Assembly (NCBI GenBank): GCA_013329055.1
Contig: DUKY01000020.1
Location: forward strand, 124,012-177,122
DNA length: 53,111 bases
Origin: Nanobdellota archaeon
GTDB taxonomy: Archaea > Nanobdellota > Nanobdellia > Pacearchaeales > GW2011-AR1
Direction of reading: 5' to 3'
The notes under the pieces were generated by a model that did no database searches, was not told where the DNA came from, and saw only the letters and a program-made list of their open reading frames with translations. Positions 1 through 53,111 of this stretch are shown here, one piece after another. Both the position numbers and the translations under genes were made by a program. Within the stretch, counting starts at the first letter, position 1. The number at the start of each line of letters is the position of its first letter.

Positions 1-112
1 GAAGTCTGGAAGGGTGGCATCTTTATGAGCCTCCTGGGATGCCACATGGAATTAGACACTCGCTGGTTCCCTTTGACCCTCCTCGAAGCATTGAAGGGTG
101 GTATTTTTCAAC
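1..112. repeat. R1 hairpin repeat, copy A (left end cut by window)
   Basis: Begins inside one unit and runs into a second. Hairpin H2 pairs GTGGCATC (14-21) with GATGCCAC (38-45) around a loop containing GAGCCTCCTG. Hairpin H1 of the next unit pairs CCCTTTGA (69-76) with TTGAAGGG (91-98), using two G-U pairs, around a CTCCTCGAA-containing loop. The following H2 is broken off and grades into the leader of the gene starting at 128. Related copies are at 5190-5327 and 6699-7168. Confidence 0.85.
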
Positions 113-127
113 TTGCAGGGGGTTAGT

Positions 128-682
128 ATGAAAACTTATATTGAGCTTTTTGTAATGTTTCATGAAATTTCTAATCATCGTGGGCAGTTGAAGATTCAGC
201 AGATGGCATTTATGTTAATTGCTGTTACTTTGTTTTTTGCGTTAGTGGGGTTATTTTTGATTGTTTTTGTTTTTTCCGGTTTAAAGGAGTCTGCAACTGC
301 GTTGCAGGAAAAAAATGCGTTGTTATTAGTGACTAAACTTGCAAATTCTCCGGAATTTTCTTGCGGGGATGTTTTTTTTGGAAATAAAATTAATTGTGTT
401 GATGCTGATAAAGTTATGATGCTTAAAGAAAATTTGGATAAGTATAAGGGTTTTTGGGGTGTGACGAATATTGAAATTCAAAAAGTTTATCCTGCTGGTA
501 GCAAAGTTTGTACTTTGGCGAATTATCCTAATTGCAGTGTTATTAAGGTTTATTCTTTAGATGAGAGTGGTTATAGTGTGTCGAATTTTGTTTCTTTGTG
601 TAGAAAGGATGTTTTTGATGGTGAGGTTTCAGATAGATGTGAATTAGCTAAATTAATTGTTAGTTATAAGGAGGCTTCATAA
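128..682 (+). CDS. Membrane-anchored small protein, unknown family
   Basis: A 184-residue protein of unrecognised family. It has a short N-terminus (MKTYIELFVMFHEISNHRGQ), one long hydrophobic segment at about residues 28-53, and a roughly 130-residue soluble domain with six Cys that probably faces outside. The ATG at 128 is preferred over an upstream start at 98 because GGGGGT lies just before it and the upstream codons fall inside the R1 repeat. The next gene is also a single-span protein with a pilin-like N-terminus, so the two may belong to one surface or pilus-like assembly; this is inferred from position and topology only. Confidence 0.7.
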   Translation: MKTYIELFVMFHEISNHRGQLKIQQMAFMLIAVTLFFALVGLFLIVFVFSGLKESATALQEKNALLLVTKLANSPEFSCGDVFFGNKINCVDADKVMMLKENLDKYKGFWGVTNIEIQKVYPAGSKVCTLANYPNCSVIKVYSLDESGYSVSNFVSLCRKDVFDGEVSDRCELAKLIVSYKEAS

Positions 683-692
683 ATGGTTTTTT

Positions 693-830
693 AAAAAATT
701 GTTTTTAAGATTTAACAATCCCCGGATTTATTTGTTTGAATTTTAATTCCCACACTCCCCAAATCATTATTTTAATAATGATTTGCCTTTTAGCTGTTAA
801 ATCTTAATTGTTAAGAACAATTTTTGAAAA
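693..830. repeat. R2 MITE-like inverted-repeat element, copy a
   Basis: Long imperfect terminal inverted repeats: AAAAATTGTT plus TAAGATTTAACA on the left, TGTTAAATCTTA plus AACAATTTTT on the right. Inside is a second hairpin with 11-base arms, AAATCATTATT / AATAATGATTT (761-784). The internal blocks AATCCCC, CCCACA and GCCTTT recur in copy b at 7171-7300. No ORF is present. Confidence 0.75.
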
Positions 831-856
831 TCTTTAGATGTTACATAAAAAATAAA

Positions 857-1339
857 ATGATAAATACAAAAAAAGGTCAGGAAGAGATGATGGGTTTTGG
901 TTTAATTATTATTCTTGTTTCTGTGATTTTGTTGGTTTTTTTAGGGCTTACTTTGAGTGTTTCTCAAAAAGATACTGTTGAGAGTTATGAGGTTGAAAGT
1001 TTTATTCAGGCGTCTTTACAGTATACTACTACATGCAAGGATTATTTGGAGTACCTTTCTGTTCAAAAGTTGATTTTTGATTGTAAAAATGGTCGTATGT
1101 GCGTTGAAGGGGGTTCTGCTTGTGAAGTTCTTGAAAAGACTCTTTCTGGGATTATTGAAGAAAGTTGGAAGATTGAAGGGGATAGACCTATTAAAGGGTA
1201 TAATTTGAGGATTTATTCTGATGGAACCGAGATGTTTGTTTTGAACAAGGGGAATTTAACTGGGAATTCAAAAGGGGCTATGCAAGATTTTAGCAGGGGT
1301 GGTAGTTTAATTGAGATTTATTTTTCTGCTTATTATTAA
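857..1339 (+). CDS. Pilin-like single-span secreted protein
   Basis: A 160-residue protein. The N-terminus MINTKKGQEEMMGFG followed by a hydrophobic stretch (about residues 14-35) resembles archaeal class III signal peptides, where a prepilin peptidase cuts after a KKGQ-like motif. The remainder is a small domain with four Cys. The ATG at 857 is chosen over a TTG at 824 because the pilin-like signal would otherwise be internal and because the upstream codons overlap the R2 element. Function is unknown; a pilin-like role is inferred from the N-terminus alone. Confidence 0.65.
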   Translation: MINTKKGQEEMMGFGLIIILVSVILLVFLGLTLSVSQKDTVESYEVESFIQASLQYTTTCKDYLEYLSVQKLIFDCKNGRMCVEGGSACEVLEKTLSGIIEESWKIEGDRPIKGYNLRIYSDGTEMFVLNKGNLTGNSKGAMQDFSRGGSLIEIYFSAYY

Positions 1340-1398
1340 ATTTTAATAACAAAAGATTTATATAATTTCTTACTTTTCTTACAATTAAGGTACTATAA

Positions 1399-1659
1399 AT
1401 GCAAGAAGAAATTAAAGAAATTAGGACTGTAACTATAACGAAAAAAGGTCAAATTTCGATTCCTCGTATAGCAAGGACTCTTGCAGGATTTAAAGAAGGA
1501 ACAAAAATTAGTGTTATTGTTTATTCTGATAGAGTTGAGCTTAAACCTTTTCAAAAAGAAAAATTAAATGATTCTTTAATGTGCATGCTTGCGAGTGAAG
1601 AATCTCTTGCTAAAAATTGGTTATCAAAAGAGGATGAAGAAGCATGGAAAGATTTGTAA
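1399..1659 (+). CDS. AbrB/SpoVT-family antitoxin
   Basis: An 86-residue protein with a swapped-hairpin AbrB DNA-binding domain at residues 8-50 (VTITKKGQISIPRIARTL, then a GFKEGTKI turn and a VELKPF strand). In this family the domain dimerises, binds its own promoter, and the C-terminal tail (here acidic, EESLAKNWLSKEDEEAW) neutralises the toxin. The next gene, a PemK/MazF-type toxin, overlaps its end by 16 bases, so the two are translationally coupled. A TTTATATAA box lies about 40 bases upstream. Confidence is high from both domain and partner. Confidence 0.88.
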   Translation: MQEEIKEIRTVTITKKGQISIPRIARTLAGFKEGTKISVIVYSDRVELKPFQKEKLNDSLMCMLASEESLAKNWLSKEDEEAWKDL

Positions 1660-1976
1660 AAGGGGACATTGTTGTTTTACCTTTTCCTTATACGGATTTT
1701 TTAGGTGCAAAAAAAAGACCTGCTGTTGTGATTGCTAATCTTAAAGGACAAAATGTTATTCTTGCTCAAATAACTACTAACCAAAGAAACGACGAAGATT
1801 TAGTTAGTTTAAGAAAAAAAGATTTTTCTTCTGGTTTTTTAAGTTTAGATAGTTTTATTATGGTTTCTCTTGTTTTTACTTGTGATTCTTCAAGAATTTC
1901 TTATAAAGCAGGGAGAATAAATCCGGAGAAAATCAAAGAAGTTCAAAACAAATTAATTGAAATTTTTACCAGATAA
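1644..1976 (+). CDS. PemK/MazF-family endoribonuclease toxin
   Basis: A 110-residue protein of normal family length. The N-terminal KGDIVVLPFPYTDFLGAKKR and the following PAVVI are the typical PemK/MazF SH3-like beta-barrel, followed by ILAQITTN and a C-terminal helix (NPEKIKEVQNKLIEIF). The family cleaves mRNA at short sequences and is held inactive by its antitoxin. The start overlaps the AbrB-type antitoxin gene by 16 bases in another frame. No truncation is visible, so the pair may be functional. Confidence 0.88.
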   Translation: MERFVKGDIVVLPFPYTDFLGAKKRPAVVIANLKGQNVILAQITTNQRNDEDLVSLRKKDFSSGFLSLDSFIMVSLVFTCDSSRISYKAGRINPEKIKEVQNKLIEIFTR

Positions 1977-1986
1977 AATTTTTTAT

Positions 1987-2340
1987 TTAAATCTTAAGAT
2001 TTATCGTTATTGTTTCAATTACTATTTTAGGTTTATGTCTTATTCTATTTTTTGTTTTTTCTTCTATTAATTCAATAAATCCAAATCTTTCGAGGAGTTT
2101 TATATCGTCATTTACTGATTTAAAATTTCGTTTGAGTTTTTTTGCTAAGTCATAAATTGATGTTGGATTTTGTGTTTTTATTACATTTAACATTCTGGCT
2201 TTTTCATTACTTAATAATTGTCGTAATGCTTGTATTCCTTCAAAATCATATTCTGATTTGTCGGCGGTTTGTTTTTTGAATATTGAAAATGCTCCCTTAT
2301 CTTGCACTAATGTTATCTCTCTTATTTTTGTTTTTGGCAT
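1987..2340 (-). CDS. Winged-helix regulator, HVO_A0114/TumA-like antitoxin
   Basis: A 117-residue protein whose C-terminal half is a winged helix: SNEKARMLNVIKTQNPTSIY, then DLAKKLKRNFKSVNDDIKLL and ERFGFIELIE. This matches archaeal HVO_A0114-type regulators, which often act as the antitoxin of a TumE-like (DUF6516) toxin. No such toxin lies upstream or downstream, so it is an orphan or a lone regulator. A perfect 10-base inverted repeat sits about 45 bases upstream of its start and probably forms an autoregulatory site. It converges with the PemK gene, with only 10 bases between the two ends. Confidence 0.75.
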   Translation of the reverse strand: MPKTKIREITLVQDKGAFSIFKKQTADKSEYDFEGIQALRQLLSNEKARMLNVIKTQNPTSIYDLAKKLKRNFKSVNDDIKLLERFGFIELIEEKTKNRIRHKPKIVIETITINLKI

Positions 2341-2382
2341 ATAATCTTTTCTGATTTTCTTCTATTTTTTCTTCTTTTTTAC

Positions 2383-2407
2383 ATATATATCCTTTTTGGA
2401 TATATAT
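2383..2407. promoter_or_regulatory. Perfect inverted repeat, likely operator
   Basis: ATATATATCC (2383-2392), a TTTTT spacer, then GGATATATAT (2398-2407). It lies 43-67 bases upstream of the start codon of the winged-helix gene at 2340 and overlaps AT-rich promoter-like DNA. A dimeric wHTH protein could bind it; autoregulation is inferred from position. Confidence 0.55.
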
Positions 2408-2488
2408 TATTTTAATATACCCTATCTTAATAAATGTTGTGTTTTGTTTTACCTCAAATGTGTATTAATAGTTGAATGGTTACAAAAG

Positions 2489-2498
2489 ATTTATAAAC
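2489..2498 (+). promoter_or_regulatory. S-layer gene TATA box
   Basis: GATTTATAAA is a good archaeal TATA element. Transcription would begin near 2515-2520, about 235 bases before the S-layer start codon, giving an unusually long leader compared with the leaderless look of most genes here. Confidence 0.6.
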
Positions 2499-2501
2499 TA
2501 A

Positions 2502-2754
2502 ACCCCTAAAAAGGGGGTCTTTTTTAGACCTTAGTCCATGGGGTATAGCAAGCTTTTTAAACGAAAATTCATTTATCATCTTATTAACACCTTAGGGTGT
2601 TCTATAGGGAGTCAAATGTTAAGCATAAAAAAAAATACATGCGAGCGTTCATATTCAACTAGTAATGGAGTATACCCTATTACTTCAAACTGGGTGATAA
2701 TTGCCTTCGGCAATATGTTTGATAGAACTGAAAGGGGGTTTAAAAAAAATAAAA
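2502..2754 (+). promoter_or_regulatory. Long structured 5' leader of the S-layer mRNA
   Basis: No credible ORF occupies this stretch. Foldable elements in order: GGTCT/AGACC hairpin (2516-2530) at the expected RNA 5' end; long-range pairing of GGGGTATA (2540-2547) with TATACCCT (2671-2678); inside it a 6-bp hairpin AACACC-ttag-GGTGTT (2586-2601); then ATTGCC-ttc-GGCAAT (2700-2714). A purine-rich AAAGGGGG (2731-2738) about 16 bases before the ATG may be the ribosome-binding site. The leader may stabilise a very abundant mRNA or control its translation. Confidence 0.5.
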
Positions 2755-5109
2755 ATGAAAATTAATTTTAGAAAAATTTCGGCTGTTTTAGCTAGCGGTA
2801 TTATGACTGTTTCTGGTGCTGCTTTTGCTGCTGCTGCAAATTACCCTGCTCCTTTTATAGCTAGTGGTAGTGCAGATGTTGCAATTGTATATGGTACTGG
2901 TGCTGGAGTATCTAGTTTAGATTTAATCCAAGCTGGTAACATCCAAACTGATTTACAATCAAGTATGGGTACTACTGGAACTACAACTACAACAAGTGGT
3001 GAAGGTGATTCTTTCTTAATTGAAAGAACTTCAACTAAATACCACGTAGGTGATAACATTACTACTCTTTTTTCTAGTTTTGATGAAGATGAATTACCAA
3101 CTCTTTTGGCTGATGGAAAATACATCGATAATGATAACGATGAATTTGACTACACTCAAAAAATTACTGTTGGTTCGAATGTTCAACTAACTATGTATGA
3201 AGATGATGATGATCAACCTGTTGTTGGTTTTAAGATTCCATCTGGAGAAACTGTTCTAACTTACTTATTGACTATGGCTGATCAACCTTTGATAGCTGAT
3301 TTAGAAACAAGTGATATGACCTTAATGGGTAAAGATTACTATATTTTAGATCAAACTACTTCAGGATCTAACCAAGTTTTTACTTTCTTAGATTCTGCAG
3401 TTTCAACTGTTCTTAGTGAAGGTGAAACAACTACTATTGGTGGAAAGACTGCATCTATTGAATTTATTGGAACTAATCAAGTTAAATTAAGTATTGATGG
3501 TGAAGTAACTAACACTTTGGGTGCTAGTGAAACTTATAAATTAAAGGATGGTTCTTACATTGGTATTAAGGATGTTCTTTATTCTTCAAAAGAAGGATCA
3601 GTTAGTAAAGTTGAATTTAGTCTTGGATCTGGTAAATTAAAAATTACTAGTGGCTCTGAAGTTCAAATGAACGACAATGCTGTTTCAGGACTTACAGGTA
3701 CTATTGCTAATACAACAACTCAACTTACAAGTATTAGTTTAGTTTGGGTTGCTGATGATGATTTATTCATTACTGAGGATAGTGAAATTATTATGCCTGG
3801 TTTTGGAGCTGTTAAATTATCATATGGCGGACTAAATTATCCAGCTGAGGAAACTATTGAAGTTAAGCAAGGTAGTGAAACTTATGCAACTTTGAATGAT
3901 TTCCCACTTAAAGATACTGAAGAAGATATCCATTTCTTGTACAGTACAACTGCTGGAGCATTTGTTGGTATTGGTAAGGATAGTAATGAGTTATTAGCAA
4001 CTGCTGCTTCAGGATCAAATATTACTTTTGATGCTGATACTACAAAATATTTCATCGCTTCTTGGAGTGATGGTAGTGATGCAGAATCTTATGTAATGCA
4101 ATTTACAAATTTCATTACAGAAGGTACTGATGAAAAGGCAGATTTGCAATATCTTAAAGATGGTGCTTGGGTTGATAAGAAAACAGGTGTAAAAAACGCT
4201 GATACTATTTCAATTGGCAATGTTGATTTATATATCCACAATGTTAGCAATGTACAAAATGATGTAATTGTAGGAAATAATTCAGTGAACACAAACTTCA
4301 ATACACTTTATTCAAAAGAAGGTATGAAAGTTTTCTTACCATATTTAGCTGCAAACACTAGTGTTGCACCAGGTGCATTTAATGCAACTGCTTTAGGTGC
4401 TGGTGGTCAAGTTGGACATAACGCTACATCTTTCTATTTAACAATGGTAGAAGAAGATAAATCAGAGAATAAAGCTTCTGGTGATACAATCAATTTAACT
4501 ATTGGTTGGGATTCTTCAACTACTGCAGAAGTAGAAGTTAGTGCTTATAGTACAACAAATACTGATGGTGCTTCAAAAGAAATTGAATCAACTGATGTAT
4601 TTAGAGATTTCACTTACTCAGAACTTGCTACAGAACTTTTATGGAATAAACCTACTTCAGGTCAAAAAAGCATAAAGGTAATGTACCACGGTGATGAGGT
4701 ATCGGCTGATGTATATATTACATCTCCAACTGTATCTGTTTCGACAAGTACAGGTGCTAGCTCTTTAGGCGAAGTTTTAGTTAAAGATAGTGAAGTAGCT
4801 TCAGTAAGTACTAAGAACTTAATTATTGTAGGTGGTAGTTGTATTAATTCAGCTGCTGCTAGCGTATTAGGTGGAACTTACTGTGGTGCTGCGTTTACAC
4901 AATCAACTGGTGTTGGATCAGGAGAATTCTTGATCAAAGGATTTACAGGAACAACTGTTACTAGTAAATTAGCATTAGTTGTAGCTGGTTATGACGCTGC
5001 AGACACTGTGAATGCTGCTACTTATTTGAGAACTCAAACTGTTGATACTAGTAAAGAGTACAAAGGTACATCTTCTACAAGTGCTACAATGGTAACAACC
5101 ACTGCATAA
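2755..5109 (+). CDS. S-layer protein
   Basis: A 784-residue secreted protein. The start at 2755 gives a clean signal peptide (MKINFRKIS, hydrophobic core, AAFA cleavage site near residue 25). Directly after it comes YPAPFIASGSADVAIVYG (residues 29-46), the N-terminal signature of archaeal S-layer proteins. The rest is Thr/Ser/Gly/Asp-rich beta-type sequence with several N-glycosylation sequons and few Cys. No C-terminal membrane segment or sorting-signal-like tail is visible (it ends MVTTTA), so anchoring is probably by lattice or partner contacts. The long structured leader and the R1 repeat 80 bases after the stop are unusual. It is probably the main envelope protein. Confidence 0.82.
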   Translation: MKINFRKISAVLASGIMTVSGAAFAAAANYPAPFIASGSADVAIVYGTGAGVSSLDLIQAGNIQTDLQSSMGTTGTTTTTSGEGDSFLIERTSTKYHVGDNITTLFSSFDEDELPTLLADGKYIDNDNDEFDYTQKITVGSNVQLTMYEDDDDQPVVGFKIPSGETVLTYLLTMADQPLIADLETSDMTLMGKDYYILDQTTSGSNQVFTFLDSAVSTVLSEGETTTIGGKTASIEFIGTNQVKLSIDGEVTNTLGASETYKLKDGSYIGIKDVLYSSKEGSVSKVEFSLGSGKLKITSGSEVQMNDNAVSGLTGTIANTTTQLTSISLVWVADDDLFITEDSEIIMPGFGAVKLSYGGLNYPAEETIEVKQGSETYATLNDFPLKDTEEDIHFLYSTTAGAFVGIGKDSNELLATAASGSNITFDADTTKYFIASWSDGSDAESYVMQFTNFITEGTDEKADLQYLKDGAWVDKKTGVKNADTISIGNVDLYIHNVSNVQNDVIVGNNSVNTNFNTLYSKEGMKVFLPYLAANTSVAPGAFNATALGAGGQVGHNATSFYLTMVEEDKSENKASGDTINLTIGWDSSTTAEVEVSAYSTTNTDGASKEIESTDVFRDFTYSELATELLWNKPTSGQKSIKVMYHGDEVSADVYITSPTVSVSTSTGASSLGEVLVKDSEVASVSTKNLIIVGGSCINSAAASVLGGTYCGAAFTQSTGVGSGEFLIKGFTGTTVTSKLALVVAGYDAADTVNAATYLRTQTVDTSKEYKGTSSTSATMVTTTA

Positions 5110-5189
5110 GTTTAAGTAAAACAAATTTATTTTTTTTATTTTTCTTTTTCTTTTTTTTTAAGGTCTTGGTGGAAGCCTTATAAAATGAA

Positions 5190-5327
5190 AGGAACCCCTT
5201 GGTTCCCTTCAACCCTCCTCGAAATATTGAAGGGTGATATCTCGTTGAGCCTTCTTGGATATCACATGGAATGTGAACCCCTTGGTTCCCTTCAACCCTC
5301 CTCGAAGTTTGGAAGGGTGGCATCTTG
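5190..5327. repeat. R1 hairpin repeat, copy B (downstream of S-layer gene)
   Basis: One full unit plus a partial one. H1: CCCTTCAA (5205-5212) pairs perfectly with TTGAAGGG (5227-5234). H2: GTGATATC (5234-5241) pairs with GATATCAC (5258-5265). Compared with GTGGCATC/GATGCCAC in the other copies, two base pairs differ with both partners changed. The second unit starts again with AACCCCTTGGTTCCC and breaks off inside H2 (GTGGCATCTTGGG). Confidence 0.85.
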
Positions 5328-5366
5328 GGTAGGATAAGAAGATTTGCTTAATCTTTTCAGGAAATC

Positions 5367-5672
5367 TCAATGTTTATACCCAAAAACTTTATCATAAAAT
5401 CTCCATCTGTCTGCTAATTCTATTCTCCAAACATTCTCTACATCAAATTTCTGGATATATTTTGGTGGAATTTGTTTTTTTGGAACTTGGTCACCTGCAA
5501 AAGGATTTTGTTTTAATAACTCTCTTGCTCTATTTATTGACCTTAACAATGTTTGATGAAAAGAGTTATCAATTCCTTTTAATTTTTCTTTTCCAACTAT
5601 CTTATTAAGTTCTTGATAAATATTATCTGCTTCTTTCGAAAGTTTAACGCTAATTTCTTTTCCTTGGAACAT
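5367..5672 (-). CDS. RelE/ParE-like toxin, probably internally deleted
   Basis: A 101-residue protein. The N-terminal helices (VKLSKEADNIYQELNKIVGK; INRARELLKQNPFAGDQVPK) and the strand VWRIELADRWRF are typical of archaeal RelE-like toxins. In relatives the next stretch is a strand pair with a second hydrophobic strand before a ...YDKVFGY end. Here RWRF joins directly to YDKVFGYKH, so roughly 20-25 core residues appear lost in frame. The start overlaps the upstream gene by one base (TAATG). The 17.4-kb paralogue retains an equivalent of the missing strand (NEFQILQIVLEVY). The fold is probably broken. Confidence 0.6.
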   Translation of the reverse strand: MFQGKEISVKLSKEADNIYQELNKIVGKEKLKGIDNSFHQTLLRSINRARELLKQNPFAGDQVPKKQIPPKYIQKFDVENVWRIELADRWRFYDKVFGYKH

Positions 5673-5944
5673 TATATCTCTCTTGCATTTTCAATGGCCT
5701 TTTTTAATTTAGGACTAGGATTGTAAATCCATAATATCCCTTTATGGCTATCAATTATCATACCTTTTTCTTCCAGATATTTTAAAATTAAGTTTAGAGT
5801 TTGGTGCATAATCTTAGAAGGCAATCTTCTTTTAAGTTCTTCTCTGTCTATCATTTTATCTGCTTCTCTCAAAATTCTTTCTACCATTAGCATAGTTCTT
5901 AAACTTGGATAGTGTATTATCTCCTGATCATTATATATTTCCAT
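5672..5944 (-). CDS. Small winged-helix-like partner of RelE-like toxin
   Basis: A 90-residue protein, clearly related to the one at 17109-17384: both share (H)(Y/F)Pxl..ML/ILMVE, an R.EL.k.LP segment, Q T.NLILKYLEE.. and IlWI. The pattern of three helices followed by a beta wing (KGMIIDSHKGILWIYNPSPK) suggests a winged helix. Both copies sit just before a RelE-like gene, so an antitoxin role is likely. The start is preceded by TTTATATAAACTTATATATA, similar to the promoter of the 17.1-kb copy. Confidence 0.6.
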   Translation of the reverse strand: MEIYNDQEIIHYPSLRTMLMVERILREADKMIDREELKRRLPSKIMHQTLNLILKYLEEKGMIIDSHKGILWIYNPSPKLKKAIENAREI

Positions 5945-6115
5945 ACTAATTTTTATATAAACTTATATATAAACATTTCGTTTTTATTTTTTACAAACTT
6001 CAAGAATAAAATAAAAATTTATAATAAATCAAATTTGTTCTAGAGCCTTATAAAATTTAAGTAAGATTTTTATACTCTTTTTATTTTTTATTTAGATTCT
6101 TAGAGGACTAAAAGT

Positions 6116-6697
6116 ATGAAAAAAATTTATTCAAAAGAAGCATTAGAAAAAAAACAGAAACGGAATCAAATGATTCTTGCTGTAGTTTTAATCCTTGTAA
6201 TGTTTGGTAGTTCTTTTGGAATTGTTGTTAATTCTTTTGGTGAAGATTCAAAAAATAAGGATGTGACTTATAATGGTTTTAAATTTTTAAATCAAAATGG
6301 TTATTGGATTTTAGATCAGGGTAATTATCAATTTGTATTCAAGGAAAATCCTAAAGATTTGAAAAATTTAAGTGTTTATGTTGGTGAATTAAATTATCTA
6401 AGTTCTTATTCTGGTTTGCCTCTTTATTTGTCTTCTGAGAATTATGATGTGAATTCTGAGATTTATATTAATTTTAATCAGGTTGTTCAGCGAATGCAAT
6501 TAGCATGTTTTGGTAATGATACTATTTGTGAAGAAGACCTTCCGGTTAAAGATTGCAGTAGCAATTTTATTATTGTAAAAGAAAGTACTGTAGGCAGTAT
6601 TATTCAGGAAGGTGGATGTGTATTTATTGAGGGTCCTAAAGAAGATTTAGTTAAAATTACTGATGAATTTTTATTGAAGATTATTGGGGTCAAATAA
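6116..6697 (+). CDS. Membrane-anchored protein, paralogue of 7362-8093
   Basis: A 193-residue protein with a basic N-terminus, one membrane span at about residues 19-39 and an exported domain with five Cys. The core V.YNGFKF...GYWIL...NYQFVFKENPKDLKNL resembles the gene at 7362 (YRGVTFDV...LVLY...NDPRKLKNIPF), so the two are paralogues. A GAGG element sits 12-15 bases before the ATG. Function is unknown; topology suggests an envelope protein. The two genes are separated by the R1-C array and an R2 element. Confidence 0.7.
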   Translation: MKKIYSKEALEKKQKRNQMILAVVLILVMFGSSFGIVVNSFGEDSKNKDVTYNGFKFLNQNGYWILDQGNYQFVFKENPKDLKNLSVYVGELNYLSSYSGLPLYLSSENYDVNSEIYINFNQVVQRMQLACFGNDTICEEDLPVKDCSSNFIIVKESTVGSIIQEGGCVFIEGPKEDLVKITDEFLLKIIGVK

Positions 6698-6698
6698 A

Positions 6699-7168
6699 AG
6701 ACACCCGCTGGTTTCTTTTAAACTTCCTCAAATTGCGGTTCGGTGGCATCTCTATGAGCCTTCGTGGATGCCACAAGCACGACGATTATATTTTTAGTAT
6801 TAATGCCGTCGTGCATAAAAGGCACCCTTGGTTCTTTTTGAATCTCCTCAAAACACTGAAAGGTGGCATCTTTATGAGCCTTCTGGGATGCCACAAGCAC
6901 GACAATTATGTTTTTTGAAATTGATGTTGTCGTGCGTAAAAGACACCCGCTGGTTTCTTTTAAACTTCCTCAAATTGTGGTTCGGTGGCATCTCTATGAG
7001 CCTTCGTGGATGTCACAAGCACGACAATTATGTTTTTTGAAATTGATGTTGTCGTGCGTAAAAGACACCCGCTGGTTTCTTTTTGAATCTCCTCAAAACA
7101 CTGAAAGGTGGCATCTTTATGAGCCTCCTGTAATGCCACATGGAACGTGAATCCTTTGGTTCTTTTTG
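6699..7168. repeat. R1 tandem array, copy C (121-base period)
   Basis: Units start at 6699, 6820, 6941 and 7063 (spacing 121, 121, 122); a fifth begins near 7149 and is interrupted by an R2 element. Each unit begins with GACACCC or GGCACCC and carries three hairpins: H1; H2 GTGGCATC/GATGCCAC (6743-6750/6767-6774 in unit 1); and H3 GCACGACG/CGTCGTGC (6777-6784/6807-6814). In units 2 and 3, H3 is GCACGACA/TGTCGTGC, a paired change. Unit 3 H2 has GATGTCAC, a G-U pair. Unit 4 lacks H3 and continues as in copies A and B (CACATGGAA). Short ORFs on both strands are by-products of the repetition. Confidence 0.9.
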
Positions 7169-7170
7169 AA

Positions 7171-7300
7171 AATTATTTTTAAGATTTAACAATTCCCTGA
7201 ATTTTTTTGCTTGAATTTTTATCCCCACATCCCCTCATTATTGCAAAGCAATAATTCGCCTTTAAGTTGTTAAATCTTATTATTAAAACAATTTTTTTTG
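7171..7300. repeat. R2 MITE-like element, copy b, inside an R1 unit
   Basis: Terminal inverted repeat AAGATTTAACA (7181-7191) / TGTTAAATCTTA (7268-7279), internal CCCACA and a small hairpin ATTATTGC-aa-GCAATAAT. On the left, R1 sequence runs to GGTTCTTTTTGAA; on the right, R1-like TTTTGAGCTTCCTCAAATTGC resumes at about 7294. The element therefore appears inserted in H1 of the fifth R1 unit. Copy a is at 693-830. Confidence 0.72.
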
Positions 7301-7361
7301 AGCTTCCTCAAATTGCAAGCTTGAGAATAAGATTTAAATATCTTAAAAATTTGAATCTAAA

Positions 7362-8093
7362 ATGGTTGAAAAAAAAGTTGATAATAAAAAAGCTGATGTT
7401 AAAGACCAAACTAAAGTTTGTGAAGTTTTTGAAGTTGAAAAAGGCGGTAAAGAGAAGATTGTAAAATCTTGCGGGCATGAAACAAATCAACACGCTACAA
7501 GAGAACAGTTAGCAAGTCAAAATAAATTACTTAGAAATATTTTGATTGGTCTTGGAATAATTTTAGCTATAGTTTTAGGGATTTATTTTTTTATCGGTTC
7601 AGTAAGGCATTTTGAATATAGGGGGGTTACTTTTGATGTTGTGCAGGAAGGACAGTTAGTTTTATATAAAACTTCTTTGCCTGTTCTTTATGAGGGTGTA
7701 GTAGTTCCTTATAATTTTTATCTGAGAAATGATCCTCGTAAATTAAAAAATATTCCTTTTGAGGCTAATATGACTTATTTGCCTTATTTAGTTATTAACC
7801 TGACTGAAGATTTTAATTGTGACGGTGATGGTATGATTGGCATTGCAAATTTATTAAAGCAATATCAAATTTTGGATATAAAAGTTTTAAGGGATGAAAA
7901 TGCAACTTGTGATACTAATGAGAGATATTCTTTTATTCAAATTCAATCCGGCGAAGAAACAAGTATTACCCAATTTGGTCCTTCCTGTTATACTATTAAT
8001 GTTGATGATTGTGAGATTTTAAAAGTTACAGAAAAATTAATGGTTGAAAATTTTATTGAAATTGAAAGGCTTAAAAATCTTCAAGAAGATTAA
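7362..8093 (+). CDS. Membrane-anchored protein, paralogue of 6116-6697
   Basis: A 243-residue protein with a charged cytoplasmic N-terminus of about 60 residues (Lys/Glu-rich, with a CGHET segment), one membrane span at about residues 61-81 and an exported domain with five or six Cys. The NDPRKLKNIPFEANMTYLPY block aligns with NPKDLKNLSVYVGELNYL of the gene at 6116. A promoter-like GATTTAAATA lies about 30 bases before the ATG. Its last four bases overlap the end of the convergent DedA gene. The exact role is unknown. Confidence 0.7.
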   Translation: MVEKKVDNKKADVKDQTKVCEVFEVEKGGKEKIVKSCGHETNQHATREQLASQNKLLRNILIGLGIILAIVLGIYFFIGSVRHFEYRGVTFDVVQEGQLVLYKTSLPVLYEGVVVPYNFYLRNDPRKLKNIPFEANMTYLPYLVINLTEDFNCDGDGMIGIANLLKQYQILDIKVLRDENATCDTNERYSFIQIQSGEETSITQFGPSCYTINVDDCEILKVTEKLMVENFIEIERLKNLQED

Positions 8094-8722
8094 TTTTTAT
8101 TAATTTGATATCTCTTTTTTAACATATAACCTAATAATATTATTGAAGAAAAAATTAGCATTATTATTGTGATTATTGTTTTGTTTTGGATAAACCATAA
8201 TATGTTTCCTTGTATGAAATATCCTATTAGAATTAAAATTAATGTCCATATCCCTGCTCCAAGAGATGTGAATAAGCAAAATTTAAATAAATTCATTTTC
8301 GAAAATCCTGCGGGAAGGGAAATTAATTGTCTAATTACCGGAATTAATCTTCCTATTAATGTTGTGATTTCTCCGTGTTTTTTAAAATAGTTATCTGATT
8401 TTTCTAATTGATTTTTGTTGATAAATAGTATATGCCCGTATTTTATAATTAATAAATCAACAAGTGTTCTTCCCAGATATAATGCCAAAAAATAATTAAT
8501 TAATGCACCTGTTAAACTTCCCAATAATCCTGCTATAAAAACCAGAATAAAATTCATTTGTCCTTGATAAATTAATGCTCCTGCAGGGATTAAAATTACT
8601 TCACTCGGGAAAGGAATAAATGAACTTTCAATTGTCATTCCAAGAAATATTCCTAAATATCCTAGTTCATTAATTATTGAAAGAATTGTTGATATTAATT
8701 GCGAAAATAATTCAAAAATCAT
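8090..8722 (-). CDS. DedA-family membrane protein
   Basis: A 210-residue protein matching DedA (SNARE-associated) proteins: GYLGIFLGMTIESSFIPFPS near residues 20-40, a re-entrant GSLTGALINYFLALYLGR segment, then F.KHGE..TLIGRLIPVIRQL and SLPAGFSKM..FKF. The conserved E and the GR..P..R residues are present. DedA proteins act in lipid-carrier or phospholipid flipping across the membrane. The ATG overlaps the stop of the upstream archaeosortase gene by four bases (ATGA), so the two form an operon. Confidence 0.9.
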   Translation of the reverse strand: MIFELFSQLISTILSIINELGYLGIFLGMTIESSFIPFPSEVILIPAGALIYQGQMNFILVFIAGLLGSLTGALINYFLALYLGRTLVDLLIIKYGHILFINKNQLEKSDNYFKKHGEITTLIGRLIPVIRQLISLPAGFSKMNLFKFCLFTSLGAGIWTLILILIGYFIQGNILWFIQNKTIITIIMLIFSSIILLGYMLKKRYQINKN

Positions 8723-9300
8723 TTTTTCTTTGTTTTACTTTTGGATGAAGATTTTCTCTTTATTTTTTTAGTCTTTGTTTCTTTATGTTTTGTATGGCTA
8801 TACAAATCTTTTAAATCTGAATAAAAAGGTATTTCTTTAATTTTATAATATTTTACTTGGGCAAACCAAATCCCAATTACAATTACAATACTTAATATGT
8901 ACCAAAATAATTTGTGTGTTAAGTCAAACCAAACTGAATGTGAAAGTGATAAAGCACTTAATAAAAATATTCTTAAAATATTTAAAATTAAAAGTGAAGC
9001 AAAAGAAATTAATATCATTTTTATTCTTTGCATGGTTTTTATATTCGGTGTTGATAAGTTAAGAATTAATAAAAGATAATATGCTGCTCCTGCAATACAG
9101 GAATCAATTATTGTTATTGGTGTGCAACTTATTTTAATTATATTTCCAATTAATGATGCATTAAAAAAAATGTCTAGTAAATAATAAACTGGATAAATTG
9201 TTAATGGTGTAAAAATATAATAAAAAATTGCTAAATTTGGTAATGCAATTAAAATTAAGAAAATATATCTGATTAAAAAATCTAAAATTTTGCCCCTCAT
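8719..9300 (-). CDS. Archaeosortase/exosortase-family transpeptidase
   Basis: A 193-residue multi-span protein with the exosortase/archaeosortase catalytic set: Cys68 (DSCIAGAAYYLL), Arg110 (LNILRIF) and His129 (DLTHKLFWY). It has about five membrane segments and a Lys/Ser-rich tail of some 30 residues. The family cleaves and re-anchors surface proteins with a C-terminal sorting signal, often onto a lipid. It resembles the short archaeosortases of Pacearchaeota. No obvious tripartite substrate tail was seen in this window. It is first in an operon with DedA; a 45-base direct repeat begins at its start codon. Confidence 0.78.
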   Translation of the reverse strand: MRGKILDFLIRYIFLILIALPNLAIFYYIFTPLTIYPVYYLLDIFFNASLIGNIIKISCTPITIIDSCIAGAAYYLLLILNLSTPNIKTMQRIKMILISFASLLILNILRIFLLSALSLSHSVWFDLTHKLFWYILSIVIVIGIWFAQVKYYKIKEIPFYSDLKDLYSHTKHKETKTKKIKRKSSSKSKTKKK

Positions 9301-9569
9301 TTAAAAATTAATTTTTCTTTGTTTAAATAGTTTCTGAAAATTATGGCTTTGTAGAAAGTTTGTTTTTTGTTTTTTAAATTTTATAAATTCCCACTATAAA
9401 TTTTTGCTAAAGCAAAAAGACCCTACTCAATTATTGAAAAGCTGTTATTAATAAATTTATTTACTCCCTGTTCAATAATTTCGCCCTTAAAGAATATTTG
9501 AATTTCCAAGAAATTAGTATAAAATTTAAAAATTAATTTTTCTTTGTTTAAATAGTTTCTGAAAATTAT
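9300..9569. repeat. R3 element copy a between 45-base direct repeats
   Basis: An exact 45-base direct repeat (beginning TTTAAAAATTAATTTTTC, ending GAAAATTAT) occupies 9300-9344 and 9525-9569. Between them is an R3 copy starting GGCTTTGTAGAAAGTTT, with inner inverted arms TTTTTAAATTTTATA / TATAAAATTTAAAAA and a TGCT-aa-AGCA hairpin. Relative to copy b (49915-50064) it carries an extra internal block with arms CAATTATTG / CAATAATT and lacks the right terminal repeat. The right direct repeat contains the aminotransferase stop codon. Confidence 0.75.
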
Positions 9570-10849
9570 TTTTTTCTTGATGCCTGACTTAATACCGGAA
9601 TAATTGTTTTTTCAACTGCTAAGTCTATTAATTCTTCTGTCATTGCTCCAATTGGCGGGGCAATTCTTGTGTATGCAACATCTCTAATTGGGTCATAATG
9701 ACCATGTTTCATGAATACTCGTGGATTTCTGTTTTTTCCAAGTAGCATTTCTAAACAAGCATATTTTGCTGTTTTTACTCCTTCAAGTTCAACTCTAATT
9801 AATGCTCCTCTATGATCTGTTTTTATTCCTGGGATTCCTGTAAGTTTTTGCGTAAAGTAATCTCCAATTTTTGTTGCTCTACTGCATATATCATTTCTTT
9901 GTATATAGTTTAAAACTGCTGTTCCTACTCTTCCTGCTAATGGATAACCCCCATATGTGCTTCCATCACTTCCAGGTTTAAGTATGCTCATGAATTCTTC
10001 TGTTCCAACAGTCATTGAAACCGGAACTAATCCTGCACCTAATGCTTTTCCTAATGTTACAAAATCCGGTCTTGCTTCTTCGCCGAATTCCTGCCAGGCC
10101 ATCAAGTATCCGCATCTTCCCAGTCCTGTTTGGATTTCATCACATCCTAAAAAAATCTTTTTGTCTTTTGTTAATTTTCTTATTGCTAAAAAGTGTTCTT
10201 TTGAATTAAATAATGGACCTCCTTCGCCCTGATGAGTTTCCATGAATATCCCTACTGTGTTTTCATTGATTGCATCTTCTATATCTTTAAGGTTATTTTT
10301 GACTACTCTTATTCCCCCTGCTTGTGGATTTCTATTGTATTTTTGATCGTCGTCAAACAAGGCGTTTGAACCAAAAATCCATGTCCTTCCATGAAAATAT
10401 TGTTCAATTAAAATTGCTTCCGGAGATTTTATTCCTCTTGGTTTTCCGTGATTTAATAATGCACTTATGGCTGAATCTGTTGCTGTTCCTCCATCACTTT
10501 TCGGATTGACTTTATCATAACCAGTTAAGTTTGTAATTAGTTCCAAAAATTCTGCATATGGTTTGTTATAAAGTGCTCCGCTTATTAAATCTGTACCGTT
10601 GTAATATTCGTCGGTGTAAGCTGCGAATGCCTCATCTAATTTATGTGTTAAAATTGAAGAATAACCTGCAAGAAAGTCTAATGCTTTATTTCCATCAGCA
10701 TCATATAGCCATGCTCCTTTTGAATAAATCGGAGCAAAAGGATATCTTGCATAATGATTTGAACTATATTTATCTGTCTTTTTTATGATCTCTTTACTGT
10801 TTGGTCCTAATGGTCCATATTTTCTTTTTTCATAAGGAATGAATGTCAT
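9566..10849 (-). CDS. Class III PLP aminotransferase (ornithine aminotransferase-like)
   Basis: A 427-residue cytoplasmic enzyme of family length. Recognisable parts: FHGRT (152-156), the THQGEGGPL loop (205-213), the cofactor-binding DEIQTGLGR (237-245) and the Schiff-base lysine K268 in TLGKALGAG. The organisation resembles ornithine or acetylornithine aminotransferases (fold type I), which move an amino group from an omega-amine to 2-oxoglutarate. The substrate cannot be fixed from sequence; the usual GAEA-type cofactor loop reads SDGGTATDSA here. It stands alone, transcribed away from the PAP2 gene, so no biosynthetic operon helps assign it. Confidence 0.85.
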   Translation of the reverse strand: MTFIPYEKRKYGPLGPNSKEIIKKTDKYSSNHYARYPFAPIYSKGAWLYDADGNKALDFLAGYSSILTHKLDEAFAAYTDEYYNGTDLISGALYNKPYAEFLELITNLTGYDKVNPKSDGGTATDSAISALLNHGKPRGIKSPEAILIEQYFHGRTWIFGSNALFDDDQKYNRNPQAGGIRVVKNNLKDIEDAINENTVGIFMETHQGEGGPLFNSKEHFLAIRKLTKDKKIFLGCDEIQTGLGRCGYLMAWQEFGEEARPDFVTLGKALGAGLVPVSMTVGTEEFMSILKPGSDGSTYGGYPLAGRVGTAVLNYIQRNDICSRATKIGDYFTQKLTGIPGIKTDHRGALIRVELEGVKTAKYACLEMLLGKNRNPRVFMKHGHYDPIRDVAYTRIAPPIGAMTEELIDLAVEKTIIPVLSQASRKK

Positions 10850-10940
10850 GTTATTACCTAAAAATTGAATTGATTCTGTCTTTAAATAAATTTATGCGAT
10901 TAAGTAAATATATTTAAAAGAATTTTTCTTTGTTATAATT

Positions 10941-11552
10941 ATGAAAAGAAGAGAGTTAATTTTATTTTTATTAGTTTTTTTTATCTTGTTAATTAGTTTT
11001 TATTTTGATAATTTTATTGTGCAAAATGTTTCTTTATTAAGGAATAGTTTTTTAGATAATTTTTTTATTTTAATTATAGATATTAGTTCAGAAATTATTT
11101 TTGTTGTTTTTTTTACAATTTTATTTTTATTTAAGAAAGAAAATCATCGATGGATTTTGCCGTTATGGGTTACAATTGGTTTTTATGCTATCATAAGTTT
11201 TCTATTAAAATTTTCAATTCATAGACTTAGACCTTATCAATTAGATCTTGTGTCTTTATTACCTGTTTTACAAGATGCAAGTCATTTTGTTTGGAATTAT
11301 TCTTTTCCATCTGCTCATAGTTTATTAGTCTTTTGCGTGTTTCCTTTAATTTTAAGACAATTTTTTAAATTTCGATTTTATTGGTTATTTTTTGCATTCT
11401 TGGTTGCTTTTTCCCGTGTTTATTTTGGGTTGCATTTTTTAAGTGATGTTATTGCCGGGGGTTTAATTGGTTATTTTTTAGGTGTTTTTGTTATTAAATT
11501 TGAAGATAAATATAAACTTAGCAAAAAATTAGTGGAAAGATTATTAAAGTAA
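10941..11552 (+). CDS. PAP2-family membrane phosphatase
   Basis: A 203-residue protein with five or six membrane spans and the complete PAP2 signature: K90-x6-RP (KFSIHRLRPYQ), PSAH (123-126) and SRVYFGLHFLSD (Ser158, Arg159, catalytic His165, Asp169). Such enzymes remove phosphate from lipid or polyprenyl diphosphates; recycling of the dolichyl carrier used for surface glycans is a reasonable role. A TTTAAAAG-like box lies about 25 bases upstream. The ferredoxin gene follows 17 bases after its stop. Confidence 0.88.
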   Translation: MKRRELILFLLVFFILLISFYFDNFIVQNVSLLRNSFLDNFFILIIDISSEIIFVVFFTILFLFKKENHRWILPLWVTIGFYAIISFLLKFSIHRLRPYQLDLVSLLPVLQDASHFVWNYSFPSAHSLLVFCVFPLILRQFFKFRFYWLFFAFLVAFSRVYFGLHFLSDVIAGGLIGYFLGVFVIKFEDKYKLSKKLVERLLK

Positions 11553-11569
11553 ATTTTATTTTTTTAATT

Positions 11570-11740
11570 ATGATTAAGGTTGATAAAGGGAAATGCATTG
11601 GCTGTGGACTTTGTGCAAATATCTGTGATGAAGTTTTTGAGATGGGTGATGATGGTAAATCTCATGTGAAAGCTCAAAAAAATTTGCCTTGTGTGAAGGA
11701 AGCAATTAGTTCCTGTCCTGTTGGTGCAATTAGTAAATAA
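11570..11740 (+). CDS. Single-cluster ferredoxin
   Basis: A 56-residue protein beginning MIKVDKGKCIGCGLC. Cluster ligands are Cys9, Cys12, Cys15 and Cys49 (the last in SSCPVGAI). Two extra cysteines, Cys19 and Cys41, sit where Pyrococcus-type ferredoxins have a structural disulfide. It would carry one [4Fe-4S] cluster and move electrons at low potential; the partner enzyme is not evident here. It probably shares the PAP2 transcript. Confidence 0.92.
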   Translation: MIKVDKGKCIGCGLCANICDEVFEMGDDGKSHVKAQKNLPCVKEAISSCPVGAISK

Positions 11741-11792
11741 TTTTTTAAAATAAGAGAATGAATGATAAGCTTTATTTAGATGATTTTTTCAA

Positions 11793-12215
11793 TTAATCTG
11801 TTAAATCTTTTCTCATATAATAAAATCCTGTTTCATCAGGTTCTTGATTTAATAATTCAAATCCTTTATGTAAATATATCTGTTTTGCTCTGGAGTTTGT
11901 TTCGTCAACACTAAGTTCTAATCTTCTAATTTTTTCTTTTCTTGCTAAATCTTCAAGTCTTGTTAATAATTTAGAAAAATTTCCTTCTCCTTCATAATAT
12001 GATTGTGTGTCTTTTATATATAATATTTCTTGTTTATCTTTTTCAAAAATTTGATAGTCCAGATATGCTTGTAATTCATCTTCACATCCTATTTTAATTC
12101 TTCCTGTGTTTCTTCTTTGAGGATTGTTGTTTTGTTGCATTAATTCTTCATAAGCTGATGCTAAAAGTTCTTCATCACTTAATTTATTTTCATTGATTAA
12201 GCCATAATCTTTCAT
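11793..12215 (-). CDS. GNAT-type N-acetyltransferase
   Basis: A 140-residue protein. The C-terminal half has the GNAT pattern: a helix LLTRLEDLARKEKIRRLELS, then VDETNSRAKQIYLHKGF with the usual N..A..lY.k.GF, and FYYMRKDL at the end. The acetyl-CoA loop (normally Q/RxxGxG/A) reads YYEGEGNFSKLL, close to consensus. The N-terminal part is shorter than in many relatives. The target is unknown. It stands alone on the minus strand. Confidence 0.72.
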   Translation of the reverse strand: MKDYGLINENKLSDEELLASAYEELMQQNNNPQRRNTGRIKIGCEDELQAYLDYQIFEKDKQEILYIKDTQSYYEGEGNFSKLLTRLEDLARKEKIRRLELSVDETNSRAKQIYLHKGFELLNQEPDETGFYYMRKDLTD

Positions 12216-12327
12216 ATTTTTTCTAAGTTTTTGTTGTTTATAAATATTTCTATATGTTACTATTTATTAGGGGTTAATAATCTTGTTTTGAAGAAAGCTT
12301 TATTAAGTTCTTTTATTTTTTTATTTA

Positions 12328-13023
12328 ATGGGCAGAAAGGTGATTGTATTAAGTCTTGGCGGGAGTTTGATTATTCCTCCGAGTGGGATTGATGTTAATT
12401 TTTTGAAAAGATTTAAGCAGGTTATTTTAAAAAATTGTTTAAAATATAAATTTATTATTGTTTGCGGGGGTGGAAGCATTGCAAGGATTTATGCTTCTGC
12501 ATTAAAAAGTGCCGGTGTAAATGTTTTATTGCAAAATTTTATGGGTATTTCTTCTACGAGGATGAATGCAAGGTTTATGAGTTATTTTTTTAGTGTAGAT
12601 CCAAAAGAAGGTGTGCCTCATACATTAAAAACTCTTGAGAAAAATATTAAAAAACAAGATATAGTTTTTTGCGGGGCATTAGAGTATAAACCGAATCAAA
12701 CTTCTGATTCTACTGCCGCAGATATAGCTAAACATTTTGATACTATTTTTATTAACTTGACAAATGTTTCTGGTCTTTATGATAAAAATCTTCTTGAATA
12801 TAAAGATGCAAAATTTATCCCTGAAATCTCCTGGAAAAATTTTGATATAATTGCAAATAAAATAAAGTTTGAACCGGGTCAACATTTTGTTTTAGACCAA
12901 AATGCGTCAAAAAATATTTTGAAAAATAAAATTCCTACATATATTCTTGGACAGGATTTAAAGCAGTTAGATAATTTACTGAATCATAAAAAGTTTATTG
13001 GTACTTCTATTAAAGATTTATAA
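12328..13023 (+). CDS. pyrH: UMP kinase, archaeal type
   Basis: A 231-residue amino-acid-kinase-fold protein: VLSLGGSLIIPPSG (phosphate loop, residues 7-20), FIIVCGGGSIARIY (about 43-56), NQTSDSTAADIAKHF (nucleotide-binding segment) and FINLTNVSGLYDKN. It phosphorylates UMP to UDP in pyrimidine nucleotide synthesis. Length and motif spacing fit archaeal PyrH. A surface-protein gene begins 22 bases after its stop. Confidence 0.88.
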   Translation: MGRKVIVLSLGGSLIIPPSGIDVNFLKRFKQVILKNCLKYKFIIVCGGGSIARIYASALKSAGVNVLLQNFMGISSTRMNARFMSYFFSVDPKEGVPHTLKTLEKNIKKQDIVFCGALEYKPNQTSDSTAADIAKHFDTIFINLTNVSGLYDKNLLEYKDAKFIPEISWKNFDIIANKIKFEPGQHFVLDQNASKNILKNKIPTYILGQDLKQLDNLLNHKKFIGTSIKDL

Positions 13024-13045
13024 ATGTTTTTTACTTAATTATTTT

Positions 13046-14110
13046 ATGAATAAGGTGGTGATATGTATAGTTTTACTTGTTGTAAACTTGTCATTGATTA
13101 ATGCATTAGATTTTTGTGAAAATGGTTCTGTTAGTAAAAATGAATTGGTGATTAAATCTATTAATGATGAATTAATCGCTAACAGTTATAAATGGGCTTG
13201 GAACCCCGGAATTAATGTTGGTATAAAAGTTAGTGTTGAAAATAAAAATTTTTCAAATGAGGATTTTACTTTAGAACTTATTTTTGTTGATGGTCTTGGA
13301 AGAGAAGTTGAATTTGTAAAAGATTCCAGAGATTTAAATCAAGGGATTGTTTTAGCAAATGGAAGTTCTAATGATATACTTTTTGATTTTTTTTTGAGTA
13401 ATTCTATTTTACTTGGAAGTTATGAATTATATGCTAAATTATACCAAGGTGGAGGAGATATTGTTTGTACCAGTTTAAAAGCTGAAAATGAATTAAATTA
13501 TACTAAAATTATTGTTAGTGCTTTTGATCATCAAGTGATGCTTGAAGAAGTTGTTGGTCCTAGCGATGTCATGTCTGGTTCGAATGTTACATTTCAAATG
13601 AATGTTGTTAATATTGGAAAAAATATTGAACCTAAGGTTAAAATTAAGGCTTATAGTTTACTTTTGAATTTAGATGAAAAAATGGAAATTGAAAATTTAA
13701 AAGTTGGCGAGAGCAGAAATATTAATTTTAATTTCCCTATTTATGGAGATGTTTTTAATGAGACGAGAAAAATAACTTTTTTAACTGAATTTGATTATAA
13801 TCTTAATAAATCCTTTTATGAGCAAAATTCAAAAGAAGAAGATGATAGAATTGCAGTTATTAAATTAATTGAACCAAATGTAACTTTAAGTGAAGTTGCA
13901 AATGGGGTTTTTAATAATAATTTGTATGAAGATTTAGATGAAGATTTAAGCGAAAATAATTTGACAACTTTTTTTAATCAAAGTTTGTCTGGAAATTTTT
14001 CTAATAATCTGGATATGGGGTTAATTTGGTTTTTTTCTATTGTTGCAATACTTATTTTATCTATTTTAATTGTCTTATTCTTTTTGATTAAAAAGGTTTT
14101 TAATTTATAA
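13046..14110 (+). CDS. Secreted, C-terminally anchored beta-domain surface protein
   Basis: A 354-residue protein. The ATG at 13046 gives a signal peptide (MNKVVICIVLLVVNLSLINA). Two beta-type domains follow; the second (VVGPSDVMSGSNVTFQMNVV, NIGKNIEPKVKIKAYS) looks like a CARDB/immunoglobulin-like adhesion domain. There are many N-glycosylation sequons and a membrane span near residues 328-350 ending in KKVFNL. The topology is outside with a cytoplasmic stub. It resembles DPANN surface proteins with similar repeats, but no function is assigned. Confidence 0.7.
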   Translation: MNKVVICIVLLVVNLSLINALDFCENGSVSKNELVIKSINDELIANSYKWAWNPGINVGIKVSVENKNFSNEDFTLELIFVDGLGREVEFVKDSRDLNQGIVLANGSSNDILFDFFLSNSILLGSYELYAKLYQGGGDIVCTSLKAENELNYTKIIVSAFDHQVMLEEVVGPSDVMSGSNVTFQMNVVNIGKNIEPKVKIKAYSLLLNLDEKMEIENLKVGESRNINFNFPIYGDVFNETRKITFLTEFDYNLNKSFYEQNSKEEDDRIAVIKLIEPNVTLSEVANGVFNNNLYEDLDEDLSENNLTTFFNQSLSGNFSNNLDMGLIWFFSIVAILILSILIVLFFLIKKVFNL

Positions 14111-14169
14111 AATTTTAATTGAAAGATTTAAACCAAAAAGATAATAAATCTCTTTAGTTTTAATTTTAG

Positions 14170-14619
14170 ATGAATGAAATGTTAATTAATGAAAAAAATT
14201 TTGAATCTGCCAGAAAAAAAATCCGTGAAAATCTTTCTCGTGAAATAATCTTCTGTTCAGATGATGATGATTTAAATAGAAAAATTATAGAAAAAGAAAA
14301 AATTAGTATTTTATTAATTAATTTAACAAAAAGAAAAGATTTTATGAAGCAAAGAAATTCTGGTTTTAATCATATTTTAGCAAAAATTGCAAAACAGAAT
14401 GGTGTTATTATTGGGATTAATTTTGATGAAATTGTTGAATCTTCCGGTAAAAATAAATCTGAAATTCTTGCAAGAGTTAAGCAGAATATCCTTTTATGCA
14501 ATAAAAATAAATTAAAAATGAAATTTATTACTTTAAAAGGTAATTTACGGAATATTTATGATTTGAAAGCTTTGGGATTAATTTTAGGAATGCCGACTTC
14601 TATGACTAAGGCATTGTAA
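14170..14619 (+). CDS. rnp3: RNase P protein component 3 (p30)
   Basis: A 149-residue protein with p30-family sequence: an RNSGFNHILAKIAKQNGVII block, then GINFDEIVE, KQNILLCNKNKLKMKFITL and a C-terminal LKALGLILGMP. It is a PHP-like TIM-barrel protein of archaeal RNase P that assists 5' processing of tRNA precursors. It is shorter than the usual 200-plus residues, as often seen in DPANN lineages, and lacks part of the N-terminal barrel. A GATTTAAA box lies about 35 bases upstream. Confidence 0.78.
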   Translation: MNEMLINEKNFESARKKIRENLSREIIFCSDDDDLNRKIIEKEKISILLINLTKRKDFMKQRNSGFNHILAKIAKQNGVIIGINFDEIVESSGKNKSEILARVKQNILLCNKNKLKMKFITLKGNLRNIYDLKALGLILGMPTSMTKAL

Positions 14620-14664
14620 ATAAAGTATAATAATTTATTTAAATTTGAAATTAATTATAAATAA

Positions 14665-15459
14665 ATGAAACCTATTGAGGAAATTACCTCTAAAGATTTA
14701 GAAGAAATTAAATTGGTTGTTTTTGATGTTGATGGTGTTCTTGTACCGAGGGGTACTAAAATCAAACAAGAGGGTTATATAACTACTTTAGAGACTAAAG
14801 TTATTGCGGATAAACAAATAAATCAGTTAAGAAAATTAAAGGAACAGGGATTTAATTTAAATATTAGTTCCGGAAGAGGTCTTTATATGTTGCAAGATAT
14901 GTTTGGTCAGGTTTTAGAGTACACAAGTTTAACTTATGAAAATGGAAGTGCTACTTGGATTGACGGGCAAATTATTCAGCATGTTAATAGTTTTAATTAT
15001 ATGAAAGGTTTACGTAAAAAATTGCAATGTGATGAGATTGTAAAAAATAAAAATTTTAAGGGGTTTGAACCTAAGGAATTAATAATTACAATTCATTGTG
15101 AAGATGAAATTTTAAAAATTCCGGATTTAGTTGATGAACATAATAAGTCGATAAAATCTACTGGGCAAGAATTATATTGTCTTTGGAATGGTGAGGCATA
15201 TGATATTGGTGTTAAGGAAATACAAACAAAAGCTATTGGTTTAACAAATTTAATTAAATATTTAGGATTAGAAAAAAAGAATTCTTTGGCAATTGGTGAT
15301 AATTTGAATGATGTGGATCTTTTAGGACAAGCAGGGATTTCTGTTACGGCAGATAAAGAGAAAGTGAAAGGGGATTTTTATGTGCCATTATTTGGAGAAA
15401 AATTGCCTGCAGATGTTTTGATGGATTCTATTTTAAGGAATAAGATTTCAAAGATATAA
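14665..15459 (+). CDS. HAD-superfamily phosphatase (HAD-IIB-like)
   Basis: A 264-residue protein. Motif I is VVFDVDGVLV with nucleophile Asp21 and acid Asp23; motif II lies near NISSGRG; a Lys is available in the IQTKAIGL region; motif IV is AIGDNLNDVDLLGQAG. The insertion between motifs II and III forms a C2-type cap. The family hydrolyses phosphate esters of sugars or glycolate; the substrate is unknown. The next gene, pheS, has its own start 58 bases downstream. Confidence 0.8.
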   Translation: MKPIEEITSKDLEEIKLVVFDVDGVLVPRGTKIKQEGYITTLETKVIADKQINQLRKLKEQGFNLNISSGRGLYMLQDMFGQVLEYTSLTYENGSATWIDGQIIQHVNSFNYMKGLRKKLQCDEIVKNKNFKGFEPKELIITIHCEDEILKIPDLVDEHNKSIKSTGQELYCLWNGEAYDIGVKEIQTKAIGLTNLIKYLGLEKKNSLAIGDNLNDVDLLGQAGISVTADKEKVKGDFYVPLFGEKLPADVLMDSILRNKISKI

Positions 15460-15516
15460 TTTTTTATTTAATTTCTTTCCCAAACATTTTTTAAATAAGG
15501 ATTTGTTAGTTTTAAG

Positions 15517-17034
15517 ATGGAAAATCATACAAAATTAATTGAGTCGTTAAGTCCAAATGAAATAAAAGTTCTTCCATATTTAGAAGAAAGCAAGTTTGTG
15601 AATATTTGCATTAAATCTAATTTAGATAAAGTTGCAGTTTTAAGGGCTTTAGAATATTTGCAAAATAAGAAAATTCTTGAACTAACAAGCGAAAAGAAAA
15701 AAATAATTGAGATAGGAACAAATGGTGCTTTATATAAAAAGAAAGGTTTACCGGAGAGAAGGCTTTTGAATGTTTTAAATGATCAAAGAATTTTATTATT
15801 GAAAGATGCTCAACAATTAAGCAAACTTTCAGATGATGAATTTAAAGCGTCTATTGGTGTATTAAAGCGAAAGGGATTAATTGATTTAAATAATGGAAAA
15901 ATTGTTTTTAATGCCGGTAAAGATGAAATTTCTAAAAAAAGTTTAGAGGAATTATTTATTGATTCTCTTCCTTTAGACTATGATTCTTTGACTCCTGAAA
16001 AGATTAATGTTTTGAAATCTTTACAAAGCAGAAAAGATATTGTTGAAGTTACTGAAGATAAAACTGTAAAAATTAAAGTTACTTCTTTGGGAAAGACATT
16101 AATGAAAGAAGGGTTAAAGGTTGGTGATTTAATTGAGCAAATTACTCCTGAAATTTTGAAAAAAGAATTATTATGGAAAGGAAAAAAGTTTAGGAGATAT
16201 GATGTTTCTTCGTCTGTCCCAATAATTAATGGGGGTAAAAGACATTTTGTTAATCAGGCTGTGGATTATGCACGAAATATTTGGACTGATATGGGTTTTC
16301 AGGAAATGAGGGGAGATATGATTCAAAGCGGGTTTTGGAATTTTGATGCATTGTTTACTGCTCAGGATCATCCTGTAAGAGAAATGCAAGATACGTTTTT
16401 TATCGATAAGTTTGCGAATTTACCTGATAAAAAATTTGTTGATGCTGTTAGAAAAGCTCATGAAGAGGGTGTTGGCGGGAGTAAAGGCTGGAGATATAAA
16501 TGGGATGAAAATGATGCGAAAAAAATGTCTTTAAGGACTCATACTACTTGTTTATCTTCTAAGACTTTATCGCAATTGGATAAAAATAAATTGCCTATGA
16601 AATTTTTCTCAATTGGAAAGTGTTTTAGAAATGAAACTCTTGATTGGAGTCATGGTTTTGAATTTAATCAATCTGAAGGTATTGTCGTTGATAGAAATGC
16701 AAATTTTAGACATTTGCTTGGTTATTTAAAACAATTTTTTAAGAAGATGGGTTATGAAAAATTAAGATTTAATCCTGCATATTTCCCTTATACTGAACCT
16801 TCAGTAGAAATTCATGTTTGGCATCCTGAAAAAAAAGTTTGGTTGGAGTTAGGCGGGGCTGGTATTTTTAGGCCTGAAGTTGTTATTCCTTTGTTTGGTG
16901 AATATATCCCTGTTTTAGCTTGGGGTCCTGGTTTTGACAGGGTTTTAATGGATTATTATAAAGTTAAAGATTTACGGGAATTATATAAAAATAATTTTAC
17001 CGAATTAAGAAACAAGAGGTTTTGGATGAAATGA
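15517..17034 (+). CDS. pheS: Phenylalanyl-tRNA synthetase alpha subunit
   Basis: A 505-residue class II synthetase subunit of archaeal/eukaryotic length. The N-terminal 200 residues are winged-helix tRNA-binding repeats. The catalytic core has FRNETLDWSHGFEFNQ (motif 2, about residues 368-383), PYTEPSVEIHVWHP, LELGGAGIFRPEV and AWGPGFDRVLM (motif 3, about residues 468-478). With the beta subunit it charges tRNA-Phe. Here pheT lies 1.7 kb downstream, separated by a TA-like pair, MazG and a NYN protein. Confidence 0.96.
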   Translation: MENHTKLIESLSPNEIKVLPYLEESKFVNICIKSNLDKVAVLRALEYLQNKKILELTSEKKKIIEIGTNGALYKKKGLPERRLLNVLNDQRILLLKDAQQLSKLSDDEFKASIGVLKRKGLIDLNNGKIVFNAGKDEISKKSLEELFIDSLPLDYDSLTPEKINVLKSLQSRKDIVEVTEDKTVKIKVTSLGKTLMKEGLKVGDLIEQITPEILKKELLWKGKKFRRYDVSSSVPIINGGKRHFVNQAVDYARNIWTDMGFQEMRGDMIQSGFWNFDALFTAQDHPVREMQDTFFIDKFANLPDKKFVDAVRKAHEEGVGGSKGWRYKWDENDAKKMSLRTHTTCLSSKTLSQLDKNKLPMKFFSIGKCFRNETLDWSHGFEFNQSEGIVVDRNANFRHLLGYLKQFFKKMGYEKLRFNPAYFPYTEPSVEIHVWHPEKKVWLELGGAGIFRPEVVIPLFGEYIPVLAWGPGFDRVLMDYYKVKDLRELYKNNFTELRNKRFWMK

Positions 17035-17108
17035 TAATAATAAAAAGTAATAAAATAAAAAAAATAAAAAGCAAAAACTTTAAATAATCAGTTATATAAA
17101 CTTATACA

Positions 17109-17384
17109 ATGGTAAAAACAGTAACTAAAATGAATATTTTGCATTTTCCAAAATTAGATTCGATCCTTATGGTTGAAAATGCTATACAAAACAGTGAAGA
17201 TTATCCTACTAGAATGGAATTATGGAAAAGTTTGCCAAAGCAAATGCAATATCAAACTTTTAAGTTGATACTTGATTATTTGGAAAGGTCAAATAAAATT
17301 ATGTTTGAAGGAGAAAAAATTATTTGGATTTTTGCAAATAGCAAGAAATTAAATGAATTAATTCAGGGAGCTATTTCTGTTTAG
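17109..17384 (+). CDS. Small winged-helix-like protein, putative antitoxin
   Basis: A 91-residue paralogue of the gene at 5672-5944: shared features are HFPKLDSILMVENAI, RMELWKSLPKQM, QTFKLILDYLE and KIIWIFANSKKL. The sequence suggests three helices and a beta wing. It precedes a RelE-like gene, as in the 5.7-kb copy. The promoter is GTTATATAAACTTATA immediately before the ATG, giving a leaderless or very short leader. The role is inferred from pairing, not from a known antitoxin motif. Confidence 0.62.
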   Translation: MVKTVTKMNILHFPKLDSILMVENAIQNSEDYPTRMELWKSLPKQMQYQTFKLILDYLERSNKIMFEGEKIIWIFANSKKLNELIQGAISV

Positions 17385-17392
17385 TGTTTAAA

Positions 17393-17749
17393 ATGAAAGA
17401 ATTTATTCCTCAATTAAGCAAAGAATTATTTGAATTAAAAATTAAAATTGAAAAAGAATTGTCTATTGGGAATAAAACTAATGAGAATTTATATCAATTA
17501 ATAAATAAATCAATTTATTTTTTAAAACAAAAAAGAGTTGGGGTTCCGATATCAAAAAAACTTCCCATCTATAAGTATTTTGAAAAAAAATATGGAATTA
17601 CAAATTTATTTTTGATAGATATTTCACAAGAGGCAAGGGCAATTTATACTAATACTTCTAATAATGAATTTCAGATTTTGCAAATCGTTTTGGAAGTTTA
17701 TGAATCTCACAAAAAATATGAAAAAATAGGGGGATATAACAGGCATTAA
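17393..17749 (+). CDS. RelE-like putative toxin
   Basis: A 118-residue protein: two N-terminal helices (FIPQLSKELFELKIKIEKEL; LYQLINKSIYFLKQKRVGVP) then a beta sheet (ITNLFLIDISQEARAIYTNT; FQILQIVLEVYESHKKYEKI) ending GGYNRH. The order matches archaeal RelE/ParE-like toxins, but the Arg/Lys of the active sheet are weakly conserved (DISQEARAIY replaces ELPDGWRLIY). A GTG at 17384, overlapping the previous stop, is an alternative start; the ATG at 17393 is preferred. It may be a diverged or inactive toxin. Confidence 0.55.
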   Translation: MKEFIPQLSKELFELKIKIEKELSIGNKTNENLYQLINKSIYFLKQKRVGVPISKKLPIYKYFEKKYGITNLFLIDISQEARAIYTNTSNNEFQILQIVLEVYESHKKYEKIGGYNRH

Positions 17750-17754
17750 TTTAA

Positions 17755-18072
17755 ATGATTGGAAAAGAATTATTAGAATTTATTGAAAGAGAAAATAAAA
17801 GGTTAAATGAACATTTTCACAAGGATGATTCAAAAAAGGAGGTTGCTTTGTTGAGATTAGCGAAGTTAACTGAGGAAGTGGGGGAAGTTTCAGATGAATT
17901 ATTAAAGAGTTTTTATTATGCAAGAAAACATAAGCTTGAAAAAGGAAATAATTTAGATATTGAAATTGCTGATGTAATTATTGTAACTTTATTATTAGCA
18001 AAAAATATGAATGTTGATATTGATAAGGCATTAAGAGAAAAAATAAAAAATATTGAGGCGAGGGAGTATTAA
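17755..18072 (+). CDS. MazG-like nucleotide pyrophosphohydrolase
   Basis: A 105-residue all-alpha protein with LTEEVGEVSDELLK (the E-E-x-x-E metal motif) and EIADVIIVTLLLA (E-x-x-D). A single MazG-type domain hydrolyses (d)NTPs to NMP and pyrophosphate and is often a house-cleaning enzyme. It overlaps the next gene by one base (TAATG). The preceding RelE-like gene ends 5 bases before its start, so these genes are probably co-transcribed. Confidence 0.85.
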   Translation: MIGKELLEFIERENKRLNEHFHKDDSKKEVALLRLAKLTEEVGEVSDELLKSFYYARKHKLEKGNNLDIEIADVIIVTLLLAKNMNVDIDKALREKIKNIEAREY

Positions 18073-18737
18073 TGAAAGAAAAAATTTATAAAGATAAGAA
18101 AGTTAATAATAATAACATGCTCCCCGGTAATCTTTTAAGGTTGCCGGATGAGTCTTTAAATTCTACTTTGGTTTTTGCTGATGCTGGATTTTTATCTAAA
18201 TTAAGCGGGTATTTTGGAAATGGAAAATATTTAATTTATGATTTAAGAAAGTTTTTAGAAAGTTTTTGCAAGAGACAAAAATTAATTTGCAAAGAAATTT
18301 TTTATTATACTGCACCACCTTTTCAAAAGTCTATCCCAACAGGATTAGAAGAAAAGAAAAAAGAAGGTTATGACAAATTTATTAAAAAATTAAAGGAGCA
18401 GAAAATTATTGTTCGTGAAGGAAGATGTCAAAAACTTAAAACTGATGGAAAAATTATTTATTATCAGAAAGCTGTTGATGTCTTTTTGGCTATGGATTTG
18501 ACAAATGTTTTAATTGATTTCCCAAATGTAAAAAGAGTAATCTTAATCTCTTCAGACAGTGATTTTGTTCCGGTTATAAAAAATTTAGAAAAGAAAGGTG
18601 TAAAAACAATACTTTATACATATTATGAAAAAAAGAGAAATACTAATTTTTCAAGAAGCAATGATTTAATAAAATCTGTTTACAAATATGTTTTAATAAA
18701 TAAAGATGATTTTAAGAATTGTCCTCTGGTAAAATAA
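18072..18737 (+). CDS. NYN-domain (PIN-like) nuclease
   Basis: A 221-residue protein with the NYN fold: LVFADAGFLSKL (first acidic residue), KAVDVFLAMDLTNVL (Lys plus Asp), RVILISSDSDFVPVIKNLE (SSDSDF with two Asp) and KTILYTYYEKK. The metal-binding acidic residues expected for an RNase are present. NYN proteins process or degrade RNA. It lies between MazG and pheT and nearly overlaps pheT, which starts 3 bases after its stop. The specific target is unknown. Confidence 0.85.
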   Translation: MKEKIYKDKKVNNNNMLPGNLLRLPDESLNSTLVFADAGFLSKLSGYFGNGKYLIYDLRKFLESFCKRQKLICKEIFYYTAPPFQKSIPTGLEEKKKEGYDKFIKKLKEQKIIVREGRCQKLKTDGKIIYYQKAVDVFLAMDLTNVLIDFPNVKRVILISSDSDFVPVIKNLEKKGVKTILYTYYEKKRNTNFSRSNDLIKSVYKYVLINKDDFKNCPLVK

Positions 18738-18739
18738 AA

Positions 18740-20383
18740 ATGGCAAATATAAAATTTTCAAAAAAATTGTTTGAAAAAGAAATTGGAAAATTAAATGATG
18801 AAATGCAAATGAGAATTGCAATGTTTGGAACTCCTGTTGAATCTGTAACTGATATTGATATTGAAATTGAAGTTTTTCCGAATCGTCCTGATTTACTTTC
18901 TTATCAAGGATTTAAAAAATCTTTTTTGGCATTTTTAGGCAAGAAAACCGGTTTACGGGAATATAAAGTTAAAAAACCTGAAAAAGATTACAAAGTAATC
19001 ATTGACCCTTCTGTTAAAGATGTTAGGCCTTATACTGTTTGTGCAATTGTTAAAGAATTAATTCTTGATGAAAATAAAATTAAAGAGTTAATTGATGTTC
19101 AAGAAAAACTTCATAATACTATTGGAAGAAGAAGAAAAAAAGTTGCTATTGGAATTTATCCTTTAGATAAAATTAAATTACCTATAACTTTTAAGGCAAT
19201 GGAACCTGATAAAATTAAATTTATTCCTTTAGAATCTTCTAAGGAAATGTCTGGTTTGCAAATTTTACAAAGACATCCTATTGGAAAAGAGTATGCTCAT
19301 TTATTGGCTGGTAAAGTTAAATTTCCGATTTTTGTTGATGCAGATCATAATGTTTTGAGTATGCCTCCAATTATTAATTCTGAATTAACCGGCAGAGTTG
19401 TGGTAACGACTAAAGATGTTTTTGTTGAATGTTCCGGTACAGATTTAAATGCTTTGAATAAATGCCTGAATATTTTAGTGACAACTATGGATGAAATGGG
19501 TGGTAAAATTTATCAAATGGAATTATCCGGATTAAAGCTAATTACTCCTGATTTGACTTCTGAAAAAATGAAAATTTCTTTGGTAAATACAAATAAGCTT
19601 TTGGGTTTAAATTTGAGTGAAAAGGAGTTAGGTCAATGTTTAGAAAAAATGGGTCATAATTATAAAGATGGTTTTGCAGAAGTTGCTTCCTGGAGAAATG
19701 ATGTTTTACATGAAGTTGATTTAATTGAGGATGTTGCAATTGCTTATGGTTATGAAAATTTTATTGAAGATTTTCCGGAGATTGCTACTGTTGGAAAAGA
19801 AGATTTTAAGGAAATTATTAAGCGTAAGATTTCGGAAATTTTTATCGGGTTAAATATGTTAGAAGTTTCAAATTATCATTTAACTAAAAGAGAGGATCAA
19901 TTTTCAAAAATGGGTATTAATGAAAAGAATGAAAAAGAATTTATTGAAGTTGAAGGATCAAAAACTGATTATACTATTTTAAGAAAGGATTTATCTCATT
20001 ATTTGTTGAAGAATTTTTCTGAAAATATTGATTCTGAATATCCTCAATTTATATTTGAAATGGGCAGGACTTTTAATTTAATTGATGAAAAGATAATTGA
20101 AGGAGAAAACTTGGCTTGTGCTGTTACTCCGGGGAATTTTACGCAAATTAAGCAAACTTTAGAGTATTTTTTTAGAATGATTAATTTAGAAGTTAAATTT
20201 AAAGAACCCTTGCAAAGTCCGGTTCATTTTATTGAGGGTAGGGTTGGTGAAATTATTTTAGATGAAAAAGTTATTGGCTATATTGGCGAGATTCATCCTA
20301 GAATTTTAAGAAATTGGAAAATTAAAATGCCTGTTGCTTTGTTTGAAATTAAGTTAGAAGAAATTTTTGAGAAATTAAAATAA
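18740..20383 (+). CDS. pheT: Phenylalanyl-tRNA synthetase beta subunit
   Basis: A 547-residue protein; the ATG at 18740 gives the usual archaeal start MANIKFSKKLFEKEIG. Visible parts: DIEIEVFPNRPDLLSYQGF, the B3/B4 editing-type domain with RRRKKVAIGIYPLDKI, the B5 domain (LLGLNLSEKELGQCLEKMGH) with ASWRNDVLHEVDLIEDVAIA, and the catalytic-like C-terminal domain ending with GEIHPRILRNWKI. It pairs with PheS to form the heterotetramer. The length is normal for archaea. Confidence 0.95.
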   Translation: MANIKFSKKLFEKEIGKLNDEMQMRIAMFGTPVESVTDIDIEIEVFPNRPDLLSYQGFKKSFLAFLGKKTGLREYKVKKPEKDYKVIIDPSVKDVRPYTVCAIVKELILDENKIKELIDVQEKLHNTIGRRRKKVAIGIYPLDKIKLPITFKAMEPDKIKFIPLESSKEMSGLQILQRHPIGKEYAHLLAGKVKFPIFVDADHNVLSMPPIINSELTGRVVVTTKDVFVECSGTDLNALNKCLNILVTTMDEMGGKIYQMELSGLKLITPDLTSEKMKISLVNTNKLLGLNLSEKELGQCLEKMGHNYKDGFAEVASWRNDVLHEVDLIEDVAIAYGYENFIEDFPEIATVGKEDFKEIIKRKISEIFIGLNMLEVSNYHLTKREDQFSKMGINEKNEKEFIEVEGSKTDYTILRKDLSHYLLKNFSENIDSEYPQFIFEMGRTFNLIDEKIIEGENLACAVTPGNFTQIKQTLEYFFRMINLEVKFKEPLQSPVHFIEGRVGEIILDEKVIGYIGEIHPRILRNWKIKMPVALFEIKLEEIFEKLK

Positions 20384-20385
20384 TT

Positions 20386-20868
20386 TTATCCAAAGTAATT
20401 TCTGTCATTATTATTTTTATTTTCCCAATTCTCTTTTATGACTTTTACAATGTATTGTAATTCAACTTTTATTTCCTGCCAAGTATTATATGCGTTTATT
20501 ATGAACTGTGCTTCTCTTTTATCATCATACTCTAAATCCAGTTCAATTAATTCTACTTCTATTTTTGATAATTTTTTGTAAAGGTCTGTTAATTTTTTTC
20601 TGTCTTCATTTTGAATTTTATTTGTTATTGAAAAAACAAACATTGGGGCATTTGTTGGGTTTAAAAGGAGTTCAATAAATCGTAAATAATTTGAAAATTT
20701 TTCTGAGATATATCTTCTTATTTCTCTTATTAAAAAGTCTGTTTCTATTTCAGATATTTTTTCTATTGAGAATTCTTTGTTTAATTCATTAAAATCCGGC
20801 AATGAATATTTTTCTTTTATTTTTTTATAGCTTTTTTTTAGGTTTTCAATATTTGATTCTTCTGTCAT
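20386..20868 (-). CDS. Conserved-looking helical protein, unknown
   Basis: A 160-residue, almost entirely helical protein, rich in Lys, Glu and Ile. The ATG at 20868 is used rather than an upstream TTG. It has no Cys, membrane segment or known catalytic motif; FSNYLRFIELLLNPTNAPMF in the middle is the most distinctive stretch. Coiled-coil tendency is strong at both ends. It converges with pheT, leaving two bases between the stops. Function not recognised. Confidence 0.6.
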   Translation of the reverse strand: MTEESNIENLKKSYKKIKEKYSLPDFNELNKEFSIEKISEIETDFLIREIRRYISEKFSNYLRFIELLLNPTNAPMFVFSITNKIQNEDRKKLTDLYKKLSKIEVELIELDLEYDDKREAQFIINAYNTWQEIKVELQYIVKVIKENWENKNNNDRNYFG

Positions 20869-20956
20869 ATTCAAGAATGATGAATTTGTTTTATAAATTT
20901 ATCTTATGAGTTGATTTTTTGGTAGGTTATTTAAATTCTAAATTTTTATCTAACTT

Positions 20957-21238
20957 ATGGAAAACATAATCACTAAAGAAAAATTAGAAAAATATTTTGA
21001 TTTAACTAGTCGGGCTTTAAAGATAATTAAAGTAAATATTATTTCTGGAAAAGAAAATCCTGCTAAAGAAATAATCGATATGGTTACAAATTATCTTTCT
21101 GATGCTAAGCATTTTGAAAAGAAGGGGGATTATGTGAATTCTTTTGCTGCTTTAAATTATGCTCATGGCTGGATTGATTCGGGGGTGAGGCTTGATATTT
21201 TTGATGTTGATGACGATAAATTATTTACTGTTAAGTAA
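20957..21238 (+). CDS. DUF357 family protein
   Basis: A 93-residue helical protein with the DUF357 pattern: ITKEKLEKYFDLTSRALKII, then MVTNYLSDAKHFEKKGDYV, SFAALNYAHGWIDSGVRLDI and LFTV. The family is confined to archaea and its function is unknown. A TAAATTCTAAATTTTTA promoter-like stretch precedes the ATG. A long hairpin follows within 15 bases of the stop. Confidence 0.82.
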   Translation: MENIITKEKLEKYFDLTSRALKIIKVNIISGKENPAKEIIDMVTNYLSDAKHFEKKGDYVNSFAALNYAHGWIDSGVRLDIFDVDDDKLFTVK

Positions 21239-21252
21239 TTTTGTTTATTTTT

Positions 21253-21322
21253 GGTAAAAATCTACGATTTGATTTCTTACATAGCTCCACTATGCGGCGA
21301 AATAAAATCATAGCATTTTTCC
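21253..21322. repeat. Long imperfect hairpin after the DUF357 gene
   Basis: Nested arms: AAAAAT/ATTTTT, GATTTGATTTC (21266-21276)/GAAATAAAATC (21299-21309), and CATAG (21280-21284)/CTATG (21290-21294) around the loop CTCCA. About 21 of the positions in each half can pair. It could be a transcript 3' end, a structured RNA, or a remnant of a mobile palindrome. Confidence 0.55.
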
Positions 21323-21494
21323 TCAAAAATAATTCAAAATTCGCGAAATGGATTAGACTTTTTTATCTCAAATCTATTTTCCAATATTGTTTGCTGTATT
21401 TTTTTATATAATATTTTTTTTGTTTTTCTGATGAAGTTAGTTAATTTGAAGTTAATCTTTCGAGTGTTAGCGAGCAAATCTTTCAAAGAAAATC

Positions 21495-21502
21495 TTTAAA
21501 TA
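21495..21502 (+). promoter_or_regulatory. Promoter (TATA box) of sec61-beta/NAC operon
   Basis: TTTAAATA centred about 25 bases before the ATG at 21524, the spacing expected for a leaderless archaeal transcript. The same CTTTAAATA form occurs before several other genes in the window. Confidence 0.6.
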
Positions 21503-21523
21503 GTCTTTTGCTAATAATTATCT

Positions 21524-21679
21524 ATGGCAAATCAACAAATTAATATGCCTGCTGGTTTTGGTGGGTTAACAAGGTTTAATGAGGAATATGGCAGTTATAT
21601 TAGTTTAAGTCCTTCTCATGTTGTTTTATTTATCATTTTAGTTGTTGCTTTTAGATTTTTTTTAGGGGTGTTTTTGTAA
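21524..21679 (+). CDS. Preprotein translocase subunit Sec61-beta
   Basis: A 51-residue protein. A short polar N-terminus with the family signature GFGGLTRFNEEY is followed by ISLSPSHVV and one C-terminal membrane span (LFIILVVAFRFFLGVFL). This is the archaeal SecG equivalent (SecBeta), the small third subunit of the SecYE channel. The alpha-NAC gene starts one base after its stop, so the protein-targeting genes are coupled. Confidence 0.85.
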   Translation: MANQQINMPAGFGGLTRFNEEYGSYISLSPSHVVLFIILVVAFRFFLGVFL

Positions 21680-21680
21680 A

Positions 21681-22013
21681 ATGATGGGGGGTTTAAATCC
21701 TAAAAAAATGCAGGCAATTATGAAGCAGATGGGTATGAGCCAAGAACAAATTCCTGCACTTAGAGTAATTATGGAAAAAGAAGACGGTTCAAGGTTAATT
21801 ATTGATGATCCTGATGTAATGAAGATTAAAATGAATGGTCAAGTTTCTTATCAGGTTACCGGGCAAGCACATGAGGAGACTGCAGAAGTTGAAATATCAA
21901 AAGAAGATATTAAAATTGTAATGGAAAAAACAGGCAAATCTTCGAAAGAAGCAAAAGAAGCTTTAGAAAAGTATGGTGATTTAACTGAAGCAATTTTAGA
22001 ATTAAGTGATTAA
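21681..22013 (+). CDS. nac: Nascent polypeptide-associated complex protein (alpha-NAC)
   Basis: A 110-residue protein. N-terminal MMGGLNPKKMQAIMKQMGM, then the NAC beta barrel (RLIIDDPDVMKIKMNGQVSY, QVTGQA) and a C-terminal UBA domain (SKEDIKIVMEKTGKSSKEAK, DLTEAILEL). Archaeal NAC is a homodimer that binds nascent chains at the ribosome exit. It is directly behind sec61-beta. An alternative start one codon later is possible. Confidence 0.95.
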   Translation: MMGGLNPKKMQAIMKQMGMSQEQIPALRVIMEKEDGSRLIIDDPDVMKIKMNGQVSYQVTGQAHEETAEVEISKEDIKIVMEKTGKSSKEAKEALEKYGDLTEAILELSD

Positions 22014-22057
22014 ATTTTTACCGTAATCTATTTGAATCTTATTTATTTTATTTTGTT

Positions 22058-22525
22058 ATGGAGATTTTTATTAAACATCTAAATGAAGCACAAAGGAATT
22101 TCAGGATTATTCATCATTTATTTTATGTGACTTTTCCCTTGGTTAAAGATAAAAAGATTTTATTGAAGGTTCTTATTAATTCTAAAAAAGTTATTGTTGA
22201 ATGTATTAATACTATGTTGCATTATGAATCCATGCTTCAAAGGATTAAAATTTCTGATGACCCTGTTTTAAATTTTAAGATTTTTGAACAAAAATGTACC
22301 AAATGGTATGGAATTACCGATGAAGAGTTTAACCTAATTCTTGAATTATTTGAAACTGTAAAAAAGCATGATGAAAGTCCTGTTGAATTTTTAAAAGGCG
22401 ATAATATTGTGATTTTGTCGGAAAATATGAAACCAAGAATTTTATCTTTTCAGGATATAAAAAAATTTGTTGAATTGGCTAAAATTATTTTTCTTAAGAC
22501 ATATCAAAGAGTTGTTTTTTATTAG
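22058..22525 (+). CDS. Helical protein, unknown
   Basis: A 155-residue protein with no recognised domain. It begins MEIFIKHLNEAQRNFRIIHH and is mainly helical, with KKILLKVLINSKKVIVECIN and a C-terminal SFQDIKKFVELAKIIFLKTY. The helix pattern resembles that of small archaeal proteins often found near translation genes. No membrane span. It probably has its own promoter (ATTTGAATCTTATTTATTT upstream). Confidence 0.6.
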   Translation: MEIFIKHLNEAQRNFRIIHHLFYVTFPLVKDKKILLKVLINSKKVIVECINTMLHYESMLQRIKISDDPVLNFKIFEQKCTKWYGITDEEFNLILELFETVKKHDESPVEFLKGDNIVILSENMKPRILSFQDIKKFVELAKIIFLKTYQRVVFY

Positions 22526-22567
22526 GGTTTACAAAGGTTTAAAAAATAAATTTATTTATTATTGATT

Positions 22568-23266
22568 ATGAATTTTGTTAAGAAAATTGTTGAGGGGAAA
22601 AGTGATGAGTTAGTTCACTTGCAATTTCAAAAATTTAGCAAGGGTGAATTTCTAAACCGAGCTTTAATCAAGGCTAAACATACCGGGAAAAAATATACTA
22701 TTGTTACTGGTCCTGAATTTGCAAATGAATTAGTAAGGGATGGTGCTGAAAAATTAGGTTCAAATACTACTAATGTTATCGGTGGTATTATTTCAACAAG
22801 CGATTTAACCGGGGAGATTGATTTTAAGAGTAAAAAACAATTCCAAGGTGTTAAAACTTATTTAATTGATAAAGAAATGACTGGCAATGATTTAATTAGT
22901 TTGTTAAACAAATTTCCAAAAACTTTTTTTGCTTTAAGTTTTGATGTTGGTGAAGATTTTAAATTAAAGATTAAACCCAAAGCTCCTACTTCGGGAAAAC
23001 CCGGTAAAGGTGAAGAAAAACCGAAAGTTGATTTTTGCAGATTAGTTACAACTGATGAAAAAATTGGAAAAAGTTTTATTTTTGAGGTAAATGATTTTAA
23101 GGATGCAGAAGTTAATCATTCATATCATATTGATAACATTATCATGCCTGTCGGTGAAAAAGATTTTGCAAAGATTAGGGAAATGGCAAAAAGAAAAGGA
23201 AAAATTGTAAGGATTGCTGAAATTGACGGGAAAGAAATGAAAAGAGATATTCTATTTGAGGCTTAG
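22568..23266 (+). CDS. Conserved-looking protein, unknown
   Basis: A 232-residue soluble protein; the ATG at 22568 is preferred to an ATT-like extension. It has an N-terminal alpha/beta part (KKYTIVTGPEFANELVRDGA) and a linker rich in Pro, Gly and Lys (APTSGKPGKGEEKPK) near the middle, followed by a second domain with SYHIDNIIMPVGEKDFAKIR and KRKGKIVRIAEIDGKEMKRD. No catalytic motif is recognised. The 14-base gap to the next gene suggests one transcript. Confidence 0.62.
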   Translation: MNFVKKIVEGKSDELVHLQFQKFSKGEFLNRALIKAKHTGKKYTIVTGPEFANELVRDGAEKLGSNTTNVIGGIISTSDLTGEIDFKSKKQFQGVKTYLIDKEMTGNDLISLLNKFPKTFFALSFDVGEDFKLKIKPKAPTSGKPGKGEEKPKVDFCRLVTTDEKIGKSFIFEVNDFKDAEVNHSYHIDNIIMPVGEKDFAKIREMAKRKGKIVRIAEIDGKEMKRDILFEA

Positions 23267-23280
23267 TTTTATAATTTAAA

Positions 23281-23781
23281 ATGGTTGAAAATATTCTTGT
23301 TGATGATAAAAATATCAATTCTGTTTTAAATCGTGTAAATTTTCAAGGAGGAATAATTTTAAGAGGAAAATTAGATGAAATCTTGAGTGAAGAATTTATG
23401 CCTGATAAGACTGCAAAGTGGTTTGAAAAATTGCCTATGGTCAATTTAACTTTTTATTCAGATCCTCATTTCCAAGATTTTTCTCTTGTTGATTTTGATC
23501 AAGTTATTTTAATTAGCTATAATACTAAAGAAAATAATTTTTTATCTTATGGTAATTTGCCTGAATGTTTTTCTTTATCTTCCGGTGATATTTATATTCC
23601 TGAAAAGTATAATTTAACTAATGGGATTTGCAAATGCTTAAGTAGTATTTTAGGAAAAAGTTATTCTAATTCCTGTGCATATGATATCTCTAAAGTTGTT
23701 ATTGAAGATTTAGATTCTTCAAGACTTTTAACTGCAGAAGAATTTCTTAAAAAGTTGAAAGATAATAAGATTGAAAAATAA
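23281..23781 (+). CDS. Soluble protein, unknown
   Basis: A 166-residue protein following closely after the gene at 22568. It is mixed alpha/beta, contains four Cys (CFSLS, GICKC, SNSCAYD) and ends with a helix LLTAEEFLKKLKDN. No signal peptide or membrane span. Nothing identifies a family. It converges with the regulator gene, six bases apart. Confidence 0.55.
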   Translation: MVENILVDDKNINSVLNRVNFQGGIILRGKLDEILSEEFMPDKTAKWFEKLPMVNLTFYSDPHFQDFSLVDFDQVILISYNTKENNFLSYGNLPECFSLSSGDIYIPEKYNLTNGICKCLSSILGKSYSNSCAYDISKVVIEDLDSSRLLTAEEFLKKLKDNKIEK

Positions 23782-23786
23782 GTTTT

Positions 23787-24620
23787 TTAGAATTTTTTTA
23801 ATATTTGTTTTTTCATTTCATTTGCTAATGATTTGTCTTTATTGATAATTATTTTTATTGGTCCTTTTTGGCTTAAAATTTTCAATAAAGTGATTAAATC
23901 TTTTTTTTCCAGTGATTCTCCGATTTTTTGATTTATTTCTTGAGGAATAAATATTTGGATAAAATAATCTGTAAAAATTAATGTGTCACTAGAATTTTTA
24001 TCTTCGGTTTTTGCAATTTTTATTCCTAATATTTTATAAAATTGGTTTGATATATCCTCTAAGTATGATGTTCCTGTTGTGAGGAAATGGAATTTATGTC
24101 CTAATTTTTTTAGTCGTGTAAAATAATTATACTCTGCTCGAAGATAAAATAATGGTCTCCATTCATGACGTGCCTGATAACAAATAATTTGATTTTTTTT
24201 CTTGAATAATTCTGTTTTCATAAAATAATAAAGATATTTTTCTGCATCAAATAAATTGTTAAAATTTAATATGATTAAATTTTCGACTTCTTTATGTTCT
24301 TTTAATCCTGAAAATTGGTTGATTCTTTTTTTGGCATAATAATTTGTTTCAACAATGTCTGTTAATGATTGTACTTTTTTTATCCAATCAATATTAATTT
24401 CATATTTTTTGTATTTTTTTCTTAAGACTTCTTTTTCAGATAATTCTTTTACTGCTTTATAGACTGATTGATATGAACAGGAAAATCTGTATTGTTTTTT
24501 TATTTTGTAAAAGATTTCTCTTAATGTTAATGGCCATTCAATTGTTAATATGCTTATTACTGCATCTTTTGTATTTTTTGGCTTGCTATTGATTTCCGGG
24601 ATTAAAATATTAAATGTCAT
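23787..24620 (-). CDS. Winged-helix DNA-binding protein with C-terminal PLD-like domain
   Basis: A 277-residue protein. Residues 20-80 form a winged helix (DAVISILTIEWPLTLREIFY, SVYKAVKELSEKEVLRKK). The remainder is an alpha/beta domain (ICYQARHEWRPLFYLRAEYN, KLGHKFHFLTTGTSYLEDIS) similar in layout to archaeal regulators with a degenerate phospholipase-D-like sensor. It is probably a transcription factor. It is divergently placed from the gene at 24710; the 89-base gap contains AAACCTTTTGGTTT, a short palindrome. Confidence 0.6.
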   Translation of the reverse strand: MTFNILIPEINSKPKNTKDAVISILTIEWPLTLREIFYKIKKQYRFSCSYQSVYKAVKELSEKEVLRKKYKKYEINIDWIKKVQSLTDIVETNYYAKKRINQFSGLKEHKEVENLIILNFNNLFDAEKYLYYFMKTELFKKKNQIICYQARHEWRPLFYLRAEYNYFTRLKKLGHKFHFLTTGTSYLEDISNQFYKILGIKIAKTEDKNSSDTLIFTDYFIQIFIPQEINQKIGESLEKKDLITLLKILSQKGPIKIIINKDKSLANEMKKQILKKF

Positions 24621-24709
24621 ATGTGATATTATACCGATGGTAATATAAACCTTTTGGTTTATTTTTTGTTAAACGTTGAGTTAATAAGAATTTTTTATTT
24701 TTATTGTTT

Positions 24710-25168
24710 ATGAAAAAATTAGAGGTGCAATTACAAGATCTTCGTAAGAAAGGGGAAGAGATTTTAGAGCAGATTGATCAAAGAAATTCAAGAAAGAAAA
24801 TTCAATGCAGTAGTTGTGAGAAATATCACGCAATTGGAAGGCTTGCAGTAATTCAAACTCACTGGTATGAAAAACCTTATGGATGTACTGGGGGAGATAA
24901 TTGGTATGAAGGGGAATTACAATATGTTTGTCCTACTAATAATGTCAGGAATAGATTATTATTTAATAATCATGATGTGCCTTGGCAAGAAAGAGATAAA
25001 TTTGAAAATAATCCTGAGGCTCAATTTAAGAGGAGTTATAAAAAATTATTCGGAGATGTTATAGATGAGTATGATGAAAAAGGCTCAAGCAGTTGGGTAA
25101 ATAATCTTTATGTGGATAAAAATAGAAAGAAGTTTGGGCTTGTTGAGAAAAAGAAGGAGGAGAAATAA
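24710..25168 (+). CDS. Zinc-ribbon-like protein, first gene of an accessory cluster
   Basis: A 152-residue protein. It starts with a coiled-coil helix (LEVQLQDLRKKGEEILEQID), then CSSCEKYHAIGRLAVIQTHW and YGCTGGDNWYEGELQYVC: Cys pairs arranged like a zinc ribbon with a long loop. The C-terminus is charged (KKKEEK). The stop overlaps the next start by one base (TAATG). No known family is recognised. The same cluster contains a second Cys-rich coiled-coil protein. Confidence 0.6.
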   Translation: MKKLEVQLQDLRKKGEEILEQIDQRNSRKKIQCSSCEKYHAIGRLAVIQTHWYEKPYGCTGGDNWYEGELQYVCPTNNVRNRLLFNNHDVPWQERDKFENNPEAQFKRSYKKLFGDVIDEYDEKGSSSWVNNLYVDKNRKKFGLVEKKKEEK

Positions 25169-25812
25169 TGGGGAAGAATTTAAAAGAGTTAATTAGTAAA
25201 AGAAATGAGTTGTCTTATGAGGCTTCAAGAGTAAATTCTGAAGTTGCAGAATTATTAGCACAGCCTTGTTATGATGTGTTAGGATTATATGAAAATGAAA
25301 ATCCTTTTTTTATGACTCGTGGTATGTCTTCAAAGGAGATTTTGTCAAGATTGTATAAAATTGTAGGTGTTAAGAATTATGATGGTGTTGATTCAGGTTT
25401 AATTGATTCATTAAAAGTATCTGATATTGATGGGGCTTTGGATTATTTGTTTGATAAAGGAAAGAAAATGGAAAAATATGAAATTTCAGATAATCCTTGT
25501 TTTTATCGAAGATGTCATCCTGAAACTTGTTGTTGTGATGATGATGAGCTTCTTGTAATTGAAAATGTATTTAATGATAATAGAGTTTTTCAATATTCAA
25601 AAATTGTGCAACCTGTTTATTTTTCTTTATTGAAAAAGAAGGATGAGTTAGAAAGAAAAGTTGCGGAGTTGAAATGGAAAAATAGTTTGAATAGATGTTT
25701 AGATGAAAGGGGTAATAATGGAGGTAAAGCAGAAAGAAAATATAATCCGATGTTAGATGAAGATGAAGGATCTTTGTTTGATGACGATTTTAATGATCAA
25801 TGTGATTTGTAA
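25168..25812 (+). CDS. Cys-rich coiled-coil protein, unknown
   Basis: A 214-residue protein. N-terminal helix KELISKRNELSYEASRVNSE; a central Cys cluster (NPCFYRRCHPETCCCDDD) that could bind metal; a coiled coil SLLKKKDELERKVAELKWKN; and an acidic tail (DEDEGSLFDDDFNDQCDL). It is coupled to the preceding zinc-ribbon-like gene. No family is recognised; the paired helical/Cys architecture suggests the two products interact. Confidence 0.55.
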   Translation: MGKNLKELISKRNELSYEASRVNSEVAELLAQPCYDVLGLYENENPFFMTRGMSSKEILSRLYKIVGVKNYDGVDSGLIDSLKVSDIDGALDYLFDKGKKMEKYEISDNPCFYRRCHPETCCCDDDELLVIENVFNDNRVFQYSKIVQPVYFSLLKKKDELERKVAELKWKNSLNRCLDERGNNGGKAERKYNPMLDEDEGSLFDDDFNDQCDL

Positions 25813-25834
25813 ATAAATATTTTTAATTAAAAAA

Positions 25835-26743
25835 ATGGTGATAAAAAAAAAGCTGACTGATTCAAATTATAATTCTGTTTTATTAAGTTATCCAAAAATT
25901 TATGACCTTTTATCTGGAAAAAATGTAAATAGAGTTGAAAAATTAAATTCTCGTTGGAGAGCTAGTAATTTACTTTTAAGGATTGATTGTGATGACTTAT
26001 CTTATGTATTCAAACAAGTTAATGTTAACAACCCTAAAAGCGAAATGGAAAAAATTGCTTTGTTGAAAAAAGAATCTCCTTTATTATTTCCGGAACTTTT
26101 TATTTTTGAAAATAATGCTTATCTTATGGAATATGTTGTTGGTCAATCTTTTTTTGATCTTGATTCTAAAGAAAGAGTTTCAAAAGTTTCTTTTGCCGGA
26201 AAAGTTTTAAGTCAAACACATCGTTTAAATGATTTTCCTTTGGTTGATATTCGTGAAGATATTGGAGAATCATTTAAAAAATATCGAACAAAAGCTGAAA
26301 AATTCTTTTTAAAAAAAGAATTGCAATCTTTTAATTTTGAAATGTTTTGTGCAGTTCCTTCTCAATTAAGTCATAATGATTTAAATGCGGCAAATTTAAT
26401 TTATGGTAATAACATAAAATTAATTGATCCTAAAGAAGAAACTTTTAATGATGTTGCAAAAGATGTTGGGAGATATTGTGCATCTTGTTTTTTTAATAAT
26501 TATGATTATTTTGGTAATGAAAAAAAGAAATCCTTGGAACTAGCAGAAGCTTTTTTATCCAATTTTGATAATAATCTTTTGAATCGGGCTCGATATTTTA
26601 TGGGTGAATCTTTTTTATCTTTTTTGAATTTTGATACTCATTCAGATTCAAAAGGAGTTTTGAAAAAACTTGCAATGAATCTTCTTTTAAGCAAGGGTAA
26701 GGGTGATTTGGTGAATTTGTTGGAGGAGGGTTTAAATGAGTAA
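25835..26743 (+). CDS. APH-like small-molecule kinase
   Basis: A 302-residue protein of the aminoglycoside-phosphotransferase/choline-kinase fold. Visible: a probable ATP lysine K60 (YVFKQV), hinge YLMEYVVGQSF, catalytic loop HNDLNAANLI (His180, Asp182, Asn187) and the Mg-binding LIDPKEE (Asp198). Such enzymes phosphorylate sugars, amines or alcohols; the substrate is unknown. The HAD gene overlaps its end by 8 bases, which suggests opposing or sequential action on the same phosphate ester. Confidence 0.78.
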   Translation: MVIKKKLTDSNYNSVLLSYPKIYDLLSGKNVNRVEKLNSRWRASNLLLRIDCDDLSYVFKQVNVNNPKSEMEKIALLKKESPLLFPELFIFENNAYLMEYVVGQSFFDLDSKERVSKVSFAGKVLSQTHRLNDFPLVDIREDIGESFKKYRTKAEKFFLKKELQSFNFEMFCAVPSQLSHNDLNAANLIYGNNIKLIDPKEETFNDVAKDVGRYCASCFFNNYDYFGNEKKKSLELAEAFLSNFDNNLLNRARYFMGESFLSFLNFDTHSDSKGVLKKLAMNLLLSKGKGDLVNLLEEGLNE

Positions 26744-27320
26744 GATTATTTTTGATTTAGATGATACGCTATATGTTAGTGATGAATTACGAAGTAATCG
26801 TGAAAAAGTAATTTTAGATTTTTTAGGGGATAAGGTTGGTGAATATTTTGAATTAAAAAAAGAAAATTCTACTATGAAATCTTTAGAGATTTTAGGGATT
26901 AGTAATTTAGAATTTTTTGAATTGATGGGTAATGTTACAATTAATTTAAATCAGGATTTAAAATTAATTTCTTTACTTGAAAAGTTAAAAGATGATTACA
27001 AATTAGTTGTTTTAAGTAACAGTTCTAAATTTTGTATTAAAGAAACTTTAGTTCAATTAGGAATTTTTAATTTAATTGATTCATATTATTCTGCACAAGA
27101 TTTTGGTAAAATTAAACCTTGTGAAGAATGTTTTTTTATGGTTGATAAAGGGGATATTTGTGTTGGCAATAATTTTAAGAAAGATTTGGAAATTCCTAAG
27201 CAAAAAGGTGCAATAACTATTTTTGTCGGTGGTTTTCATAAAGATGCTGATAAGAGTATTAAGAATATTTATGAATTAAAAAATATTTTGAAAGGGGGTT
27301 ATGACAAGAATGAGTATTGA
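26736..27320 (+). CDS. HAD-superfamily hydrolase (HAD-IA type)
   Basis: A 194-residue protein. Motif I KIIFDLDDTLY (Asp7, Asp9), motif II VVLSNSS, motif III lysine in FGKIKP. Motif IV reads ICVGNNFKKDLEIPKQKG: the usual GD is GN, with a later Asp present, so metal binding may be altered. It overlaps the kinase gene by 8 bases and the next gene by 20, so all three are translationally coupled. Confidence 0.82.
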   Translation: MSKIIFDLDDTLYVSDELRSNREKVILDFLGDKVGEYFELKKENSTMKSLEILGISNLEFFELMGNVTINLNQDLKLISLLEKLKDDYKLVVLSNSSKFCIKETLVQLGIFNLIDSYYSAQDFGKIKPCEECFFMVDKGDICVGNNFKKDLEIPKQKGAITIFVGGFHKDADKSIKNIYELKNILKGGYDKNEY

Positions 27321-27600
27321 TTATTTAGTTTTAGATATTAAGTATGATATTAAAAAAGATTCTTTTGAAGTTTCTGGTGATGTCAATAAAGAAGGTCAAG
27401 AAGAAATTGTAGATACTTTTTTACGAGGGCAAATGGGTAAAGGAGAAGATAAAAGTAAAGCCAATGAAAGGGATGTTTATCATATCCAAATGAAGTGGTA
27501 TCCTCAAAATGATGATATTGAAGTACAATATGATACTGGAAATAAGGGTTTAAGGGATGGAATTTTAATGCATTATTTGAGTAGTTTAAATAAAAAATAA
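27301..27600 (+). CDS. Small protein, unknown
   Basis: A 99-residue soluble protein starting within the HAD gene; ATGs at 27301 and 27310 are both possible. It has alternating strands and charged loops (YLVLDIKYDIKKDSFEVSGD, YHIQMKWYPQNDDIEVQYDT), a beta-type fold. No family is recognised. The AAAGGGGG directly before the first ATG is a plausible ribosome-binding site. Confidence 0.55.
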   Translation: MTRMSIDYLVLDIKYDIKKDSFEVSGDVNKEGQEEIVDTFLRGQMGKGEDKSKANERDVYHIQMKWYPQNDDIEVQYDTGNKGLRDGILMHYLSSLNKK

Positions 27601-27691
27601 ATATTGTCAAAAGAAGTAAAATACTAAATTATTTTTTTATTATTAATATGAAAATTAAAATTAAAAAATTTGAAAGGAGGTAAAGAATAAA

Positions 27692-28039
27692 ATGGTAAGA
27701 GAAATTAAACCGCATATACAACTTGAGAATTTTAGTCATGGGCTTTTTCCTAATGAAAGAATTGGTTCTTTTAAGGATTATCATGGAGAAAAACAATTTT
27801 TAGAATTACAAACTTGCAATTCTAATTTTACTAAATATGGTTTGTTGGAAGTATCTGTTTTACAAAGTGAAGGTGATAAGGCATTAATTCAAGCACGAAA
27901 TGAATGTTCTCTTCGATGTTATGTGGTTAAAAAAGATGATTTAAGGATGGTTAATACCGATACTTTACGATATGATAAAAATGATTTTCCATATGTTGTG
28001 GATGCTAATCATGAAATTCATTATCTAAAAAAGAACTAA
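27692..28039 (+). CDS. Small beta-type protein, paralogue of 28752-29102
   Basis: A 115-residue protein. It shares HIQL..F..GLFPNE.IG, a LQTCNSNFT block, GLLEV.V and EGDKALIQ with the gene at 28752, so the two are duplicates. The fold may be an SH3-like barrel. A strong GGAGG lies 12-16 bases before the ATG, unlike most genes here, and the upstream AT-rich leader resembles that of the paralogue. Function unknown. Confidence 0.62.
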   Translation: MVREIKPHIQLENFSHGLFPNERIGSFKDYHGEKQFLELQTCNSNFTKYGLLEVSVLQSEGDKALIQARNECSLRCYVVKKDDLRMVNTDTLRYDKNDFPYVVDANHEIHYLKKN

Positions 28040-28069
28040 CTAAAGAGTTAAAAACTAAATTATTTTATT
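28039..28069 (+). repeat. Duplicated leader, copy 1
   Basis: A 31-base sequence beginning ACTAAAGAGTTAAAAAC and ending ATTATTTTATT, placed directly before the gene at 28073 and repeated exactly at 28670-28700. A partial version lies at about 27623 before the gene at 27692. It is probably a duplicated promoter: the AGTTAAAAACTAAATTATT stretch is the right distance from each start. Confidence 0.6.
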
Positions 28070-28072
28070 TTT

Positions 28073-28642
28073 ATGAATATGATTCAAAAAATAACTATCT
28101 ATCCAAATAGACATGAGGATCAGGTAATTCAAGGTGCTTTGTCTAATTGTTTGAATAGAGATATTAAAAAAGGATTAATTAATGTTGTATTTTTAGAAAA
28201 TGTTTATACTTATCAAAAATTATCTGGGGGAGCAAAAATAGATTATCTCGTGATTGATGGAAATGTCCCTATTTTTGGTTCTGAAAATTGGAAATTGCAT
28301 AAACAACATTTAGAATTGGCACATCAATTAGTAAGTTTTTATGACAAAATTAAATCGGGGCAAGAAATTAACAGGATGGAAATGTCAAGAGTTTATATAG
28401 AATCACAAAAAGTATCAAGACAAAGAAGTCAAGCTATTTTAGAGAATGTTTTGGAAATTTCTCATGAAGAAGGTTATACTAGTCCTGCAATTATTTGTGG
28501 TCGTAGTCATATTGAAAAAGGATTAAAACCAATTTTTGATTCAGAAGTGTTTACATTTACTTTAGAATCTTGTCAAGATTATATTCATTTATTTGAAGAA
28601 AATAAAAGTAGTGATTATTCTATAAGAAAGTTTTCATCTTAG
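28073..28642 (+). CDS. Soluble protein between two paralogous small genes, unknown
   Basis: A 189-residue protein. The middle (INVVFLENVYTYQKL, DYLVIDGNVPIFGSENW) and the late AIICGRSHIEKGLKPIFDSE resemble, in outline, the G..H..G..L pattern of TraB/GumN-type proteins, but the acidic and His residues needed for that assignment are not all evident. A helical insert carries VYIESQKVSRQRSQAILENV. Its leader is identical to that before the next gene. The function is not assigned. Confidence 0.58.
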   Translation: MNMIQKITIYPNRHEDQVIQGALSNCLNRDIKKGLINVVFLENVYTYQKLSGGAKIDYLVIDGNVPIFGSENWKLHKQHLELAHQLVSFYDKIKSGQEINRMEMSRVYIESQKVSRQRSQAILENVLEISHEEGYTSPAIICGRSHIEKGLKPIFDSEVFTFTLESCQDYIHLFEENKSSDYSIRKFSS

Positions 28643-28669
28643 TAATTTTTTGGAGAGGAAAAATAACTG

Positions 28670-28700
28670 ACTAAAGAGTTAAAAACTAAATTATTTTATT
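28670..28700 (+). repeat. Duplicated leader, copy 2
   Basis: Exact 31-base copy of 28039-28069, located about 50 bases before the gene at 28752. It is followed by TTATTATTAAAATGGAAATA and AAAGGAGGT, similar to the leader before 27692, so the leader and downstream gene were probably duplicated together. Confidence 0.6.
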
Positions 28701-28751
28701 ATTTTTTATTATTAAAATGGAAATAAAACAAAAGGAGGTAATTTATATATA

Positions 28752-29102
28752 ATGAAATTTATTAATTGGTTGTTTAATGATTTAAGTGAAGGTCAAGACA
28801 TTTTACAAAATAAGACTCCACATATACAACTTTATGATTTTAAAGAGGGATTATTTCCGAATGAAAAAATTGGATATTATTTAGATTCTGATGGGCAAAA
28901 AAAGTATATTGAGATACAAAGATGTAATTCTAATTTTACCCAAGAGGGTTTATTAGAGGTTAAAGTTTGTGAAATTGAAGGGGACAAAGCATTAATTCAA
29001 GTGTGTAATGAATGGAAAATAGATAATGGGATAATCAAAACTAGTGATTTGAAATATTTTAGTAAAAACGAGTTGCAATATCTTAAAGAAAATGAATATT
29101 AA
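28752..29102 (+). CDS. Small beta-type protein, paralogue of 27692-28039
   Basis: A 116-residue protein with an N-terminal extension (MKFINWLFNDLSEGQDILQN) absent from the paralogue, then the shared core HIQLYDFKEGLFPNEKIG, IEIQRCNSNFTQEGLLEV and EGDKALIQVCNE. AAAGGAGGT lies 11-19 bases upstream of the ATG. The dUTPase gene overlaps its end by 11 bases. No family is recognised. Confidence 0.62.
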   Translation: MKFINWLFNDLSEGQDILQNKTPHIQLYDFKEGLFPNEKIGYYLDSDGQKKYIEIQRCNSNFTQEGLLEVKVCEIEGDKALIQVCNEWKIDNGIIKTSDLKYFSKNELQYLKENEY

Positions 29103-29505
29103 AATTAAAAAATTAAATGAAAAAGCAGTTATTCCTAAATATTTTTATTTAGATGATGCATGCATGGATATTACTGCAATTGGCAAGGAAGAAAGGGATG
29201 ATTATATTGAATATAAAACTGGTTTAGCTTTTGAGATTCCTAAAGGTTATGTTCTTCTTGTTTTTCCCAGAAGCAGTGCATGTAATTATCATTTGATTCA
29301 GGCTAATTGTGTGGGAGTTATTGATTCTGGTTATAGAGGTGAATTAATTATTCGGCATAAAAAAGTTGGAGAAAAGGTTTATGCAGTTGGTGAAAGAGTT
29401 GCTCAAATAATGATTATTCCTTATCCGAAAGTTAGTTTTGTTGAGGTTGATGAGTTAAGTGAAACTGATAGAGGAAAAGGAAATTTTGGAAGTAGCGGGA
29501 AATAA
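29092..29505 (+). CDS. dut: dUTP diphosphatase
   Basis: A 137-residue trimeric-type dUTPase with all five motifs: DACMDI (22-27), PRSSA (59-63), GVIDSGYRGE (75-84), RVAQI (102-106) and the C-terminal RGKGNFGSSG (127-136). It hydrolyses dUTP to dUMP and pyrophosphate, keeping uracil out of DNA. Motif 1 has Cys where many family members have Gly. It overlaps the preceding small gene by 11 bases. Confidence 0.95.
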   Translation: MNIKIKKLNEKAVIPKYFYLDDACMDITAIGKEERDDYIEYKTGLAFEIPKGYVLLVFPRSSACNYHLIQANCVGVIDSGYRGELIIRHKKVGEKVYAVGERVAQIMIIPYPKVSFVEVDELSETDRGKGNFGSSGK

Positions 29506-29584
29506 AATTTTTTCATTTTTAAATTTTTTGTTACTGCCATTTTATAAAAGAAAGCTTTAAAAGGAAGGCTATTTCATTAGCGTT

Positions 29585-29911
29585 ATGGGAAAACAAATTC
29601 TCGGTGCGATAGAGACAGTAAAAATAAATAACAAGAAAATTCTTGCTAAGGTTGATACTGGTGCAGAAAAGAGTTCTATTCATTTGGATCTTGCACAAAA
29701 GTTAGGTCTTACAAAGGATTTGTGGGGTATTCGGAGAATTATTTCTTCAAATGGTTCAGAATATCGACCTGTTATTAAATCAAAAGTAAAAATTAATAAT
29801 CGGGTTTTGCCAATTAAATTTACAGTTACCAGAAGAGATGAGCTAAAATATCCAATCTTGATTGGAAGAGATGTATTAAAAAGAAATTTTTTAATTGATG
29901 TAACAAAATAA
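29585..29911 (+). CDS. Retropepsin-like aspartic protease (RimK-associated)
   Basis: A 108-residue protein with AKVDTGAEKSSIHLD (catalytic DTGA), and YPILIGRDVLKRNFLIDV at the end, matching the small clan-AA proteases often annotated as 'ATP-dependent zinc protease' beside RimK-type ligases. One Asp per monomer means the enzyme would dimerise. The RimK-like gene starts two bases after its stop, so the two work in one operon. Confidence 0.86.
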   Translation: MGKQILGAIETVKINNKKILAKVDTGAEKSSIHLDLAQKLGLTKDLWGIRRIISSNGSEYRPVIKSKVKINNRVLPIKFTVTRRDELKYPILIGRDVLKRNFLIDVTK

Positions 29912-29913
29912 AC

Positions 29914-30852
29914 ATGGGACTAAAAATAGGAATTATAAGCCTTGGTGGGAAAAGTGCCAAAGCTATTGCTGAATCCTGTAAAAATTATTTTGAAACTGTT
30001 GATTTGTTAAATATTAAAAAGTTTGAAATTCAGGTTAATGGTAAAACTTGTGTTTTTTATGATAAAAAAGAATTGAAAGGTTATGATTGTTTGTATATTC
30101 GTGGAAGTTACAAATATGCTTTAATTGCAAGGACTATTACTCGGACATTAAATCAAGGGGTTTATATTCCTGTTAGTCCGAATGCTTATACTATCGGGCA
30201 TGATAAATTTTTGACACTTTTAGAATTACAAAAAAATAATATTGCTATCCCTCGGACACATTATGCTCCTGGAACAGCTATTGCTAAAAAGATTTTAGAT
30301 AATGTTGATTTTCCAATTATTATGAAACTTTCTGAAGGTACACATGGTCGGGGTGTTATGGTTGCTGATTCAAAAAAATCTGCTATTACTATTTTAGATT
30401 TACTTGAAAGTTTTCATAAACCTTATTTAATTCAGGAATTTGTTGAGACAGAAGATACTTCTGATATTAGGGTGATTGTCGCAAAAGAAAAAATTTTGGC
30501 TGCATATAAGAGGGTTGCTAAAGAGGGAGAAGTTCGTGCGAATATTCATTCTGGTGGTGCAAGAAAGTCTCATCAATTAACTGATATTCAAAAAAAACTT
30601 GCTCTTGATTCTGCGAGGGCTATTGGTGCTGATTTTTGCGGTGTTGATATTTTAAATTCTGAAAGACCTTCGGTTATTGAGATAAATTTAAGTCCTTCTG
30701 TTTGGGATTTGAAAGAGGCATGCAATGGTGATGTTCCGAATTTAATTGCGAAGGAATTATATTTGCAGACAAAAAAATTTAAGAAACGTAAAAAGGATAA
30801 ACTTAGAAAGTTAAAGAAGAAGATTGTTAAGGAAGAAGGCGAGAAGGAGTGA
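29914..30852 (+). CDS. RimK-like ATP-grasp ligase
   Basis: A 312-residue protein: N-terminal LKIGIISLGGKSAKAI domain, ATP-grasp core with PIIMKLSEGTHGRGVM (ATP lysine and Gly-rich loop), PYLIQEFVETEDTSDIRVIV and the metal-binding DILNSERPSVIEINLSPS; Lys-rich tail (KKRKKDKLRKLKKK). The family adds glutamate or similar residues to peptides or cofactors. Co-occurrence with the retropepsin-like protease is typical. The basic tail suggests RNA or ribosome contact (inference). Confidence 0.85.
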   Translation: MGLKIGIISLGGKSAKAIAESCKNYFETVDLLNIKKFEIQVNGKTCVFYDKKELKGYDCLYIRGSYKYALIARTITRTLNQGVYIPVSPNAYTIGHDKFLTLLELQKNNIAIPRTHYAPGTAIAKKILDNVDFPIIMKLSEGTHGRGVMVADSKKSAITILDLLESFHKPYLIQEFVETEDTSDIRVIVAKEKILAAYKRVAKEGEVRANIHSGGARKSHQLTDIQKKLALDSARAIGADFCGVDILNSERPSVIEINLSPSVWDLKEACNGDVPNLIAKELYLQTKKFKKRKKDKLRKLKKKIVKEEGEKE

Positions 30853-31235
30853 GGGATTATTGGTTAAATATGATAAGTTCTAAAGATAATCCCGAAGCAG
30901 AAATAATTTGTACAATTAACGATTTTCATAAATTTATTGGTCCTAGAATAAGAAATCAAATACAGGCAATAACTAAAAAAAGAAAAAAAGAATTAAATCA
31001 TATTTGTGATGAATGTAAACAAAATAAAGAACTTGAAGCTGCTCATATCAAAGGAAATAGTAGGAAAGATATAATTAATAATCTTTTAATTAATTTTATG
31101 ATCGATAGAGAAAGACAATTAATTCGTGTTAATCTTAAAGAATTTGAAAGATTATTCATTGAATCACATAAGCCAATAGATAAATATTTTAGATTTCTTT
31201 GTTCTGAATGTCATGTTAAATATGATAAGGATTAA
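30849..31235 (+). CDS. HNH-type endonuclease-like protein
   Basis: A 128-residue protein (GTG start at 30849, overlapping rimK by four bases; an ATG at 30870 is the alternative). Motif: HICDECKQNKELEAAHIKGN with Cys-x2-Cys and AAH, later FRFLCSECHVKYD, which gives the second Cys-x2-Cys and the final His of a zinc-supported HNH fold. A role in DNA cleavage is possible; short length and the RimK context leave it open whether it belongs to a defence module. Confidence 0.7.
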   Translation: MRDYWLNMISSKDNPEAEIICTINDFHKFIGPRIRNQIQAITKKRKKELNHICDECKQNKELEAAHIKGNSRKDIINNLLINFMIDRERQLIRVNLKEFERLFIESHKPIDKYFRFLCSECHVKYDKD

Positions 31236-31388
31236 AATTTATTCATTGGCATTAATAAAAATTTTATATTGGTGAATAGTTTTTTTTAATTAAGGTTTTT
31301 TTCTTTTCCCTTTATTCTGGACATATTATAACTTCTTTTTTCTTTTGAATGTACATCTGTCATTATTATCTTAAGAATCAAAAATTTT

Positions 31389-31595
31389 TCAATCTTTCTT
31401 CTTCAACTCTTCAATCTTTTCTTTTCCAAACATAAAAGGTCTTAAAACTTCCGGGATTGTTATTGTTCCGTCTTTATTTTGGTAGTTTTCAATTAATGCA
31501 ACTAATGCCCGTGATGTTGCAATGCAAGTATTATTTAATGTATGTGGTGTTACTCTTTCTCCTTTAATTCTTATTGTCTTATTTTGAGAAAATTT
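31389..31595 (-). pseudogene. serS 3' remnant (seryl-tRNA synthetase C-terminus)
   Basis: Reading from 31595 to the stop at 31389, the frame encodes [20 protein letters not shown], then [20 protein letters not shown] and [20 protein letters not shown]. This is the extreme C-terminus of seryl-tRNA synthetase (class II motif 3, family sequence HTLNGS.la..R.lva.lENyq..dG.i..P..L.Py). The rest of the gene is absent: upstream on the same strand and in the same frame, directly before the remnant, is the stop codon of an unrelated membrane protein. An intact serS must exist elsewhere. Confidence 0.82.
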
Positions 31596-32246
31596 TTATT
31601 CTAAAACAATATTCTCTAAAGAAGAATTATTTTGTTCTCCTTTTTCAATTTGTGGTTGATAATTAGTTTCTATTTCTTCTTTATCCGGATTTAATGCATA
31701 TATTCCTGACATTAAACCAATTGAACCTGCTACTAATGTTGTAGCAAGAATTTTTTTCATCTTTGGTGTTTGTTTTTTTACAAATTGTGGTATTCTTTCT
31801 GTTTCTTTTAATCCTGCTAAATCTCGAAAATTATCTACTGTATAACCTAATACTCCTCCGGAAAGGAAAGCTAAACCGATTGAAAAAGCTGTACCTAATG
31901 CTATTTCTTTTAAATCTCTTGCACCAGAAGCGTAATAAAATGCAGGTGTAATAGCAATGTTGTATAATCCTGCATAAACTGAATCGTGTAAATATTTCAT
32001 TTTTTCTGTAGCTTTATTGTTTATGTTAAAATAATCCCTTGAAATATCTAAACCTTTTGTGAATAATCTTCCAAATCCAATATAAGTTAACCCTGTTGCT
32101 AAAATTCTGGCATTAATTGATGTTTCATTTGACATATCTGAACCAATTGTTTCAACAACACTGAATATTGGATTTGTTAATGTTAATAGGGCAGTGCTAT
32201 CTACAAGATGATAATTTAAATTTTCAATAATCTTATTTTTATTCAT
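31596..32246 (-). CDS. AlaE-like membrane protein
   Basis: A 216-residue protein with four membrane segments. The order STALLTLTNPIFSVVETIGS, ARILATGLTYIGFGRLF, HDSVYAGLYNIAITPAFYYA, LSGGVLGYTVDNFRDL follows the L-alanine exporter AlaE (family: ..A...R....N....YG..RD, ..D.lay...Q.PvY, G..yGyflD..R). A basic-hydrophobic stretch MKKILATTLVAGSIGLMSGI near the end may be an additional span, with an acidic tail. It is probably an exporter of small amino acids. Its stop abuts the serS remnant in the same frame. Confidence 0.65.
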   Translation of the reverse strand: MNKNKIIENLNYHLVDSTALLTLTNPIFSVVETIGSDMSNETSINARILATGLTYIGFGRLFTKGLDISRDYFNINNKATEKMKYLHDSVYAGLYNIAITPAFYYASGARDLKEIALGTAFSIGLAFLSGGVLGYTVDNFRDLAGLKETERIPQFVKKQTPKMKKILATTLVAGSIGLMSGIYALNPDKEEIETNYQPQIEKGEQNNSSLENIVLE

Positions 32247-32326
32247 GAAATCTGCAAAATTTAATCTTTTATAAATCTATTTTTTTCAAGAAAAACTTTT
32301 ATTAACTCTTATTTCTATTAAATGCT

Positions 32327-33661
32327 ATGAAAAAGGTGTTAATATCATTAATCTTAACTTTAATTCTTTTGCCAAATATTTTGGGAATAAGTTTTGAAAT
32401 GAACGAAGAATTTAAACAAGGTGAAACATTAATGGCCAAAATTTCCGGGAATTTCCTGACCCCAATTTTAAAAGAAAATATTAATTTTTATCGAGGACAT
32501 ACACGTGTAGCAGTAAATTATGATTTAACAAAAATCGATGATATTTATTATCTTTCTGCTTCGTTATTAAGCAAAGCTCCAAATAATTATTCTATAATCA
32601 TTGATAATGTTCAATATATGCAAGGGGCAACAGTAAAAACAGATGATATTGTAAAAAATTTTACGATTACAGAAGGTATTGCGGACTTTGCAATAACTCC
32701 GGGATTTATTATCGCAACAGATACATTTGAAGTAACTTTGCAAAATTTATTAGATGCTCCGTCAACAATTAATATTAAAATAGAAAAAACATCAGAAGAA
32801 ACAAGTCAGGGTTTTTTCGCTTCGTTATTTGGAACCACAACAGAAACACAGGATTATTCAATTTCATTAAAATCCGGAGAGATTAAAAGAGTAAAATTTA
32901 ATGTTAATAACATCACTGCTTCAGCATTGCATACTATAACTTTTTCTTCAACTAATTTAAATTATGAATTGCCGGTTTATGTTTATGCTCAAAATAAAAC
33001 AACTACATCAAACGAAAATCAAATAACTCGTTTTGATATTGAACCAATAATTATGGAAATATCAATGACGACAAATTCAAATAAAACTTATATATTTCAT
33101 TTTCGTAATACTGGAAATACGACGATAAAAAATATTACTTTATCATTATCTGATTCTTTGAAGCCTTACATTTTATTCTCTAATGAAACTATTGAAGAAG
33201 TAGAAAAAAATTCAAGCTATAAATTTTATGTAAATGTTTCTTCGTTAGATACTGAAGAAATAATTAATGGAAGTATTAGGGCAAGAATTGTGAATGAGAC
33301 TGGAAACACTTATGCATATTCAGAAATTCTATTAAAAATTGTAAAAGATTATATTCCTTTGGATAATGAAACTAATGAGTCGATTGATGAACCTATAATT
33401 CTTCCTACTTCAAAAACTTGTGCAGAACTCGAGGGAATAATCTGTAAGGCTGATGAAGAATGCAATGGTGAAATTGTTAATGCAAAAGATGATAGATGTT
33501 GCATGAATGAATGTGTTGAAGAAAGCAATTCATTAGGGAAATTAATTGGCTGGGTAATTATTTTATGCATTGTTGGATTTTTAGTTTGGTTTTTTAAAAC
33601 AAAATATCGTGGAGCACATAAAGAAATAGATTTAGTTGAAATTTCTAAAGGGAAGAGATAA
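32327..33661 (+). CDS. Secreted, membrane-anchored surface protein
   Basis: A 444-residue protein with a signal peptide (MKKVLISLILTLILLPNILG), several beta-type domains with about 15 N-glycosylation sequons, a Cys-rich segment (CAELEGIICKADEECNGEIV, CCMNEC) near residue 370, a membrane span near residues 408-427 and a basic tail (KTKYRGAHKEIDLVEISKGKR follows). The Cys block resembles the conserved eukaryote-like knot segments of other DPANN surface proteins. The family is not identified. Its codons prefer AAT/ATT as the neighbours do. Confidence 0.72.
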   Translation: MKKVLISLILTLILLPNILGISFEMNEEFKQGETLMAKISGNFLTPILKENINFYRGHTRVAVNYDLTKIDDIYYLSASLLSKAPNNYSIIIDNVQYMQGATVKTDDIVKNFTITEGIADFAITPGFIIATDTFEVTLQNLLDAPSTINIKIEKTSEETSQGFFASLFGTTTETQDYSISLKSGEIKRVKFNVNNITASALHTITFSSTNLNYELPVYVYAQNKTTTSNENQITRFDIEPIIMEISMTTNSNKTYIFHFRNTGNTTIKNITLSLSDSLKPYILFSNETIEEVEKNSSYKFYVNVSSLDTEEIINGSIRARIVNETGNTYAYSEILLKIVKDYIPLDNETNESIDEPIILPTSKTCAELEGIICKADEECNGEIVNAKDDRCCMNECVEESNSLGKLIGWVIILCIVGFLVWFFKTKYRGAHKEIDLVEISKGKR

Positions 33662-33931
33662 AATTTGTTTAGATGAAAATTTTATTAAGGAAGTTGTAAA
33701 AATGTTGTAATTAAAGGGGTGGAGGACTTTGTTGATTTAATATAGTGAGTTTTAATTGGTGTTTAAAATTAAAAAATGATTAATGTATTAATATGGTTAA
33801 TATAAGCCAAAATATGGCTAAATGATGGGAAGTAGCGAATTAAATGTATTTGGAATTTAAAATTAGTTATCTGTGCAAAATAGATATTAAATGAATATCT
33901 TTAAATAATTGATACATTTTATTCTTTTATT
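33662..33931. other. Non-coding stretch, no gene seen
   Basis: Stops occur in all frames. It contains a short coding-like fragment at 33702-33746 (VVIKGVEDFVDLI, then stop), a small AGCCA/TGGCT hairpin at about 33807-33821 and, at the end, the CTTTAAATAATT box (33900-33911) that is a plausible promoter for the RNA candidate that follows. Confidence 0.4.
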
Positions 33932-34020
33932 GGAAGGGGCGGTAGGGATTTGTTTACCTTGCTTTGACAGGATTAAACTTAACTACTTACTCTTTACGAG
34001 GCGTCTTTCAATTTTTTTTA
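33932..34020 (+). ncRNA. Possible small structured RNA, cloverleaf-like
   Basis: A GC-richer island in AT-rich DNA. The ends pair: GGAAGGGGC (33932-33940) with GCGTCTTTC (34001-34009), eight of nine positions including two G-U. Inside are three candidate hairpins: GGTA/TACC (33941-33958), CTTG/CAGG (33958-33971) and CTC/GAG (33991-34000). A CTTTAAATAATT box lies about 25 bases before the 5' end, and a run of eight T follows (34012-34019). It lacks a tRNA T-loop and D-loop consensus, so it is not called a tRNA. Family unknown. Confidence 0.5.
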
Positions 34021-34134
34021 TTTTATAATATAATATTATTTTTCTTGAAAATTATATATTCTTTTTTATGCAGTTATTTTTAAATAACTTGATGAAGAAA
34101 TAATTCGTGGCTAATAAAAACATTTTTATACTAT

Positions 34135-34148
34135 GTATCTATAGATAC
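34135..34148. promoter_or_regulatory. 14-base perfect palindrome, likely operator
   Basis: GTATCTATAGATAC lies 4-17 bases before the ATG at 34152 of the nucleotidyltransferase gene, at or just downstream of the expected transcription start. A protein bound here would block initiation. Autoregulation by one of the two gene products is likely by analogy with TA modules. Confidence 0.6.
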
Positions 34149-34151
34149 CAT

Positions 34152-34985
34152 ATGATAAAACAATCAATTTTAACAAATATGGAAAAAGAAGTAATAAACA
34201 AAAGATTAAATAATGAGAAACTTACAAAACAGGATTCTTATTATTTAAGCAAATCTATAAGACCGAAACTAAAACAGATAGAAGAATTGAGTAATAAAAA
34301 CCTTTTACAAAGAGTTAAATACAATCATAAAGCAAAAATTATAGAAAGAAATATAATTGAACTCATTCTTAAAGAAATCAAGGTAGTGAAATCAATAATT
34401 CTCTATGGTTCTGTAGTGCAAACTAATTATTCAAAATATAACGATATAGATTTGCTAATAATAACAAAAAACAAAGTGTGGGAAAATAACTGGAAAAAAA
34501 AGGATATAATAAATAATCTAGAAGATAAAGCAAAGAAAATCGGGTTGAAATTGGATATTCAAATTTTAGATATTCAAACCTTCAGGGAAGTTTATACTTC
34601 CAACCCCTCTTTAATTTATCAAATGAAGGATAACAAAGTGATTTATGGAAAATTAAATATCCCTAAAAGAATAGAATTACCAAAAATAGTTCTTAAAATG
34701 AAATTAGACTGGAGTGATTTAGATTCAATTAATCCTTCTGGAGAAGAAATATACAATTGTATAAGAAATACTTTATTAGTTAGGCTTATATTGACGAAGA
34801 TAATTGATAACTTTTATTTGTCTAATTATCTTATTGAAGAACTGGGTAAAAACCTGATAAGGAATCTTAGAGAAAATAAAGCATCAAAAACAGAAAAGAA
34901 AATGGCTATAGACTATTTAAATAAAATAAATGAGGAAACCCTTAAAGAGATAAATAATGCAACATGGGAAAAGATAGTGATATAG
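34152..34985 (+). CDS. Nucleotidyltransferase-fold protein (MNT type)
   Basis: A 277-residue protein with the polymerase-beta-like NTase motif ILYGSVVQTNYSKYNDIDLL (Gly86, Ser87, Asp98, Asp100), preceded by a basic helical N-terminus and followed by a C-terminal helical domain resembling HEPN in length. The ATG at 34152 is chosen because the upstream region includes a palindromic operator. The final 22 bases overlap a 102-residue gene. The pair could form a toxin-antitoxin or defence unit. Confidence 0.7.
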   Translation: MIKQSILTNMEKEVINKRLNNEKLTKQDSYYLSKSIRPKLKQIEELSNKNLLQRVKYNHKAKIIERNIIELILKEIKVVKSIILYGSVVQTNYSKYNDIDLLIITKNKVWENNWKKKDIINNLEDKAKKIGLKLDIQILDIQTFREVYTSNPSLIYQMKDNKVIYGKLNIPKRIELPKIVLKMKLDWSDLDSINPSGEEIYNCIRNTLLVRLILTKIIDNFYLSNYLIEELGKNLIRNLRENKASKTEKKMAIDYLNKINEETLKEINNATWEKIVI

Positions 34986-35272
34986 AAAGCATAAGTAATA
35001 GCATATCAAAAACAATCTTGCACGAGATATTGATAGAGTATTCCAACAGACCAGAATCATATCCTCACTTAAAAAAAGAGGAAGTTGAATATAGAGGACA
35101 ATCCATGAAAAAGATAAATGAAAGAAGATTAAACGAAGATGATAAAGATATAATCAGGAATAAAGTTATAAGAAAAATTAATAATCGCCTGAAATCAAGA
35201 TATAGCGATATTCATATTCCATTAGAGAGTATTTCCAAGAAGGTTGATGAATCTCTTTTTCTATTTTTATAA
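34964..35272 (+). CDS. Small helical partner of NTase, unknown
   Basis: A 102-residue charged helical protein (SISNSISKTILHEILIEYSN, RRLNEDDKDIIRNKVIRKIN). It overlaps the NTase gene by 22 bases and the 3' end of the convergent DUF1616 gene by 61 bases. There is no known motif. The tight coupling with NTase and the upstream palindrome suggest a two-gene operon. It could be an antitoxin or a small effector subunit. Confidence 0.55.
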   Translation: MGKDSDIESISNSISKTILHEILIEYSNRPESYPHLKKEEVEYRGQSMKKINERRLNEDDKDIIRNKVIRKINNRLKSRYSDIHIPLESISKKVDESLFLFL

Positions 35273-36072
35273 TATAATATTCCTAAAGATATAAGGATTA
35301 TTCCTAAGATGATTAGTGAACTATTTAATAAATTAATTTTGATTCCGATGAGATTTAGATAGAATACTGCAAGGGGAACAATTGCGATACTTAGGGCGAA
35401 TGAAAGGGCAATTCTCTCGATGTAGTCTATTGCTCCATTTTCTTTCTCATTATCCTCAAACGGTCTTGTTTTCGGAAAAAAGAGGTAGCTGATAATGAAT
35501 CCCGGAAGGAAAAGAACATAAATTGAGCCAAAGATTATTCTTAATGATTCAAGATAAGATAATGCTGTAAATATTGTAATTCCTAATGAAATTAAATTTA
35601 ATGTAAAAATTATTGCTAATATTGAAAATACCCATAATGAGGGTTTATTTCTGGATATTTTTTGATGTGCTTTTTGTTTTATTTTTTTATTTTCTTCTTC
35701 ATCTTCTTCTAAAACAAGCAAGGAAAGAAGTATTATCAAAGTTCCTGCGATTACTGAGATTAACCAAGATAACCAACCTAATTCTCCTGTCTTGAATTTT
35801 ATTATAATAAATCCTAATATCCCTAAGAGACTAATAAATAAATAATCCCACCATTTTGGTTTTGCTTTTTTAGGTTCGTTATGTTCTGAAAAAACATCTA
35901 AAATCCCCGAGAGAATAACTATAATTAGAAGATAATTTAGGTTAAAATACATAGAAACACTTCCATTCCAAATTTGTTCAATTAATAGTAATATAAGATA
36001 TGAGATAAGCCATGCTTGAAAAGTATAATTAATTATTTCAGCTGTATCTCCTTTAAATTCTAATTTTTTCAT
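35212..36072 (-). CDS. DUF1616-type membrane protein
   Basis: A 286-residue protein with about eight membrane spans. The conserved block SLRIIFGSIYVLFLPGFIIS, LFFP, then YIERIALSFALSIAIVP is typical of the DUF1616 family, found in archaeal surface-biogenesis regions. Its ATG overlaps the upstream gene's stop by four bases (ATGA), so it follows that gene in an operon. The exact function is unknown. The 61-base convergent overlap with the NTase partner is unusual. Confidence 0.72.
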   Translation of the reverse strand: MKKLEFKGDTAEIINYTFQAWLISYLILLLIEQIWNGSVSMYFNLNYLLIIVILSGILDVFSEHNEPKKAKPKWWDYLFISLLGILGFIIIKFKTGELGWLSWLISVIAGTLIILLSLLVLEEDEEENKKIKQKAHQKISRNKPSLWVFSILAIIFTLNLISLGITIFTALSYLESLRIIFGSIYVLFLPGFIISYLFFPKTRPFEDNEKENGAIDYIERIALSFALSIAIVPLAVFYLNLIGIKINLLNSSLIILGIILISLGILYYKNRKRDSSTFLEILSNGI

Positions 36073-36917
36073 TGTTCAAAGTATCCTTCTTTATTAATTG
36101 TAATATTAATCCAATCTATTGGTATATAATTGAATTTAGTTTTGTTCTGATTTAAATGAGGTGCATTAAGCATCATATTCAATTTATTATCTTTAATATA
36201 TAAATTATCTTTTTTAATGTCCAAAGAAATTGATGCTATTTTCCATTCTCCTTCTGTTTTTGGCAGGATATAATCAACAAGGACATAATCTGCATTTTGT
36301 TCTAAATATTTTAAATCGTTTTTATATTGTATATTTTTTCCTTCAAATGGATTAAACCATGAATCTTTTGTAAATGAAAAAAATTCTGGACCTGTTATTT
36401 TGATATCGTTTTTTTCAGATATAATTTTATAAAATTCCTCTGAGGGGGGAATTTCTAAACTATATTCTTCTGTTTTATTTTTTATTTCTAACTTTCTTGG
36501 ATTTTGAAATTCTTGGCTGTCGATAAAAATAGTTTGCAAACCATAATCATGCCATGTTCTGAAAACCAGATTTATTTTTTTTTGAGTTTTAAAATAAATT
36601 TGTGATTTTTTTTCAAAATTATTAAAGTAGGCTCCACTTTGAGCTAGAAAGATTGATCCTTTTAGGACAATTTTATTTTGATTTAATTTGATTTTTGTAA
36701 TTAGCATATCGTCGTTATTTTTTAATTCTAATTTGTAAACTCCTTCTTTTAATCCATTTACATTAAGTTCTCCTGTTTGTTCATCTGTATTATTTTTATT
36801 AGTTAATTTATCGTCTTCTCCATCATCTTTGATGATACTTGAAGAGATTAATTTGTTGTTAAAGTCATATAAAGAAATATTCAGTATGTCTTTTCCTTTT
36901 TCTTTCTCATTATACAT
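36069..36917 (-). CDS. Exported beta-domain protein, apparently 5'-truncated
   Basis: From the ATG at 36917 the protein has 282 residues and no signal peptide. The frame stays open upstream to about 37145 and continues as coding-like sequence (TALRGTQTFYVYIKGPFKVQ, VWKRDLN joined to MYNEKEKG), but no ATG, GTG or TTG start exists there. The mature domains include a beta-sandwich (FNNKLISSSIIKDDGEDDKL) and IKITGPEFFSFTKDSWFNPF. It is coupled to the DUF1616 gene downstream. The 5' end was probably lost in the rearrangement also affecting the gene at 37095. Confidence 0.55.
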   Translation of the reverse strand: MYNEKEKGKDILNISLYDFNNKLISSSIIKDDGEDDKLTNKNNTDEQTGELNVNGLKEGVYKLELKNNDDMLITKIKLNQNKIVLKGSIFLAQSGAYFNNFEKKSQIYFKTQKKINLVFRTWHDYGLQTIFIDSQEFQNPRKLEIKNKTEEYSLEIPPSEEFYKIISEKNDIKITGPEFFSFTKDSWFNPFEGKNIQYKNDLKYLEQNADYVLVDYILPKTEGEWKIASISLDIKKDNLYIKDNKLNMMLNAPHLNQNKTKFNYIPIDWINITINKEGYFEQ

Positions 36918-37094
36918 GTTTAAATCTCTTTTCCAAACTTGAACCTTAAAAGGTCCTTTTATGTAAACATAAAATGTTTGAGTTCCCCTTAAGGCAGTAT
37001 CAATTGTAAAATCCCCTGAAGAATAATCATTTATCTTAAATTCTTGGATAGTTATATTTAATGGTGTTGCTAATTTTACTGAAGGGGATTTTGT

Positions 37095-37658
37095 TTGAAA
37101 ATCTTCTATAGTATAATTTTTTGCAATTTTGTTTCTTCTATTGAATTAAGTATTTCACCCTCCCAGATAGATTTTAATGCAAAAACTAATCAGGAATCAT
37201 GCAAAGAAATAACAATATCCACAATAAAAAATAGTATCTTAATTGGATCTGACCGATGGGCAGAAAAAAATATTGTTCAAAGAAAATTTTCTTTACATAA
37301 TCTTTCTTCAAAAGATTTAGATATAAAAATTAACTATCCAACCAATTTAAAAGTCGATGAAATAACAAACGCAAAAATTTGCATTGTCTCAAAAAATTCC
37401 GGGATTTATCACGGATTATTATTATATAAAACGCAAAATAGTTCTGCAGGAGTTGGAATTTGGATGAACTTAAATATCACAGAATCAGAAAAATTTTCAA
37501 TAATAAAATTAACCGGAAATGCAATTTCAATAGAAAATAATAAAACTTCTTTATTTGTACTGCCTATTTTATTAATAATAATCTTGATATTTTTATTCAT
37601 AAAATTAAATAGAAAAACAACATCAATCAAAAAAAATCCTCCTAAGAAAAATCTTTAA
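37095..37658 (+). CDS. Secreted single-span protein with uncertain 5' end
   Basis: A 187-residue protein with a TTG start at 37095, a short signal-like start (MKIFYSIIFCNFVSS), a beta-type domain beginning IELSISPSQIDFNAKTNQES (the usual mature start of such proteins), a membrane span near residues 150-170 and a basic tail. The first 15 codons overlap coding-like DNA of the opposite-strand gene, so the signal peptide may be accidental and the native 5' end missing. The role is unknown; the overall form is that of an exported, C-terminally anchored protein. Confidence 0.5.
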   Translation: MKIFYSIIFCNFVSSIELSISPSQIDFNAKTNQESCKEITISTIKNSILIGSDRWAEKNIVQRKFSLHNLSSKDLDIKINYPTNLKVDEITNAKICIVSKNSGIYHGLLLYKTQNSSAGVGIWMNLNITESEKFSIIKLTGNAISIENNKTSLFVLPILLIIILIFLFIKLNRKTTSIKKNPPKKNL

Positions 37659-37673
37659 GGGAAGAAATAAGAT

Positions 37674-37797
37674 TTATTCAAAAAGTTAACTAAATCCAAT
37701 TATCTTTCAGGACTACAAAATCCAAAATTACTTTGGAACCAAAATGATAAACCATACTGGACAGTTCTTAATTTAACTTTAAAAAATCTCCAGTTAT
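37674..37797 (+). pseudogene. DUF2779-like (PD-(D/E)XK nuclease) N-terminal remnant
   Basis: The frame starting at 37674 (stop TAA at 37668-37670 before it) reads KLTKSNYLSGLQNPKLLWNQ, then NDKPYWTVLNLTLKN. The LTKS-x-YL-x-GLQ-x-P-x-LLW pattern is the start of DUF2779 proteins, a RecB/Cas4-like nuclease-associated family, with Asn where many have Cys. It then runs into the end of the opposite-strand gene at 37810 and no downstream domain is left. It has no start codon and is probably dead. Confidence 0.5.
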
Positions 37798-37809
37798 TCA
37801 AAATATCCC

Positions 37810-38241
37810 CTATTTCTTCGTCAACTCTTTTAACTTTCTCTCTAAAATAGCTTTCTCAGATTGAATAATTCTTGCAACTTCATCATATCCGTGAAGTCTT
37901 CTTGTAAGTTCATTTAAAATATCGTTCAATTCATGATTTGTCAATTGCAAATCTTCAGGATATAAAACATCAATATGTGCAGGCATATACTTAAACATCA
38001 ACATTGTAATTAGTAAAACTTCTTCAACTTCAATTTCAAGTTCAGCAAAAGCAGTAAAAAGATTTTCTTGATTTTGCAAAGGATTCGGTTCGCTAATTTT
38101 TTTATCCACAACCTTAACCCCTTTTTCGGAATTTATTTTTTCAATTAAATTATTTAATGTTTCAATTAAATGCTCAGGAGGTCTGCCTAATACTTCAATA
38201 ATCATCATAACCCTTATTTTTGGTGTATTATCTGAACTCAT
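37810..38241 (-). CDS. Conserved-looking archaeal protein, unknown
   Basis: A 143-residue protein: RVMMIIEVLGRPPEHLIETL, NLIEKINSEKGVKVVDKKI and AHIDVLYPEDLQLTNHELND, ending in a coiled coil (IIQSEKAILERKLKEL). The small-molecule-binding (ACT-like) strand-helix pattern at the N-terminus is plausible, but no ligand motif is seen. It overlaps the upstream LTD gene by 14 bases, so the two are translationally coupled. Confidence 0.6.
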   Translation of the reverse strand: MSSDNTPKIRVMMIIEVLGRPPEHLIETLNNLIEKINSEKGVKVVDKKISEPNPLQNQENLFTAFAELEIEVEEVLLITMLMFKYMPAHIDVLYPEDLQLTNHELNDILNELTRRLHGYDEVARIIQSEKAILERKLKELTKK

Positions 38242-38971
38242 TTTTCTTAACTTGATATTTTTTTATTAAAAAAAGGCAACATAAAAGTATACTAAAACCA
38301 ATCAAACCATATACTGAATAATTGCTTTTCTTTAATTCCTTGTTAACTTCATCTGTTTTTATATCTTTTGTGTTTAAATTATTTAAATTATTCAAATTAA
38401 TAACCTCTAATTTTTCAATAGAAGAATTTTCTATTATCTTTTCTTGTTCAAGATCATCACGAATTAATTTATAATAATCCTTTGATTCTTCTGTAAGAAT
38501 TTCAACACTCTCGATTTCAAGGGATTTATTTTCTTTAATATCTTCAATATCTTCAATAGATTCTTCTTTTTCTCGTTTTTTGCATCCCTCATTTTTTGTA
38601 GAATTTGCAAATAACCATTGATTATTACAAAACTGCCAAGTTAAATCATTATTTTTGTCATCCTTAAAAATTTCAGTTTCATCAATTAATTCATTATTGT
38701 AATATAAAAATATCTTTTCATCAGAATTATCTAACCATTGTTTTTCGAAAATATAAACATAATATCCTTCTAAATTTCCATTTAAATTAATTTCTTCACC
38801 ATCATTATTAACAATTTTATAACCGGTTAAATTAACCTCTTCTTCACTGTATAATTCAACCCATTCATTACCTTTATCATCTCCTAAAGGGTTCAATTCG
38901 ACTTCTGTAATCTGAATAGCATTAATAATCGGTAAAAAAAACATAACTAAAATCAAAATATATTTTTTCAT
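38228..38971 (-). CDS. Secreted lamin-tail-domain (LTD) protein
   Basis: A 247-residue protein with a signal peptide (MKKYILILVMFFLPIINA) and an immediately following lamin-tail domain: IQITEVELNPLGDDKGNEWV, ELYSEEEVNLTGYKIVNNDG, WQFCNNQWLFANSTKNEGC. A charged Ile/Glu/Asn-rich linker follows (KENKSLEIESVEILTEESKD), then a membrane span near residues 221-237 and a basic tail. LTD domains in prokaryotes sit on exported nucleases and surface proteins. No nuclease domain is present. Confidence 0.78.
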   Translation of the reverse strand: MKKYILILVMFFLPIINAIQITEVELNPLGDDKGNEWVELYSEEEVNLTGYKIVNNDGEEINLNGNLEGYYVYIFEKQWLDNSDEKIFLYYNNELIDETEIFKDDKNNDLTWQFCNNQWLFANSTKNEGCKKREKEESIEDIEDIKENKSLEIESVEILTEESKDYYKLIRDDLEQEKIIENSSIEKLEVINLNNLNNLNTKDIKTDEVNKELKKSNYSVYGLIGFSILLCCLFLIKKYQVKKNEFR

Positions 38972-39054
38972 TTATTAAAAAATTAAAACTTGTTTTTGAA
39001 CTTTATCCCTACTTTGGGATAAATTTATATAATAATTATTCTTTTTATTAAATA

Positions 39055-39273
39055 ATGCTAGAAAATCTTATTTATTTTCAAATTTTGGGTAAACCCTTAA
39101 TTATGTATTTTGGAATCTTAACTTTATTATCATTTTTGTTTACCGCATCAATTGCAGTATTAAATCAAAAAGGAATACATTTTATACCCTTTGTATGGCA
39201 TCCACGAATGGCAATAATCTCAATTACTTTAGCAATAATGCACGGAACATTTGGGATTTTAGCTTATTTTTAA
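39055..39273 (+). CDS. Small two-span membrane protein
   Basis: A 72-residue hydrophobic protein with two membrane segments (residues 16-36 and 51-70) joined by NQKGIHFIPFVWHPRMA. His residues at the loop and in IMHGTFG recall heme-binding small membrane proteins, but no strict motif fits. A TTTATATAA box lies just upstream of its start. Function unknown. Confidence 0.6.
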   Translation: MLENLIYFQILGKPLIMYFGILTLLSFLFTASIAVLNQKGIHFIPFVWHPRMAIISITLAIMHGTFGILAYF

Positions 39274-39311
39274 AATAGAAATAAATTATTTAATAAATAT
39301 TTCAGAAAATT

Positions 39312-39575
39312 TTAATCCTTTTCAGGATTGTATTTTTTTACAATCTCATATGAATCAAACCATCTCAAAGGAAAAGTTAAAACTTTTTCTTTTGTTGCTT
39401 GATTAAAAAAACTCATAGATCTAATCTCTCCATTATCGTATCTTGTATATACATTAGATAAAGTTACTTTATTTACAGAATAATCTCCGACATATCCAAC
39501 ACGATCAAAACCTTCTTTATTTTTTAGAATAATTAAGTCCCCCACATCTACTTTTAGCTTATTTATTAATGACAT
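39312..39575 (-). CDS. Small SH3-like protein, unknown
   Basis: An 87-residue protein: MSLINKLKVDVGDLIILKNK, then GFDRVGYVGDYSVNKVTLSN and LTFPLRWFDSYEIVKKYN. The pattern of small strands suggests an SH3-like barrel of the KOW or PRC type. There is no known family. It is alone on the minus strand between a membrane protein and the AbiE cassette. Confidence 0.5.
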   Translation of the reverse strand: MSLINKLKVDVGDLIILKNKEGFDRVGYVGDYSVNKVTLSNVYTRYDNGEIRSMSFFNQATKEKVLTFPLRWFDSYEIVKKYNPEKD

Positions 39576-39651
39576 TTTATTTTCCTTGAAATACGAATAA
39601 ATTAATGATTTATAAATTTTTAGATAATTAAATCTATTAATTTAATTATTC

Positions 39652-39689
39652 CATAAAACCCTTAAAAGTAAGTCTTAAAATTACTTTAT
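39652..39689. repeat. Direct repeat flanking the AbiE cassette (left)
   Basis: A 38-base sequence beginning CATAAAACCC and ending ATTACTTTAT, repeated at 41461-41498 with two differences. It contains an internal hairpin (AAAGTAA/TTACTTT). Its end holds the stop codon of the AbiEii gene. Confidence 0.7.
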
Positions 39690-40601
39690 CCCTTCAGCTA
39701 TTTCAATCAGTAACGGCTTAAGCTCTTTGACATAGTTGTCGAAGTCCTCTTTATTAAATGGCTTTATTACTAGAGGGCGGACTTCATTATATTGAAACTC
39801 AAGAATCTGAAGTTTATCTCTTGCGAGAATAAGATTATCTTTATATTTTTCATAGCTGTTTATTGAATACATTAGTTTTTCCTTTGTTTCCTTAAGAAAG
39901 TCTTGGGGTTTTATCTTGAACTTTTGATAGATAAATAAAAGGTCAATTGCATCTCTTGACTTGATGGCTTTTCTTGTTAATATTGAACGGAATTTCTCAG
40001 TTACAATTTCTTTAAGGTCATAAACCTTCATCCTTATTGTTTTATAGAAGTCAAGAAATTCCTTAAAGTAAATTTGATCTTCTTTTGTAAATTGGCTAGG
40101 TTTGATTAAAGGATTTAGCTCTTTAGTTTGTGGGGTAAATATTATCTTTTCTAAGAAGTTAATTTGAATTTTGATAAAAGAAGGTTTTCCTGTTAAAACT
40201 GAGTCATAATAGACTTTGAAAGTTACAAGTTTATTATTGTTCCCCATTTCAACAAAGTTTCTATCAGCTTTATCAAATTTAAAGTTAAATCCCACTTTCT
40301 CAATCTGCTCTCCTAAAGCATCTATTTTTTCCTTGCAAATTTTCTTTATACTCTTAGTTGATTTTCCTTCCCAAAGTTTCTGGTCAATAAAAGTAAAATC
40401 AAGGTCCTCTGAAAATCTAAAATAATCAAGATATGCTTTAGCCAGGCAAGTTCCTCCCTTGAATACATATTCTTCAAAATTAAGCTTTGAAAGAAGAATA
40501 TTAAGGTAAAAATCCTTTTCAATTAGTTCTTGAGCAGTTATATTTGTTTTATCCTTAACTGAATTAAGAAAGTTCTTGAATTTGTTTTTATCTAATTCCA
40601 T
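39681..40601 (-). CDS. AbiEii-type nucleotidyltransferase toxin
   Basis: A 306-residue protein with the family motifs YVFKGGTCLAKAY (about residues 45-57) and RFSEDLDFTF (62-71), a conserved KM-type segment (TIRMKVYDLKEIVTEKFRSI, AIKSRDAIDLLFI) and a C-terminal helical domain. AbiEii transfers nucleotides to cell targets (tRNA or proteins in studied cases) and is neutralised by AbiEi. It is encoded directly after AbiEi with a one-base overlap. The family length is complete. Confidence 0.88.
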   Translation of the reverse strand: MELDKNKFKNFLNSVKDKTNITAQELIEKDFYLNILLSKLNFEEYVFKGGTCLAKAYLDYFRFSEDLDFTFIDQKLWEGKSTKSIKKICKEKIDALGEQIEKVGFNFKFDKADRNFVEMGNNNKLVTFKVYYDSVLTGKPSFIKIQINFLEKIIFTPQTKELNPLIKPSQFTKEDQIYFKEFLDFYKTIRMKVYDLKEIVTEKFRSILTRKAIKSRDAIDLLFIYQKFKIKPQDFLKETKEKLMYSINSYEKYKDNLILARDKLQILEFQYNEVRPLVIKPFNKEDFDNYVKELKPLLIEIAEGIK

Positions 40602-41203
40602 TATAGCATCTCTTTTATTTTCTTTTTGACTATTCTATTGTATTTATTTGATTCCTTAAGAAAAAGCGATTTATTAAATTTATACTCTTTTAGGTTTACA
40701 TCTTTCTTAAGATAAAGCATATCCAAGAGAGTTTTTTCTATATTGCTATAATAAAGCGAGATATTGTTTCCTGTATTCACTTTATCTATATCAAAAAACA
40801 AAGAAGGCTTTAATTTTATAAAAAAGAAACTCGAGCCAGCGATTTTCATTGGCTTTATTCTATTAAATTTATCATTGATGACTATGTTTATTGGAAAAAC
40901 TTCATGAGTTAAGCCAAGAAACTTTAGTGCAGTATTCAAACCAAAATACCACTTAACATTTTTCTTTTCTAAGCCGAGAGCTAATAACTCATAAGGAGAA
41001 TATTTCAAAGAATTTAATTTTTTTTCTTCGTAATCTTTTAAATAATAAACCCCTCTAAAGATTGTGATAAGGTAGCCTTTGTTTAGCATAACTTTTCTTA
41101 ATGTATCTTTATCAAATTTATACTTAGTTGCCAGGCTATCAAAATCTTTTCTTGTGAGGATTTTACCCTTTGCTTCTCTTAAGATTGTGTCTATTTTATT
41201 CAT
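40601..41203 (-). CDS. AbiEi-type antitoxin/regulator
   Basis: A 200-residue protein. The N-terminal winged helix (ILREAKGKILTRKDFDSLAT, FDKDTLRKVMLNKGYLITI, then FRGVYYLKD) is followed by the AbiEi-like domain (YSPYELLALGLEKKNVKWYF, SLYYSNIEKTLLDMLYLKK). In the family it represses the operon and blocks AbiEii. The TTCACCT/AGGTGAA inverted repeat 8-25 bases before its start is a probable operator. Confidence 0.85.
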   Translation of the reverse strand: MNKIDTILREAKGKILTRKDFDSLATKYKFDKDTLRKVMLNKGYLITIFRGVYYLKDYEEKKLNSLKYSPYELLALGLEKKNVKWYFGLNTALKFLGLTHEVFPINIVINDKFNRIKPMKIAGSSFFFIKLKPSLFFDIDKVNTGNNISLYYSNIEKTLLDMLYLKKDVNLKEYKFNKSLFLKESNKYNRIVKKKIKEML

Positions 41204-41210
41204 AGTTCAA

Positions 41211-41228
41211 TTCACCTTATTAGGTGAA
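41211..41228. promoter_or_regulatory. Inverted-repeat operator of the AbiE operon
   Basis: TTCACCT-tatt-AGGTGAA lies 8-25 bases upstream of the abiEi start, next to a TTTATAAACAT promoter box (minus strand). AbiEi proteins bind inverted repeats at their own promoters, so this is a likely negative-autoregulation site. Confidence 0.65.
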
Positions 41229-41460
41229 ATATAATATGTTTATAAATCTTTCTTTGCCAGTTAACAAGTCTTTATAAATAAAGAATATTGATAAATCACA
41301 CCAATATGTTCCATTCCTCCGTTATTTGCTCTAATATGAGTACAAGAGTATTACAGGAAATTTTTTGTAGTTATCCGTTAAATTTCCTGTTTAGAAAATT
41401 GTAAAAATTTCTAAAAGAATTTTTTATAATGGAAGCGAGGCGATTAACTCGATGGAAGCA
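41229..41460. other. Inverted-repeat-rich non-coding region
   Basis: No convincing gene. Present are TATA-like boxes facing both ways, a perfect 9-base inverted repeat ACAGGAAAT (41353-41361)/ATTTCCTGT (41382-41390), a weaker TTTAGAAA/TTTCTAAA hairpin and a CGAG/CTCG hairpin (41437-41452) flanked by ATGGAAGC. A 32-codon ORF from 41306 overlaps the inverted repeat. The density of pairing suggests a structured RNA or transposon-end debris. Confidence 0.4.
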
Positions 41461-41498
41461 CATAAAACCCCTAAAAGTAAGCCTTAAAATTACTTTAT
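41461..41498. repeat. Direct repeat flanking the AbiE cassette (right)
   Basis: Partner of 39652-39689, 36 of 38 bases identical, starting CATAAAACCCCTAAAAGTAAG. The repeats lie outside the AbiE operon and its operator region, about 1.8 kb apart, and so bound a cassette that may have moved as a unit. Confidence 0.7.
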
Positions 41499-41513
41499 TG
41501 ATCTATAAAAAAT

Positions 41514-41786
41514 ATGAATTTTAAAAAATTCCCTGATTGGATTCTCTCTGGAATAATTATTTTTCCGATATTAATTGTTTTAGGAATTATTTTATTTATA
41601 TTAACACTTGGAAAAATTAATATCTTATTTTGGTTAGTTATACCCTCAGTAGCTTTTGAACAAATATTTGAAACTTTCTGTTATAAATTTTCAAATCGTA
41701 CACTCGCAAATTTACTTTTTGCTTTCTTTTTCTGGTTTATAATTGGAGCAACTGAAGGTTGGATTAGTGGTAAATTAAAAAAATAA
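41514..41786 (+). CDS. Small membrane protein, unknown
   Basis: A 90-residue hydrophobic protein with three probable membrane segments (residues 9-32, 36-52, 65-83) and a basic end (GWISGKLKK). No motif is recognised. It begins just outside the right direct repeat of the AbiE cassette. Confidence 0.6.
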   Translation: MNFKKFPDWILSGIIIFPILIVLGIILFILTLGKINILFWLVIPSVAFEQIFETFCYKFSNRTLANLLFAFFFWFIIGATEGWISGKLKK

Positions 41787-41816
41787 TCAAATTAAAAATT
41801 TGAAGAATTCGCTTTT

Positions 41817-42329
41817 TTATTCTTCCTTAGGATTTGCATCCAAAAAATCAAATCCAGTTAAAACTTTTTCAACTAAATCTCTTTTACCATCACCATCGAT
41901 ATCATCATAAGTTGTTCTATAAATTTCTTTATAAGTTACATCAACTTCTTGATTATTTTGTAATTTTCTATATAATTCTTTATGTCTTTCATCAGAACCC
42001 TGACTTGTAAAAGTTCCATGTTGACATTTGAAAACTACTCCATATTTTTCAGGAACTTCACTAAAACTTATTTGTAATCCATCTTCTATGCCAATTCCTA
42101 AATCTCCATCATAATCCATACTAATTGAACCAGCTCCTTCACCAACTAGATTCATAGCTTTTAATTCAATATCAGTATCATGTCTTGACGGAGTATAAAT
42201 TTTAGTAATAACTATTGCATCTTCATGTAAAACATTTGAAATTTCTTTTTTAACTTCTTTACAACCAGTTAATCCAATTCCAATTGTTCCTGCCAATATA
42301 ATTGTTCCGAGTGTTTGTTTTATCTTCAT
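41817..42329 (-). CDS. Lipoprotein with Asp-rich calcium-type loops
   Basis: A 170-residue exported protein. The signal peptide ends in the lipobox LTGC (20-23), so it is probably lipid-anchored at Cys23. Mature sequence: Asp-rich DYDGDLGIGIEDGL and DIDGDGKRDLVEK (EF-hand-like DxDxDG loop), suggesting Ca2+ binding. No enzyme motif. It is in a run of small envelope genes and transcribed alone. Confidence 0.72.
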   Translation of the reverse strand: MKIKQTLGTIILAGTIGIGLTGCKEVKKEISNVLHEDAIVITKIYTPSRHDTDIELKAMNLVGEGAGSISMDYDGDLGIGIEDGLQISFSEVPEKYGVVFKCQHGTFTSQGSDERHKELYRKLQNNQEVDVTYKEIYRTTYDDIDGDGKRDLVEKVLTGFDFLDANPKEE

Positions 42330-42497
42330 AATTTAATAAAATAATTAATATTTATAAACTTTTTCATTTATTTGCTATTTTTAAGTTACGACAATTTATA
42401 ATCTTTTAAAATAGCAAGAGTTTTCTCTAAATCATCAAATGCATAAAGGATTTAACTATTTGCAAAAACTTATATAATAGAATTATATAATATCATT

Positions 42498-42797
42498 ATG
42501 AAAAAATTATACGTTGCTTTAATTGTTATTTTAACAGTTATTTTAATTGGAATTTTTGTTTATTGGATAAATGTTCCTAAAATCAATTATTCATGTAATG
42601 TTGATTTTGATTGTGTAATTATTGATAAACATAATTGTTGTGGATATTATCCTGTTTGTGCCAATAAAAATTCCCAACCAAATCCTGATTTTGTAACATT
42701 CACATGCGGTTTATCTGGAACTACTTCTGTATGTGGATATCCTTCTATAGATAGATGTATATGTTTAGAGAACAAATGTTTTGGAAATTCTGACTGA
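42498..42797 (+). CDS. Small secreted Cys-rich protein
   Basis: A 99-residue protein with an N-terminal signal-anchor (LYVALIVILTVILIGIFVYW) and nine Cys in the mature part: YSCNVDFDCVIIDKHNCCGY, PVCANK, VCGYPSIDRCICLENKC. The spacing (C..D.DC....CC....CANK) resembles small secreted DPANN and bacterial Cys-rich modules. Disulfides are likely if exported. A TTATATAATA box lies upstream. Confidence 0.68.
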   Translation: MKKLYVALIVILTVILIGIFVYWINVPKINYSCNVDFDCVIIDKHNCCGYYPVCANKNSQPNPDFVTFTCGLSGTTSVCGYPSIDRCICLENKCFGNSD

Positions 42798-42864
42798 AAA
42801 ATTTTATTGGTTCTAACATAACAAAATCGTAAACTTTATATATAAAATATTAATTTTATATCCT

Positions 42865-43650
42865 ATGCAATTTAAAAAATTATTACCGGATATGAAAAAA
42901 TGGCATTTATTGATAAAAATAATTCCACTTTTAATTGTAATTCTTGTATTAAAATTACTTTTTCATAGATATGGTTTTGAAGTTGTTTCTCTAAATGCAT
43001 TGTTTACAAGTTTAATTGCTGCAACTACATTCCTTATCGGATTTTTAATCTCAGGAGTTATTTCAGATTATAAAGAAAGTGAAAAAATTCCCGGAGAAAT
43101 GGCTGTAAGTTTAGAAGTAATCTACGATGAAGCATATATTTTAAACAAAAATAAAGGGAACAAATTAACTAAAGAATTTATTGTATACTATAAAGATTTT
43201 TTAAAATCTTTAAATGAATGGTTTTACAGAAAAGAAAGAACAAAAAATATGATTGAAAAATTGCATAATATGAATGATTACTTTTCAGAATTTGAAAGTT
43301 TGATGCAAGCAGGTTTCCTTGTAAGAATGAAAAACGAACAAAATAATCTTCGAAGAATGATAATCCGAGTAGATAACATTCGTGATTTATCTTTTGTTCA
43401 GTCAGCATATGCTATTGTTGAAACATTAGCTTTTTTTGTTGTAACAGGTTTATTAATTTTAAAAGTTGATCCATTCTATGAATCAGTATTTTTCACATTA
43501 GTAGTATCTTTCTTAGTAATATACATGATTTTTTTAATTAAAGATTTAGATGATCCTTTTGATTATTCAGAAAATGGTGAAAGTGGAACAGAAGTTTCAT
43601 TAAAACCAATTCATGATTTAACCAATAGAATGATTGAAAATAAGAAATAA
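42865..43650 (+). CDS. Bestrophin-like (DUF4239-type) membrane protein
   Basis: A 261-residue protein with an N-terminal pair of spans (about residues 16-32, 46-66), a central cytoplasmic helical region and a C-terminal pair (about 185-203, 208-226) ending with FLIKDLDDPFDY. That last motif, next to the final span, is typical of bestrophin-like/DUF4239 proteins, whose activity is uncertain (ion channel-like). A TTTATATATAAAATATT box precedes the start. Confidence 0.68.
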   Translation: MQFKKLLPDMKKWHLLIKIIPLLIVILVLKLLFHRYGFEVVSLNALFTSLIAATTFLIGFLISGVISDYKESEKIPGEMAVSLEVIYDEAYILNKNKGNKLTKEFIVYYKDFLKSLNEWFYRKERTKNMIEKLHNMNDYFSEFESLMQAGFLVRMKNEQNNLRRMIIRVDNIRDLSFVQSAYAIVETLAFFVVTGLLILKVDPFYESVFFTLVVSFLVIYMIFLIKDLDDPFDYSENGESGTEVSLKPIHDLTNRMIENKK

Positions 43651-43731
43651 TCTCATTGAATAGTTTAATCTTTGAAAAGTATTAGGAGAACTAATCGATA
43701 ATTATTTAATTAATAAAATTTTCTCCTATTT

Positions 43732-44178
43732 ATGCATACAATAACTCATTTAGTAATTGGTGTAATACTCGCTTTATTTTTTGGATTAAATCTTCCATTA
43801 GCGATAACATTTATTTTAGTATCAGTATTAATCGATATTGACCATATAATTGAACTGAAAATTCCTCGAAGAAAAAAACTTAAATTAGATTATTTTTTTG
43901 CCATAAATAAATATAAAAAATTTAATTATCAATCCCCGCAAAAAGCTTTGCATATTTTTCATACTTTTGAATTTATATTTATATTATCTCTGATTTCTTT
44001 TTTTTATTCTCCGATTTTTTTTGTGGCAATAGCATGTTTAATTCATTTAGGGTTAGATGCAGTCGGAAACATATGGAATAGAAATTTAGGTAATGCTGGA
44101 GGAAAGGACTGGATTAAATATTGGTTTTTAATTTATTATCTTCAAAAGCGTTCTATTTTTAATAAAGAAAATTTTTAA
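43732..44178 (+). CDS. YdjM-like membrane-bound metal-dependent hydrolase
   Basis: A 148-residue membrane protein with the conserved MHTITHLVIGVILAL start, VLIDIDHIIEL (acid/His motif) and IHLGLDAVGNIWNR, as in the YdjM/LexA-regulated putative hydrolase family. Membrane spans are around residues 6-26, 28-45 and 80-105. Enzyme activity is not established for the family. It is not in an operon. Confidence 0.68.
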   Translation: MHTITHLVIGVILALFFGLNLPLAITFILVSVLIDIDHIIELKIPRRKKLKLDYFFAINKYKKFNYQSPQKALHIFHTFEFIFILSLISFFYSPIFFVAIACLIHLGLDAVGNIWNRNLGNAGGKDWIKYWFLIYYLQKRSIFNKENF

Positions 44179-44255
44179 AATTGCTAGCATGAGTTAAATA
44201 ATCATTATACAAAAACATATAAGATTTTATAAATTTAAATAACATTAAGTTTTTT

Positions 44256-44624
44256 ATGTGTTCAAGCATAGCAATACATTTTCCGAACCTTCAATTAAGT
44301 TATTCTTATAATGGACTTTTATTTCGACGAGATTGGAGAACTAATGAATCAATACGCTCGTCAGTTAATATTAAACCTAATTATTTTATAGAATTTGCAC
44401 ATGATAATAATAATTTATACATTGCCACATGGGAAGAAATTTTAGCAATAGATGTTAAAAGAGATAATTCAATCTGGAATACAAAACTAAAACGTATAAT
44501 GTTTAATCATCCGGATTTTCAATTAGTAAGTGATTCAAAAGGATTAAGAAAATTAATTTTAGCAGAAAATAATACTATGATGTTTATTAATCCAAAAAAT
44601 GGTAAATTTTTAAAATTAATTTAA
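44256..44624 (+). CDS. Small soluble protein, unknown
   Basis: A 122-residue protein with beta-propeller-like content (NNLYIATWEEILAIDVKRDN, MMFINPKNGKFLKLI). There is no complete blade set, so it may be a fragment of a larger repeat protein. No catalytic motif, one Cys at position 2. Own promoter upstream (AACATTAAG region). Confidence 0.5.
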   Translation: MCSSIAIHFPNLQLSYSYNGLLFRRDWRTNESIRSSVNIKPNYFIEFAHDNNNLYIATWEEILAIDVKRDNSIWNTKLKRIMFNHPDFQLVSDSKGLRKLILAENNTMMFINPKNGKFLKLI

Positions 44625-44660
44625 ATAAGTATATAAAATAATTCTAAGTATAAGATAATA

Positions 44661-45899
44661 ATGATAATACCAATAATCATTTTAGCGATTGTATTTACAC
44701 TTATCGCTGTAAGACAAATCGGCAATATTAAACTTCAAATTTGGCAAATAATGTTGTTTGGAGCAATAGCTGTTTTAATAACCGGTCAGATAACTTTTCT
44801 TGACGCATTTAAATCTATTAATTTAGAAATAATGTTATTTTTATTTAGCATGTTCGTAATTGGCACTGCACTTGAAGAAAGTGGTTATCTTTCACATTTA
44901 TCATATAAGATATTTAAAAAAGCAAAAAATACTGACCAATTATTATTATTTATTTTATTTGGAATGGGATTAGGTTCTGCACTTTTAATGAACGACACAT
45001 TAGCAATCATCGGAACACCAATGGTCTTGCTTCTTGCTAAAAAACATGACATGAATCCTAAAGCTCTGTTAATCGCATTAGCATTTGCAATAACAATTGG
45101 CAGTGTTCTAAGCCCTATTGGAAACCCGCAAAACTTTTTAATTGCAACACAAGGAAATATTGACAGCCCTTTTATTACTTTTTTAAAATATTTATTTTTA
45201 CCGACAATTATAAATTTATTTGCCGCTTTTTTATTAATAAAACTTTTTTATAAAGAGCAGTTTAATAAAAATTCTTTAAATCATTCTTCGGAAACAATCA
45301 AGGATTCTAACCTTGCATATTTATCAAAAATTTCCCTTGGTTTGTTATTAATTTTAATATTAATTAAAATAATTGTAGCATTTCTAAATATACCAATAGA
45401 TTTTAAATTAGTATATATAACGCTCATATCGGCATTACCTATTTTAATCTTTAGTCAAAAAAGAATTTTTATAATAAAAAAAGTAGATTGGCATACATTA
45501 ATCTTTTTTGCTTCAATGTTTGTTTTAATGGAATGTGTTTGGAATACAGGATTTTTCCAGTTAATAATCGCGAATTTAAATATCAATATCCTTTCTATAC
45601 CGATGATTTTAGCAGTAAGCGTATTGATAAGTCAATTAATCTCAAATGTTCCGTTGGTAGCATTATATTTGCCTCTTCTTTCAAATGCTGGTGCCTCAAC
45701 AACAGAAATGATGGCATTAGCTGCAGGAAGTACAATAGCAGGTAATTTACTTATTCTTGGGGCAGCAAGTAATATTATAATCATTCAAAATGCAGAAAAA
45801 AAATCCGGAGAAACAATAACTTTTTTGGAATTTGCAAAAATAGGTATTCCAATGACGATAATAAATATATTAATTTATTGGTTCTTTTTTATAATCTAA
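44661..45899 (+). CDS. ArsB/CitT (IT superfamily)-type anion permease
   Basis: A 412-residue protein with about eleven membrane spans. Motifs: GSALLMNDTLAIIGTPMVLL, IGSVLSPIGNPQNFLIAT (the GNPQN-like hairpin motif) and QLISNVPLVALYLPLLSN, plus GSTIAGNLLILGAASNIIII near the end. These are the two inverted-repeat halves of the ion transporter superfamily (arsenite, Na+/H+ or dicarboxylate carriers). Substrate not predictable. Transcribed alone. Confidence 0.85.
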   Translation: MIIPIIILAIVFTLIAVRQIGNIKLQIWQIMLFGAIAVLITGQITFLDAFKSINLEIMLFLFSMFVIGTALEESGYLSHLSYKIFKKAKNTDQLLLFILFGMGLGSALLMNDTLAIIGTPMVLLLAKKHDMNPKALLIALAFAITIGSVLSPIGNPQNFLIATQGNIDSPFITFLKYLFLPTIINLFAAFLLIKLFYKEQFNKNSLNHSSETIKDSNLAYLSKISLGLLLILILIKIIVAFLNIPIDFKLVYITLISALPILIFSQKRIFIIKKVDWHTLIFFASMFVLMECVWNTGFFQLIIANLNINILSIPMILAVSVLISQLISNVPLVALYLPLLSNAGASTTEMMALAAGSTIAGNLLILGAASNIIIIQNAEKKSGETITFLEFAKIGIPMTIINILIYWFFFII

Positions 45900-45959
45900 A
45901 ATAAATTTCGCTTTTTATATAAGAGAAATATTTAAAATATCGAAAAATGTATCTTTATA

Positions 45960-46223
45960 ATGGTAATTTTAAAAACTTTAATAACATTTCTCTACTTATG
46001 TACAGGAATAATTTCGATTATAGCATATTTTCCAACAATAAGAGATTTAAACAAAAAAATAGCAAGTGCTAATATAAGTTCATATTTTCTTTGGACATTA
46101 ACAACAGGAGTTTCATTTTTATATGCTTTAATAATAATTTCAGACCTTTTATTAATAATTATTACCGGTTTAAGTTTTGTATGTTGCATGACAATATTAA
46201 TCTTAGTATTTAAATTAAAATAA
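45960..46223 (+). CDS. SemiSWEET/PQ-loop-like small transporter
   Basis: An 87-residue, three-span protein with IAYFPTIRDL (a PQ-loop-like P at the first helix) and a NISSYFLWTLTTGVSFLYAL segment, of the size and topology of SemiSWEET half transporters, which dimerise to move sugars. The classical PQ dipeptide is replaced (FPT), so the substrate is uncertain. It begins 60 bases after the permease stop. Confidence 0.7.
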   Translation: MVILKTLITFLYLCTGIISIIAYFPTIRDLNKKIASANISSYFLWTLTTGVSFLYALIIISDLLLIIITGLSFVCCMTILILVFKLK

Positions 46224-46319
46224 AACATTAAACTGCTGTCCTTATGAGTTGGCTATTTCTAATTTAAATTTGAAAAGTGAGAATAAATGGTTGGAGTTGA
46301 TAAATTTGAGTAAGAAAAA

Positions 46320-46502
46320 CTAAGCAGGAAGTTTCAATTTTCCCTCTTTTAATTCTTGAATCATCTTCTTTCTTATTTGTTCATTTACATCATAAACCTT
46401 GTAAGCAATAAATTTATTTTCTTTTAATTTATTTTTAAGTTGCTCACTAATTTCCCCAACAAACTTTTTTTCAGAAATAACCTTTTGTTTATTAATTAAC
46501 AT
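46320..46502 (-). CDS. Small partner of the Ntn-hydrolase gene
   Basis: A 60-residue protein with charged helices (MLINKQKVISEKKFVGEISE, NEQIRKKMIQELKEGKLKLP). It overlaps the end of the proteasome-like gene by 11 bases, so it is co-translated. There is no known domain. It could be a regulatory peptide or substrate of the hydrolase. Confidence 0.5.
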   Translation of the reverse strand: MLINKQKVISEKKFVGEISEQLKNKLKENKFIAYKVYDVNEQIRKKMIQELKEGKLKLPA

Positions 46503-47298
46503 CTTCTAATACCTCACATTTATTTAAGGGATTTATATTATTTAAATCTTTATGGTTTTTTCCATACTCCAATTCCTCATCATATATTTTAACCATTGTT
46601 TGAATATCATCTTCAGAAATTTCATTACACTCTCCAGAACTTTTAAGGATTAATATTTCTGTTTCTTTACCAACTCCTTCAGATACTTCGGCATTTTTCT
46701 TTGCCTTAAATACATTATATATTGTAGAAGATAACCTTTCATTACAATGTTGTCTTTGAAATAAAAGAGTATTTAATGCCTGAACTGTTCCAGAGCCAAT
46801 ACTATGAAATTGTATATCCCTAAAATCAATCATTCCATTTTCATTTATTTCACTTATTTGAGCATTATTATTTTCATCAAATCCAATTAACATTATAGAA
46901 GTTTCTAAGTTAAATCCAGAGATAGTTTCAAGAATATTGTTTGCTATGGGGTTTTGTATTGGTTGATTAATCATATTTGTTACAAAATCAGAATTTATAT
47001 TAAATCTATTATAAACCTCGTTCCTTATGGCTTCATTCCGTATAGATTTCATATTTCTAAATATTCTTTCTTTTATTTGAGAAAAAGTATCTTCTTTCTT
47101 AACTCCTTTGATACATTCATCAAAAAGAAGTGTTCTTCCTGAAAGCATAGTAATTGCATTATTCAATTTCTTATATTTCTTTATTTTATGGTCAAATTGC
47201 CCTACTGATGTGCTTACCATATGGTCTGTTGAAAATACTAATACTTCTTTCTTTTGTTCATCTTTTGCTATTGCTGAAATACAAATTGTCATACTCAT
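46492..47298 (-). CDS. Proteasome-beta-like Ntn hydrolase
   Basis: A 268-residue protein. The start MSMTICISAIA contains a Thr at position 4 in the position of the proteasome catalytic Thr; ATG at 47298 or a second ATG at 47292 (MTICI) could expose it after processing. VFSTDHMVST (Asp25, equal to proteasome D17) and DHKIKKYKKL (K33 equivalent) follow, then AITMLSGRTLLFDE. The family is standalone HslV/Anbu-like. The final 60 residues are an added helical tail. It is coupled to a 60-residue gene. Peptidase activity is inferred. Confidence 0.6.
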   Translation of the reverse strand: MSMTICISAIAKDEQKKEVLVFSTDHMVSTSVGQFDHKIKKYKKLNNAITMLSGRTLLFDECIKGVKKEDTFSQIKERIFRNMKSIRNEAIRNEVYNRFNINSDFVTNMINQPIQNPIANNILETISGFNLETSIMLIGFDENNNAQISEINENGMIDFRDIQFHSIGSGTVQALNTLLFQRQHCNERLSSTIYNVFKAKKNAEVSEGVGKETEILILKSSGECNEISEDDIQTMVKIYDEELEYGKNHKDLNNINPLNKCEVLEDVN

Positions 47299-47468
47299 CT
47301 TAAAATTTCACCATTTTTAACCTTTTTTATACTACTCACCAACCTTTAAGGTAACAATGTAATAAAACATATAAAATTTTATAAATAGTAAAATCATAGC
47401 AATTATATGATGAGGGCAATTGAAAAAAAATTTATTAATAAAATAAATTTTTTTTTAGTTGATTTAAT

Positions 47469-48839
47469 ATGCTAGAAAATCAAATTGATTATTTGAGTTC
47501 TTTTAATCAAGGTGTAATAAATTATAATAATTCATTTCAAGAATTAATTACACCATTAACTGCAAAATTTATTTCAGAGCAATTAACACATCCAACTTAT
47601 CTTTCACCTTCAGAGTTTATTAAATTAAATACTTTAACCTATGATTTATTAGCTCAAAGTTTTAATGGATCTTTAAGAGATTATTTGCAATATTTAAATC
47701 AATCTGTAGAAATTGCAAGGTCTGAGGGAATTGATGAATTTTTTAAAAAAGAAAGTAAATTGATTAATCTAATTGTTAAGACCCTCCCAAAAAAAATTCA
47801 GGAGATTGAAAAAGATTTTGGATTTCATTTTGATAACGGAAAATATAATCATGATTATGAAACAAATTGTTTTGATTTTTATCAGGTTTTACCTAATAAA
47901 GAAGGAATAGAAATAAAAGGAAAACCTTTATTGATTATCCCACCTTATGTTTTAGGTTATGATATTTTAGCATTTTTACCTAATGAAGGAAAAAGTTTTG
48001 TGCATGAACTTGCAAATAATGGAATACCTACTTATATTAGAATTATTAAACCAATTTTAAAAACCCCCTCTGTACAAACAATGTTTCTTGAAAATGAATG
48101 TGAAGAAACAAAAGAGTTTAGTCAAAAATTATTAAAAAAACATGGTAGTCCGGTAACATTAGCTGGTTATTGTCAAGGGGGATTTACTGCAATGTTAAGT
48201 TGTCTTTCAGGAAAACTTGAAAAAGAAGTTGATGCATTAATAACATTTGTTTCACCAATGGATGGAACTAAAAGTACCGGAATAAATAAATATCTTATGG
48301 ATCTTCCTGATTCATTTAAAAGTTTAAAATATGCAACAAGAATCTTATCAAATGGAAATAAAATAATTGATGGGAGTGCAGTAAGTGCATTATATCGATT
48401 GAAAAGTATGACTACTGAATCACCTTTTTCAACCTTTTTAAAAGATCTTCAAATGATTCGAAAAACCGGTGAAATATCAAACACCATGGCAGCATTTAAT
48501 AGATGGTTAGCTTCATATAAAGAAATTGATTTACCGAAAAAAATAATTGAAACTGCAGATTTATCTTATGCTATTTCTGTAACTTCACAAGGAGATTTAC
48601 CTGTAAAATTATTTAATCAAAAATTAAATTTTAGAGATATTAGTAAATATCTTAAAGCTTGTCAATTAAATATTTCAACACTGGATAATTTAGTTGAACC
48701 GGAATGTGCCAGAGTTCCTGCTCAATTTTCAGATTTAGTAGAAATTGTCGAGCATAAAACCGGTCATGTGGGTATTGCACTTAGCCCTTCAAAATTCTTA
48801 AGTCCTGCAATAGAATTTCATAAAAAATTATCTGAATAG
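47469..48839 (+). CDS. PhaC-like alpha/beta hydrolase (PHA-synthase-related)
   Basis: A 456-residue protein. Features: an N-terminal helical region of about 150 residues, KPLLIIPPYVLGYDILAF (oxyanion region), the nucleophile elbow LAGYCQGGFTAML with Cys235 (PHA synthases use Cys, lipases Ser), Asp406 (STLDNLVEP) and His433 (HKTGHVGIAL), completing a Cys-Asp-His triad. The gene stands alone, without phaA/phaB/phaE or granule-protein genes nearby. It may make or exchange acyl esters rather than store polymer. Confidence 0.72.
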   Translation: MLENQIDYLSSFNQGVINYNNSFQELITPLTAKFISEQLTHPTYLSPSEFIKLNTLTYDLLAQSFNGSLRDYLQYLNQSVEIARSEGIDEFFKKESKLINLIVKTLPKKIQEIEKDFGFHFDNGKYNHDYETNCFDFYQVLPNKEGIEIKGKPLLIIPPYVLGYDILAFLPNEGKSFVHELANNGIPTYIRIIKPILKTPSVQTMFLENECEETKEFSQKLLKKHGSPVTLAGYCQGGFTAMLSCLSGKLEKEVDALITFVSPMDGTKSTGINKYLMDLPDSFKSLKYATRILSNGNKIIDGSAVSALYRLKSMTTESPFSTFLKDLQMIRKTGEISNTMAAFNRWLASYKEIDLPKKIIETADLSYAISVTSQGDLPVKLFNQKLNFRDISKYLKACQLNISTLDNLVEPECARVPAQFSDLVEIVEHKTGHVGIALSPSKFLSPAIEFHKKLSE

Positions 48840-48901
48840 AATTATGAAAATTCATTCAATAAATATAAAAAAAGAAAAATAAAAAAAATAAATTTTAGTT
48901 T

Positions 48902-49804
48902 TTAACTATATACTGTTGTACTTTCCGGATAAAATCTTACTTGTACTATTTTTGTACCTTGGTTATAATAATCCCATCCATATACTACCAAATCAGCAAT
49001 ATCAAAAACCCATGCATTATCGAAGTATTGGCAGTTGAATTCTAAATAATAATTCAAGTCTTCTGTATTGAAGGCTCCATCATTATTGAAATCAATACCT
49101 GCAAGGTCATCCATTGTAATCTCACCATCGTTATTGGTATCATACAAATCATCACATGCATAACCTGTCCAATAAAACATATCGGTTATAGGTTGTGCCT
49201 GATTTTTGCCTCTTACAGGTGCAATTCTTGTAAGTTTTGCTTCATCCAAAGTAAATGCACCATTTGCTGTAACAACTCCTAATTCCATTAATGATTCAGC
49301 ACTACAATCAATAAAGCTATCAAAGCCATCAATTGGAGCTGTTTCATTATCGTTACAGGCATCAACTATTTTTGGATAAAACACAACACTTCGTTCTTCA
49401 CCAGTTTTTTGGTTGCCCGGTTTTCCAAGGACTCTTGCATATACTTGGTATTTTCCACTAGGTAATTGAATCTTTGCAGGATCACTTTCACCCATTGCAC
49501 AAGGATCAATTACAGATAATTCTGAAAGAGAAGATTTTCTATTCATAATATATTGAATCTCAGAATATCCATACTCTTTCACAAAAATTGAACTTCCATC
49601 AGAACTTGGATTACATGCAAAAGCATCACTTTTTCCATGTATATTCAAATTAAAATGTGGTCCACTTGGAAATCCATTACTCCAACTTTGAACTGCTTCA
49701 GATTTTTCAGCGTTAGTAAAATCCATAGAGTACAAGCCGGCAATAATAAGTACAAATGCAGCAAGTAAAAAACTACTTAACAAAACGTGTTTTTTATTTA
49801 CCAT
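48902..49804 (-). CDS. Secreted protein with EF-hand/dockerin-like loops
   Basis: A 300-residue protein with a signal-anchor (about residues 6-24), an exported mixed domain with several Cys and an EF-hand/dockerin-like pair near residues 222-252: YDTNNDGEITMDDLAGIDFN, NNDGAFNTEDLNYYL. The ATG at 49804 is chosen over a GTG at 49810 because GAGGTGA precedes it. It is likely a Ca2+-binding surface protein. An exact 22-base palindrome lies 57-78 bases upstream. Confidence 0.7.
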   Translation of the reverse strand: MVNKKHVLLSSFLLAAFVLIIAGLYSMDFTNAEKSEAVQSWSNGFPSGPHFNLNIHGKSDAFACNPSSDGSSIFVKEYGYSEIQYIMNRKSSLSELSVIDPCAMGESDPAKIQLPSGKYQVYARVLGKPGNQKTGEERSVVFYPKIVDACNDNETAPIDGFDSFIDCSAESLMELGVVTANGAFTLDEAKLTRIAPVRGKNQAQPITDMFYWTGYACDDLYDTNNDGEITMDDLAGIDFNNDGAFNTEDLNYYLEFNCQYFDNAWVFDIADLVVYGWDYYNQGTKIVQVRFYPESTTVYS

Positions 49805-49860
49805 ATTCACCTCAAATTTAATTAAGAATAATAGTTTTTCATTGCTTATAAATATTTTTA

Positions 49861-49882
49861 TAATACGAATATATTCGTATTA
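49861..49882. promoter_or_regulatory. 22-base perfect palindrome, likely operator
   Basis: Half-site TAATACGAATA followed by its exact reverse complement. It lies upstream of the dockerin-like gene (start 49804), adjacent to TATAAAAATATTTATAAGC on the minus strand, which contains the probable TATA box. Its length and symmetry suggest a dimeric regulator. Confidence 0.65.
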
Positions 49883-49914
49883 ACTATTTGAATTTCGATT
49901 AATTTATTCTATCG

Positions 49915-50064
49915 GCTTTGTAGAAAGTTTTATTTTTTGTTTTTAAATTTTATAAATCCCCTCTATAAATTTTTGCTAAAGCAAAAAGACCCGCCCTTAA
50001 AAATATTTGAATTTCCAAGAAATTAGTATAAAATTCAAAAATTATTTTTTACTTTCTACAGAGC
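49915..50064. repeat. R3 MITE-like element, copy b
   Basis: About 150 bases with terminal inverted repeats GCTTTGTAGAAAGT-type (49915-49929) and ACTTTCTACAGAGC (50051-50064), 13 of 14 positions complementary. Inside are inverted arms (AAATTTTATA/TATAAAATT) and TGCT-aa-AGCA, with GACCCGCCCTTA. The right end overlaps the last nine bases of the gene at 50056, which uses its CTGTAG as the stop. Copy a is at 9300-9569. Confidence 0.78.
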
Positions 50065-50610
50065 ATCTTCTATCTCTAACAAACTATTAACAATAGCTCT
50101 TTTAACTTCAGGATGTTTAATTTCCAAATCATTAATAAAATCAGTGATTTTATCTTTCTTAATTTTTTTCTCTTTAAATTTTAATCCTTTAATTTTTGCA
50201 TAAAGCAAGATTTCTTTGTCTGTAAATAAATAAAGGGGTTTAATTATTTTGCCGATTTTAGGAAAAGATTCATGTAATTTTGAACCTTTCCCGTTAATAA
50301 TTGTTTTTATAATTATATCAGACTCAATATCAATATTAAAAGAAATAGCAACTTTAGTTGCATCTTTGAAAGGTAATTTAACAACCTTTATCATCCCTCT
50401 ATTTGTAAAAATCTTTAAAATATCTTCTAATACCACGTCTTTAACATCATTAGATTTTTTATATGCTATAATATCTCCTGATTTGATTAAATCAAATTTT
50501 CTATTAATATAAAGAACTTTTTTGTCAAAATATTTAATAAAACAACTTTTGCAAAGCTTTCGCTTGTTTGTAAATTCATATACTGGGTTTTGTTCACATT
50601 GTTTGCACAT
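50056..50610 (-). CDS. TtcA/CTU1-like protein lacking the PP-loop motif
   Basis: A 184-residue protein. The N-terminal zinc-ribbon MCKQCEQNPV...KLCKSCFIKYFDKKV (Cys2, 5, 20, 23) and the following IRKYKLIK-type helix are as in archaeal TtcA/CTU1 tRNA thiolases. Where they have SGGKDS, this protein reads AYKKSNDVKDVVL (49-61), with the ATP loop lost. A large part of the catalytic domain is absent; the C-terminal IKPLYLFTDKEILLYAKIKG and DFINDLEIKHPEVKRAIVNS are kept. It starts at the ATG at 50610. An ATP-dependent thiolase reaction is not expected. Confidence 0.68.
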   Translation of the reverse strand: MCKQCEQNPVYEFTNKRKLCKSCFIKYFDKKVLYINRKFDLIKSGDIIAYKKSNDVKDVVLEDILKIFTNRGMIKVVKLPFKDATKVAISFNIDIESDIIIKTIINGKGSKLHESFPKIGKIIKPLYLFTDKEILLYAKIKGLKFKEKKIKKDKITDFINDLEIKHPEVKRAIVNSLLEIEDAL

Positions 50611-50688
50611 AATAATTGATAACAAAACTCATTTATAACTTTTTACATTGTTAAAAAAATTTATATAGATTAAGATTTTATTTATTTA

Positions 50689-51582
50689 ATGGATGAAGAA
50701 ATCTTAAACCATTATTTAAAATTTAGCACATTTACAAACCCTGGATGTTATAAAAAATTTCTTCAAAATCTTCCTGATAATGTTAAAGAACTGGGAGATT
50801 TAATTAGCCATCAAATTATTCATCGTGTGACTCTTAAAGATGGTAATAAAAATTTTAATGAAGATTTAAGATATGGAGATATGAATAAATTCCCTTGGTA
50901 TAGATTAAGATGTGACGATGATATATTGCCAAATGCTATTTCAATGATAGCAGAATTATTAAGATTAGATAGCAGAGGGTTCAAAGAAGATAGAAAAGTT
51001 GAGGATAAAATTGTTGTTACTTGTAGATATGTTGCCATATTAATTGCATCAATCTTAAAATCTAAAGGTATTCCTTGCAGAGTTCGTTCCGGATTTGTTC
51101 CTTATTTTTCTGAAACTAGTGGGGATCATTGGATTAATCAGTATTGGGATAAAAAGCGAAAAATATGGGTTACTATTGACGCTGATGGATTTTTTGATTT
51201 TTTAAATTTTGATCAATATGATATTTCTGAAGAAAGGTTTGATTGGGCTGCAGAAGTTTGGTTAGGTCTTCGTAATAATAAGCTAAATCCTGAAAAATTT
51301 GTTATTGCAGGAGGAGAAAATGGTCTTAAAGCTGCAATAAGAGCAATGATGCATGATTTTCATTGTTTGATGAATAATGAGATTTTATATCTTCAACAAC
51401 CAATGTATATATTTAATAAATTTGAAAAATTAACAGAAAAAGATTTTAAAGAGATTGATGAATTAGCTAAATTAATGTTAAAACCAGACAAGAATTTTAA
51501 AGAGTTAATTAAAATTTGGAATACAAAAAAGAAATTCAGAATTTTGAATGGTCCTCTTATTGGTGATGATGATCATTTTTAA
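50689..51582 (+). CDS. Transglutaminase-like protein
   Basis: A 297-residue protein with the transglutaminase-fold triad: Cys112 (VVTCRYVAILIASILKSKGI), His147 (SGDHWINQYW) and Asp164 (WVTIDADGF). No signal peptide, so it is probably cytoplasmic. Such domains may act as proteases, peptide N-glycanases or amidases; the substrate is unknown. It diverges from the degenerate TtcA-like gene, with 78 bases between starts. Confidence 0.78.
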   Translation: MDEEILNHYLKFSTFTNPGCYKKFLQNLPDNVKELGDLISHQIIHRVTLKDGNKNFNEDLRYGDMNKFPWYRLRCDDDILPNAISMIAELLRLDSRGFKEDRKVEDKIVVTCRYVAILIASILKSKGIPCRVRSGFVPYFSETSGDHWINQYWDKKRKIWVTIDADGFFDFLNFDQYDISEERFDWAAEVWLGLRNNKLNPEKFVIAGGENGLKAAIRAMMHDFHCLMNNEILYLQQPMYIFNKFEKLTEKDFKEIDELAKLMLKPDKNFKELIKIWNTKKKFRILNGPLIGDDDHF

Positions 51583-51601
51583 TAAAACTTATTTATAATT
51601 T

Positions 51602-52486
51602 TTATTTTTTAGATTTCTTTTTAGTTTTTGTATTATTTACTTCTTCCTTAATTATTTTTGTTATTTCCTCTTTAGTCATATTTTCTACTTTAGGAATATC
51701 TGAATCTCCTTTTTTTAAACTTGTTGAATCAGTCTCCTGAATTTTTGAGAAAAAATTAGTTAAATTTAATCCAATAGAAACAAATTTTAATCCAATGCCT
51801 AGTATTAAAATTCCTAAACCGATAATAAACATAATTAAAAAAACATTATATGATCTAATAAAAAATATTGGTAAAAAATTCATAATTGATTCAGGAGAAA
51901 TAAGAGTTAATAATGAATTAATTTTCATAAATGGCAAAGAAGAAAAAATAATTAATCCTCCTAAAATAATTGTAAAATTCGATTTTTGTTCAGTTAATAA
52001 AAAACTCAGGATGATTAAACCAATTGTAATCATTAGAACAAAATAAAATTTACTCTTCCAATAATCTTTAGCTTTTTCTGAAACTAAAACAAAAGGTTTA
52101 TCTGTTAATTTAACACAATCCCAAAAATTACAATCATATTCTTGATAATAAATTTGTGTTACTAAATTTGTTACGCCATATTTAATTACTTCTTCAGGAC
52201 CTAATGAAATTTTTTCACAAGGTATTACGAATGTATAATCCTCTTGAGCAAAAACATACTCTGAATTATTTTGGCAATAAGTTGTCATTAAATAAAAATT
52301 TTTATTAACACTTTCAAATAAACCTAATTCATTATTTGCCAAATCTTCAACTAAACTAATCATTTGCGGTTTAACTGTTTCATATTCAAGTGACCATGAT
52401 AAAGTCAAAAAAATATTTCCAATAAATAATGATAAAAATAATAAAATACTTACACCAATTAATAAAATACTACGTATAAAACCCAT
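51602..52486 (-). CDS. Membrane protein with three or four spans, unknown
   Basis: A 294-residue protein. Spans around residues 6-28, 148-166, 170-190 and 208-232, with an exported loop containing YCQN, FVIPCEKI and YDCNFWDCVKL (Cys pairs) between the first two, and a charged C-terminus (TKEEITKIIKEEVNNTKTKK). The exported Cys-rich loop is unusual. No family assigned. It converges with the transglutaminase gene. Confidence 0.62.
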   Translation of the reverse strand: MGFIRSILLIGVSILLFLSLFIGNIFLTLSWSLEYETVKPQMISLVEDLANNELGLFESVNKNFYLMTTYCQNNSEYVFAQEDYTFVIPCEKISLGPEEVIKYGVTNLVTQIYYQEYDCNFWDCVKLTDKPFVLVSEKAKDYWKSKFYFVLMITIGLIILSFLLTEQKSNFTIILGGLIIFSSLPFMKINSLLTLISPESIMNFLPIFFIRSYNVFLIMFIIGLGILILGIGLKFVSIGLNLTNFFSKIQETDSTSLKKGDSDIPKVENMTKEEITKIIKEEVNNTKTKKKSKK

Positions 52487-52574
52487 AAATCTTTAATGTT
52501 TTGTGGATTTATAAAAGTTAAGGAGAATGAAACTTTCATAAAAAACTTTATATATTTATCAAAGATATAATATT

Positions 52575-53045
52575 ATGGAAACAAAAAAATTAGAAGTTTT
52601 GGCGAAATTATATTCAAATATGCAACAAGTTTTTATGGATGGATGTTATGGGATGAATTTTTCTAATTATGATGAACAATTAAGAGAATCACTAAAAAAA
52701 GCAGAAGAATTGAAATTAAAATGGGGAGATTTTTATTTATTACATCAACAAAAAATAGAAAATGGATTAATTGATGCTTTGAACTCTTTAGAAAGAGAAG
52801 GGTTGAAAGATCAAATTTTAAAAAATGTTGATGGAAAATTAAGAGTTGGATCTCAAAGAAATTACATTGATTTTGATTCTAAGACAACAATTTTTGAAGT
52901 TTATGAAAAATTATTTAAGCAAGAACAAGGAGAAATAGAAAAATATGAAATGAATAAAATATTTCCTGAAAATAAATTTATTGGACCAGAAGATTTTAGT
53001 AAAGCATCAAATTATTTTAGAGATAATCCTCAGAGAAAAGATTAA
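52575..53045 (+). CDS. Helical soluble protein, unknown
   Basis: A 156-residue protein, mostly helical: LEVLAKLYSNMQQVFMDG, YDEQLRESLKKAEELKLKWG, ending with PEDFSKASNYFRDNPQRKD. No Cys cluster or known motif; one conserved-looking CYGMNFSNYD stretch. Preceded by TTTATATATTTATC, a promoter about 25 bases upstream. Confidence 0.58.
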   Translation: METKKLEVLAKLYSNMQQVFMDGCYGMNFSNYDEQLRESLKKAEELKLKWGDFYLLHQQKIENGLIDALNSLEREGLKDQILKNVDGKLRVGSQRNYIDFDSKTTIFEVYEKLFKQEQGEIEKYEMNKIFPENKFIGPEDFSKASNYFRDNPQRKD

Positions 53046-53073
53046 AATTATAAAAATTCATGGGAATGGATTT

Positions 53074-53111
53074 TTACATTTTCTCTAAACCAACTAAATC
53101 TTTAATATTTT
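53074..53111 (-). CDS. C-terminal end of a gene continuing past the window
   Basis: On the minus strand the frame reads NIKDLVGLEKM followed by a stop at 53074-53076. It is too short to assign and the start lies outside the window. It may be only a chance open frame. Confidence 0.3.
   Translation of the reverse strand, partial: NIKDLVGLEKM

Follow-up and report, generated by a model that had tools for sequence, protein, structure and literature searches.

R1, a dispersed palindromic repeat of Pacearchaeota, as a candidate mobile element with a translatable minus strand

The window analysed here, a 53,111-nucleotide stretch of a Pacearchaeota metagenome-assembled genome (MAG), contains copies of a multi-hairpin repeat, R1, at all three sites where a first-pass annotation had reported repeated hairpins (1-112, 5190-5327 and 6699-7168). 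The R1 unit is about 80 nt long, with two strongly conserved hairpins, H0 at its TAAAAG end and H2 at the opposite end, and a conserved linker between them that reads TCCTCRAA on the + strand, the strand on which the R1 copies and H3 hairpins described in this paragraph lie. At the first site, the 3' part of one copy (H2) occupies positions 1-46, its 5' part lying upstream of the window, on the far side of an NN gap in the contig. The start of this copy is 3 nt past the stop TAA of a 311-aa ORF, and the copy is followed at 54-109 by a second, truncated copy consisting of H0 and linker without H2. Four other genomes (G003, G074, G083 and G042) carry R1 at the same intergenic place. The second site holds a complete copy at 5188-5266, 78 nt past the stop of the S-layer gene, and a truncated one at 5275-5327. 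The third is an array of four units (6697-6775, 6818-6895, 6939-7017 and 7061-7140) spaced by 120, 122 and 123 nt, in which the first A of unit 1 is the third base of the TAA stop of the ORF at 6116-6697, and unit 4 is followed by a truncated R1 start extending to about 7168. H3 hairpins sit between the units, at 6777-6814 (stem GCACGACG / CGTCGTGC), at 6897-6935 (stem GCACGACA / TGTCGTGC, compensated relative to the first) and at 7019-7057. The previously noted H3 change from GACG/CGTC to GACA/TGTC is seen in the sequence, and the tandem period noted with it holds for this array only and not for the other sites in the window.

With the array as BLAST query, 47 places were hit in the source genome, indicating that the R1 copies are not a product of chance. 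The covariance-model search that the first-pass annotation had proposed gave 56 matches in the source genome and further matches in 20 additional genera of its Pacearchaeota family. Among 84,980 genomes the conserved R1 pattern had 26 matches, and 26/26 fell in Pacearchaeota, Nanoarchaeota or unclassified-archaeon MAGs. The same pattern had 0 matches in IMG/VR, on which a viral origin was rejected, and 0 matches at the Rfam 15 gathering score were obtained for the window and 20 R1-bearing loci, so that R1 was rejected as a known Rfam family. A role specific to surface-protein genes, as the neighbourhood in the window had suggested, is not supported, since the neighbours elsewhere include eS1, PheT, RFC, SMC, EF-1A and tRNAs. 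The same gene is preceded by R1 in several genera in the case of eS1, PheT, RFC and SMC, and the orthologous sites common to several genera (eS1, PheT and 1-112 of the window) point to elements that are old and have been kept, not to recent jumps.

R1 has two strongly covarying stems, H0 and H2. The H0 stem (AAAGGAACC..GGTTCCTTT and variants), which had been overlooked, lies directly upstream of the stem around CTCCTC that was originally described as H1. The latter pairs no better than permuted partners and was rejected as a conserved stem, the covarying 5' stem being H0 instead. For H2, compensatory changes of the GTGGCATC/GATGCCAC type were confirmed by pairing and double changes in 125 copies. 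Across 125 distinct copies, 93.3% of the H0 and H2 cells are paired, compared with 77.4% after shuffling, and 12/13 pairs are changed on both sides; doubly changed cells number 321, versus 116 in shuffled controls and 9-39 with partners slid by 1-3 columns. The genome-wide copies, the 20 other genera and the covariation support the initial proposal that R1 is dispersed and REP-like and that its fold is under selection.

The covariation could, in principle, also stem from correction of quasipalindromes at the DNA level, by template switching in hairpins, in which case R1 would merely be a selfish palindrome without selection on an RNA fold. Standard pairs are nearly all Watson-Crick, G-U accounting for about 3% of pairs, and individual copies are only slightly more stable when folded than their dinucleotide-shuffled versions (z -1.0 to -2.7), as this explanation would have it. 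Mismatches on the + strand are A.C in 37 cases versus G.U in 18, which disfavours folding of + strand RNA; however, a + strand A.C excess is G-U in the minus-strand RNA, and the Shine-Dalgarno (SD) enrichment and leader ORFs described below point to a transcribed and translated strand. We therefore regard correction at the DNA level as doubtful, although it is a serious contender.

Many R1 copies are placed at start codons. In the minus-strand orientation, R1(-), 57/150 copies have their H0 end 1-5 nt ahead of an ATG, compared with 2/150 for the other R1 end and 1.7% of random positions, and in a validation set 34/51 copies were flush to ATG. With about 14 copies flush after stops, a function in 3' ends, as first suggested, is not supported as the main role. 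Start-flush copies have a stronger SD than others (-9.4 versus -5.9 kcal/mol, p=4.5e-7), and the difference recurs among 51 new copies, at -6.6 versus -4.3 (p=6e-4); these tests, like the other sequence tests here, take R1 copies as independent, which they are only partly. The SD-like sequence is located in H0. A leader ORF reads through R1(-) in 39/58 start-flush copies versus 31/90 others, frequently with its stop at or overlapping the gene ATG. Leader ORFs starting with MK, MI or MN belong to 25/58 of the start-flush copies but to 3/90 of the others (hand count, Fisher). A promoter model with TATA in R1 at a fixed distance from the ATG was not supported by composition, since TATA-like words occur at varying upstream distance.

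Given this placement, its validation, the MK/MI/MN leader starts and the recurrence at eS1, PheT, RFC and SMC across genera, R1(-) might primarily be a cis-regulatory 5' leader RNA of core genes, made up of leader ORF and SD hairpin, vertically inherited and occasionally duplicated, with the intergenic, tRNA and in-gene copies as by-products. However, the source genome shows just 3 start-flush copies among 28 intact ones, R1 is missing from most genera of the family, and the in-frame insertions in six unrelated enzymes, the arrays, the nesting and the tRNA introns would be unexpected. A leader RNA as the primary identity of R1 is thus unlikely.

R1 also abuts other gene borders. Copies begin within stop codons, with the H0 end -1 to 5 nt from stops, and at tRNAs the H0 end lies 2-3 nt from the 5' or 3' tRNA end. 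Together with the 1-5 nt distance to ATGs, this could mean that R1 marks sites of RNA processing, where a nuclease recognising H0 would trim transcripts and so produce mature tRNA ends, leaderless mRNAs and 3' ends. Yet R1 is found on both strands and therefore offers no single common RNA motif, and cutting would remove the SD within H0 and the leader ORFs, making a processing role very improbable. On its H0 side R1 joins the host at a T[A/G] step, and its two termini, AAAG.. and ..CACA, do not form an inverted repeat. A single-event flanking duplication of variable length (14-39 nt) was found at only four copies. Occupied and empty sites for R1 were found in the same gene, and one copy is nested within another repeat, R2, at TTTAACTA^.

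Six protein genes identified by Pfam are interrupted by R1, namely PolB, Ogt, RsmB/F, Dus, PCMT and EndoIII, in every case by R1(-) and in every case with the frame kept; length differences between genera are multiples of three. The first-pass annotation had named as refuting the case that copies are recent fragments of a coding gene; the relation found is the reverse, copies having been inserted into coding genes whose reading frames stay intact. Ogt is occupied in 2/69 genomes with a match and PolB in 3/126, where the R1-encoded residues include HRDITGGSEKCHR; a PolB tree intended for counting insertions had too poor a resolution. AlphaFold models the Ogt core with confidence and the R1-encoded insert with low confidence. 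A conserved R1-encoded peptide was ruled out because Dus and other genes use different R1(-) frames. On sequence grounds, the R1 minus strand is compatible with translation. Although R1 lies within introns of tRNA-Lys(CTT) and tRNA-Ser(GGA) (85 and 110 nt by ARAGORN), where exon/intron pairing read from the sequence (CTCT/GGAG and TTGG/CCAA) fits a bulge-helix-bulge, R1 as a mobile archaeal intron spliced from RNA by EndA and RtcB is scarcely credible, since all six protein genes are open through R1 with no need of removal, hand drawing gave no consistent bulge-helix-bulge at the PolB and Ogt sites, and splicing would require neither frame nor orientation.

As to how R1 might move, the RAYT-like mobilisation first suggested fails in the source genome, as neither a Y1 transposase (PF01797) nor a reverse transcriptase (RVT_1) was found in this 85% complete MAG. 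Of the 20 other genomes with R1, 10 have PF01797, with one weak fragment in addition, and the presence of Y1 is not associated with that of R1 (11/21 versus 20/64, p=0.12). A resident RAYT/Y1 or reverse transcriptase mobiliser was accordingly rejected, as was the idea that R1 forms one end of an autonomous IS, the nearby Y1 genes in G003 and G013 being separate IS200-like elements.

Taken together, we favour, with some reserve, the view that R1 is a palindromic DNA element of Pacearchaeota, mobile but non-autonomous, with a translatable minus strand and a ribosome-binding H0 hairpin. The mobile character is suggested by the many dispersed copies, the occupied and empty sites, the nesting in R2 and the covariation of H0 and H2. 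What would make R1 tolerable to the host is a minus strand that can be read as codons and that has a ribosome-binding hairpin at its end. At cistron borders, an insertion may be tolerated because R1 restores a stop codon (TA|A, TG|A) or brings a ribosome-binding site. A ribosome ending the leader ORF would open H0, exposing the SD so that the next gene can start by translational coupling, and the SD of start-flush copies would then have been strengthened by selection. Spread could have occurred through an enzyme acting in trans or by replication template switching. Counting against this explanation are the missing mobilising gene in the MAG, the lack of association between Y1 and R1, the seemingly old sites common to several genera, the absence of target duplication from most copies and a weak SD (-3.6) in some start-flush copies; in addition, SD and coupling leave the H0 position 2-3 nt from tRNA ends unexplained. 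More tentatively, R1 may be a mobile translation-initiation cassette of leader ORF and SD hairpin that moves or is copied to the starts of essential informational genes, surviving in enzymes and tRNA introns because it can also be read as codons.

Among known systems, Rickettsia palindromic elements (RPEs) of about 150 bp form ten families, with 44 insertions in R. conorii (PMC10969869). Like RPEs, R1 is a short, dispersed palindrome of a reduced genome that keeps the frame of the mutually unrelated protein genes it has entered (the six enzymes above); unlike them, it is archaeal, about 80 nt long, start-flush with an SD in its end hairpin, and present in tRNA introns and intergenic arrays. 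We regard R1 as a likely analogue of RPEs and claim no homology. REPs measure 20-50 nt, carry a GTAG tetranucleotide on their 5' side and come with a TnpA-REP gene (PMC8266576). R1 resembles REP, BIME and REPIN sequences as a high-copy palindrome with frequent arrays, conserved loops, varying stems and intergenic copies at gene ends, and differs from REPs in its in-gene copies, in the lack of a Y1 gene in the MAG and in having T[AG] as left-flank consensus, GTAG not being found 5' of the palindrome. With MITEs and IS200/IS605-derived palindromes it shares small size, non-autonomy, end hairpins and a clean join beside a short host motif, whereas MITE-like terminal inverted repeats, fixed target duplication and a partner IS were not found. 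ERIC and pneumococcal BOX elements are composite modular repeats with internal insertion sites and loops holding further hairpin modules, and R1 may be likened to them in its modular layout.

In-frame palindromes of the Rickettsia type have been described in bacteria, and their equivalent in an archaeal lineage, the reduced DPANN, would show that this strategy has arisen independently. Annotation is affected as well, since the inserts of 25-29 residues borne by PolB, Ogt (26 residues) and further enzymes of these genomes are not protein domains. If R1 were indeed an initiation cassette, translation of essential informational genes would have been rewired across Pacearchaeota genera. From its sequence, R1 looks like mobile DNA turned harmless or even useful, and its start-flush placement with a built-in SD hairpin represents a possible route for selfish DNA into standard gene expression.

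We found all three repeat sites of the first-pass annotation in the window as described, and the genome-wide search that it proposed, run with a covariance model built on 27 copies, gave 56 matches to the repeat, R1 (about 80 nt), in the window's own genome (1.19 Mb, 26 contigs, about 85% complete; the window is C18:124012-177122). By BLAST, the four-unit array at 6697-7140 matched 47 places in this genome and the 5.2-kb copy 32. The same model found R1 in 20 other genera of the family (in all, 21 of 140 relatives), and a scan of 84,980 GTDB genomes for the conserved pattern returned 26 stretches, only from Pacearchaeota, Nanoarchaeota and unnamed archaeal MAGs. This pattern had no match in IMG/VR, and the window and R1 loci had none in Rfam. 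Given that an NN gap (C18:124010-124011, just before window position 1) falls within the first R1 copy and that contigs C2, C5 and C10 are among those terminating in R1, assembly across these repeats may be unreliable.

On the strand printed in the window, R1(+), the element runs from a hairpin H0 (AAAGGAACC-loop-GGTTCCTTT; variants include AAAAGAACC/GGTTCTTTT, AAAACAACC/GGTTGTTTT and GAGGACACC/GGTGTCCTC) through a linker that includes the conserved TCCTCRAA to a hairpin H2 (GGTGGCATC or GGCGATTTC, followed by a GCCTYC-containing loop and the complementary arm). Over 13 pairs in 125 distinct copies, standard pairs fill 93.3% of cells, and double changes occur in 12 of the 13 at counts far above both controls. 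The H1 stem proposed earlier does not hold up, its best stem failing to exceed the length reached by permuted partners, a length that the H0 and H2 stems do exceed; the proposed change from GACG/CGTC to GACA/TGTC is directly visible in H3, a hairpin between array units that is in part also present at C11. Covariation in R1 can also arise by DNA-level correction of palindromes. Wobble pairs are rare in the stems (about 3%, counted from the covariation table) and A.C mismatches on R1(+) exceed G.U (37 vs 18), so that, if RNA is selected, the opposite strand, R1(-), is the more likely one.

Read as R1(-), the element terminates in H0, and an ORF 60 or more codons long begins with an ATG 1-5 nt past this end in 57 of 150 copies (gap 2 nt in 32, 3 nt in 18). 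The opposite end stands at an ATG in only 2 of the 150, and random positions do so at 1.7%. The genes behind these start-flush copies, named by eye from their N-termini, are core genes, including eS1, PheT, the RFC small subunit, SMC, EF-1A, Mre11, a uS10-like protein and others. R1 or a degenerate R1 is flush before the eS1 ATG, by eye, in this genome and seven relatives (G013, G023, G027, G043, G048, G054, G064); since in most other genera examined the upstream stop is only a few nt from that ATG, this copy looks like an insertion into an operon junction. Predicted pairing of the final 18 nt of R1(-) to the 16S tail (ATCACCTCCT, taken from L122) averaged -9.4 kcal/mol in start-flush copies vs -5.9 in the others (p=4.5e-7; R1 copies are not independent, and p values are descriptive). 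This stronger Shine-Dalgarno-like sequence (SD) in H0 holds within own copies (p=0.006) and within relatives (p=7e-6), and again among 51 further copies from a second model, 34 of them start-flush (p=6e-4). In a mechanical test, a leader ORF reads through R1(-) in 39 of 58 start-flush copies vs 31 of 90 others; these leaders begin upstream of R1(-) and stop at most a few codons from the gene's ATG, most often at -2 to +13. By hand count, leaders starting MK, MI or MN number 25 of 58 vs 3 of 90.

Six enzyme genes are interrupted by R1, always as R1(-) and with the frame open: PolB (own genome, G012, G013), Ogt (G039, G054), an RsmB/F-type methylase (own genome), Dus (G074), PCMT (G078) and an EndoIII-like HhH-GPD protein (G083). 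Taken alone, this shared orientation is weak evidence, since both strands have open frames (mean about 1.5 minus, 1.3 plus). Empty sites exist for both Ogt and PolB, R1 being found at these sites in only 2 of the 69 Ogt-matching genomes and 3 of the 126 PolB-matching ones. The Ogt alignment shows a clean 26-residue insert beside PCHR, and AlphaFold predicts the core confidently and the insert with low confidence. Because reading frames differ between genes, selection favours no particular peptide. Unrelated in-frame inserts of 10-25 residues are present in loops of Ogt (L176 in G013, L216 in G035, L217 in G063) and PolB (L213 in G029), and other palindrome families may likewise insert in frame there.

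At seven copies, including the window unit at 6697, R1's first A completes a stop codon (TA+A or TG+A), and six more start 2-5 nt past a stop. The window copy at 1-46/54-109 shares its upstream gene end, by eye, with R1 in four other genera. ARAGORN places R1 within introns of tRNA-Lys(CTT) and tRNA-Ser(GGA), and in its output several further tRNAs have R1 stopping 2-3 nt short of their 5' or 3' end. The R1-bearing introns (L106, L092) point to R1 tolerating, or making use of, tRNA splicing in these archaea.

Mobilisation by a Y1 transposase (RAYT), raised in the first-pass annotation, gains no support, as the own MAG (about 85% complete) yielded neither Y1 nor a reverse transcriptase, and Y1 presence did not correlate significantly with R1 presence (p=0.12). 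Membership of the REP or MITE class was not supported on the features tested. Mobility is favoured by dispersion, by empty sites and by the nesting of R1 within another repeat family, R2, at TTTAACTA^; R2 copies that hold R1 lie at C18:86698, C19:26869 and C19:37208. R2 (TTTTTAAGATTTAAC...GTTAAATCTTAA, inner hairpins variable) occupies window 689-830 and 7163-7298, the latter copy directly adjoining the array end. Long flanking duplications at four R1 copies (39, 21, 19 and 14 nt) likewise speak for mobility, and by eye several others have imperfect ones. Recent activity is disfavoured, since most copies lack duplications and many sites are common to several genera.

Fixed positions within R1 carry additional hairpin modules as nested insertions (L061-L082, e.g. 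C13:8595-8954, C16:55330-55792, C5:1-329), either after GGTTTC (CAGAAAATTT..AAATTTTCTG plus TTCAAAAG..CTTTTGAA) or in the H2 loop (ACTCAAGCCCACACTTGC..GCAAGTGTAAACTTTCG). At C21:15238-15454, L108, L147 and L109, R1 lies between partial tandem gene-start copies (MITYNDIYEAA.. and MKNKRGWIRIVE..), with the duplicated end recurring in inverted orientation at its flank. Two overlapping small ORFs at window 1399-1976 are, by eye, a putative AbrB-type antitoxin and MazF/PemK-type toxin.

Judged from sequence, R1 is most economically explained as a mobile but non-autonomous palindrome, with a minus strand that is compatible with translation and has a ribosome-binding hairpin at its end. In its way of working inside genes R1 resembles the Rickettsia palindromic element, and before genes it resembles a leader with a coupled SD. 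The H0 end flush with tRNA ends remains outside this explanation. A ribosome translating the leader would presumably open H0 and free the SD. Such a strand and hairpin would make R1 tolerable at cistron borders, within surface loops and at stop codons, and selection may later have improved the copies before start codons.

Follow-up and report, generated by a model that had tools for sequence, protein, structure and literature searches.

A small structured RNA in a Nanobdellota genome and its relatives convergent with genes of predicted RNase H-like fold

The RNA element and its surroundings

The DNA studied here, in the following simply called the window, is the whole stretch of 53,111 nucleotides from contig DUKY01000020.1 of a Nanobdellota archaeon. 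It carries a putative structured small RNA on the forward strand, and the next gene on the 3' side of this RNA is an operon on the same strand, consisting of a nucleotidyltransferase (NTase) and a 102-aa protein (34107-35272). Homologues of the RNA were found in two other genomes, namely the MAG CSMAG_405 (G032) and Ca. Pacearchaeota RIFCSPLOWO2_01_FULL_38_24 (G059). The elements of the RNA locus are the following:

33900-33907, + strand: archaeal TATA-like box TTTAAATA, predicted promoter of the RNA (from sequence; 22-29 bases 5' of the stem)
33929-34012, + strand: structured small RNA, putative, 84 nt, with its ends taken from the closing stem
33929-33937, + strand: 5' strand of helix P1, ATTGGAAGG (from fold and covariation; 33939-33940 prolong the helix)
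33941-33945, + strand: 5' strand of helix P2, GGTAG, pairing with CTACT at 33983-33987 (from fold and covariation)
33946-33951, + strand: 5' side of the internal loop between P2 and P3, GGATTT (from the alignment of the three homologues)
33952-33978, + strand: P3 arm with the hairpin loop CTTTGA (from fold and covariation)
33990-34000, + strand: short hairpin P4, CTC/GAG, which is TGC/GCA in G059 (from fold and covariation)
34001-34012, + strand: 3' strand of P1, in which TCTTTCAAT occupies 34004-34012 (from fold and covariation)
34012-34019, + strand: T-run of eight T, likely terminator (from sequence; the RNAs of G032 and G059 also end in a T-run)

The predicted fold is a three-way junction formed by the closing helix P1, a long arm made up of P2, the internal loop and P3, and the 3-bp hairpin P4. 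In P1, nine base pairs are followed by a G-G mismatch and then by two more pairs (GC with GC, 33939-33940 with 34001-34002). The GGAT of the internal loop and the facing TTAA (33979-33982) are invariant across all three homologues. A sequence-only reading of the window had proposed a cloverleaf with three internal hairpins. Its closing stem, TATA-like box and T-run were all recovered where it had placed them, the outer stem being longer than described; the interior had to be redrawn as a three-way junction with one two-helix arm and one 3-bp hairpin. That reading had also set the element apart from tRNAs, which agrees with our searches, as neither ARAGORN nor Rfam returned a match for the window RNA.

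The folding energy of the segment is -21.1 kcal/mol, T-run included, with a z-score of -2.3; as 10 of 200 shuffled sequences were equally stable, this is only moderately unusual. A composite scan of both window strands (TATA-like hexamer, stem of at least 9 bp, TTTTT) returned two places, namely the RNA locus and one place within a coding gene. Rfam gave no match in the window at the gathering threshold, and none for 33700-34150 at E values up to 10. On the 5' side of the RNA, the + strand between 33640 and 33800 is nearly free of C, with a GC skew of about +0.9.

Elsewhere in the window, a gene of the AbiEii toxin family lies on the - strand at 39681-41203 (Pfam, E 2.9e-28), and upstream of it is a 200-aa gene without a Pfam match which we take to be the AbiEi antitoxin. 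Two neighbouring genes at 27692-28039 and 28752-29102 encode paralogous proteins of 115 and 116 aa, 52% identical over 90 residues and without a Pfam family; a dUTPase gene adjoins them.

Homologues, covariation and the NTase operon

A DNA search of 92 relatives identified the copy in G032 (E 4.3e-20, 79% identity), covering query positions 14-145 including the promoter, where TATAAATA aligned at the position of the TATA-like box of the window. At E up to 1, every one of the 92 relatives matched in some way, and G032 was the sole genome among them with a match across the RNA itself: six further genomes with E below 0.001 were dropped, as their matches cover the A+T-rich promoter only (query 8-56). 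Folded independently, the G032 RNA takes the same shape, with a z-score of -2.75 and 2 of 200 shuffles as stable. A covariance model built from the window and G032 copies (R1) then detected the third copy in G059 at E 4.7e-6. The model of all three sequences (R2) scores the window RNA, itself one of the three, at 81.9 bits.

Over the three sequences, two-sided changes were observed in 11 of 29 base pairs, a number that none of 500 shuffles reached, with the limit that the hand-made alignment with its N padding leans the count towards structure. In P1, they concern 6 of 12 pairs. When the pairing partners were slid by one to three columns, the count fell to 0-6 pairs. We regard this conservation as the decisive evidence that the putative RNA is real. 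Thus, sequence and conservation bear out a putative separate small transcript with a promoter and a terminator of its own, as suggested from the window alone.

This RNA type is rare, with three members only. No further copy was accepted with R1 over 181 genomes of the family, 200 of the order and 378 of the class (overlapping sets); in the class, the single matching genome (1/378) was that of the window itself. With R2, 5 of 180 genomes of the order matched at E 0.5, three of which were accepted. Several other candidates were rejected: G183, for which the match consists of 37 A+T-rich bases (E 0.07); G210 (E 0.29), without a visible TATA box or T-run and with a z-score of 0.23; and G130 (E 0.41), with many non-standard pairs. 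The same holds for an exact 16-mer in 38 viral-contig stretches, in which the model gave two weak matches (E 0.32), for the pattern matches L063-L065, without a model match, and for L068 in Pedobacter, with a model E of 1.6 only. No copy of the RNA was found in phages. The 444-aa gene on the 5' side of the RNA was discarded as a marker of synteny, because it occurs in 49 of the 92 relatives without the other neighbours of the RNA; a G059 gene whose product resembles that of the 444-aa gene only weakly and locally (28% over 108 residues), about 2.4 kb past the RNA and in a different order, was likewise not counted.

Regarding the NTase operon, R2 matched the window's own locus only among 14 NTase loci, and thus none of the 13 others, which represent 12 distinct places (L134 and L135 overlap) and include four that are only distant relatives. 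Upstream of NTase homologues up to 66% identical, no RNA was found within 250 bases at seven loci, and the pair of NTase and 102-aa genes is kept at eight other places without the RNA. At E 1e-5, neither G032 nor G059 gave an NTase homologue. The sequence-only reading had itself named a lack of conservation upstream of related NTase genes as a refutation; this lack is observed, and the NTase as a conserved link to the RNA is refuted. Because the operon is conserved elsewhere without the RNA, their adjacency in the window would be due to chance or to a shared spot that is prone to insertions.

The NTase and 102-aa genes form a conserved two-gene unit of their own (window 34107-35272; loci L123-L128 and L133). 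At several of these loci, an A+T-rich dyad can be seen by eye at the start codon of the NTase or directly 5' of it (about 34134-34152 in the window), perhaps an autoregulatory operator.

The convergent partner gene

In G032 and G059, the RNA faces a convergent gene that encodes about 160 aa, and the 3' part of the RNA overlaps the last codons of this gene by up to about 40 bases. The homologues of the window RNA thus pair with this gene and not with an NTase, contrary to the initial proposal that the NTase might have the RNA as its substrate or partner. The two proteins share 33% identity (E 5e-27), without a Pfam family or a match to PF12686. With the G032 protein as query, 18 of 181 family genomes matched at E 0.01, four of which (G012, G052, G203, G214) were unsupported by the profile. 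This profile of the partner family (A7, 15 members, with proteins of about 145-170 aa) matched 22 of 378 class genomes, including two false ones (ribosomal protein S3-like); within the order, 23 of 180 genomes matched at E 1e-5. The distribution of the family is patchy and scattered through the class. The 15 proteins gave only scattered single or double weak matches in Pfam, NCBIfam and PHROGs, and no relative among solved structures by sequence. No relative was found in viral contigs, and no match in plasmids for the two members tried. In the open-licence literature, no account of such archaeal RNA/protein pairs was found.

In the case of the window, no partner-family ORF was found in any frame (best E 0.28). 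Its own genome holds two partner-family genes, on contigs C1 and C16, with RNAs of a different type. As this genome is about 85% complete, a partner acting in trans may be missing from the assembly. The genomes of the relatives are for the most part incomplete as well.

The structure of the partner was predicted with AlphaFold2 from only two sequences (pLDDT 74.7, pTM 0.73), with the order of elements bbb-a-b-a-b-a. In VIA-align, the 50 rows comprised RNase HII/H3/H2, retroviral integrase cores, the Prp8 RNase H-like domain, endonuclease V, IstA and Argonaute, headed by A. fulgidus RNase HII (Z 8.0, rmsd 3.1, 112 residues aligned). With Foldseek, the best match was an integrase core (E 0.0062), followed by RNase HI. 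An RNase H-like fold is therefore predicted for the partner: the rows agree on it, with a modest Z of 8, at the level of the fold and without a close family. All 15 members have Asp 6 and Ser 8, H66 is present in 13, and position 89 is Asp in 13 and Glu in two. Position 124 varies, with His in nine members and Asp in the other six, and catalysis by the partner protein is therefore no more than plausible.

Where partner genes end, the same arrangement recurs on the opposite strand: a TATA-like box, a gap of about 25 bases, a closing stem, a branched middle and a T-run. This was cast into a rule, namely a TATA-like hexamer 16-42 bases 5' of a stem of at least 7 bp, which spans 63-125 bases and ends between -35 and +45 from the stop codon. 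The pattern was present at 28 of the 29 partner loci on which the rule was drawn, versus 10 of 135 other ORFs of the same loci and the window. At loci fetched after the rule was fixed, it was present in 7 of 8, versus 9 of 87 control ORFs, and two further partner loci outside the fitted set (L097 and L101) also showed it. Beyond the fitted set this makes 9 of 10 loci. In both sets, several loci are mutually close relatives, so that the counts are not independent events, and the control ORFs include chance ORFs. L095 and L142 were missed by the rule and have a stem visible by eye, and at L077, L081, L102 and L111 the stem picked by the rule may differ from the true closing stem. Kept outside the count were L096, where the contig ends 17 bases past the stop codon, L108 and L109, which are ribosomal protein S3-like by eye, L082, L083, L084, L086 and L087, without a family member, and the duplicates L088-L094 and L136-L140.

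These RNAs belong to several classes, across which R1 and R2 fail to recognise them. Many fold as P1, a P2-loop-P3 arm and P4, whereas others do not. One class of six members, shaped like the window RNA, showed two-sided changes in 6 of 27 pairs, and none of 500 shuffles gave as many. At 15 partner-family loci, no Rfam match was obtained at the gathering threshold, nor at E up to 5 for 13 of them and others, and none of the RNAs there was recognised as a tRNA. Altogether this shows a conserved structured RNA family which, outside the window, is convergent with the gene of predicted RNase H-like fold, its 3' stem lying at or just inside the stop codon.

Two of these surroundings deserve a separate description. 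In G059, a second, distant member of the family (L148, G059:C1:302526-302834) lies about 13 kb from the first one, together with an RNA-like element; a CRISPR reading, suggested by a Cas4-like neighbour in G059, was dropped, as a primase-like gene adjoins. On C16 of the window's own genome (G000:C16, L149:1165-10878), a row consists of hsdS, unknown genes, the RNase H-like/RNA module, a DUF3800 gene and hsdR. The C16 module and the DUF3800 gene thus sit inside a type I restriction cluster.

Proposed function and relation to known systems

Like DUF3800 and its RNAs, RNA and partner probably form a ribonucleoprotein module in which the RNA would most likely restrain the nuclease in an antitoxin-like manner, the window copy being an orphan RNA. 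The RNA would be transcribed from its own promoter, and its three-way junction, together with the conserved GGAT/TTAA internal loop, would serve to bind the protein. Once bound, it would hold a metal-dependent nuclease in check, or would direct it. Restraint would be the likeliest role, which would make the window copy an orphan RNA of the antitoxin type. This role is favoured because no testable partner gene is clearly without an RNA, while an RNA without the protein exists; coming from a single orphan RNA, this asymmetry is a weak argument for an antitoxin.

The same gene layout would also arise from an obligate cofactor or guide. We consider it unlikely that the RNA activates or directs the nuclease in this way, within a defence or selfish ribonucleoprotein, with the window copy acting in trans or being a remnant. 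The close linkage of RNA and protein, the RNase H-like fold and the one module within a type I restriction cluster would fit such a role, as would the TPR-DUF3800 protein that PMC10910872 describes with Cas12a2 systems. However, no free guide-like stretch is apparent by eye, as the variable positions lie mainly in helices and hairpin loops, and a cofactor without its partner should decay.

The window RNA, on the contrary, retains its promoter, all helices and the T-run, which indicates that selection probably acted on it until recently or still does. This also bears on a rather unlikely alternative, in which the window RNA lost its partner recently and is now a relic that no longer functions. 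Such a relic would agree with a window that holds no partner gene and with C1 and C16 modules that carry different RNAs, but not with two-sided pair changes relative to G032 and G059 in helices that are intact, nor with the retained TATA-like box.

Quite improbable is a role of the RNA strand mainly in cis-antisense or convergent terminator control of the protein mRNA, as in type I pairs with 3' overlap. The 3' ends do meet or overlap in G032 and G059, yet antisense pairing needs no conserved three-way junction with two-sided changes, the bulk of the RNA lies outside the ORF, and the orphan copy has no mRNA to pair with. Finally, that the RNA serves the adjacent NTase operon as substrate or partner, to which adjacency in one genome points, can practically be dismissed on the distribution of the operon given above.

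We suggest only tentatively that these pairs may represent a widespread, unrecorded archaeal class of RNA/nuclease modules. Fast-diverging three-way-junction RNAs would be bound by small RNase H-fold proteins, and such toxin-antitoxin or defence units would have been distributed among small-genome archaea by transfer and loss. The window RNA would be a free-standing antidote that shields its host against these modules.

Compared with known systems, type III and type I toxin-antitoxin pairs are alike in that an RNA partners a protein, and the 3' overlap is as in some type I pairs. They are unlike in that here there are no tandem RNA repeats, the RNA is on the opposite strand, and the protein is RNase H-like by prediction and not ToxN-like or small and hydrophobic. 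TnpB/IscB omega-RNA nucleases share with the present pairs an RNase H-fold nuclease and a structured RNA at the gene end, whereas here the RNA has a promoter of its own and lies on the strand opposite to the gene, whose product is one domain of about 160 aa.

The closest layout is that of DUF3800, which Weinberg reportedly linked to putative ncRNAs in 2017. For DUF3800, PMC10910872 describes an RNase H fold in which the catalytic residues are rearranged, and a link to putative ncRNAs. Two such RNAs were located in our material: DUF3800-X (RF02984) at L117 (2151-2220, - strand), where the DUF3800 gene ends at 2151, and DUF3800-V (RF02964) at L181, a plasmid of Ca. Tenderia electrophaga (1863-1961, - strand), where the gene ends at 1863. 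Both are convergent and abut the DUF3800 stop codon. They represent 2 of 15 DUF3800 loci scanned (7 at E up to 1 and 8 at E up to 0.1; L116 excluded). At the archaeal DUF3800 loci L114, L118, L120 and L121, RNA-looking convergent 3' ends without an Rfam match were seen by eye, possibly further DUF3800 RNAs without an Rfam entry. PF12686 matched three times in the window's own genome (C14, C16 and C19), and not on C18, the contig of the window.

The likeness consists of a structured RNA convergent with an RNase H-fold gene and with its 3' end at the stop codon; in addition, the N-terminal Asp-x-Ser strand of the partner recalls, by eye, the DESG of DUF3800. The differences concern both components. 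Firstly, the window type is a three-way junction, whereas DUF3800 RNAs are nested helices without a side hairpin; no Rfam DUF3800 model fits the window RNA or the scanned partner-family RNAs, and the rule given above picked up only 1 of 8 DUF3800 loci, so that the RNA shapes differ. Secondly, the partner, with its 145-170 aa, is not recognised as PF12686, and a profile comparison with DUF3800, a weak test with three DUF3800 sequences, gave no link. The convergent RNase H-fold neighbour is moreover present in G032 and G059, but not at the window copy.

As the layout is DUF3800-like, with another RNA shape, another protein, no link between the profiles and no partner in the window, we firmly conclude that RNA and partner are a new, further form of the DUF3800-type RNA/nuclease module, of which the window copy is the RNA without the protein. 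The present pairs also bear on DUF3800 itself, where RNase H-fold proteins are linked to structured RNAs. They bring in a second, separate protein family, from small-genome archaea, whose genes likewise lie tail to tail with an RNA. This family offers many natural pairs and one RNA-only copy, and with a protein of about 160 aa and an RNA of about 85 nt, the question of whether such RNAs restrain or direct their partners becomes directly testable.
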